A stretch of DNA of 33,198 nucleotides from Tabrizicola sp. GTDB taxonomy: Bacteria > Pseudomonadota > Alphaproteobacteria > Rhodobacterales > Rhodobacteraceae. Below the pieces are notes generated by a model, which did not search any database, was not told the DNA's origin, and worked only from the letters and a program-made list of their open reading frames with translations. Positions 1 through 33,198 of the stretch are shown in pieces. The stretch spans positions 1-33,198 of the forward strand of contig JALOTD010000078.1 in assembly GCA_025458105.1 (NCBI GenBank), in the 5' to 3' direction. Positions within the stretch are counted from its first letter, which is position 1; each line of letters begins with the position of its first letter. The translations under genes and the position numbers were made by a program.

Positions 1-2
1 CG

Positions 3-41
3 CTCGGGCATCACGGGCGGAACCACGGGGACCGCATATGA
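3..41 (+). CDS. possible 3' end of an upstream gene (partial)
   Basis: One frame is open from the window edge and ends in TGA at 39-41, with a C-terminal sequence LGHHGRNHGDRI. Its stop overlaps the ATG of the next gene (ATGA), the usual arrangement of translationally coupled genes. Only 12 codons are visible, so the product cannot be recognised. The call rests on the overlap geometry alone. Confidence 0.3.
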   Translation, partial: LGHHGRNHGDRI

Positions 42-514
42 ACCGCCTCTGCCATATCGAAATCGACGAGCGCGGCCTTGTCCGCCCCACGCCAGAGATC
101 GAACAGGAACGCCGAGTTGCGATCTATGACCTTCTGGAAGACAACAGCTTCGCCCTGCCCCCCCGCCCCGACCGCGAAACACCTGCAGGCCCGTTCAAGC
201 TGAACCTGGCCATCCGCGACGGGCGGCTGGTTTTCGACATTGCCACCGAAGAGGGCGTGAAGGCGGCCGAGTTTCACCTTTCCCTTGGCCCCTTCCGCCA
301 GGTGGTGAAGGACTATTTCCAGATCTGCGAAAGCTACTTCGACGCCGTCAAACGCCTCCCCCCCAGCCAGATCGAGGCGATCGACATGGCGCGACGCGGC
401 ATCCACAACGAGGGCGCGGCGATCCTGCGCGAACGGCTGGAGGGCAAGGCCGAGGTCGACACCGACACCGCGCGCCGCCTCTTCACCCTGATCTGCGTCC
501 TGCACTGGGGCTGA
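38..514 (+). CDS. UPF0262 family protein
   Basis: This is a 158-residue protein that I recognise as the UPF0262 family of alphaproteobacteria, whose biochemical function is not known. It starts MNRLCHIEIDERGL and has the family-typical run of acidic and aromatic residues in the middle (AEFHLSLGPFRQVVKDYF, about residues 76-93) and a C-terminal FTLICVLHWG. There is no signal peptide or membrane segment, so it is probably cytoplasmic. The ATG overlaps the stop of a preceding frame, and its own stop is two bases before the TTG of the phosphatase gene, so the two are likely one operon. In related Rhodobacteraceae this gene lies next to the same phosphatase and then infA (recalled, not searched). 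Confidence 0.85.
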   Translation: MNRLCHIEIDERGLVRPTPEIEQERRVAIYDLLEDNSFALPPRPDRETPAGPFKLNLAIRDGRLVFDIATEEGVKAAEFHLSLGPFRQVVKDYFQICESYFDAVKRLPPSQIEAIDMARRGIHNEGAAILRERLEGKAEVDTDTARRLFTLICVLHWG

Positions 515-516
515 TC

Positions 517-969
517 TTGGGCGATTTCCCCCAGTCAGTGCTCTTCTGCTGCGACCACAACGCCGTCCGCTCGCCCATGGCCGAGGGGCTGATGAAACAG
601 ATGTACGGCCAGCGCGCCTATGTGCAGTCGGCAGGCGTGAAGAACGACATGGAGATCGACGGCTTTTCCGTCGCGGTCTGCAAGGAGTTGGGGATCGAGC
701 TCAGCCGCCACCGTTCGCGGTCCTTCGACGAGATGCAGGACTGGGGGGATAACCTCAGCCAGTTCGACCTTATCGTCGCGCTCTCCCCCGCCAGCCAGCG
801 CATGGCGCTGGAACTGACGCGCTTCCACCATCTCGACGTCGAATACTGGCCGATCCTCGACCCCACTGGCCTTGGCGAGACGCGCGAGGCAAAGCTCGCC
901 GCCTACCGCCAGGCCCGCGACCAGATCAGGACGCGGATGCTGGAACGGTTCGGCCCGCCGACCACGTAG
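517..969 (+). CDS. low-molecular-weight protein-tyrosine-phosphatase-like protein
   Basis: This 150-residue protein belongs to the low-molecular-weight phosphatase / arsenate reductase fold. The catalytic P-loop is near the N-terminus as VLFCCDHNAVRSPMAEG, containing the C-x5-R signature (CDHNAVR). The general-acid Asp is in ILDPTG near residue 113. Family members hydrolyse phosphotyrosine or reduce arsenate through the P-loop cysteine; the true substrate here is unknown. I accept the TTG start at 517 because it sits two bases after the upstream stop and leads directly into the P-loop strand; no ATG is available. It is the last backbone gene before about 6 kb of accessory genes that separate it from infA. 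Confidence 0.85.
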   Translation: MGDFPQSVLFCCDHNAVRSPMAEGLMKQMYGQRAYVQSAGVKNDMEIDGFSVAVCKELGIELSRHRSRSFDEMQDWGDNLSQFDLIVALSPASQRMALELTRFHHLDVEYWPILDPTGLGETREAKLAAYRQARDQIRTRMLERFGPPTT

Positions 970-990
970 GGTGTGGCTCACAGCGCACCA

Positions 991-1028
991 TTGCTGCGCC
1001 ACGAATTCTGACCTATATTCTGGTCAGA
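991..1028 (+). promoter_or_regulatory. vapBC promoter with overlapping operator palindrome
   Basis: A -35-like TTGCTG (991-996) and a -10-like TATATT (1014-1019) are separated by exactly 17 bases. The -10 lies inside an inverted repeat whose 7-base arms are TCTGACC (1007-1013) and GGTCAGA (1022-1028). The predicted transcription start is about ten bases before the antitoxin ATG, leaving a very short leader with AGAGG as ribosome site. Binding of the antitoxin complex here would cover the -10, as expected for type II toxin-antitoxin autoregulation. Sites are read by eye; regulation is inferred. Confidence 0.6.
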
Positions 1029-1036
1029 GGTGCCAC

Positions 1037-1279
1037 ATGCAAATCGCCATCGCCGATGCCAAGGCCCGTTTCGCCGACCTGATCCGTCGGGCCGAAAGTG
1101 GCGAGCAGATCATCCTGACTCGCCATGGAAAACCCGTGGCGCGTCTGACGGCCACCGCACGTGCACCTGACCTGCCACTGATCGGCGCGCTGAAAGGGCG
1201 CATTCGGATAGCGGATGACTTTGACGATCTGCCGCCGGACATTGCCGCAAGTCTCTCTGCACCAGTCGATCCGGAATGA
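1037..1279 (+). CDS. vapB: VapB/Phd-type antitoxin
   Basis: This 80-residue protein begins MQIAIADAKARFADLIRRAESGEQIILTRHGKP in outline, the typical Phd/YefM-fold N-terminus that dimerises and binds the operator. The C-terminal third (IADDFDDLPPDIAASL) is acidic and probably wraps the toxin. The ATG at 1037 is preceded by AGAGG. A longer upstream frame exists but starts inside the phosphatase gene and crosses the promoter, so I reject it. The stop overlaps the toxin ATG by four bases (ATGA), giving coupled translation. It should neutralise the downstream PIN toxin and repress the shared promoter. Confidence 0.85.
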   Translation: MQIAIADAKARFADLIRRAESGEQIILTRHGKPVARLTATARAPDLPLIGALKGRIRIADDFDDLPPDIAASLSAPVDPE

Positions 1280-1641
1280 TCCTGGTCGATACCCAAATCT
1301 TGCTGTGGGCCTTGAGCGATGACCCCCGACTTACCCCTCGAATGCGCGATCTTCTGCAAGACAATGATCTTCGCTTCCTGAGTGCGGTCAGCATCTGGGA
1401 AATCGAGATCAAGCGCGCCGTGGGCAAGCTTTGGGTTGACGGCGACATTGTCGATATTGCCACCCGCACCGGCTTTACCGCCCTTGCCATCACCTGGGAC
1501 CACGCGGCCGAGGCTGGCCGCCTGCCACCGCACCATGCCGACCCGTTCGACCGGCTGCTGATCGCGCAAGGCAGATTGGAAAAACTGCCGATCCTGACTG
1601 CGGATGAAAGCTTTGCGGCTTATGATGTCGCGCTGGCGTAG
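1276..1641 (+). CDS. vapC: VapC-type PIN-domain ribonuclease toxin
   Basis: This 121-residue PIN-domain protein carries the acidic metal-binding residues of VapC toxins: Asp5 in MILVDTQ, Glu in SIWEIEIKRAVGKL (about residue 42), Asp in HADPFDRLLIAQ (about 88) and Asp in ILTADESF. VapC enzymes are Mg-dependent endoribonucleases, often cutting tRNA or rRNA; the target here is unknown. It overlaps the antitoxin gene by ATGA and ends at a hairpin. All key residues are present, so it should be active. The presence of an RNA-repair ligase elsewhere in the window is suggestive but no functional link is shown. Confidence 0.87.
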   Translation: MILVDTQILLWALSDDPRLTPRMRDLLQDNDLRFLSAVSIWEIEIKRAVGKLWVDGDIVDIATRTGFTALAITWDHAAEAGRLPPHHADPFDRLLIAQGRLEKLPILTADESFAAYDVALA

Positions 1642-1662
1642 GGTGGGCGGAGCGCCCACCCT
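1640..1662. terminator. bidirectional hairpin between vapC and the HxlR gene
   Basis: The two 10-base arms AGGGTGGGCG and CGCCCACCCT are perfectly complementary around a three-base loop (GAG). It begins in the vapC stop codon and lies ten bases from the stop of the convergent HxlR gene. There is no T-tract on the plus strand, so efficiency as an intrinsic terminator is uncertain, but the position between convergent genes fits. Confidence 0.55.
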
Positions 1663-1671
1663 CCCGGCAAG

Positions 1672-2064
1672 TCATTCCGCCGCCAGCGCCGTCTTCCCCG
1701 CCAAAATCTCCGGCAATGCCCCTTCGATCCAGCCGACCAGCGCCACGACATGCGCTGCAGCCTCCCGGCCCAGCGCCGTCAGCTCATAAACCACATGCGG
1801 TGGCACTACGGGGTGCGCGGTGCGCAGGACGAACCCGTCCGCCTCCAGGTCTTTCAAGGTCTGTGAAAGCATCCGCTCGCTGACCCCGCCCACCTTCCGC
1901 CGCAGCTCGGCAAAGCGGTGCGGGCCGGTCGCCAGCGCCACCATCACCAGCGTGCCCCAGCGATTGGTCAGATGGGTCAAAATCGCGCGCGACGGGCAAT
2001 CCGCCGCCAGGACATTCCCCAGCTGCCAACCGTCCAGCAGCCTTTGTGCGGTTCTGTCAATCAT
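1672..2064 (-). CDS. HxlR-family transcriptional regulator
   Basis: This 130-residue winged-helix protein of the HxlR family contains the signature CPSRAILTHLTNRWGTLVMV, with the family's conserved N-terminal cysteine (residue 23) followed by the DNA-binding wing region and RMLSQTLKDLEADGFVLR. Family members act as dimers, and the cysteine often senses oxidants, quinones or aldehydes. It is divergent from the quinone oxidoreductase gene qorB, matching the E. coli ytfH/qorB arrangement, so it most likely controls that gene and itself. No effector can be read from the sequence. Confidence 0.88.
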   Translation of the reverse strand: MIDRTAQRLLDGWQLGNVLAADCPSRAILTHLTNRWGTLVMVALATGPHRFAELRRKVGGVSERMLSQTLKDLEADGFVLRTAHPVVPPHVVYELTALGREAAAHVVALVGWIEGALPEILAGKTALAAE

Positions 2065-2088
2065 CCTGTGCGGCCCTCTCCTACACTA

Positions 2089-2120
2089 ACAAATTTGTGC
2101 GTACTTCCTTTTCGTAAGTA
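2089..2120. promoter_or_regulatory. candidate HxlR operator in the divergent intergenic region
   Basis: The 96-base divergent region holds a palindrome ACAAATTTGT (2089-2098) and an inverted repeat TACTT-N9-AAGTA (2102-2106 and 2116-2120). HxlR-family operators are commonly spaced inverted repeats of this sort between the regulator and its target. Which of the two is bound cannot be decided from sequence alone. Confidence 0.45.
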
Positions 2121-2160
2121 ATCCCGTATCTCTCCGCCTGTCAACCAACGGGAGAGACCC

Positions 2161-2991
2161 ATGACCATCGCCGTTACCGCCGCCACCGGCCACCTTGGCC
2201 GCCTTGCCATCGCCGCGCTGAAAGCGCGCGGTGCCCAGCCCATCGCCCTGGCGCGCAGCCCGGAAAAGGCCGCCGATCTGGGCGTGGAAACCCGCGCCTT
2301 CGACTACACCACCGCCGATCCGGCAGCGCTGAAGGGGGTGGAGACGCTGGTCCTCATCTCGTCGAACGATTTCAACGACCGCGTCGGCCAGCACCGCAAG
2401 GCCATCTCTGCGGCCAAGGCGGCAGGGGTCAAGCGCATCCTTTACACCTCGATCCTCAAGGGCGAGGCGAACCCGATGATCCTCGCGCAGGACCATATCG
2501 GGACCGAAGCGGCGCTGCGCGACAGTGGCCTCGTAGCCACGATCCTGCGCAACGGCTGGTATACCGAAAACTACACCGGGGCGCTTGGCGCGGCGGTCCA
2601 GCACGGCTCGATCATTGGTGCTGCGGGTGAAGGCCGGGTGAACTCTGCCGCCCGCAAGGACTATGCCGAGGCGATTGCCGTGACCGCGCTTGATGCAGCG
2701 CATGCGGGCAAGACCTATGAACTGGCGGGGGACGTTGCCCATACCGGGGCCGACCTCGCCGCAGCCGTGGCAAAGGCCGCAGGCAAACCCGTGGCCTATG
2801 TCTCGATGCCCCAAGCTGACTATGCGCAGGCGCTGCTGGGCTTTGGCCTGCCCGAGGGCTTTGCGGCCGTCCTGGCCGACAGCGACGCACAGGCCGGTAA
2901 GGGCGCGCTTGCCGACGACAGCCGCACCCTCTCGCGTCTGATCGGTCGCCCGACGACCCCTATTGCCGAAACCATCGCCGCCGCTCTCTAG
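2161..2991 (+). CDS. qorB: NAD(P)H:quinone oxidoreductase, QorB-like (atypical SDR)
   Basis: This 276-residue NmrA-like atypical short-chain dehydrogenase has the glycine-rich nucleotide motif near the N-terminus (VTAATGHLGRLA), then VKRILYTSILKGE and LRNGWYTENY, all closely resembling E. coli QorB. The C-terminal ADSDAQAGKGALADDSRTLS also matches. QorB reduces quinones with NADPH and helps limit quinone-derived oxidative stress. The ATG follows GGGAGAGACCC, a good ribosome site. It is divergent from an HxlR gene, as in E. coli, which supports the assignment. It appears complete. Confidence 0.85.
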   Translation: MTIAVTAATGHLGRLAIAALKARGAQPIALARSPEKAADLGVETRAFDYTTADPAALKGVETLVLISSNDFNDRVGQHRKAISAAKAAGVKRILYTSILKGEANPMILAQDHIGTEAALRDSGLVATILRNGWYTENYTGALGAAVQHGSIIGAAGEGRVNSAARKDYAEAIAVTALDAAHAGKTYELAGDVAHTGADLAAAVAKAAGKPVAYVSMPQADYAQALLGFGLPEGFAAVLADSDAQAGKGALADDSRTLSRLIGRPTTPIAETIAAAL

Positions 2992-3090
2992 GTGACGGGC
3001 GTTCCCTTCGCTCTGCGGGCGGAAGGTTGCCGTCACCACGGTTAACACCACCCTAACGTCCACAAGCAACCCTTTGAAATCATTTGCGGC

Positions 3091-3122
3091 CGCCCTCCTG
3101 TCCACGCGTGGACAGGAGGGCG
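3091..3122. repeat. perfect 32-base palindrome, left copy of a flanking pair
   Basis: The two 16-base halves (CGCCCTCCTGTCCACG and its exact complement) form a gapless palindrome. Its central 16 bases, TGTCCACGCGTGGACA (3099-3114), recur exactly at 4218-4233, on the other side of the SnoaL-like/GNAT gene pair. It could work as a transcription terminator, a protein-binding site or a repeat left by a mobile cassette. Confidence 0.7.
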
Positions 3123-3205
3123 TGTCGCTTTCCGCGCCCGACCCGTCCACTGCGGGTTGGAAAGCCCTCTCCGGCCCGCTACTCTTCTTCGGGAAGGAGA
3201 CCGCC

Positions 3206-3616
3206 ATGCCCCGATCCGAGACCCTCGCCCTGATCCGCCGCTACTACGCCGCCTTCAACGCGGGCGACCCGGACGGGATGCTCGCCTGCCTGACCGACGA
3301 TATCGAGCACCGGGTGAACGAGGGGGAGCACCGGATAGGGAAGGCGAAGTTCGCGGAATTCTGCGGCCACATGGGGGTCAGCTACCGGGAAGAACTCCGT
3401 GACCTCGTGATCTTCGCGACCGACGACGGCAGCCGGGGCGCGGCCGAGTTCGTCGTTCACGGGACCTACCTGAAAACCGCCCCGGGCCTCCCCGACGCGC
3501 GGGGGCAGAGCTACATCCTGCCCGCCGGGGGGTTCTTCGAAATCCAGGACGGCCTGATTTCCCGCATCACCACCTTCTACAACCTGAACGACTGGATCGC
3601 GCAGGTCAGCCGATGA
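3206..3616 (+). CDS. SnoaL-like / ketosteroid-isomerase-related NTF2-fold protein
   Basis: This 136-residue protein has the NTF2-fold pattern of a helix with RRYYAAFNAGDPDGMLACLTDD near the N-terminus, a middle strand AAEFVVHGTYL and a C-terminal FFEIQDGLISRITTFYNLNDW. The fold forms a cone-shaped pocket used by diverse isomerases, hydrolases and non-enzymatic proteins, so no reaction can be named. I choose the ATG at 3206 because GGAAGGAGA precedes it at good spacing; the longer upstream frame crosses the palindrome. Its stop overlaps the next ATG (ATGA), so it is coupled with the acetyltransferase. Confidence 0.75.
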   Translation: MPRSETLALIRRYYAAFNAGDPDGMLACLTDDIEHRVNEGEHRIGKAKFAEFCGHMGVSYREELRDLVIFATDDGSRGAAEFVVHGTYLKTAPGLPDARGQSYILPAGGFFEIQDGLISRITTFYNLNDWIAQVSR

Positions 3617-4209
3617 ACATCGACGAGATCGATGTCCGTGTCCTGCGCGGGGCCGAGCTCGAGGACGCGCTCGACGGGGTGGCGCAGCTCCGGATCACCG
3701 TCTTCCGGGACTGGCCCTACCTTTATGACGGCACCCTCGACTATGAACGGCAGTATCTCGACACCTACCGCGACAATCCCGGGGCGCTGCTGGTCGGGGC
3801 GTTTCATGAGGGGCGGCTCATCGGGGCCTCGACCTCGACTCCAATGGAGGACCACGCCCCCGAATTCGCAGCCCCTTTTCGGGCCCTTGGCATACCTCTG
3901 GAGCAGATCCTCTACGGGGCCGAGTCTGTCCTTTTGCGGCCCTACCGGGGCATCGGCCTCGGTCACCGGTTCATCGATCTAAGAGAGGCACATGCCCGCG
4001 CCCTGGGTCGAACCCATGTGGCCTTCTGCTCGGTGGTCCGCCCTGACGATCACCCCGCCCGGCCCGCGGTCTACCGCCCGAACGATGCCTTCTGGCGGGG
4101 TCGGGGGTACGAGACCCTGCCGGGGGTGGTGGCCCGGTTCAGCTGGAAGGATCTGGGCGACCGGGAAGAGACCGAGAAGCCCCTGCAATTCTGGATGCGG
4201 GCCATTTAG
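3613..4209 (+). CDS. GNAT-family N-acetyltransferase
   Basis: This 198-residue protein has the GNAT acetyl-CoA-binding motif A as SVLLRPYRGIGLGHRFID (around residues 106-123, containing RGIGLG) after a strand with a substrate-side segment GRLIGASTSTPMEDH. The C-terminal part YRPNDAFWRGRGYETLP is typical of the last GNAT helix and strand. The acceptor substrate is not identifiable. It overlaps the SnoaL-like gene by four bases, so the two probably form a two-gene unit with a common role. The unit ends just before the right copy of the palindrome. Confidence 0.8.
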   Translation: MNIDEIDVRVLRGAELEDALDGVAQLRITVFRDWPYLYDGTLDYERQYLDTYRDNPGALLVGAFHEGRLIGASTSTPMEDHAPEFAAPFRALGIPLEQILYGAESVLLRPYRGIGLGHRFIDLREAHARALGRTHVAFCSVVRPDDHPARPAVYRPNDAFWRGRGYETLPGVVARFSWKDLGDREETEKPLQFWMRAI

Positions 4210-4217
4210 GCCAACTT

Positions 4218-4233
4218 TGTCCACGCGTGGACA
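4218..4233. repeat. palindrome TGTCCACGCGTGGACA, right copy
   Basis: This is an exact 16-base match to the core of the palindrome at 3099-3114. Together the two copies bracket the SnoaL-like/GNAT pair. It lies nine bases after the acetyltransferase stop and could also act as a terminator hairpin, although there is little room for a loop. Confidence 0.65.
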
Positions 4234-4244
4234 GAGTCGCAAGG

Positions 4245-4286
4245 TTGAGCCAAATCAAAGCGTTAGTCTTTGGCGTTAAGTATCTT
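4245..4286 (+). promoter_or_regulatory. candidate FNR-class promoter for the P-type ATPase
   Basis: TTGAG-CCAA-ATCAA (4245-4258) matches the FNR/FnrL consensus TTGAT-N4-ATCAA in nine of ten fixed bases. Its centre at 4251.5 lies 41.5 bases before a start point near 4293 predicted from the -10-like TATCTT at 4281-4286, the geometry of a class II FNR-activated promoter. The predicted leader to the ATG at 4313 is about 20 bases. Induction under low oxygen is inferred. Confidence 0.5.
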
Positions 4287-4312
4287 TTCATACGTTGACC
4301 CCGGGGCGAGAG

Positions 4313-6925
4313 ATGACCGAGCCTTCCCCGTTCCACGCGCTGACAGTTGATGCCGCCCTGGCCCGGATGGAGACCGGCCCGGGCGGCTTGACCACGTCCG
4401 AAGCAGCGGCGCGGCTTGCGCGCCATGGCCAGAACCGCCTGCCCGAGACGCGGCGCCGGGGGCCCGTCACCCGCTTTCTGGCGCACTTCTGGAATGTGCT
4501 GGTGCTGGTCCTTTTGGGCGCGGCGGCGGTGACGGCGGGGCTGGGGCACTGGGTCGATACCGGGGTGATCCTGGCGGTCGTCCTGGCCAATGCCGTCATC
4601 GGCTTTCTGCAGGAGGGCAAGGCCGAGACGGCCATGGCAGCGATCCGTGACATGCTGGCACCGCACGCGGCCGCGCTGCGCGATGGCCAGCGGGTCAGCC
4701 TTGCCGGCGAGGCGCTGGTTCCCGGCGACATCGTCCTTCTGGAGGCGGGCGACCGCGTGCCTGCCGATCTGCGGCTGGTCGAGGCGCATGGCCTGGCCGC
4801 GCAGGAGGCGGCGCTGACCGGGGAATCCGTGCCGGTGGAGAAGGATGCGCATCCGGCGGCCCGCGACGCGCCGCTGGGCGACCGGCATTCGATGCTGTGG
4901 TCGGGCACGCTGGTCACGCAAGGGTCGGCGCGCGGGCTGGTGGTTGCGACCGGCACAGCAACCGAAATCGGCCGGATCGGCGGGCTTCTGGCAGGGGTGG
5001 CCGACCTGACGACCCCGCTTGTCGAGCAGATGAACCGCTTCGGGCGCTGGCTGTCGGGGGTCATCCTTCTGGTCGCGGCGCTGGCCCTGATCTGGGGCTA
5101 TGTGGCGGAACATCTGCCCTTTCGCGAGCTGTTCATGGCGGTGGTCGGCATGGCGGTGGCGGCGATCCCCGAGGGCCTGCCAGCGGTGATGACGATCACG
5201 CTGGCCATCGGGGCGCAGGCCATGGCGCGGCGGCAGGCCATCGTCCGCCGCCTGCCCGCGATCGAGGCGATCGGCGCGGTCTCGGTCATCTGCACCGACA
5301 AGACGGGCACGCTGACCCGCAACGAGATGATGGTCGTGGCAGTCGAGACGCCCGAGGGCAGTTTCACCGTTTCGGGCGCGGGCTATGCGCCAAAGGGGCG
5401 GATCAGGCCCGCAGGCGACCTGTCGGCGCTGGCACGGGCGGCGGCGCGCTGCAACGATTCCGGACTGCGCAGCGCAGACGGCAATTGGCACGTGGATGGC
5501 GACCCGATGGAGGGCGCGCTTCTAGCCTTTGCCGGGAAGGTGAAGGGCAACCATAGCGCCGCCCGGCGTGACGTCATTCCCTTCGACAGCCGACATCGCT
5601 TCATGGCGGTGCTGAGCGATGACTTTGTCCTGCATGTTAAGGGCGCGCCGGAGCGGGTGCTGGCGATGTGCGCGGGGATCGACGCAAGCCTGTGGCATCA
5701 CCGGGCCGACCATCTGGCCCGGCGCGGCCTGCGGGTTCTGGCGCTGGCCGAGGGCGCGGCATCGCGGCTTGACCGCAATGCGCCGCCAAAGGGGCTGCGG
5801 TTCCTGGGCCTTCTGGGCCTGATCGACCCGCCCCGCCCCGAGGCGGTGGCCGCGGTCGCGGAATGCCGGGCGGCGGGAATCGCAGTCAAGATGATCACCG
5901 GCGACCATGCCGGAACCGCCGCCGCCATCGCGCGCGAGATCGGGCTGGAGCATCCCGACCGGGTGCTGACGGGCGCCGAGCTGGACCGGATGGACGATGC
6001 GGCCCTGGCGCGCGCAGTGCTTGAGGCCGATGTCTTTGCCCGGACCAGCCCCGAGGACAAGCTGCGCCTTGTGGCGGCCCTGCAGGCAGGCGGGCTGTCG
6101 GTCGCGATGACGGGTGACGGGGTCAACGACGCCCCGGCGCTGAAGCAGGCGGATGTGGGCATCGCGATGGGGCGCAAGGGATCGGAGGCGGCGAAGGAGG
6201 CGGCGGATCTGGTCCTGGCCGACGACAACTTTGCCACGATCGAGGCGGCGGTGCGCGAGGGGCGGACGGTCTATGACAACCTGCGCAAGGTGATCGGGTT
6301 CGAACTGCCGACCAGCGCGGGCGAGGCGCTGGTGGTCGTTCTGGCGCTGATCCTGGGGCTGGCGCTGCCGATCACGGCGGTGCAGATCCTGTGGGTGAAC
6401 CTGATCACCGGGATCACGCTGGGCCTGGCGCTGGCCTTCGAGCCGACCGAACCCGCGACGATGCGCCGCCCGCCCCGGCCCCGTGACGCCCCCATCCTGT
6501 CGGGAACGCTTCTGTGGCATGTGCTGCTGGTATCGGGGCTGTTCGCGGGGGCGGTCTTTGCCGTCTTTACCCATGCCATCGCGCAGGGCCATTCGCAGGT
6601 CTTGGCGCAGACCATGGCGATGAACACGCTGGTGGTGCTGGAGATCTTCCATCTGTTCTACATCCGGGCGCTGCATGGCACCTCGCTGACCTGGCGGGCC
6701 GTGAAGGGGACGCCGGTGATCTGGGCCGTTGTTCTGGTGATCACCCTGGCGCAACTTGGCGTGACCTATCTGCCGCCCCTGCAGGCGTCGCTGGGCACGG
6801 TCGCCGTGCCGCTGCACGAGGGGGCGCTGATCCTGGGGGTCGGGGTTGCCTTCCTGCTGGTGCTGGAGGTTGAAAAGCAGCTGCGGCTGCGGCTTCTGGC
6901 AGGGGGACGACACGAATTCGCTTGA
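4313..6925 (+). CDS. P2-type cation-transporting ATPase
   Basis: This is an 870-residue inner-membrane P-type ATPase that pumps a cation using ATP. It has an N-terminal cation-ATPase domain and no heavy-metal domain, TGES in the actuator, [13 protein letters not shown] at the phosphorylated Asp, and [18 protein letters not shown] in the hinge. M4 carries AAIPEGLP, as in P2 pumps. M5 keeps a Glu (TSAGEA) and M6 has [11 protein letters not shown], where calcium pumps have NxxTD; the Asp is replaced by Gly, so calcium is not assured. I take ATG 4313 (GGCGAGAG before it) rather than TTG 4295. About ten membrane segments are apparent. Confidence 0.87.
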
Positions 6926-7005
6926 AAACCGGCCCTTTCGGGGGCATACGGCGCGCCGGAAGCCTGCGGGACATCCCCTGCGGGCCTATTTGCAATGGAG
7001 AGACC

Positions 7006-7163
7006 ATGGCCAAGGAAGACATTCTCGAATTCCCCGGTGTCGTGAAGGAACTCCTGCCGAACGCGACATTCAGGGTCGAACTCGAGAACCGGGCGACAAA
7101 GTGCAGGTCGAGATGACCCCTTACGATCTGTCGAAGGGCCGCATCAACTATCGCTTCAAGTGA
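7006..7163 (+). pseudogene. infA: translation initiation factor IF-1, internally deleted and frameshifted
   Basis: The first 28 codons encode a normal alphaproteobacterial IF-1 start ([20 protein letters not shown], then TFRVELEN). After about position 7089 the frame is lost and ends at TGA 7114-7116. Another frame then gives the normal IF-1 C-terminus, [18 protein letters not shown] followed by NYRFK, ending at 7163. Compared with the usual 72 residues, about 61 bases covering the GHE...KMRKNRIRVLA segment are missing. IF-1 binds the ribosomal A site and is essential, so another intact copy must exist or this is an assembly error. The gene lies in its usual place before maf. Confidence 0.85.
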
Positions 7164-7169
7164 GCGCAT

Positions 7170-7196
7170 CCCGAAAAGTGGGCACCGGTTTTCGGG
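7170..7196. repeat. intergenic palindromic repeat between infA and maf
   Basis: The arms CCCGAAAA (7170-7177) and TTTTCGGG (7189-7196) are perfectly complementary around GTGGGCACCGG. This resembles a palindromic unit that I recall as common between genes in alphaproteobacteria, including rhizobia. It may form an mRNA hairpin between infA and maf or attenuate read-through. Confidence 0.6.
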
Positions 7197-7218
7197 CCAA
7201 GTTGCACGGGACTGAGTG

Positions 7219-7794
7219 ATGCGGCTTATCCTCGGATCTGGCAGTCCGCGCCGCAAGGAATTGCTGGCGCAGATGGGGATCGTCCCGGACCTGATCCTGC
7301 CCCCTGACATCGACGAGGACCCCCGGAAGGGCGAGCAGCCGCGGCCCTATGCGCTGCGGCTGGCGCGGGAGAAGGCGCTGGCGGTGCCGGCGGGGCCGGA
7401 GGATGTGGTCTTGTGCGCCGATACGACGGTGGCGCTGGGGCGGCGCATTCTGGGCAAGCCCAAGGACAGCGGCGAGGCGGCCAGCTTTCTGGTGGCGCTG
7501 GGCGGGCGGCGGCACCAGGTAGTGACGGCGATTGCGGTGCGCCGGGGCGAACGGGTGCTGATGCGTGAGTCGTTGAGCGTGGTGCGGATGAAGCGGCTGT
7601 CGGATGCCGAGCTGAACGCCTACCTTGACAGCAGGGAATGGCAGGGCAAGGCGGGCGGCTATGGCATCCAGGGGCTGGCAGGGGCGTTCATCCCGTGGAT
7701 CCAGGGCAGTTACACGGGCATCATGGGTCTGCCAGTGGCCGAGACGGCGGCCTTGCTGGCGGCGGTAGGCTACCCGGTCTGGAGGCGGTCATGA
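7219..7794 (+). CDS. maf: Maf-family nucleoside triphosphate pyrophosphatase
   Basis: This 191-residue protein is of the Maf/YhdE family, which hydrolyses dTTP, UTP or related nucleotides to the monophosphate and pyrophosphate. Family motifs are [10 protein letters not shown] at the N-terminus, [19 protein letters not shown] near residue 65, and [12 protein letters not shown] near residue 141. I prefer ATG 7219 over GTG 7216 because the protein then starts [12 protein letters not shown] as in homologues. The stop overlaps the next ATG (ATGA). It sits in the conserved infA-maf-RNase E/G-yacG run. Substrate subtype cannot be fixed from sequence alone. Confidence 0.9.
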
Positions 7795-8828
7795 AAGGTC
7801 GGGTTCTGGTCTTGGACGAGCTGGCCGGGCGGCAGGCGGCGGCGCTGATGGTGGACGGGCGGCTGGAAGAGCTGGCGATCGACCCGGAGGGAGATGCGAT
7901 CCTGCCGGGCGCGATCTACCGCGCGGTGGCGGACCGGCCGGTGAAGGGCCAGGGAGGCATCTTCGTGAAACTGCCGGGCGGGTCGGGGTTTCTGCGGCAG
8001 ATCTCGGGCGTGGCGCCGGGTCAGCGGCTTCTGGTGCAGGTCACGGGTCCGACTGAGGCGGGAAAGGCCGCTCCGGTGACGACGCGGCTGCTCTTCAAGT
8101 CGCGCTTTGCGATCATCACGCCGGATGCACCGGGGTTGAACATCAGCCGCCGGATCAAGGATGACGCGCGGCAGGCAGAGCTGGCGGCGCTGGCCGAAGC
8201 GGGCATGGCGGGAGCTGAGCCTCGGCTGGGGCTGATCCTGCGGTCGGGCTGCCTGGAGGCCGAGGACCAGGCAGTCGTCGAGGATATCGCAGCGATGCGG
8301 GGACTGGCCGAGGCGGTGCTGGCCGATATGACGGGGAGCCCGGAGTTGCTGGTCGACGGGCCGGGCGCGCATGATCTGGCGTTCCGCGACTGGCTGGACC
8401 CTGCCGTGGACGAGGCCGACACCGATCCCGGCAGTTTTGACCGCCAGGGAGTGGCCGAAGTTTTGGACGCGTTGCGAGGCCCGCGGGTGGTGCTGGAAGG
8501 CGGCGGCCACATGATGATCGAGCCGACACGAGCGCTGGTGGCGGTGGATGTGAATACGGGGCCGGATACGACTCCGGCTGCCGCGCTGAAGGCGAACATC
8601 GCGGCGGCGCGCGACTTGCCGCGTCAGTTGCGGCTGCGGGGCTTGGGCGGGCAGGTGGTGATCGACTTCGCGCCGATCCCAAAACGCGACCGTCAGGTGC
8701 TGGATCAGGTGCTGAAGGCCGCGTTCAAGGCCGAGGGCGAGGCGAACCTGGCGGGCTGGACCACGCTTGGCCTGTACGAGTTGACCCGCAAGCGCGACCG
8801 ACTTCCCCTGACCGAGGTGCTGCCGTGA
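7791..8828 (+). CDS. ribonuclease E/G family protein (short form)
   Basis: This 345-residue protein corresponds to the catalytic region of RNase E/G. The two metal-binding segments are visible as [15 protein letters not shown] (about residue 250) and [15 protein letters not shown] (about 285), which carry the Asp residues that hold Mg. It is shorter than E. coli RNase G (489 residues) and has no C-terminal scaffold. The short form is what I expect in this genomic position in Rhodobacteraceae, so it is probably not truncated. It starts inside the maf stop (ATGA), and its stop overlaps the yacG GTG, indicating an operon of coupled genes. Confidence 0.85.
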
Positions 8829-9001
8829 CCTGCCCGATATGCGGCAAGCCGACCGCCACGGAGTACCGCCCCTTCTGTTCCCGCCGCTGCGCAGATGTCG
8901 ACCTGGGCCGCTGGCTGACCGAGAGCTACCGCATTACCGCCGACAGCGAGGACGAGGCCGAAGACGGGCTGCCAGAGCCCGAGGATCCGAAGGCGCATTA
9001 A
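8825..9001 (+). CDS. yacG: YacG-type zinc protein (DNA gyrase inhibitor family)
   Basis: This short gene starts at a GTG overlapping the RNase stop (GTGA) and encodes 58 residues beginning [19 protein letters not shown], then RRCADVDLGRWLTESYRI. The four cysteines (CxxC and CxxxC) form the YacG zinc site, and DLGRWL is the family signature. E. coli YacG binds GyrB and inhibits gyrase. The acidic tail (DEAEDGLPEPEDP) is typical. It is the last protein gene of the backbone before tRNA-Phe and the island. Confidence 0.9.
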   Translation: MTCPICGKPTATEYRPFCSRRCADVDLGRWLTESYRITADSEDEAEDGLPEPEDPKAH

Positions 9002-9061
9002 GGGGCGTTTTCCCTCTGGACAGCCCCCGGCGCCTTGGATATCACGCGGCCACCAAAGCGT

Positions 9062-9137
9062 GCCCAGATAGCTCAGTTGGTAGAGCAGCGGATTGAAAAT
9101 CCGCGTGTCGCTGGTTCGATTCCGGCTCTGGGCACCA
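9062..9137 (+). tRNA. tRNA-Phe (GAA)
   Basis: This is a complete 76-base cloverleaf: acceptor GCCCAGA pairing with TCTGGGC, D arm GCTC...GAGC, anticodon stem GCGGA/TCCGC around TTGAAAA (anticodon GAA), T arm GCTGG-TTCGATT-CCGGC, discriminator A and encoded CCA. Its 3' end is the attachment site of the adjacent island and stays intact after integration, as is usual for tRNA-targeting integrases. Confidence 0.97.
9123..9137 (+). other. attL core of the genomic island (3' end of tRNA-Phe)
   Basis: The last 15 bases of the tRNA, CGGCTCTGGGCACCA, recur with one base missing as CGGCTCTGGCACCA at 28245-28258. The integrase gene begins 132 bases downstream. The outer boundary of the core cannot be set exactly because the far copy is degenerate. 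Confidence 0.6.
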
Positions 9138-9216
9138 CGAAACGCTTGGTATACAAGGGTTTTTGAGATTTGTTTGTCCGATACGCTCCGACGACGTCCG
9201 CATCGATCCACGCCAT

Positions 9217-9269
9217 TTGGGGGTATCGCTGGGGGTATCGACCGAAGCTTGGGAAAGGCGATACCCCCA
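9217..9269. repeat. integrase arm-type repeats, left end
   Basis: TTGGGGGTATCG (from 9217) and CTGGGGGTATCG (from 9229) are tandem near-copies, and an inverted copy CGATACCCCCA (9259-9269) abuts the integrase start codon. The tandem pair recurs at 28162-28185 with three differences in 24 bases. Such repeats on both sides of the core are typical binding sites for the integrase N-terminal domain, and the inverted copy could let the integrase repress itself. Confidence 0.6.
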
Positions 9270-10460
9270 ATGCCCCTGAGCGACACAGCTATTCGCAACC
9301 TGAAGCCCCGAGAAAAACCGTACAAGGTCGCCGACTTTGACGGGCTGTTCGTACTGGTGAAGCCAAGCGGCTCTCGGCTTTGGCAGTTCAAGTACCGGAT
9401 TGGTGGCAAAGAAAAACTCCTCTCGATCGGCCCCTACCCCGAGACCAGCCTGGCTCAAGCGAGAGCAAAGCGTGACGCTGCTAGATCAATGGTTGCTAAT
9501 GGCATCGACCCAAGTGAGGCCAAGCAAGAGCAGAAGCGGCGGAGCCAGGTGCAGGACCGGGTGACTTTTGCCGCTCAGGCCCGCGAGTACCTCGATAAGA
9601 TCCGCCGCGAAGGGCGCGCGGATATGACCATGCGCAAGTTGGAATGGCTTCTAGGCATGGCCATCGATGATCTGGGCGAACGCCCGATCGCCGATATTTC
9701 CGCGCCTGAGGTGTTGCGCTGCCTTCGCAAGGTCGAAGCGCGAGGAACCCATGAAACTGCGCGGCGTTTGCGTTCTACAATGGGCACAGTGTTTCGGTTT
9801 GCCGTTGCCTCAGGCATCGCGACGCCCGATCCGACTTACGCCCTCCGCGATGCCCTTGTTCGACCGAAGGCCAGCCCACGCGCAGCGATCGTCGAGCCTG
9901 TCGAGTTGGGCAAGTTGCTGCGCGCCATCGCAGGCTACAATGGACAGGCCGTCACAAAGATTGCCCTGGAACTTCTGGCGCTGCTTGTGCCGCGTCCGGG
10001 TGAGTTGCGGCAGGCGCGTTGGTCCGAGTTCGATCTTGCTGCTGCGGTCTGGTCGGTCCCTGCTGAGCGCATGAAGATGCGTCGCCCTCATCGCGTGCCG
10101 CTGCCTGATCGGGCGCTGACTCTCTTGAAGGATCTGAAGGCGCTGACCGGGCATACCGAATTCGTTCTTCCGTCGCTTGTCTCGGTCAAGCGAGTCATGA
10201 GCGAGAACACCCTGAATACGGCCCTGCGCAGGATGGGCTATGGTGCCGAAGAAATGACGGCGCATGGCTTCCGGGCGACCTTTTCGACCCTTGCAAACGA
10301 AAGCGGCCTTTGGAACCCTGACGCGATTGAGCGGGCGCTCGCTCACGTCGAAGCCAATGATGTTCGCCGCGCCTATGCTAGGGGTGAACATTGGGAAGAA
10401 CGCGTGCGGATGGCGGCTTGGTGGGCAGATAAACTCGAAGCCTTGGCCGGATCGCCCTGA
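9270..10460 (+). CDS. int: P4-type tyrosine integrase
   Basis: This 396-residue tyrosine recombinase has the DUF4102-type N-terminal arm-binding domain (MPLSDTAIRNLKPREKPYKV, then VKPSGSRLWQFKYR) and a C-terminal catalytic domain. Catalytic residues are Arg in LLVPRPGELRQARW, His-x-x-Arg in AHGFRATFSTLANESG, a late His in ALAHVEANDVRRAY, and Tyr in RAYARGEHWEERV. The ATG at 9270 sits at the end of an inverted arm repeat; a longer frame would begin inside tRNA-Phe and is rejected. It lies next to the tRNA it targets, and it probably catalyses island integration and excision. It appears intact. Confidence 0.93.
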   Translation: MPLSDTAIRNLKPREKPYKVADFDGLFVLVKPSGSRLWQFKYRIGGKEKLLSIGPYPETSLAQARAKRDAARSMVANGIDPSEAKQEQKRRSQVQDRVTFAAQAREYLDKIRREGRADMTMRKLEWLLGMAIDDLGERPIADISAPEVLRCLRKVEARGTHETARRLRSTMGTVFRFAVASGIATPDPTYALRDALVRPKASPRAAIVEPVELGKLLRAIAGYNGQAVTKIALELLALLVPRPGELRQARWSEFDLAAAVWSVPAERMKMRRPHRVPLPDRALTLLKDLKALTGHTEFVLPSLVSVKRVMSENTLNTALRRMGYGAEEMTAHGFRATFSTLANESGLWNPDAIERALAHVEANDVRRAYARGEHWEERVRMAAWWADKLEALAGSP

Positions 10461-10482
10461 TCGACGAAGGAAAGATGGGCCT

Positions 10483-11259
10483 TTGGTAGAAGACTTGGAA
10501 AAGGGTGGCCTGATCCGGCGGATCATCGACAGCTCGCTGGGAGAGTTGGCGCACTGGCAGCGGCCTGTTTCGCTCCCAAGCATCGGCCCCACTTTTCCAG
10601 AGGTCTATAGCCGGTTCGAAAACGAACTCTCCGAGTGGCGCGCTGAAACAAAAGAGCGGCTCGAGCTTTGGTCCCTCCGAGAGCTTGGTGAGATCTCGCC
10701 GGAAAGTGAGGCTCCAAGTCTGAACCCAATGTATGATGAACACGGAAGGCTAGGATCTGCCGCGATCGCTTTGCGGCGCCTCAAGGCGTTCGTGCCCCAG
10801 GATTTCGTGGGTGGCTGGGCGGTGGCTGGGAAAGAAATCGACCTCCCATATTGGACGTCTTTTGCATCTGTCTCATTGAATGATCTGGTGTTTCTGAGCC
10901 TCGGCCGTGAACCTAGAAAGGCAAGCTTTCTTGCGGCTTGCGAGACCTACGGTCGTTCGGACGAGGGAGACACCCTTCTGTACTTCTTGGAGGACCGGCT
11001 GGAACTTGTCGCAAATGCTATGGGCCTTGATCCAGAGGATCACACGGCGAAGGTTGAACTCAAGGCCTTCTTCGATTGGGTCGAGGAAACCCAGCTTCCG
11101 ATCGACCGTACATTCTACCTTGCGCTGCAAAATCGCTTCAGGCCGGAAGCGTTGTCGGCGACCACCGAGGTCCAGGAGCAGCCTTCGAGTGGTGGTACCA
11201 AAGGCACCAAGTTTGATCCGCGTGAACGCTCCTCATTTTTGCCACTAAAAGATAATTAA
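10483..11259 (+). CDS. hypothetical protein downstream of the integrase
   Basis: I do not recognise this protein of about 258 residues. The frame stays open upstream into the integrase gene, but a TTG at 10483 is preceded by GAAGGAAAG at suitable spacing and falls 22 bases after the integrase stop, so I take it as the start. The protein is mixed alpha-helical and charged, with no signal peptide or membrane segment. A WSLRELGEISPE segment and an acidic LDPEDHTAKVELKAFFDWVEE segment are notable. It is followed by regulator genes and may be an island accessory protein. The start is uncertain; the coding frame is likely real. Confidence 0.6.
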   Translation: MVEDLEKGGLIRRIIDSSLGELAHWQRPVSLPSIGPTFPEVYSRFENELSEWRAETKERLELWSLRELGEISPESEAPSLNPMYDEHGRLGSAAIALRRLKAFVPQDFVGGWAVAGKEIDLPYWTSFASVSLNDLVFLSLGREPRKASFLAACETYGRSDEGDTLLYFLEDRLELVANAMGLDPEDHTAKVELKAFFDWVEETQLPIDRTFYLALQNRFRPEALSATTEVQEQPSSGGTKGTKFDPRERSSFLPLKDN

Positions 11260-11374
11260 AACAATGTGTTGCTGCTATTCATTCAGCGAGATAGCTAATC
11301 CTCCTAGCGTTTGAACGGATCGCTGAAACTCACCTCGTCCCGCAATGGACTTCTCTGCGCCGAGGTGAACGAAG

Positions 11375-11578
11375 ATGTCCTTCCCTGACTTTCCAAAGAC
11401 CGGGCTCGTCCGGCTTTCGGCCATTCTGGCCCCATTTGGTCCGATCCCCGTTTCGAAGTCGACGTGGTGGGCGGGTGTACGCTCGGGGCGGTTTCCCCAG
11501 CCCCTGAAGCTTGGCCCGCGCACCACCGTCTGGCGCGCCGAAGACATCCGGGCGCTCTTTGAGGAGCGCTCGGCATGA
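11375..11578 (+). CDS. AlpA-family helix-turn-helix regulator
   Basis: This 67-residue protein has the AlpA-like pattern: an initial GLVRLSAILAPFG helix, then VSKSTWWAGVRSGRFPQP (recognition helix) and TVWRAEDIRALFE. AlpA proteins bind DNA and switch integrase or excision functions of P4-like elements; small members also act as excisionases. The ATG is preceded by GAGGTGAACGAAG. Its stop overlaps the next gene's ATG (ATGA). Position near two recombinases supports a role in island mobility. Confidence 0.8.
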   Translation: MSFPDFPKTGLVRLSAILAPFGPIPVSKSTWWAGVRSGRFPQPLKLGPRTTVWRAEDIRALFEERSA

Positions 11579-12000
11579 TCAAACGCAAGGGTCCCCACAC
11601 CATCAAGTCCGCCCGCTGCTATACGATGGCGGAGGCATCGGATTGCCTCGGTGTTTCGCTGAATACGATCCGCAATTACGTTCAGGTCGGCCTTCCGATC
11701 CTCCGGGCCGAGCGTCCGTTTCTGATTCCTGGGGCGGAGCTCAAGGCCTGGCTTACCGCCAAGCACCAGCGCGCCAAGCAGCCCTTGAAGCCCGAGCAGA
11801 TGCTTTGCTTGCGCTGCAAGACGCCCCAGACGCCCCTTGGCGGCATGGTCGATTGCACCCCCCTCAGCTCCGGCAAACTGCAGTTGACGGGCCTCTGCCC
11901 CTCCTGCGGCAGAGTCATCCATCGGGTCGCAAGTCTGCGTCAGCTTCCCGACTTTGCCCGGTTCTTCGAGGTCAAGCCGAGCAAGCCGAAAGCACCCTAA
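11575..12000 (+). CDS. HTH / zinc-ribbon DNA-binding protein
   Basis: This 141-residue protein has an N-terminal MerR- or excisionase-like helix-turn-helix (YTMAEASDCLGVSLNTIRNY, then PFLIPGAELKAWL) followed by a zinc ribbon with CLRCK near residue 79 and CPSCG near residue 115. It is translationally coupled to the AlpA-like gene and lies 51 bases before a recombinase gene that has decayed. I infer a recombination-directionality or regulatory role for that recombinase. The exact family is not recognised. Confidence 0.65.
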   Translation: MIKRKGPHTIKSARCYTMAEASDCLGVSLNTIRNYVQVGLPILRAERPFLIPGAELKAWLTAKHQRAKQPLKPEQMLCLRCKTPQTPLGGMVDCTPLSSGKLQLTGLCPSCGRVIHRVASLRQLPDFARFFEVKPSKPKAP

Positions 12001-12050
12001 GCGATCCCCTCTAACCCCACTCAAATTGCAACTTCAAAACGGAGCCTGAC

Positions 12051-12938
12051 ATGTCCACCAAACTCAATGAAACCAACGAACGGATGAAGCGCAAATTCGC
12101 CGTGTGGCGCCGGGAAGCGGATGGCGCTGACCATAAAACTGTCGACAAGGAACTTGAAGCGGTCCGCCGCTTTGAGGTCTCGACCGGAGTGCGCTCGTTC
12201 AAGCTGTTCCGTGTCGACCAGGCTGTCGATTTCAAGCGCAAGCTGGAAGCGGCGACCAACCCGAAAACCAAGCAGTCTCTGTCAAAAGCCACGATCGACG
12301 GCATCTTGCGTGGGGTGAAGACCTTCTTCCGCTGGCTGGCTGACCAGCCTGGTTACCGCTCGCGCATCAAGCACAGCGATGTTCAGTACTTTTCGATCAA
12401 CGCCAAGGATGCAAGGACCGCACATGCGCGGCGTGAGGTTCACTACCCGACGATCGAGCAGTGCCGCCATGCTTTCTCTTTGATGCCTGAGGTCACGCCG
12501 ATCGAGCGTCGCAACAAGGCGCTCTTCGCATTTCTCATGCTGACCGGAGCGCGCATCGGGGCCTTGGCTTCCCTTCGCCTTAAGCACGTCGACGTGGCTG
12601 CTTGCTGCGTTTACCAGGACGCGCGCGAGGTGAAGACGAAGGCATCCGCTGGGTCGAGTTCCTCGTTAGGGACATGCTTTTTGGTCCGCAGGATGCACTC
12701 TTCCCGAAACCGACGGTGGGTGTTGTCGACGGTGAGTTCGCGGTGACTGGACTGTCCCGCGAGACCTATCAGGGGACTACGCAGCTCCGTGAGGTGATTG
12801 GCAATGCCTTCGCTAACGCAGGCTTGCCGCGGTTTCACCCGCATGGTTTCCGCAAGACGCTGGTCGCACTCGCCAATGAAGTCTGCAAGACGCCCCAGTC
12901 GCCAGCGCGACTTGATCCGCGGAGAAGCTCGGGCCTAA
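12051..12938 (+). pseudogene. second tyrosine recombinase, two internal out-of-frame deletions
   Basis: The N-terminal part runs from an ATG with GGAG upstream and includes the core-binding domain and ALFAFLMLTGARIGALASLR with the first catalytic Arg. Homology breaks after REVKTK (about 12640). It resumes in another frame as WVEFLVRDMLFGPQDALFPK and continues to FHPHGFRKTLVALANEVCKT (His-x-x-Arg). It breaks again near 12900 and ends in the first frame with RQRDLIRGEARA and a stop at 12938. The two gaps lack roughly 20 and 28 codons by recall of relatives; the second removes the late His and the Tyr nucleophile. The protein cannot be active as read. Confidence 0.75.
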
Positions 12939-13059
12939 GTCTCTCACGGCCATCAGCAAGCCACGCAAAGCATGTTGGCCCCTCGGCTTCCGAGGGGCCA
13001 ATTTCATTTAGGGCCTACCCGACCCGAGTGCTTTGGGAAGTTTCTGGCAGAAAGAACGC

Positions 13060-13170
13060 ATGAGCTTGCAGTCAGGACAATCCCTTTCTTGCTTCCATGA
13101 GGAGCAGGGTTATCAATGGGTTGATGAATTACTCAGCAACGAGAGCCCGGTCGTAACGTTTGAACCCTGA
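13060..13170 (+). CDS. small ORF overlapping the start of the helicase fusion
   Basis: A 36-codon frame runs from ATG 13060 (MSLQSGQSLSCFHEEQGYQW, then VDELLSNESPVVTFEP) to TGA 13168-13170 and overlaps the TTG start of the next gene by 11 bases. It could be a leader that couples translation to the TTG-started gene, which otherwise lacks a clear ribosome site. No homologue is recognised. Confidence 0.3.
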   Translation: MSLQSGQSLSCFHEEQGYQWVDELLSNESPVVTFEP

Positions 13171-16100
13171 CACTTCCCCTTTCTTGTCGACCTGTGTCTC
13201 GATCGATCTGGAGGTTGATCCTAAGTCAGCCAGCGTCTTTGCCTTTGCGGCGGTGCGGGGCGTGCGCGCTATGGTTCACAAAGGGTCCGCATTGGATGCC
13301 GCCCTGGACCGGCTGGAAGAGTTCTGCGACGGCGCAGCGCATCTCGTTGGCCATAACATCCTGCGCCACGACCTCCCGCACTTGATGGCCAACCGGGCGC
13401 GGCTTGAGAGTTTAGGGACTGCGCCTATCGATACGCTGTGGCTGAACCCGTTGGCCTTTCCGCGCAATCCTTACCACCATCTGGTCAAGCATTATCACGA
13501 TGGGCGGCTGCAGGTCGGCCATGTGAATGACCCCGAACAGGACGCGCGGCTGGCGCTGCAGGTGCTGGCAGACCAGATCGCGGCATTCACCCGGCTGGCA
13601 CAGGAGGCGCCCGATGTGGTGCTTGCCTATCACCATCTGACGACGCGGGGTGAGGCCTCGGCCGGGTTCGATGCGCTGCTCCAATCCTTACGCGGCCCTG
13701 CACCGGATGAGGCCGCAGCCCATGCCGCCATCCGTCGCCTGCTGGACGGCCGCGCCTGCAATCATCGGTTGAACCAGACCCTTGGCCGCCTGTCCGATCC
13801 GCGCAACAGCTGGCCGATGGCCTATGCGCTTTCGTGGATTTCGGTCGCGGGCGGAGACTCGGTCATGCCGCCCTGGGTGCGGATGCAGTTTCCGCAGGCG
13901 GGGCGGATCGTGCGGCATCTGCGCGACACCAATTGCGGCGATCCGGGCTGCGCCTGGTGCGTGGAGAAGAACAATCCCAACGCCGCACTCGAACGCTGGT
14001 TCGGCTTTCCGTCCTTCCGCCCGCAGCCGGTTGATGACATGGGCCGCCCGTTGCAGGAGCGGATTGTGGCCGAGGCGATGGCGGGCAAATCGGTGCTGGG
14101 CATCCTGCCCACCGGTACGGGCAAATCGGTTTGCTACCAGATCCCGGCGCTGTCTCGGTTCGACAAGACCGGGGCGTTGACAGTCATGATTTCGCCGCTG
14201 GTCGCGCTGATGGCTGATCAGGTGGAGGGGCTGGCGCGGGCCGGAATCTCCAGTGCCGTCACAGTGAACGGCATGCTGTCGCTGCCGGAACGTCATGACG
14301 CGCTGGAGAAGGTACGTATGGGAGATGCGGCGATGCTGCTGATCTCGCCCGAACAGTTGCGCTCGCCGTCAATCCGCACGGTGCTGCAACAGCGCGAGGT
14401 CGGGCTTTGGGTTCTGGACGAGGCGCATTGCATCAGCAAATGGGGCCACGATTTCCGGCCTGACTACCGCTATGTGAGCCGCTTCATCAAGGAGTTCTCC
14501 GGCGACAGCCCAGCGCCTGTCCTGTGCCTGACTGCCACAGCCAAGCCGGAGGTGGTGCGCGACATCCGTGACCACTTCCAGACCCGCCTCGGGGTGGACC
14601 TGATGCTGCTGGATGGCGGTGCCGTACGGACCAACCTGTCCTTTGCAGTGCTGCCTACGCAGAAGGCGACCAAGCTGACCGATATTCTGTCGGCGATCGA
14701 GGCGAACTTGCCGCCCGAGGGTGCATCGGGGGCTGTGGTCTATTGTGCGACACGCGGCGCGACGGAAAAGGTGGCGGAGTTCCTGAAAGGGCAGGGGCTG
14801 GCGGCGGACTTCTTCCACGCTGGACTGCCGCCCGACCGCAAACGCGACGTGCAAGAGGCGTTTAGGACCGGCCAGTTGCGTGTGATCGCAGCGACTAATG
14901 CCTTTGGGATGGGGATCGACAAGCCGGATATCCGGCTGGTCGTGCATGGCGATATTCCGGGGTCGTTGGAAAACTACCTGCAAGAGGCAGGCCGCGCGGG
15001 GCGGGATCGCGGCCCGGCCAACTGCGTGCTGCTATTCAGCCCCGAGGATGTGGAGCGGCAATTCTCGCTGTCCGCCCGCTCGCGTCTGGCAAGGCATGAG
15101 ATCGGCGCAATCCTGAAGGCGCTGCGGCGGATGGAAAAGCATAAGTCGGGCGAAGTGGTGGCCACGCCGGGCGAGATCGTGCGCGAGGAGAAGGATCAGG
15201 AGTTCGAGCGCGACAAGACCACCGACGACACCCGCGTGAAAACTGCTGTGGCCTGGCTGGAAGAAGCGACGCTGCTTTCCCGCGAGGAGAACCGGGTTCA
15301 GGTGTTCCCGTCATCGCTGCGCATCCGGTCAGTGGAAGAGGCTTCGGCCATTTTGGAAAAGGCGCAAATCACCGGGGTTAGGCGCACCCAACTGATGGAC
15401 CTTGTGCGCCATGTGATGAACGCGCCTGTCGACGCTGGGGTCTCCACGGATGACCTGACGGGCGCTTGTGGATTATCGGGGCGAGAGTTGCACCGGGCCT
15501 TTGCCGATCTTGAGGTGATGGGCATCGCCAGCAACGACACGGGCATCACGGTCTATCTTCATCTGGGGGTCGAGGATGCCTCGGCCCGCCGTCTGGATCA
15601 CGCGGCCCGGATGGAGGCCGATTTGATCGCCATGATGCAAGAGGCCGTGCCGGATGCCGAAGGGGCAGAGGCGCAACCTTTGAATCTCACCGAGACCTGT
15701 CAGGCCTTACGCGACAAGGGCCACGCCCAAGTGCGCCCCGATCTGGTGGAAACGGCCTTGCGCGGCATGGCGCAGGATGGGCGCGATCAGGATGGCGTGC
15801 GGGGGAACCTGACGCTCCGCAAGGTCAGCCGGAATACGATCTTCGTGCGGCTGGAACGGTCATGGCCCGTGGTCGCCCGTACCGCCGATCTGCGGCGGCA
15901 GGGGGCGCAGGCGCTGCTGGCGCATCTGACGGGTAAGGTCGCCAAAGGCACGCGCGGCAAGGACATTCAGGTGGAAACCACCCTTGGCGCGATGCTGGAC
16001 GCGCTGAACGGTGACGCGCTGTTGCGGGCCGAGGTCAAGGACATGACCCGCTTGATGGACCGCGCGCTTTTGTGGCTGCACGAACAGCAAGTAGCTACCT

Positions 16101-18238
16101 TGGGCCGGGGCCTGACCGTATTTCGCCCGGCAATCACCGTGCATCTGAACCCCAAGGGCGGGCCCTTCACCGTGCAGCACTTCGCGCCCCTCGAAGAGCA
16201 CTACGGCGAGACGACGATCCAGACCCATGTGATGGCCGCCTATGCCGAAAGGGGGCTGGAGGCGATGGATCAGGCCCAGCGCCTGTCGGAAGACTACTTC
16301 GTGCTGGACCGCGACGCCTTTCTGCGCCGCTGGCTGCCGGGACGCGGCACGGAAATCCGGCGCCAGACGACGGGCACGTCATGGCGCACGATTGTCGATG
16401 CGCTCGACAATCCAGTGCAGGCCGACATCGTCCGCGATGACCGCGAACAGACCAACGTCCTGGTGCTGGCGGGGCCCGGGTCGGGCAAGACGCGGGTGCT
16501 GGTGCATCGCATCGCTTACCTCATCCGCGTGAAACGCGAGGACCCACGCGGCATTCTGGTGCTGACCTATAACCGCCACGCCGCTGCCGAGGTCCGCGAA
16601 CGCTTGCGCCGCCTGATTGGGGATGACGCTGCGGGGGTGACGGTCTCCACATGCCACGCGCTGGCGATGCGGCTGATGGGGGCGAGCTTTGCAGGCGATC
16701 ACGAGGGCCCGCGCGACTTTGATGGCATCGTCATGCAGGCAGTAGCCCTGCTGCGCGGGGAAGGTTTGACAAAGCTTGAGGCAGAGGCGCTACGCGAAAC
16801 GCTGATCCAGGGCTATCGCTGGCTCTTGGTGGATGAATATCAGGACATCGGCCCCGAGGAGTACGCCCTGATCGGCGCCGTGGCGGGGCGGTCGTTGGAG
16901 GATGACCTGCGCATCAGCCTGTTTGCCGTGGGCGACGATGATCAGAACATCTACGCCTTCGCTGGGGCCAGCATCGAGTTCATCCGAAGGTTCGAGGCCG
17001 ACTATGCCGCCAAGCCTGTCTGGCTAACCGAGAACTACCGCTCCACCGCCCATATCATAACAGCGGCAAATGCTGTGATTGGCCCAGCGGCCCAGCGCAT
17101 GAAGGCGGGTCACGATATCACGGTGAACCGCGCCCGCGCCAAGGCGGTGCCGGGCGGCGATTGGACGGCGCTGGACCCAGTAGCGCATGGCCGTGTCACC
17201 CTGCTGGACACCGGGGGCGATGCCGCGCAGGCGGTTGCTGCACTGGATGAACTCTTGCGCTTGTCCCGGCTCGATCCCGATTGGTCCTGGCGCCGGTGCG
17301 CCGTGATCGCCCGCGACTGGCGTCGGCTGGAGCCGGTCCGCGCCTACGCCGAGGTGCTGGGCATTCCCATCGATATGGCGAATGAAAAGCCGCTCACCCT
17401 GTGGCGTATGCGCGAGATGCAGGGATTTGTCTGTGCTTTGCTGGCGGATCGGACCCAGCTGCTAACGATTCCCGATCTAGTCGCCATCCTGAACGCCCAA
17501 CCGCAATCACGCTGGACCGACCTAATCGGCGAAGGCATCGGCACTCTGGCGCGCGAACTGGTGGAAAAGGCCGCCCCGGTGCCTGACCTCGTTCAGTGGT
17601 TCGGCGAATGGGCGCGGGATGTGCGGGGCGAACAGCGGGGGCTGCTGCTGATGACCGCCCATCGCGCCAAGGGGCTGGAGTTCGATCATGTCGCGATCCT
17701 GAACGGCGGCTGGGATCGCCCCTCGCGCAGCGAAGATGCCGACGCCCCACGCCGCCTGTTCTATGTTGCGATGACCCGGGCGCGGTCTACGTTGACTGTG
17801 CTGACCGACGGACCGCATGCCTTCGTGCAACCCGGTAACGCTGTCCTGCCCCGCCGCGTCACCCCTGATGCCGCGGCCCTGCCACGCGCCCGCCTGCGCT
17901 ATGTGCCGCCCGACCCGAAGCTAGTGGACCTGTCCTTTGCCGGGCGTTTGCGGCCTGGTGATCCGTCGCTGGCCGCCATCGCCGCCGCGCGCCCTGGCGA
18001 CTCCGTCCATCTGATCCGCGACGGCGACCGCTGGAAGATCAACAATGACCAAGGCCAAACCCTTGCCCGCCTCTCCCGAGCCTTCGCCCCGCCCGAAGGC
18101 ACTACCTTCCTGCGCGGCGAGGTTGCGGCCATCCTGCACTGGCGGCGTGAGGATGGGGACGAGGACTACCACCACCTGCTCCGCCGCGACGAGTGGGAGG
18201 TGATTTTGACCGAACTGGTGTTCGAGAGTCCTGAGTGA
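13160..18238 (+). CDS. DEDDh exonuclease - RecQ helicase - UvrD helicase fusion
   Basis: This 1692-residue protein joins three nucleic-acid modules. Residues about 8-140 are a DnaQ-like 3'-5' exonuclease (SIDLEVD, VGHNILRHDLPHL, NDPEQDARL). About 300-700 is a RecQ-type SF2 helicase: PTGTGKSVCYQ near 317, DEAHCISKWGHDFRPDY near 420, QEAGRAGRDRGP near 610. About 1090-1560 is a UvrD-type SF1 helicase: AGPGSGKTR near 1104, VDEYQD near 1224, GDDDQNIYAFAG near 1258, TAHRAKGLEF near 1500, VAMTRARS near 1540. It starts at TTG 13160 because an in-frame stop lies just upstream. It may unwind and degrade invading or damaged DNA; a defence role is inferred from the neighbouring Mod/Res genes. Confidence 0.88.
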   Translation: MNPDTSPFLSTCVSIDLEVDPKSASVFAFAAVRGVRAMVHKGSALDAALDRLEEFCDGAAHLVGHNILRHDLPHLMANRARLESLGTAPIDTLWLNPLAFPRNPYHHLVKHYHDGRLQVGHVNDPEQDARLALQVLADQIAAFTRLAQEAPDVVLAYHHLTTRGEASAGFDALLQSLRGPAPDEAAAHAAIRRLLDGRACNHRLNQTLGRLSDPRNSWPMAYALSWISVAGGDSVMPPWVRMQFPQAGRIVRHLRDTNCGDPGCAWCVEKNNPNAALERWFGFPSFRPQPVDDMGRPLQERIVAEAMAGKSVLGILPTGTGKSVCYQIPALSRFDKTGALTVMISPLVALMADQVEGLARAGISSAVTVNGMLSLPERHDALEKVRMGDAAMLLISPEQLRSPSIRTVLQQREVGLWVLDEAHCISKWGHDFRPDYRYVSRFIKEFSGDSPAPVLCLTATAKPEVVRDIRDHFQTRLGVDLMLLDGGAVRTNLSFAVLPTQKATKLTDILSAIEANLPPEGASGAVVYCATRGATEKVAEFLKGQGLAADFFHAGLPPDRKRDVQEAFRTGQLRVIAATNAFGMGIDKPDIRLVVHGDIPGSLENYLQEAGRAGRDRGPANCVLLFSPEDVERQFSLSARSRLARHEIGAILKALRRMEKHKSGEVVATPGEIVREEKDQEFERDKTTDDTRVKTAVAWLEEATLLSREENRVQVFPSSLRIRSVEEASAILEKAQITGVRRTQLMDLVRHVMNAPVDAGVSTDDLTGACGLSGRELHRAFADLEVMGIASNDTGITVYLHLGVEDASARRLDHAARMEADLIAMMQEAVPDAEGAEAQPLNLTETCQALRDKGHAQVRPDLVETALRGMAQDGRDQDGVRGNLTLRKVSRNTIFVRLERSWPVVARTADLRRQGAQALLAHLTGKVAKGTRGKDIQVETTLGAMLDALNGDALLRAEVKDMTRLMDRALLWLHEQQVATLGRGLTVFRPAITVHLNPKGGPFTVQHFAPLEEHYGETTIQTHVMAAYAERGLEAMDQAQRLSEDYFVLDRDAFLRRWLPGRGTEIRRQTTGTSWRTIVDALDNPVQADIVRDDREQTNVLVLAGPGSGKTRVLVHRIAYLIRVKREDPRGILVLTYNRHAAAEVRERLRRLIGDDAAGVTVSTCHALAMRLMGASFAGDHEGPRDFDGIVMQAVALLRGEGLTKLEAEALRETLIQGYRWLLVDEYQDIGPEEYALIGAVAGRSLEDDLRISLFAVGDDDQNIYAFAGASIEFIRRFEADYAAKPVWLTENYRSTAHIITAANAVIGPAAQRMKAGHDITVNRARAKAVPGGDWTALDPVAHGRVTLLDTGGDAAQAVAALDELLRLSRLDPDWSWRRCAVIARDWRRLEPVRAYAEVLGIPIDMANEKPLTLWRMREMQGFVCALLADRTQLLTIPDLVAILNAQPQSRWTDLIGEGIGTLARELVEKAAPVPDLVQWFGEWARDVRGEQRGLLLMTAHRAKGLEFDHVAILNGGWDRPSRSEDADAPRRLFYVAMTRARSTLTVLTDGPHAFVQPGNAVLPRRVTPDAAALPRARLRYVPPDPKLVDLSFAGRLRPGDPSLAAIAAARPGDSVHLIRDGDRWKINNDQGQTLARLSRAFAPPEGTTFLRGEVAAILHWRREDGDEDYHHLLRRDEWEVILTELVFESPE

Positions 18239-18423
18239 CCTGCTGGACTGGCGCGAGGTTAACCCGCGCATACGGGAATCTTGCACGTGGATTGCCACCT
18301 CGTAATTCCGGCAAGGTTTCCCACCAGCCTGTCGGTGATCCAAAGCGTTCGGGCAATGAAGCGGAAGCTCGCCAAATCCCCGACGCTCGCATTCATGATT
18401 GCGCTACAAGTTCGCCCCCCTAA

Positions 18424-18606
18424 ATGGTCTCTGGCGACGCCCCACTGGAAAGGATCGGCCGACGCCTTGACCACACATAGATCGGCGCCACCCAGCGCTA
18501 TGCCGACCTTATCGACGCGCCCTTGCGGGTCGCAGTTGAACTTCTGCGCCCCAATTGCGGTCAGTGGAAGGAAAAAACCACCGGCGATCTGTCGAACGTC
18601 TCTTGA
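18424..18606 (+). pseudogene. C-terminal scar of a third tyrosine recombinase
   Basis: One frame reads DAPLERIGRRLDHT, a TAG stop (18478-18480), then IGATQRYADLIDAPLRVAVE and a terminal stop at 18606. This is the recognisable tyrosine-recombinase tail of the type LGHTQIGTTQRYAHLIDAPLR, with the Gln codon changed to TAG; the catalytic His and Tyr positions are still visible. Upstream sequence from 18239 shows no further homology. It fills most of the 478-base gap between the RecQ fusion and the SNF2 gene. Confidence 0.65.
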
Positions 18607-18716
18607 ACGCCAGGTGAGACGTTCTTGTCCATCTGTCGTGGGGCACGCGCTGTACATCTGACACAAACCAGAAAGAATCTCTCGAAGGTACGGCTCAGAG
18701 CGGCTACCCCTAGAGC

Positions 18717-20552
18717 ATGTTCACGCCGTACCACAGCAAATATGCCGCATATGATCTCACGAAGCTGGCGCCGCCCGGCTCGGACGATCAGTTGTCGATG
18801 TCGTTGTTCGACGCCTCGGTCGATCTCAATCCCCACCAGATTGAGGCCGCGATGTTTGCGCTTCAGTCACCGCTTGCAGAGGGTGCGATCCTTGCGGATG
18901 AGGTCGGTCTCGGCAAAACCATCGAGGCAGGTATTGTCCTTTGTCAGAAATGGGCTGAGCGAAAACGGAAATTAATCATCATTTGCCCAGCTGCCATTCG
19001 ACAGCAATGGGCTGCGGAACTCACCAATAAGTTCAACCTCCCTGCGGTCGTCATTGACGCTCGCACCTATCGACAGATGAAGACGGAGGGGATTCCCTTC
19101 CCCTTGTCACAGAAGCGGATCGTCGTGCTGTCCTACCATTATGCTGCAAAGCTTCAGGACGAGCTGCGGCAAGTAGATTGGAATCTGGTTGTCATCGACG
19201 AAGCCCACAAGCTGCGGAACGCCTACCGCCCGAGCAATCGCATCGGACAAGCACTCCAACGTGCAGTAGAAGGTCGCAAAAAGCTCCTACTGACCGCTAC
19301 CCCCCTCCAAAACAGCTTGATGGAGATATTCGGGCTTACGAACTTCATTGACCCAAACATCTTTGGCGATGCCAACAGCTTCCGTTCGAAATATGTGAAT
19401 GCGGGTGGCGATCTGCCCGAGCTTCGCGCGAGGCTTGCCGATTTCTGCAAGCGCACGCTACGGAAGCAGGTTCTGGAGTACGTCAAGTACACCCAGCGCC
19501 GGGCCATCACGCAGCCGTTCTCCCCGGCAGAGAATGAGCAGGCGCTTTATGACGGCATCACGCACTTCCTTCAAAGAGAGGACACCTATGCCATACCCTC
19601 TCAACAGCGACATCTCACCGTCCTGATCCTTCGGAAACTTCTCGCATCATCGTCACAGGCCATTGCAGGAACGCTGGAGACCCTCCGCGCCCGATTGGTG
19701 GCCCTACAGAAGGGGGAACCGGTAAAGGATGACCTGGCGGAGGTGATTTCTTTCGAGAACGAACTCGAGGAAGAAATTCTCGACGAATGGGGTTACGAGG
19801 ACCCGTCTGACACTACAGGATCCGAGCAAATCGACTTCGCAAAGCTCAGCCGCGAAATCGACGACATTTCCAACCTGATACAGCTTGCAAACTCGATCCA
19901 GACTGACACCAAGTCAAAGGCGCTTCTCAAGGCCCTGGAGATCGGCTTTTCAGAGCAGGAGCGGATGGGTGCAAAACGGAAGGCCCTGATCTTTACCGAG
20001 TCACGGCGAACCCAAGACTACCTTCGCGACTTCCTTGAACGTAATGGCTACGCCAATCAGGTTGTGACTTTCAGTGGGACAAATTCTGACCGGAGGGCTC
20101 AGGATATCTACGAGCGCTGGCTCGTCGATCCCAAGAGCGCCGAGCAGATTACCGGTTCGCGCGCTATCGATGTCCGCGCCGCACTGATCGAAGAATTTCG
20201 CGACCATGCCTCGATCATGATCGCCACCGAAGCGGCTGCCGAGGGTGTCAATTTGCAGTTTTGCTCGCAGGTCATTAACTACGACCTTCCCTGGAACCCG
20301 CAGAGGATCGAACAGCGCATCGGCCGCTGCCATCGCTATGGGCAGACACATGACGTGATCGTTGTGAACTTCCTGAATGAACGCAACGACGCCGATAAAC
20401 GGGTCCACGCCCTTCTGACCGAAAAGTTCAATCTGTTCGATGGCGTCTTCGGAGCTTCGGACGAGGTCTTGGGAACGATTGAGTCCGGCGTCGACTTCGA
20501 AAAACGCATCCTGCGAGGATGTGCACGCCCGCCTGAAGCTGCGCCTAGCTGA
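18717..20552 (+). CDS. SNF2-family helicase, N-terminal part (frameshifted gene)
   Basis: This 611-residue frame contains a full SF2/SNF2 motor: ADEVGLGKTIEAG (Walker A, near residue 61), VVIDEAHKLRN (near 161), LLTATPLQNS, and IEQRIGRCHRYGQ (motif VI, near 535). It resembles RapA-like helicases and the SNF2 proteins found with methyltransferases in defence loci (DISARM DrmD is one). The last native segment is ESGVDFEKRIL; after about 20510 the frame is lost and terminates at 20552. The rest of the protein continues in another frame. Whether the motor alone is made and works is unknown. The start ATG lacks a strong ribosome site. Confidence 0.75.
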   Translation: MFTPYHSKYAAYDLTKLAPPGSDDQLSMSLFDASVDLNPHQIEAAMFALQSPLAEGAILADEVGLGKTIEAGIVLCQKWAERKRKLIIICPAAIRQQWAAELTNKFNLPAVVIDARTYRQMKTEGIPFPLSQKRIVVLSYHYAAKLQDELRQVDWNLVVIDEAHKLRNAYRPSNRIGQALQRAVEGRKKLLLTATPLQNSLMEIFGLTNFIDPNIFGDANSFRSKYVNAGGDLPELRARLADFCKRTLRKQVLEYVKYTQRRAITQPFSPAENEQALYDGITHFLQREDTYAIPSQQRHLTVLILRKLLASSSQAIAGTLETLRARLVALQKGEPVKDDLAEVISFENELEEEILDEWGYEDPSDTTGSEQIDFAKLSREIDDISNLIQLANSIQTDTKSKALLKALEIGFSEQERMGAKRKALIFTESRRTQDYLRDFLERNGYANQVVTFSGTNSDRRAQDIYERWLVDPKSAEQITGSRAIDVRAALIEEFRDHASIMIATEAAAEGVNLQFCSQVINYDLPWNPQRIEQRIGRCHRYGQTHDVIVVNFLNERNDADKRVHALLTEKFNLFDGVFGASDEVLGTIESGVDFEKRILRGCARPPEAAPS

Positions 20553-21462
20553 CGCCCGCGAACAGCTGGATCGCGTCGGCCGCCGGTTCTGGGATCTAAC
20601 TTCCGCCATTCTCGCTGACAGGGCCAAATTCGACGAACCCAATCTGGCCTTCGACCTACTGTCCCCGCCGACTCGCGACCTACGACCGGGCCGCTATCAC
20701 CTGATCTCGCGGAACTCGGCCGCAGACCCAGCCAAGAACGAACACGGCTATTTCCTCTACCGGCTGTCGCACCCTCTTGGCGAGCATGTGATTGCAACTG
20801 CCAAGGCCGCAGACACACCGGTGGCCGAACTGCGGTTCGATGTGAGCAATCACCCCACACGCGTGGCAATCGTCGAGGCACTGAAAGGGCGGCGCGGCTG
20901 GCTGACGTTGCGCAAACTTGCAGTGACGACCTTCGAGACCGAGGAATACCTGCTGTTCTCGGGCATCGACGACAACGGTCGCTCCATCGATCACGAGGCC
21001 TGCGCTAAACTGTTCTCGGTCAGCGCAGATACTCACCCCCTCGATCCGCCAGCGAGCACCATTGCCGATCGGCTTCAGGCCGAAGCTGACCAGCACGTCA
21101 AAGCCACGCTGAACCGATCCCTCGATGCCAACAACAAGCACTTTGCCGCTGCCCGCGACCGGCTGGAGCGCTGGGCCGAGGACAAGATCTTCGCAGCCGA
21201 AAAGGCGCTTAAGGACACTAAGGAGCAGATTAAGGCCGTGAGGCGCGAGGCGCGGGCTGCCACGACCCTCGAAGAAGAAGCGGCCATCCAGGCCAAACTG
21301 CAAGAACTGGAACGCCGCCAGCGCAAGCAGCGGCAGGAAATTTTCAACCAGGAGGACGAGGTCGCCGACAAGCGGGATGAGCTGATCGCTAACCTGCAAA
21401 AGCGCCTCAGCCGGGGTCACGCGGTCGAAACCCTGTTTACGATCCGCTGGGCTGTCGTGTAA
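20440..21462 (+). CDS. SNF2-family helicase, C-terminal part (frameshifted gene)
   Basis: Homology to the C-terminal region of the upstream helicase resumes at about 20515 with EDVHARLKLRLADAREQLD, in a different frame from the motor. The listed start overlaps the motor, and GTG 20521 is an alternative. The region has an accessory domain (AFDLLSPPTRDLRPGRYHLI, then TEEYLLFSGIDDNGRSID) and a long coiled coil rich in Glu, Lys and Arg near the end (EAAIQAKLQELERRQRKQRQ). A segment of some tens of codons that relatives have between FEKRI and EDVHARL seems to be missing. It is probably one gene with the motor, broken by a deletion. The mod gene follows after 33 bases. Confidence 0.65.
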   Translation: MASSELRTRSWERLSPASTSKNASCEDVHARLKLRLADAREQLDRVGRRFWDLTSAILADRAKFDEPNLAFDLLSPPTRDLRPGRYHLISRNSAADPAKNEHGYFLYRLSHPLGEHVIATAKAADTPVAELRFDVSNHPTRVAIVEALKGRRGWLTLRKLAVTTFETEEYLLFSGIDDNGRSIDHEACAKLFSVSADTHPLDPPASTIADRLQAEADQHVKATLNRSLDANNKHFAAARDRLERWAEDKIFAAEKALKDTKEQIKAVRREARAATTLEEEAAIQAKLQELERRQRKQRQEIFNQEDEVADKRDELIANLQKRLSRGHAVETLFTIRWAVV

Positions 21463-21495
21463 TCCGGGCTAGTAACATCAAGGAAAACAAGAACA

Positions 21496-24400
21496 ATGAG
21501 CAATTTTGACGCCCTCGTTGCCAAGCTGCGCGAAATCTTCCAGATCGACCGGCCTGACCTCGATTTTGGGGCCGCCGGGGCTGCGGCGAATACCGAAACG
21601 CTGAAGGCTGATATCGCCAAGGCCGAAAAGGCGGCCGAAGACGCGGGCATCAGCGCTGACCAGTCGCCCAAGGTCCAAGACCTTCGCGCCCAGCTGGCCG
21701 CCGCCAGCGCAGGCGCGTCCGAGCATGAGAACCAGGTCTTCTCGCACCTGCTCACTTTCTTCTCGCGCTATTACGATAAGGGCGATTTCATCAGCCAGCG
21801 CCGCTACAAGGGCGACACCTATGCCATCCCCTATTCCGGGGAAGAGGTCGTGCTGCACTGGGCTAACCGCGACCAGTATTACACCAAGTCGGGCGAGTCC
21901 TTTTCGAACTTCAGCTTCAAGCTGGATGACGGCCGCGCCGTCCACTTCCGCCTTGTCGCGGCCGACACCGCCAAGGACAACCGCAAGGACAATGACAAGG
22001 AACGCCGCTTCGTGCTGGCGACTGCCCGCACCGTTACCCGCACGGATGAGGATGGCGAGACCTATGAGGAGACCATCCAGCCGGTGGCCGAGGAAGATGG
22101 GGCGCTGGTGATACGGTTCGACTATGCCCCGCAGCCCAAGGGCACCAAGCAAGAGGCGCTGGTCGATCAGGCCGTTACTGCGATCCTGGACGATGATGCC
22201 GTCAGGGCGCGCTGGCTGGCGCTGACCACCCGCGCGCCCACGGAAAAGAACCCCAAGCGCACGGTCCTGGAAAAGCATCTGACGACCTACACCCAGAAGA
22301 ACACCGCCGATTACTTCATCCACAAGGATCTGGGCGGCTTCCTGCGGCGGGAGCTGGATTTCTACATCAAGAACGAGGTGATGAACCTCGACGATGTGCA
22401 GGGGGCCGAGGCCTTTGCCGCCATCGAAAAGAACCTGCGGATGATCCAGTGCCTGCGCGCCATCGCGCTGGACCTGATCACCTTCCTCGCCAGCATCGAG
22501 AATTTCCAGAAGAAGCTGTGGCTGAAGAAGAAATTTGTGGTGGCCGCGCAGTATTGCGTGACGCTGGACCGGGTGCCGGAGGCGCTTTACCCCGCCATCG
22601 CGGCGAACCCCGCGCAATGGGCGCAGTGGCATGATCTGGGCATGCGAGTATCGGCAGCGGCGGGGATGGTGGAGGATCTGAAGGCCGCGCCCTTCCTGAT
22701 GGTGGACACCGCGCTGTTTGATGCGGGGTTCCGGGCCGATCTGCTGAAGGCGATCCCCGATCTCGATGCCAGCCTCGACGGGCTCTTGGTCCATGGCGAC
22801 AATTTTCAGGCGTTGACGCTGTTGGGGGACCGGTATCGGGAGCAGGTGAAATGCGTTTATATTGATCCTCCCTATAACACGGGAAGCGATTTTCTTTACA
22901 AGGATGCATTTCGTAACTCCTCGTGGCTAACGATGCTGGATAACAGAATCCAAGCATCGCGCAGCATGGTTTCGCGGGATGGTGTGTTTTACGTTCATAT
23001 CGACGATAAAGACGAAGACAATCGAACCAGCCATCGCTTGATGAATATGATGGAGGATCGATTTGGGACGAAGAATTATCTCGACAACCTCGTTTGGGTG
23101 AAAAACACGACTCATAACGATGCGAAGGCGTTCTCTCATAACCATGAGTACATCCTAGCATTTGCGGTGGACCGAGAGATTGCAGCGGCGACACACAAGA
23201 TGTTTCGGATAGCCAAGCCAGGGTTTGAGGAAGTTCAAAGCTTGACCGCAAGGCTGAACAAAGATTTCCCGCCGATAGATGTCGTGCGTTCAGCTCTGCG
23301 CAACCTCTATTCAGAACAGGCGGCTAAATTCAAGGAGGAGTGTAAAGTTCTCGGGCTGCCGTGGGATGAAGAGACGCAGCGTCTTGATCCATGGAAAGGT
23401 ATCAAACAGTACAAGTTTGCTGACTACCGCGATGAGAAGTTCCAGTGGGTTGACCCAAAGGATGCGAGGGCCAAGGGGGCCCGCCTTCGAGTCTACCGTG
23501 AAGATAATCCTTCGTGGCCGAATGCAAATACACTGACTAATGCGCACAAAGACCCTACGAACGACGAGTATCGATTCTACAAGCCACTTCATCCAACGAC
23601 AAACTTGCCGTGCCCTGCACCCGCTCGTGGCTGGCTGTGGCGGAAGACCCCGAATCCGGAACGTCCGAGCACACTCTCGTTTGACGTCTTGGTCGACCGT
23701 CACCTGATCCATTTTGGAGAAGACGAAAACAAGGTTCCTCAGTTCAAGCGCTTCTTGGAGAATGTTGACAGTGATGTTGTCAAATCGGTCATAACAGACT
23801 TCACAGATGGCGAGAAAGAGGTCTCACACCTTTTTGGGGCTCGCGGCAGCTTTCCCAATCCAAAGCCGACTCCGGTTGCACAGAAGCTTATCGAAATAAC
23901 TGCGTCATCCGGTGAAGTTGTATTAGACTACTTTGCTGGCAGTGGGAGTACCGGGCACTCGGTAATCAAGCTAAACCGTTCACTCGGGACCAGTGTTCGC
24001 TATATGCTGATTGATATAGGCGACCACTTTGAGAATATTCTGCATCCGCGGATGCAGAAGGTAGTTTACTCTTCTGACTGGAAGGATGGCAAACCCACCG
24101 CCCCCGAAACCGGCATCAGCCATGCCTTCAAGGTGCTCAAGATCGAGGGCTATGAGGACGCGCTGAACAACCTCGACCTGAAGCGGTCGGACGCGCAGGC
24201 CAGCCTTCTGGAAGGCTTCAGCGCGGACAAGCGCGACGATTACCTGATGCGCTACATGCTGGATGTCGAGGCAAAGGGATCGCTCCTCTCCGTCCAGGAC
24301 TTCCGCAAGCCCTTTGACTACACGCTCAAGATTTCCGTCGACAGCGCCGGTGCCTGGGAGGCGCGCAAGGTCGATCTGGTCGAGACCTTCAACTACCTGA

Positions 24401-24723
24401 TCGGCCTGACCGTCCGCAGCATCGACATCCAGCTGAAGCAGGGCTTCGTCACGGTCGAGGGCTGGCTGCCTACCGGCGAAAAGACCCTGATCCTGTGGCG
24501 CGACTGCGAAAAGATCGGTTACGAGGAACTAACGCGCCTCTGCGACAAGCTGGCGATCAACCCGGCCGACAGCGAATACGACGTGGTCTACATCAACGGC
24601 GATCACAACATCCCCTCGGTGGTGGAAACGACCGAGGAAGAAGGCAGCGTCGTCAAGAAGCTGATGCTGCGCCAGATCGAACCCGCCTTCCTGGACGCCA
24701 TGTTCAACGTGGATGACGTCTGA
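21496..24723 (+). CDS. site-specific adenine DNA methyltransferase (Mod-like)
   Basis: This 1075-residue protein is a beta-class N6-adenine methyltransferase: the catalytic VYIDPPYNTGSDFLYKDAF near residue 457 precedes the AdoMet-binding VLDYFAGSGSTGHSVI near residue 813. The roughly 350 residues between them hold the target-recognition region. The N-terminal 440 residues are an extra helical region not seen in small type III Mod proteins. The central section (about 22855-24075) is clearly AT-richer than its flanks, suggesting that the catalytic and recognition part was exchanged. The ATG follows AAGGAAAAC. The stop overlaps the res start (TGATG). It should methylate host DNA to protect it from the adjacent Res. 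Confidence 0.88.
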   Translation: MSNFDALVAKLREIFQIDRPDLDFGAAGAAANTETLKADIAKAEKAAEDAGISADQSPKVQDLRAQLAAASAGASEHENQVFSHLLTFFSRYYDKGDFISQRRYKGDTYAIPYSGEEVVLHWANRDQYYTKSGESFSNFSFKLDDGRAVHFRLVAADTAKDNRKDNDKERRFVLATARTVTRTDEDGETYEETIQPVAEEDGALVIRFDYAPQPKGTKQEALVDQAVTAILDDDAVRARWLALTTRAPTEKNPKRTVLEKHLTTYTQKNTADYFIHKDLGGFLRRELDFYIKNEVMNLDDVQGAEAFAAIEKNLRMIQCLRAIALDLITFLASIENFQKKLWLKKKFVVAAQYCVTLDRVPEALYPAIAANPAQWAQWHDLGMRVSAAAGMVEDLKAAPFLMVDTALFDAGFRADLLKAIPDLDASLDGLLVHGDNFQALTLLGDRYREQVKCVYIDPPYNTGSDFLYKDAFRNSSWLTMLDNRIQASRSMVSRDGVFYVHIDDKDEDNRTSHRLMNMMEDRFGTKNYLDNLVWVKNTTHNDAKAFSHNHEYILAFAVDREIAAATHKMFRIAKPGFEEVQSLTARLNKDFPPIDVVRSALRNLYSEQAAKFKEECKVLGLPWDEETQRLDPWKGIKQYKFADYRDEKFQWVDPKDARAKGARLRVYREDNPSWPNANTLTNAHKDPTNDEYRFYKPLHPTTNLPCPAPARGWLWRKTPNPERPSTLSFDVLVDRHLIHFGEDENKVPQFKRFLENVDSDVVKSVITDFTDGEKEVSHLFGARGSFPNPKPTPVAQKLIEITASSGEVVLDYFAGSGSTGHSVIKLNRSLGTSVRYMLIDIGDHFENILHPRMQKVVYSSDWKDGKPTAPETGISHAFKVLKIEGYEDALNNLDLKRSDAQASLLEGFSADKRDDYLMRYMLDVEAKGSLLSVQDFRKPFDYTLKISVDSAGAWEARKVDLVETFNYLIGLTVRSIDIQLKQGFVTVEGWLPTGEKTLILWRDCEKIGYEELTRLCDKLAINPADSEYDVVYINGDHNIPSVVETTEEEGSVVKKLMLRQIEPAFLDAMFNVDDV

Positions 24724-27700
24724 TGGCGCGGTCTCCGAAGAAGAAGCGCACCTTCCATCAGGAGCTGGTGCTGAACCGCTGGATGCTGAGCCATTTCCAC
24801 GGCGATGGCCTGATGACGCTGAAGGCGCGGCTGGGCGAGGACCGGCACGAAGGCATTGACGACGACGGCCAGACCAAGTTCTTCCACGAGCTGACGCGCA
24901 ACCTGTTCAACATGGACCGGGTGACCGAGGCGGAGCTGCGCCGCTATGACCTGAATATCGTCGCCCACTGGCAAAAGATCACCCATCGCCGCAACGCCGC
25001 CACCGGCGAAGTGCTTACGATGAAGTATTTCCAGTACCTGTCACTCCTGTTCACCGAGATCTACCTCGACTGGTATTTCAACCGTCGGCAGGACCTGCTG
25101 GACGGTCTGAACGCCCAGATGGCCGAGTATCGTGCGGAGGATGGGGCCGAGGATTTCAAGGACTACAGCGCCGACGACCTGAACAAGCTGGCCTTCTGGA
25201 ACGCGACCGGCAGCGGCAAGACGCTGATCCTGCATGTGAACATCCTGCAGTATCTGCATTACTTCCAGGCGGGGAATGCCAACCTGTTCCCCGACCGGAT
25301 TATCCTGCTGACCCCGAACGAGGGCCTGTCGCGCCAGCATCTGGAGGAATTCCGCGAGTCCGGCATCAACGCCCATGTCTTCGACAAGAACCAGACCGGT
25401 TCGCTGTTCAAAGGCTGGGTGGATGTGATCGAGGTCACGAAGCTGGCCGACGAGATGGGCGACAAGACGGTCGCTACCGGCGCGTTCGAAGGCAACAATC
25501 TGGTGCTGGTCGATGAAGGCCACCGCGGCACCGGCAGCGCGGGCGGCGTCTGGATGGCGCGTCGCGCGGCGCTGGTGAAGGGCGGTTTCGCGTTCGAATA
25601 CAGCGCGACCTTCAGCCAATCGGTCGCCAAAGGATCGACGGTTGCCAAGGCCGAGGATGACATCCTGAAGGCCAAGGCGAAGCGGCTGTTCGACAAGACG
25701 CTGAAACAACTGGACGACACGCAGCGCGCCCAGTTGCAGTTGACGGCCGAAGATCGGGCCCGCGCCAAGATCGACGGCATCCGCGAGGCTTACGCCAAGG
25801 CCGTGCTGATCGATTACAGCTACAAGTATTTCTATGCCGACGGGTACGGGAAAGAGTCCCTGATCCTGAACCTGGACGACAAGGGTTACGACAAGCACGG
25901 CGACCTGTATTTCACGGCCTGCCTGCTTAGCTTCTACCAGCAGCTCTGGCTCTGGGACACGCACCGCAACAAGATCAGGGACTTCAACATCGAGAAGCCC
26001 CTTTGGGTTTTCGTTGGCAACACGGTGGCCGGTGAGGACAGCGACATCCTCGAGGTCATCAAGTTCCTGGCCTGGTTCCTGAACCGTCCCAACGAAGCGA
26101 CCAATTGGATTGCCGATCTTGTTGCTGACAAGGCGCGGCTTCTAGACCCCAAAGGCAACGACATCTTCGCCGGGCGCTTTGCGCCCCTTATGCAGCGCGA
26201 TGCCGCCACGATTTATGCCGATATCCTGAAACGGCTGTTCAACGCGAATGCCCATCAGCGTTTGAAGCTGGTGAACCTGAGGAACAGCAAGGGTGAATTG
26301 GCCCTGCGGGTTGGATCGTCCGATCCTTTCGGCCTGATCAACATCGGCGACGATTCAGGGTTCTTCAAGAACGCTGAGGACAGAAGCGATTTCGACACCG
26401 AAGGGGATGATTTCGGGACTGGCCTCTTCGGTACCATCAACCAGAGAGACAGTAAGCTGAACATCCTGATCGGGTCGCGGAAATTCACCGAAGGGTGGTC
26501 AAGCTGGCGGGTTTCGACCATGGGCCTGCTGAACATGGGCCAAGGCGAAGGCTCCCAGATCATCCAGCTTTTCGGCCGAGGCGTCCGCTTGAAAGGGCGT
26601 GGCATGTCGCTGAAACGGTCGCTCCCCGCTGAGCGGCCCAAGGGAACGCACATGGAACGCCTTGAAACTCTGAACATCTTCGGTGTCCGCGCGAATTACA
26701 TGGCCACATTCAAGGACTACCTGAAGGAAGAGGGTATCACGCCGAGCGACGAGATCATTCAGCTCGACTTCGAGACCAGAACGAACCTGCCGTCAGGCAC
26801 ACGGCTCAAGACGCTGAAGCTGAAAGACGGCTACAAAGACAATCAGATCAAGGGCTTCAAGCGCGTCCACTTTCCGATGCTATACGATGTCCCGGCCGAG
26901 TTCGCGGGCAAGATCAAGCCTCCGCACGTTGTGCTGGACCTTTATCCTCGGGTGGAAGCGATCACTACCACGCCTAACGCAACTGCCAGCGCACCGGACA
27001 AGCGACATCGCGGCAAACTGAGCAAGGCGGCAGTCGCGTGCTTTGATTGGGACGCCGTGTTCACCGCCGTTCAGGAATACAAGCTACTGAAAAGCTGGAG
27101 CAATCTGAAGGTCGACCGAGAGCGCCTTTGCAAGTTTTGCCTTGGCGACGACAGCTGGTACACCCTCTTGATCCCCCAAGCGGAACTGGAGGTGTCGGGC
27201 TTTTCAGATGTGCTCCGTCAGCAGGGCATCATGCTTCAGCTGCTCACCGATTACACGGACAGGTTCTATCAGGGCCTGAAGGCGGCCTACGAAGGCAAGT
27301 TCTATGATGTTGCGCCGGTCACAGAGGACTCCGGATCGATCATTAAGCTATACCAGTTCGAGATCGAGAACACCGATGACGGCCTCGAGTACAAGGCAAA
27401 GCTAGAGGCCCTATCCGCGCTAGTTGCGTCGGGAAAGCTCGGAGAGGCCAGCAAATGGAGCGCACCAAATATGGTGGCGATCAGCTTTGGCCAGCACCTC
27501 TACTACCCCCTGCTATCACCGAGCAAAGATGCAGCCGTTCCGCTCAAGATGCGGCCACTCGCGCTTGGAGAGCCGAGTGAGGTGCAGTTCGTCGAGGATT
27601 TAGCGGCATTCTACGAATCTTCGGCAGGAAAAGACAGGCTGAAGGGTTACAGCCTCTACCTTCTGCGCAATGCCGACAACCGGGCCAAGGGCCTCGGATT

Positions 27701-28055
27701 TGCCCTGGCAGGTAACTTCTATCCTGACTTCTTGCTGTGGTTGGTGGACGATGAAACCGGCAAGCAGTGGCTATCTTTCATCGATCCAAAAGGCATACGC
27801 AACCTGAGCCTTTCGGACCCAAAATTCGGTTTGTATAAGGCGATCAAGGAGATTGAGAAACAGCTCGGCGACATGACGATAAGCCTTAACTCTTTCATTC
27901 TGTCGGTCACGACATTCAACGACCTGCTCAACCTCGCAGGCTCAACTACGAAGTCTGGTCTTGAAGATCAGAACGTTTTGTTCATGGAGGATGGTGGCCC
28001 AACTTACTTGCCGAAGTTGATTGATCGGGTGATTTCCCGGCCGTCTTTAGTCTGA
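24723..28055 (+). CDS. type III restriction-like Res helicase-nuclease
   Basis: This 1110-residue protein pairs an SF2 helicase (FWNATGSGKTLILHV near residue 161, LVLVDEGHRGTGS near 264) with a C-terminal PD-(D/E)xK nuclease segment (NFYPDFLLWLVDD then WLSFIDPKG, about residues 998-1023). This is the architecture of type III Res subunits, which translocate or switch on DNA and cut it together with Mod. DEGH replaces the usual DEAH. It overlaps the mod stop by one base, so the two are co-translated. The gene is intact. Adjacent SNF2 and RecQ-UvrD genes suggest a larger composite system. Confidence 0.87.
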   Translation: MARSPKKKRTFHQELVLNRWMLSHFHGDGLMTLKARLGEDRHEGIDDDGQTKFFHELTRNLFNMDRVTEAELRRYDLNIVAHWQKITHRRNAATGEVLTMKYFQYLSLLFTEIYLDWYFNRRQDLLDGLNAQMAEYRAEDGAEDFKDYSADDLNKLAFWNATGSGKTLILHVNILQYLHYFQAGNANLFPDRIILLTPNEGLSRQHLEEFRESGINAHVFDKNQTGSLFKGWVDVIEVTKLADEMGDKTVATGAFEGNNLVLVDEGHRGTGSAGGVWMARRAALVKGGFAFEYSATFSQSVAKGSTVAKAEDDILKAKAKRLFDKTLKQLDDTQRAQLQLTAEDRARAKIDGIREAYAKAVLIDYSYKYFYADGYGKESLILNLDDKGYDKHGDLYFTACLLSFYQQLWLWDTHRNKIRDFNIEKPLWVFVGNTVAGEDSDILEVIKFLAWFLNRPNEATNWIADLVADKARLLDPKGNDIFAGRFAPLMQRDAATIYADILKRLFNANAHQRLKLVNLRNSKGELALRVGSSDPFGLINIGDDSGFFKNAEDRSDFDTEGDDFGTGLFGTINQRDSKLNILIGSRKFTEGWSSWRVSTMGLLNMGQGEGSQIIQLFGRGVRLKGRGMSLKRSLPAERPKGTHMERLETLNIFGVRANYMATFKDYLKEEGITPSDEIIQLDFETRTNLPSGTRLKTLKLKDGYKDNQIKGFKRVHFPMLYDVPAEFAGKIKPPHVVLDLYPRVEAITTTPNATASAPDKRHRGKLSKAAVACFDWDAVFTAVQEYKLLKSWSNLKVDRERLCKFCLGDDSWYTLLIPQAELEVSGFSDVLRQQGIMLQLLTDYTDRFYQGLKAAYEGKFYDVAPVTEDSGSIIKLYQFEIENTDDGLEYKAKLEALSALVASGKLGEASKWSAPNMVAISFGQHLYYPLLSPSKDAAVPLKMRPLALGEPSEVQFVEDLAAFYESSAGKDRLKGYSLYLLRNADNRAKGLGFALAGNFYPDFLLWLVDDETGKQWLSFIDPKGIRNLSLSDPKFGLYKAIKEIEKQLGDMTISLNSFILSVTTFNDLLNLAGSTTKSGLEDQNVLFMEDGGPTYLPKLIDRVISRPSLV

Positions 28056-28161
28056 GAGGTCAACACTAGGTCAATCGGGCAGTCAAACTCGTCCACCGTT
28101 CGGTCTACGTCCATTTCTATCGGCTGCTGTGGGAGGCGGCATGGTAACGAACAGCAGAGCG

Positions 28162-28185
28162 TTGGGGGTATAACTGGGGGTATTG
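28162..28185. repeat. integrase arm-type repeats, right end
   Basis: TTGGGGGTATAA and CTGGGGGTATTG are tandem copies, in the same orientation as the pair at 9217-9240 and differing from it at three of 24 bases. They lie 59 bases before the degenerate tRNA-end copy. Between them is an AT-rich stretch (about 28186-28240), a common feature of attachment regions. Confidence 0.6.
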
Positions 28186-28244
28186 CTCTATTGTTTGCTT
28201 TAAGATATAATAAAAAACAATAACTTAGATGAAGGATGTGAGTG

Positions 28245-28258
28245 CGGCTCTGGCACCA
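28245..28258 (+). other. probable attR core (degenerate tRNA-Phe 3' end)
   Basis: CGGCTCTGGCACCA matches the last 15 bases of tRNA-Phe with one G missing. It is in direct orientation to the tRNA and beside the right-hand arm repeats, as expected for the distal attachment site. The single deletion suggests decay or an imperfect earlier recombination. Confidence 0.55.
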
Positions 28259-29337
28259 TTTACACCGCCACCGCATTGATAGGTATCGTTTTGTTGACGA
28301 TGGCGTACGGGTGGCTGTGGTCTCGAAGTCGAGGGGCGCGGATCGGGGTTTTGGGGTCGTCGCTTGCACTTGCTGCGCGACGGCGTGGCGCATGAAATGG
28401 TCCTCGTTCATTGGCTCTGCTTCGGGAAAGGCCGACCGTAGCTGACCACATAGCGCGTTGCGGCTTCACTGGCGTGAGGGCCCGACCCTGGTGACAAAGT
28501 GGACCAATGCGGGCTGGCCGCCGGGCCTTGCCCAAAAGCAACCGCCTGCGGACGGCGCAGCGCTGAAAGCCGTCGGTGATGTCACGCGTCACCATCTGAC
28601 GGCGAAGTCTGCCCCGTCGATCTCGAACCGGTGCGTGGTATTGCCACTTAAGGCCCTGATCGAGGCCGTGGGGTGTCGAGAGAAATCGGGTTTGGTCGCG
28701 CTGAAGTGCGGCAATGGTCAAAGGACAATAGTGAAGGGGGCACCTGCCCCTAAACGCGCCTGGCTGGGCTTGCCGTGCACACGGAGTCAGGACCGATGGA
28801 TGTGCTTGCGGCTACTCTGACCCTGAAACCTGAAAGGCTGTACCTGAAAGGGAGGCGCGATCTGATCGGGCTGCCCAAAGCCGCCATGATCGGGGTCGAT
28901 GCCGGGTCGGGCCGACCACGGCAAGGCGCGAAGGGATGACCTGCCGCCATTGATCGGCGCAATCCTCATCCCTTGAGATGTCTCTCGGTTATTCAGTATG
29001 ACCCGGAAGCCCGTCGCAAGGTCCTGGCTATTGCTGGTGCCTGTAGAGTCAAGTCGGTCCGGCGCGGTCGATACGGCTGCCGCACTTCAGGCCCTGGCGC
29101 ATCTGATCGAGCGCACGAATGGTGGGCAGACCACCGAGCCACAGGCCGTGACGGCGGATTAGGGACCTTCCGCGGCAGTTCTTCACAGGCGCGGACCAGG
29201 CCAACGACTGCATCTGCGCAGCGCATGGTTGGGCAGCGTGACTTGCGCCAGATGTTCCAATGCCTTCATCTGCGACATGGCCCTGACCCTTATGCCGTTT
29301 GTCTGGCTTTGACGACCAGGACGGCTGACGCTAGGGA
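28259..29337. other. gene-poor region between the island and rtcB
   Basis: About 1.1 kb shows no gene that I can support. The longest frames (28260-28721 minus; 28458-28820 plus; 28973-29404 plus) have no recognisable motif and no good ribosome site. A 53-codon frame from ATG 28998 to TAG 29160 ending LIERTNGGQTTEPQAVTAD is the least unlikely small gene. The stretch looks like decayed sequence left by earlier insertions next to the attachment site. Confidence 0.4.
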
Positions 29338-29360
29338 ACCCGGCGCTGTCAGCGCCGGGT
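29338..29360 (-). terminator. hairpin at the 3' end of rtcB
   Basis: The arms ACCCGGCGCT and AGCGCCGGGT are perfectly complementary over ten bases with a three-base loop, overlapping the last codons and stop of rtcB. It has no T-tract after it, but it ends the rsr - Y RNA - rtcB transcription unit and is followed by more than 1 kb without a gene. Confidence 0.6.
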
Positions 29361-30770
29361 CCGCTTATGTTTCTGCCAGGCAGGGGGGAGGTCCCCAGCC
29401 ATGATGCAGCCGAAGGGGTCGATGCAGTCGACGACATCGGCCAGCCCGTAGTCGGCGATCTGGCGCATCACCTTCTCGGCGGGCTTGTAGCTGGACGGCA
29501 GTTCGGAGGCATCGACCGCCCCGGCGTGGAAGCGGATGTCGAGGCCCTTCGTCTCGGCCGCCAGCATCTGGTCGGGCGTCACCCCTCCCATCCGGCGCTT
29601 GTGTTCGGTCCGCGAGAAGTTGCGGCCCGCGCCATGCGGCGCGAATCCCAAGGCATGACCGGCGTCGCGTCCGCGCACCACCAGAACCGGCTGGGCCATG
29701 TTCAAGGGGATCAGGGTCAGCCCCGTCGCATCCGCCGCATAGTCCCCCCAGGCCGGGGTCGCCCCCTTGCCGTGGTAGTAAAGATCCCCGCGCCGGAAGA
29801 CGAAGTTATGCTCGTTCCAGTAGCGGTCCCCCGGGCTGGCGCGCAGTCGTTCCACCACTGACTGGTGCAGCGCGTTGTGGTTGGCCTTGGTCCAGCGCCG
29901 GATGATCTGCAGCGCGTCCCAGTAATCCCGCCCTTCCTGCGTGTCCGCCGGAATCCAGGCGTTCTGCTTCAGCGTCGCGGGCGACAGCTCGCGGCGGAAG
30001 CGTTCGGCGACCTCCATCCCGTACTTGTACAGAAGCCCCCCCGGCCCGCGCGAGCCATGGTGCGTGACCATTGCCACCCGCCCCGTCGCGCGGCTGCGCC
30101 CGATGAACAGGAAATGGTTCCCGTCCCCTTGCGTGCCCATATGCGCCTGGGCGGCATGGATCATCCGCCCGTCCTTGAGGAACGGATTGCTGCGAAACTC
30201 GTCCATCAGGTCGAGCGAGACGGTATAGCGGTTCCCCTGATCGCGCCCGCCGGGGCCGAAATGGGTGATGGCGCTCGCGGCATCGAGCGCGGCCTTCGGG
30301 TCGACATGCCCAAGGTCGGTGATCATCACGCTGCAGCAGATGTCGGCCGAATGCATCCCCGGATGGATCGCGTTCCGCGTCGCCACCACGCCGCCCACCG
30401 GGATCGTCCCCAGCGGGCCCGCCGGGCAGGCGTCGGGCATGATCGAGCCAGCGACGGCGGTCGGGGTCTTCAGAACCTCGGTCATCGTCGCGGTCACGTC
30501 GGCGAGGTTCTTTTCCTCGTCCGGATCCTCGGCGCGGATGTTGATGTTCAGGGGAACGGCCCCTGCCGGTTGGCGCGGCAAGGTCGGCGCTGCCGGGGGC
30601 GGCAGATCCGCGCTCAGCATCTCGCGCACGCTGTCCATGGCGCGGCCTTCGGCCAGAGCAGCATTGGCCCGGGCCAGGAGGCCTGGGAAGGCGGGGCCTG
30701 GGCGGTGGCCCCAGGCTTTCAGATCGTCCCCGGTGATGGGGTGGTTTGCTTCGGTCATCATCTCATTCAC
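29349..30770 (-). CDS. rtcB: RNA-splicing ligase RtcB
   Basis: This protein of about 470 residues is an RtcB-family ligase, which joins RNA ends bearing 2',3'-cyclic phosphate or 3'-phosphate to 5'-OH ends using GTP and Mn. Metal and guanylate residues are visible: SADICCSV (about 141-148, Asp and Cys), GTQGDGNHF (212-220), VTHHGSRGPGG (235-245) and the His that is guanylated in APHGAGRNFSRT (His379). DICC replaces the common DIGC. The frame opens at GTG 30770; ATG 30761 or 30758 are more likely starts. It is the last gene after rsr and the Y-RNA array on the same strand. No rtcA or rtcR is visible within the window. Confidence 0.9.
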   Translation of the reverse strand: MNEMMTEANHPITGDDLKAWGHRPGPAFPGLLARANAALAEGRAMDSVREMLSADLPPPAAPTLPRQPAGAVPLNINIRAEDPDEEKNLADVTATMTEVLKTPTAVAGSIMPDACPAGPLGTIPVGGVVATRNAIHPGMHSADICCSVMITDLGHVDPKAALDAASAITHFGPGGRDQGNRYTVSLDLMDEFRSNPFLKDGRMIHAAQAHMGTQGDGNHFLFIGRSRATGRVAMVTHHGSRGPGGLLYKYGMEVAERFRRELSPATLKQNAWIPADTQEGRDYWDALQIIRRWTKANHNALHQSVVERLRASPGDRYWNEHNFVFRRGDLYYHGKGATPAWGDYAADATGLTLIPLNMAQPVLVVRGRDAGHALGFAPHGAGRNFSRTEHKRRMGGVTPDQMLAAETKGLDIRFHAGAVDASELPSSYKPAEKVMRQIADYGLADVVDCIDPFGCIMAGDLPPAWQKHKRTRR

Positions 30771-30781
30771 TCATATCTCTG

Positions 30782-30915
30782 GCCCGGGCGACAAGGGTTT
30801 GGCGACACGTCGTGCCCTATCCAGCTGAGCTACGTGCGAATGGGCGCACGGCGGGGTTCGAACCCGCGACCACGAGGGGGACAGCCTGTAGTGCCGCACG
30901 GCATTCGCCGGGGTG
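30782..30915 (-). ncRNA. Y-RNA-like unit 6 (tRNA-like, nearest rtcB)
   Basis: Read on the minus strand, the outer stem is CCCCGGCGA with TCGCCCGGG (one mismatch or bulge), carrying GGCGAATGCC and CCTTGTCGCC. The inner helix GCGGCAC pairs with GTGTCGC, followed by CTACAG. The core has a T arm (GCGGG-TTCGAAC-CCCGC), then CGTGCG, a CCCATT loop and CGCACG (a closed acceptor-like stem), then TA and a D arm (GCTCAGCTGGATAGGGC). TCGTG and CACGA form the anticodon-like stem. The order T half before D half is a circular permutation of a tRNA. The fold matches the idea of YrlA: a Ro60-binding stem plus a tRNA mimic. Confidence 0.75.
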
Positions 30916-30923
30916 TTTCGGGT

Positions 30924-30990
30924 CCGGGGGACAAGGGATTGGGCAGACGGCGACAGTTTGGAGCTGTAATCCGCCCGGCATTCCCCCGGG
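30924..30990 (-). ncRNA. Y-RNA-like unit 5 (minimal, no tRNA-like core)
   Basis: This 67-base unit keeps the outer stem as CCGGGGGA paired with TCCCCCGG, a C-G to G-C covariation against the GGCGA/TCGCC of the other units. The conserved AATGCC and CCTTGT flanks are retained. The inner helix is GGGCGGA with TCTGCCC, then TTACAG. The remainder is a small stem ACAG-CTCCAAA-CTGT with no T or D arm. It may be a Ro60-binding stem alone. Confidence 0.65.
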
Positions 30991-30996
30991 ATATTC

Positions 30997-31072
30997 TGGC
31001 TGGAGGGGAAGGGTTCGAACCCTCGACCCGCGGGGTAACAACCCGCTGCTCTGCCAACTGAGCTACCCTCCA
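30997..31072 (-). tRNA. tRNA-Asn (GUU) inside the Y-RNA array
   Basis: This is a complete 76-base cloverleaf: acceptor TGGAGGG with CCCTCCA, D arm GCTC-AGTTGGCA-GAGC, anticodon stem GCGGG/CCCGC around TTGTTAC (anticodon GUU), variable GGGTC, T arm GAGGG-TTCGAAC-CCTTC, discriminator G and encoded CCA. U1 and G73 are usual for tRNA-Asn. It is separated from unit 4 by only five bases and from unit 5 by six. It is a normal, unpermuted tRNA, in contrast to its neighbours, and could be a working tRNA, a spare for repair, or the ancestor of tRNA-like units. Confidence 0.9.
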
Positions 31073-31077
31073 TCAGG

Positions 31078-31207
31078 ACCGGGGCGACAAGGATGAAGAG
31101 ACTCTGGGACCCCCGGCCACACCGATGGCCGCACGCATAGGTGGGGGCTTGAACCCCACAGGGTCACCACTGTGGTGCGCTGTAGTCCCTTCGGCATTCG
31201 CCCCGGT
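31078..31207 (-). ncRNA. Y-RNA-like unit 4 (divergent core)
   Basis: The outer stem ACCGGGGCGA pairs perfectly with TCGCCCCGGT over ten bases. AATGCC and CCTTGT are conserved, the inner helix is GGGAC with GTCCC, and CTACAG follows. The core has a hairpin CACCA-CAG-TGGTG, a T-arm-like GTGGGGTTCAAGCCCCCAC and a hairpin GGCCA...TGGCC, but no TAGCTCAG D arm. It keeps the frame of the family while losing half of the tRNA mimic. Confidence 0.65.
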
Positions 31208-31211
31208 ATTC

Positions 31212-31335
31212 GGGTCCGGCGACAAGGTTGGCAGGACGTCTTTTCACTGAGCTACGCTTTCGCGGCGCGAGTTGAACGCGCGACCTCCGGTTTCCCGGCG
31301 CTCTAACCTGTAGTCCTGCCGGCATTCGCCGGGTC
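31212..31335 (-). ncRNA. Y-RNA-like unit 3 (tRNA-like with GNRA-capped stems)
   Basis: The outer stem CCGGCGA pairs with TCGCCGG, and the inner helix GGCAGGAC with GTCCTGCC is a perfect eight base pairs, followed by TACAGG. A stem CCGG-GAAA-CCGG adds a GNRA tetraloop. The T arm is GCGCG-TTCAACT-CGCGC. The acceptor-like stem is cut to CGC-GAAA-GCG, again a GNRA loop, before TAGCTCAG with a weak D arm. The shortened, capped acceptor shows that this RNA cannot be made into an aminoacylatable tRNA simply by trimming. Confidence 0.7.
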
Positions 31336-31350
31336 GTTCTCCTTCTTCTG

Positions 31351-31475
31351 GTCCTGGCGACAAAGGGGGTGAACCTTTCCTTGCGGAAACTGCTCTACCG
31401 CTGAGCTACCGCCTGGTTGGGCGGGCAGGAGTCGAACCTGCGACCAATTGTAGTTCCACCGGCATTCGCCAGGTC
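31351..31475 (-). ncRNA. Y-RNA-like unit 2 (tRNA-like)
   Basis: The outer stem CCTGGCGA pairs with TCGCCAGG. The inner helix GGTG(G)AAC pairs with GTTCACC with one bulged G, followed by CTACAA. AATTG and CAGTT form the anticodon-like stem, with an added hairpin TTTCC-GCAA-GGAAA carrying a GNRA loop. The T arm is GCAGG-TTCGACT-CCTGC, then CCGCC-CAACCA-GGCGG as a closed acceptor-like stem, then TA and D arm GCTC-AGCGGTA-GAGC. The permuted order is T half first, D half second. Confidence 0.72.
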
Positions 31476-31488
31476 GTTCATTCGGTTA

Positions 31489-31620
31489 GCCCCGGCGACA
31501 AGGGTCGGCGACACGGTGTCTACTGCTCTACCGGACTGAGCTACGCGCCGGGTTGGACGCGGCGGGATTCGAACCCGCGACCAGAAGATTACTGTAGTGC
31601 CGCCTGCATTCGCCGGGGTG
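31489..31620 (-). ncRNA. Y-RNA-like unit 1 (tRNA-like, nearest rsr)
   Basis: The outer stem CCCCGGCGA pairs perfectly with TCGCCGGGG. The inner helix GGCGGCAC pairs with GTGTCGCC, followed by TACAG. TCTTCTG and CAGTAGA form an anticodon-like stem with one mismatch. The T arm is GCGGG-TTCGAAT-CCCGC. CGCGTCC and the GGCGCG before TAGCTC form the acceptor-like stem, joined directly by a short AACC-type loop. The D arm is GCTC-AGTCCGGTA-GAGC. The RNA therefore has no free acceptor end; its ends are at the outer stem, in the position of the anticodon. Confidence 0.75.
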
Positions 31621-31627
31621 TTGGGGT

Positions 31628-31653
31628 CCCCCCGGCCCGAAGGCCGGAGGGGG
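31628..31653 (-). promoter_or_regulatory. UUCG-capped hairpin after the rsr stop codon
   Basis: On the minus strand, CCGGCC-TTCG-GGCCGG is extended by C/G pairs and one T-G pair, starting a few bases after the rsr stop. No T-tract follows, so it is more likely a stabilising or processing hairpin, or a partial attenuator between rsr and the Y-RNA array, than a full terminator. Confidence 0.5.
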
Positions 31654-31655
31654 AT

Positions 31656-33198
31656 TTACAGTTTGACCGCCCGGATCTCGCCGACCCAGTGGTCGGGGCC
31701 CATGCGGCCCTTGGCAAAGGCGGCGATCTGGTCGAAGACCGCGTCCGAGAAGCCGCCGATGTTCAGCACGTCTTCCCGTTCCGCCGCCTGCGCCGTCCCG
31801 TAGGGCTGGATGTCGATGCAGACCAGCTTTGCCGCCGTGTTACGGGCCTTGAGTTTCGTCCATTCCGTCATCATCGCCGTTCCTTGCCCGCCCTGACGAC
31901 CATCGACCCAGGACTGGTTGTCCGAGACGAAGATCACCAGGTCAGGCGCCAGGCCCGCCTTGTTCAGCGCCGCCAGCGGAGCCGAACAGTTGGTCCCACC
32001 CCCACCCAGCGCCGCAAGGCGCTCGGCGTTGGTCAGGATCGTGTCCCGCGCCTCAAGCCGGACATCCCGCACGCCCACCTCGAAGGGCAGAACGCGCGCG
32101 TCCGGGTTCTTGCGCACCACCGCCGCCGCGACCAGGGCCGCCACGTCGATGCAGCGCACCGCAGTGGTCGCCCCTTTCCGGTAGCCGGTCACGGGCGAGG
32201 ACATCGAGCCGGACACGTCCGGGCAGACCGCGACCGTGCCCTTCAGCACCGGCACGTTGGCAACCGAAGCCTCCATCGCGTCGTGCAGCGCATCGCGCAG
32301 CACGTCCGGCACTTCGGGCGACAGAGCCTTCAGCGTAGCCAGAAGCTGATAGGGCATTGCCTTCGCGGCCTTGATGCAGGCCGGATCACGCAAAGCCTTT
32401 GCCACATGCTGCGCTGCACCGGTCACCGTGAAGGCGCCCTTGCGGTGCAGCATGTTCAGCCCCTGCCGTTGCATTTGCCACGATCCCCGACATGCCACCT
32501 TGGCCCATTGCTCGGGCAAAAGCACCAGGTCGGACAGCATCTGGAACGGCACCTCCGGCACCTTGGCCGAAGCCCCGGCGCGGAAGGCGATCAGGTCCTG
32601 CACGACTTGCGGCAGCGCCGCGGTGTCGGCCGGTTTCCCGATCGCCCAGGCGTAGAAGGCCGCCCGCGACGCCGTTTCCGGCTTGGGGTGCACCATCCGG
32701 ATCACATCGGCCAGCGACGGGTCGTTCCCGACCATCGCCGCCATCAGCTGCGCATCCGTGGCACTATTCAGCCAGCCCTGCACCATCGCCTTGGGGCGCG
32801 AGCCGAGCGATTTCCGCCCAGTCCGTCCCGACCGCAGGATCTGCACGAAGGTCCGCAGCATCTTGCCCGAGGTCACGACCTGCGAGAAAGCCAGCGCGAA
32901 CAGCGCCGGATCGCGGGACGCCAGCACTGCAAGCAGCAGTGCAGGCGTGTCCTTCATGTGGCCCTTGGCCCGCACATGGACGGCGGCCTTGGCCAGAAAC
33001 AGCGGCTCCACCGCCTCGGCCGCGGCGACCAGCGCGGTCACTTCGGCCTCGGCATCCTGGTAGAACCCACCCCCGATGGTTCCGGTCATCGCCAGCTGCG
33101 CCAGCTTGTGCTCGGCATCGTAAGCGTAGGCCTTGGTCCCGTGGGCGGTCTGGGCGGCTGCCTTGGGCACAAGCCGCCCCACCACCGATGCAAACACG
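31656..33198 (-). CDS. rsr: Ro60/Rsr TROVE-vWA RNA-binding protein (5' end beyond window)
   Basis: At least 513 residues of a bacterial Ro60 orthologue are present. The start FASVVGRLVPKAA, then AYAYDAEHKLAQLAMTGTIGGGFYQ, is the usual N-terminus of the TROVE ring after a few residues, so the GTG at the window edge is probably internal. Helical repeats of the TROVE ring are followed by a von Willebrand A domain with the metal motif CPDVSGSMSS near residue 330 and FVSDNQSW later. Ro60 binds misfolded RNA and Y RNA; in bacteria the Y RNA tethers it to polynucleotide phosphorylase. The adjacent Y-RNA array and rtcB on the same strand fit this role. Confidence 0.9.
   Translation of the reverse strand, partial: VFASVVGRLVPKAAAQTAHGTKAYAYDAEHKLAQLAMTGTIGGGFYQDAEAEVTALVAAAEAVEPLFLAKAAVHVRAKGHMKDTPALLLAVLASRDPALFALAFSQVVTSGKMLRTFVQILRSGRTGRKSLGSRPKAMVQGWLNSATDAQLMAAMVGNDPSLADVIRMVHPKPETASRAAFYAWAIGKPADTAALPQVVQDLIAFRAGASAKVPEVPFQMLSDLVLLPEQWAKVACRGSWQMQRQGLNMLHRKGAFTVTGAAQHVAKALRDPACIKAAKAMPYQLLATLKALSPEVPDVLRDALHDAMEASVANVPVLKGTVAVCPDVSGSMSSPVTGYRKGATTAVRCIDVAALVAAAVVRKNPDARVLPFEVGVRDVRLEARDTILTNAERLAALGGGGTNCSAPLAALNKAGLAPDLVIFVSDNQSWVDGRQGGQGTAMMTEWTKLKARNTAAKLVCIDIQPYGTAQAAEREDVLNIGGFSDAVFDQIAAFAKGRMGPDHWVGEIRAVKL

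What the first reader, a model, noticed from the sequence alone, without database searches (positions are those of the whole stretch)
30782..31620. Tandem array of six diversified Y-RNA-like units with circularly permuted tRNA-like cores between rsr and rtcB
Seen: six minus-strand units of about 67-135 bases share AATGC after GGCG/GGGG on one side and CTTGT before CGCC/CCCC on the other. The outer and inner helices change sequence while keeping pairing (for example GGCGA/TCGCC versus GGGGA/TCCCC; GGCGGCAC/GTGTCGCC versus GGCAGGAC/GTCCTGCC). At least four units place a T arm before a D arm with the acceptor closed by a short loop. Known: YrlA-type Y RNAs mimic tRNA, bind Ro60, and occur near rtcBA with rsr. 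Inference: this is an expanded, diversified Y-RNA family, perhaps giving Ro60 several substrate adaptors. Array size and diversity may be undescribed.
Basis: partly seen in the sequence, partly recalled or inferred. Interest (0 to 1): 0.93.

Follow-up and report, generated by a model that had tools for sequence, protein, structure and literature searches.

The report
Y RNA array with spare tRNA
Between the genes for the RNA-binding protein Ro60 and the RNA-joining enzyme RtcB, this bacterium carries six Y RNA genes, most of them predicted to be shaped like transfer RNAs in several different ways, together with an extra transfer RNA gene; the cassette is likely switched on when transfer RNAs are cut and is predicted to help the cell mend and replace them.

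Summary
The six minus-strand units are Y RNAs between rsr (Ro60) and rtcB; a second contig, overlapping the window's end by 99 exact bases, puts rtcR divergently upstream. A motif scan finds 320 such units on the expected strand of the 80 closest rsr loci and none in three controls.

Two things were missed. (1) The heads differ. Three units have the known YrlA head. Unit 31214-31334 looks like a tRNA entered through the D loop, with a capped anticodon stem; 17 aligned units and a model built without the window support it, though its D stem hardly varies. One unit has a third head, one has none. (2) A tRNA-Asn gene lies inside the array. Of 80 loci, 40 carry tRNA genes there; 60 of 62 calls are Asn, Gln, Lys or Pro. 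The window's copy is a relative's tRNA-Gln changed only within positions 34-44.

Best reading: a tRNA-damage-induced repair-and-replace operon; function untested.

The parts
31490..31618 (-). Y RNA unit 1 in transcription order; YrlA-type head (Ro stem in place of the anticodon arm: T arm, closed acceptor, D arm)
   Evidence: Rfam RF02553 83.3 bits, above the gathering score of 69; motif scan
31352..31474 (-). Y RNA unit 2; YrlA-type head
   Evidence: RF02553 61.9 bits, below the gathering score; motif scan
31214..31334 (-). Y RNA unit 3; D-loop-entry head: D arm split across the module, anticodon-like stem capped by GAAA, T arm, short hairpin in place of the acceptor
   Evidence: RF02553 only 30.7 bits; covariance model R1, built without the window, 117.8 bits; 17 aligned units; acceptor hairpin only in the single-sequence fold
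31079..31206 (-). Y RNA unit 4; third kind of head (T arm plus another hairpin)
   Evidence: RF02553 21.0 bits, E 0.5; one of 49 units of this type found by motif, 43 aligned; weak support for an enclosing stem
30997..31072 (-). tRNA-Asn (GTT) gene embedded in the array, CCA encoded; the second tRNA-Asn gene among the 40 tRNA matches of this 90% complete genome
   Evidence: ARAGORN; RF00005 63.8 bits; differs from the array tRNA-Gln of L029 at 6 of 76 positions, all within 34-44; the other tRNA-Asn is L120
30923..30990 (-). Y RNA unit 5; headless, Ro-binding stem with a small loop
   Evidence: motif scan; folds to the two stacked helices
30782..30913 (-). Y RNA unit 6; YrlA-type head, weakest outer stem
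   Evidence: RF02553 52.1 bits; motif; missed by the stricter scan; fold z-score +1.04
31656..33198 (-). rsr, Ro60 orthologue; its first codons lie on contig C144
   Evidence: Pfam vWA_Ro60; profile A1 matches D. radiodurans Rsr 2nvo, E 2.6e-26; contig ends overlap by 99 exact bases
29349..30770 (-). rtcB, RNA ligase
   Evidence: Pfam RtcB, E 3.1e-37

Best explanation
This is an array of six Y RNA genes with a second tRNA-Asn gene embedded in it, between rsr and rtcB and behind a divergent rtcR, and it is likely a damage-induced repair-and-replace cassette in which Rsr is predicted to hold the common stem of each Y RNA, the differing tRNA-shaped heads would bring tRNA-handling proteins to it, RtcB would reseal cut tRNAs and the spare tRNA would refill the pool. 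Shown here: the units and their shared Ro stem, at least two head designs plus a third type and a headless unit by comparison of sequences, the embedded tRNA gene, and the gene order. Taken from the Salmonella work (PMC7790460): RtcR binds 5' tRNA fragments that end in 2',3'-cyclic phosphate and switches the operon on. Inferred: co-transcription, processing into single RNAs, binding by Rsr, charging and use of the tRNA, and the division of labour between heads.
For: Units specific to rsr loci: 320 against 0 in three controls. Ro stem: among 284 distinct units the fifth outer pair, which was not required though it counts in the scan's score, is paired in 98% with 157 two-sided changes; 198 of 284 inner helices have exactly 8 pairs. 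D-loop-entry head: 99.6% of cells paired, 14 of 27 pairs with two-sided changes (Ro inner helix 5, D stem 1, anticodon-like stem 3, T stem 5), a number reached by 0 of 500 shuffles; the model without the window finds it at 117.8 bits against 31-48 for the other window units. Leu-like version in 11 units. Embedded tRNAs: 40 of 80 loci; 60 of 62 calls are Asn, Gln, Lys or Pro; compensatory changes in their stems. Housekeeping tRNA-Asn is present besides, 99-100% identical in 11 of 12 genomes tested. rtcR divergent upstream in 75 of 75 loci with more than 1.7 kb upstream, and in this genome by contig overlap. rtcB downstream in 67 of 80. Reviewed role of YrlA, stem to Rsr and head to PNPase: PMC8394870 (passages).
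Against: No expression, binding or charging data. Half of the loci (40 of 80) have no such tRNA, and none of 10 rsr loci from a wider sample, with 1.5 kb flanks, has one. The D stem of unit 31214-31334 hardly varies in relatives (2 of 4 pairs invariant, one two-sided change) and is not in the single-sequence fold. Array tRNAs mostly keep the housekeeping anticodon loop: Asn 16 of 21, Gln 12 of 15, Lys 8 of 12; only Pro always differs (A37 in 12 of 12). So resistance by loop mutation is not the general rule. Array-Gln-like genes at 88% identity occur as lone genes in two rsr-less genomes. The cut tRNAs named in the Salmonella sections read (Trp, Tyr, Cys, His, Leu, fMet) are not the four identities found here. 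No standard sigma-54 site: 1 of 79 loci for each of two patterns. The promoter scan inside the array found nothing, but shuffles gave a mean of 0.0 too, so it says nothing.
Confidence: 0.55

Rival explanations
1. Decoys. The Y RNA heads and the embedded tRNAs are bait that would occupy or use up tRNA-cutting nucleases, or enzymes that modify tRNAs, rather than take part in repair or translation.
For: The heads copy tRNA cores but replace the anticodon arm or cap its stem, so they could bind without being cut; the Salmonella authors raise this for YrlA, of which no fragments were detected (PMC7790460). Array tRNAs mostly keep the housekeeping anticodon loop, as bait should.
Against: 58 of 60 tRNA calls encode CCA and the discriminator base is near constant in three families (Pro A 12 of 12, Asn G 20 of 21, Lys A 11 of 12), though mixed in Gln (G 10, A 5); the stems keep pairing through compensatory changes. 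Bait would need less. A Ro stem on every Y RNA points to a bound adaptor.
Confidence: 0.2
2. Punctuation. The tRNAs are mainly processing signals: RNase P and 3' tRNA processing would cut neighbouring Y RNAs out of one transcript.
For: tRNAs lie close to Y units: within 25 nt on the 5' side in 44 of 59 and on the 3' side in 38 of 54.
Against: In the window only one of five junctions between units holds a tRNA, and 40 of 80 loci have none. The restriction to four amino acids, with repeated change on the Rsr tree, is not needed for punctuation.
Confidence: 0.13
3. Duplication and drift. Extra units and tRNAs accumulated next to rsr without distinct roles.
For: Copy number and tRNA content are patchy; 30783-30911 folds no better than shuffles; in one genome of the same genus a single decayed unit stands before a scrap of rtcB without rsr.
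Against: Each head type recurs as its own class in many loci, two of them with compensatory changes; array-type tRNA-Asn of 89% or more identity lies beside rsr in four of four hits among 295 genomes.
Confidence: 0.1

Closest known systems
Bacterial Y RNA YrlA (Rfam RF02553; Salmonella rsr-yrlBA-rtcBA)
   Same: Ro-binding stem with conserved bulge, place beside rsr and rtcB, head with T arm, closed acceptor and D arm
   Different: Six units, only one above the Rfam gathering score; one has a D-loop-entry head, one a third type, one none; a tRNA gene lies among them
RtcR-controlled RNA repair operon (PMC7790460; passages and two sections seen)
   Same: rtcR divergent, rsr, Y RNAs, rtcB
   Different: No ORF long enough for rtcA between rtcB and the next gene in the window; embedded tRNA; no sigma-54 match in 78 of 79 loci for each of two patterns
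Anabaena trn operon, co-repressed with rtcB by TrcR (PMC10272220; passages seen)
   Same: Spare tRNAs, silent until translation stress, co-regulated with rtcB
   Different: 26 tRNAs on a plasmid, rtcB elsewhere, another regulator; 'Ro60' does not occur in the main text
Phage tRNAs that answer tRNA-cutting defences (PMC10264068, outline and abstract; PMC12409363, passages)
   Same: Extra tRNAs, Lys and Asn among them, that counter tRNA nucleases
   Different: Phage-borne, with loop or stem changes; here chromosomal and mostly with housekeeping loops
Jumbo phage RNA repair sets (PMC7824862; passages seen)
   Same: TROVE protein, RNA ligases and many tRNAs in one genome; in my scan 17 of 47 viral rsr pieces hold three or more tRNAs
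   Different: Broad tRNA identities; here four identities in a bacterial operon

Membership tests
Bacterial Y RNA (YrlA) | Two stacked helices with AAUGC on one side and CUUGU on the other | tested here: met
   six of six units; one has UUUGU
Bacterial Y RNA (YrlA) | Gene next to a Ro60 orthologue | tested here: met
   rsr 31656-33198
Bacterial Y RNA (YrlA) | tRNA-like head with T arm, closed acceptor and D arm | tested here: inconclusive
   met in three units; D arm split in 31214-31334; third type in 31079-31206; absent in 30923-30990
Bacterial Y RNA (YrlA) | Rfam RF02553 gathering score of 69 bits | tested here: not met
   met by one of six units (83.3); others 61.9, 52.1, 30.7, 21.0 and no match
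Bacterial Y RNA (YrlA) | Bound by Rsr; modified by DusA and TruB | not testable with these tools
   needs biochemistry; feature from PMC8394870
RtcR-controlled RNA repair operon | rtcR divergent from rsr-rtcB | tested here: met
   75 of 75 related loci with more than 1.7 kb upstream; own genome by a 99-base contig overlap
RtcR-controlled RNA repair operon | rtcA beside rtcB | tested here: not met
   no ORF over 153 aa inside 28056-29348; no homology search for rtcA was made, and the rest of the genome was not searched for it
RtcR-controlled RNA repair operon | sigma-54 promoter before rsr | tested here: inconclusive
   1 of 79 related loci for each of two patterns; L090 has a near match by eye
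Functional tRNA gene | Cloverleaf with compensatory changes, CCA, discriminator base | tested here: met
Functional tRNA gene | Transcribed and charged with Asn | not testable with these tools
   needs RNA from the organism
Nuclease-resistant replacement tRNA | Anticodon loop changed from the housekeeping tRNA | tested here: inconclusive
   window copy TTGTTAC against CTGTTAA; but 16 of 21 array Asn in relatives keep CTGTTAA

The most novel reading that the evidence does not exclude
A cellular repair-and-replace operon against tRNA cutting: the same switch that senses broken tRNAs releases a ligase, a set of Ro60-held tRNA mimics permuted at different points (anticodon arm or D loop, including a Leu-like version), and spare tRNAs for the few identities that nucleases deplete. 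The window's tRNA-Asn, recoded from tRNA-Gln by changing only the anticodon arm and the base next to it, records a switch in which tRNA must be replaced.
Probability: 0.35. Interest if true: 0.9.

Novelty: new variant of a known kind. Interest (0 to 1): 0.76.

Why it matters
What bacterial Y RNAs and Rsr do in RNA repair operons is open; PMC7790460 says its studies did not address their roles (passage). An array with several tRNA-mimic designs and spare tRNAs of four identities makes the question testable: which enzymes read which head, and which nuclease removes Asn, Gln, Lys and Pro tRNAs in these bacteria. It would also be a chromosomal counterpart to phage tRNA clusters; 17 of 47 viral rsr pieces hold three or more tRNAs.

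Tried and rejected
Array size as the novelty: rejected, since 63 of 80 loci have three or more units. Loop-mutation escape as a general rule: not supported. Sigma-54 promoter before rsr: two patterns, 1 of 79 loci each; left open. RF02553 alone as a census: it misses head types and rings, always below the cut-off, in 13 of 14 control genomes at E 10 and 11 of 14 at E 0.1, so I used a motif scan with controls. Third head as a pseudoknot: only an enclosing stem has weak support, 196 against a shuffle maximum of 186 in 200 shuffles; not claimed. Array-type tRNAs confined to rsr loci: holds for Asn (hits of 89% or more: four of four) and Pro (two of two, one being the query's own genome), fails for Gln (one of three beside rsr); the best Lys hit is 85%. 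At most three candidates a genome were scored in these searches, and some of the 295 genomes are those of the 80 loci, so the sets are not independent. A first nhmmer collection for the unit-3 type mixed head types and was replaced by classes. Cas13a and AriB as the nuclease: their preferred tRNAs (Lys, Glu, Gln, Thr; Lys, Thr, Asn) overlap the four identities but do not match them.

Rows dropped: one search kept the best 80 of 375 confirmed loci, so all counts are for the closest relatives. A2 holds 17 units, 16 relatives of the 17 classed D besides the window (L098 left out as an outlier); A3 holds 11 of 13 classed D_Leu (L026 and L048 were misclassed); A7 holds 43 of 49 (two without T loop, four near-duplicates); A6 holds 12 (window, L024, L028, L029, L031 left out on purpose); A4 holds 19 of 21 Asn; A1 holds 17 Rsr rows of 120 listed; the loop parser read 9 of 12 Pro and 3 of 12 Lys, the rest were read. 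One search covered 32 chosen sources. In one search one measure goes the other way: pair types 21 against a shuffled mean of 23.2.

Literature: nine searches, several with capped lists, showed no paper on tRNA genes in rsr-Y RNA arrays by title and start of abstract. Chen 2014, Burroughs and Aravind 2016, Sim 2018 and Sim 2020 are not held and were not read, so prior notice there cannot be excluded; that several Y RNAs beside rsr are known is recalled from them, and is also seen in the yrlBA naming of PMC7790460.

Full report
What is there. On the minus strand between rsr (31656-33198) and rtcB (29349-30770) lie six Y RNA units and one tRNA gene. In order of transcription: 31490-31618, 31352-31474, 31214-31334, 31079-31206, tRNA-Asn 30997-31072, 30923-30990, 30782-30913. 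The own genome shows no other array; four further RF02553 hits score below 20 bits. The window ends inside rsr; contig C144 of the same genome overlaps it by 99 exact bases, completes the start of rsr and carries rtcR in the divergent direction at 291-1844, 77% identical to that of L025. The Rsr profile matches Deinococcus radiodurans Rsr (2nvo, E 2.6e-26) and Ro60 structures.

Is it more than chance. A scan for the two stacked helices with the AAUGC and UUGU signature gives 320 units on the expected strand of 80 rsr loci (87,306 b), 0 on the opposite strand, 0 in one shuffle of each and 0 in 973,562 b of upstream strand. The 80 are the closest of 375 confirmed loci. Among 284 distinct units, outer pairs 5-7 pair in 98, 89 and 80%, with 157, 101 and 33 two-sided changes; 198 of 284 inner helices have exactly 8 pairs, and the ninth pairs in 8-33% of the three commonest registers. 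Limits: the first four outer pairs and a run of five inner pairs were required, further pairs count in the scan's score, and the inner register was chosen for its length. Single-sequence folds are at best mildly better than shuffles, and one unit is worse.

Heads. Three units carry the known YrlA head. Unit 31214-31334 differs: the strand from the Ro stem enters through the D loop, GGUUAGAGC on the 5' side faces GCUC on the 3' side, and between them lie a CCGG-GAAA-CCGG hairpin in the place of the anticodon arm, a T arm and a short hairpin in the place of the acceptor. RNAalifold finds the D stem, anticodon-like stem and T stem on 17 aligned units, 14 of 28 pairs with two-sided changes; it does not find the acceptor hairpin, which is in the single-sequence fold. 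Counted on 27 pairs, 99.6% of cells pair, and the two-sided changes (Ro inner helix 5, D stem 1, anticodon-like stem 3, T stem 5) are reached by none of 500 shuffles. The D stem thus rests on conserved complementarity more than on covariation, and the window unit's own lowest-energy fold lacks it; in the Leu-like class its letters differ (CGC with GCG instead of GAGC with GCUC). A model from 12 relatives without the window scores the unit 117.8 bits, the other window units 31.1-48.4. Eleven units are a Leu-like version (GGUAGACGC ... GUGGCGGAA): 97.9% of cells pair, 12 of 26 pairs have two-sided changes (9 in the Ro stem, 1 in the T stem, 2 in the acceptor), a number reached by 4 of 500 shuffles, while the count of pair types is not above shuffles. 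A hairpin where a long variable arm would be was seen by eye only. Unit 31079-31206 belongs to a third class of 49 units, itself included; its fold is unsettled. Unit 30923-30990 has no head.

The tRNA. ARAGORN and RF00005 (63.8 bits) agree on tRNA-Asn(GTT) with CCA. Of the genome's 40 RF00005 matches, one other is tRNA-Asn, 67% identical; that gene is 99-100% identical in 11 of 12 genomes with array tRNAs (the twelfth gave no match). In the nearest relative on the Rsr tree, L029, the array tRNA between the same two units is Gln(TTG), and the window's copy differs from it at 6 of 76 positions, all within 34-44. In the 80 loci ARAGORN reports 62 tRNAs inside arrays: Asn 21, Gln 15, Lys 12, Pro 12, one misread Y RNA at a contig end (L036) and one unclear (L060); seven outside are Met, Gly and Ala. 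No tRNA in the 80 loci lies on the opposite strand. 40 of 80 loci have at least one of the four kinds, and no tRNA call overlaps a unit of the scan. Stems covary in the Gln group with the window's Asn (8 pairs with two-sided changes, 1 of 500 shuffles) and in the main Asn group (4 pairs, 1 of 500). The fewest changes on a quick Rsr tree are 13 for Asn, 9 for Gln, 8 for Lys and 7 for Pro, so the same identities come and go repeatedly. The four kinds were noted after seeing the data, so I give no probability. In a wider sample of 398 genomes of the phylum 11 have an rsr match; none of the 10 besides the window's has a tRNA within 1.5 kb.

Specificity to rsr. Of 295 family genomes, 15 have rsr. 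Array-type tRNA-Asn at 89% or more occurs in four, each within about 500 bases of rsr; array-type tRNA-Pro in two, both beside rsr, one being the query's own genome; array-type tRNA-Gln in three, one beside rsr and two as lone genes with no rsr, rtcB or rtcR match in 9 kb. Of 47 viral rsr pieces, 25 hold a tRNA and 17 hold three or more, of broad identity; some have Y-like motifs among them.

How it would work. RtcR is divergent in 75 of 75 loci with more than 1.7 kb upstream; rtcB is found downstream in 67 of 80, and of the other 13, seven end within 1.6 kb and six have 5 kb without a match. In Salmonella RtcR binds 5' tRNA fragments with cyclic phosphate ends and switches on rsr-yrlBA-rtcBA (PMC7790460: passages and two sections). 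By transfer, the window's operon would be expressed after tRNA cutting. RtcB would reseal, Rsr would hold the Y RNAs by their common stem, heads would recruit tRNA-handling proteins (for YrlA the head is reported to bind PNPase, PMC8394870, passages), and the spare tRNA would refill. A precedent for stress-released spare tRNAs with co-regulated rtcB is the Anabaena trn operon (PMC10272220, passages). Phage T5 variants of tRNA-Lys, -Thr and -Asn inhibit the PARIS defence, whose nuclease AriB cuts these tRNAs (PMC12409363, passages).

Against it. There is no RNA or protein evidence; the tRNA is absent in half of the close loci and in the 10 wider ones; anticodon loops mostly equal the housekeeping ones (Asn 16 of 21, Gln 12 of 15; Lys 8 of 12), Pro being the exception; the tRNAs named as cut in the Salmonella sections read are others; the promoter scan of the array had no power. 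Decoy and punctuation readings remain.

Known and new. Several Y RNAs beside rsr are known in kind. The D-loop-entry and Leu-like heads and the four tRNA identities inside arrays were not met in the papers seen, but the main Y RNA papers are not held, so the claim is limited.

Noticed in passing
window 21496-28055: Type III restriction-modification pair (methyltransferase 1077 bits, restriction enzyme 1538 bits in PADLOC) next to the RNA repair operon.
   Followed up: partly
L052 6621-6781, L099 6623-6780, L068 6623-6782, L094 6623-6782, L041 6626-6784, L075 6982-7116: A conserved unnamed element without the Y signature, by eye a long stem around a T-arm-like GGUUCGACUCC, lies inside several arrays.
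   Followed up: no
upstream of rsr, e.g. L034, L052, L094 against L045: RtcR of many Rhodobacterales reads LFGQRRSYLGAAG or the like where L045 has GAFSGA (43 of 80 loci read); together with the missing sigma-54 site this may mean another promoter type.
   Followed up: partly
array tRNA-Lys, e.g. L099 6911-6985; array tRNA-Pro, e.g. L078 7412-7489: 11 of 12 array tRNA-Lys have a C2-A71 mismatch; 12 of 12 array tRNA-Pro carry A37 where the own housekeeping copy has G37.
   Followed up: no
L083 6804-6879 and L060 7170-7244: L083 has a tRNA-Lys on a different backbone; L060 joins a main-type Asn acceptor with the window-type Asn anticodon arm.
   Followed up: no
L011 1481-1650 and L023 8357-8431 (G017, same genus): A single YrlA hit of 62.4 bits with the bulge reading ACTGC, no rsr in the 16 kb seen, and a 25-residue scrap matching the start of RtcB: looks like the scar of a lost operon.
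   Followed up: partly
L242, L258, L244 (viral contigs): rsr lies within long tRNA clusters; L242 also has Y-like units between the tRNAs.
   Followed up: partly
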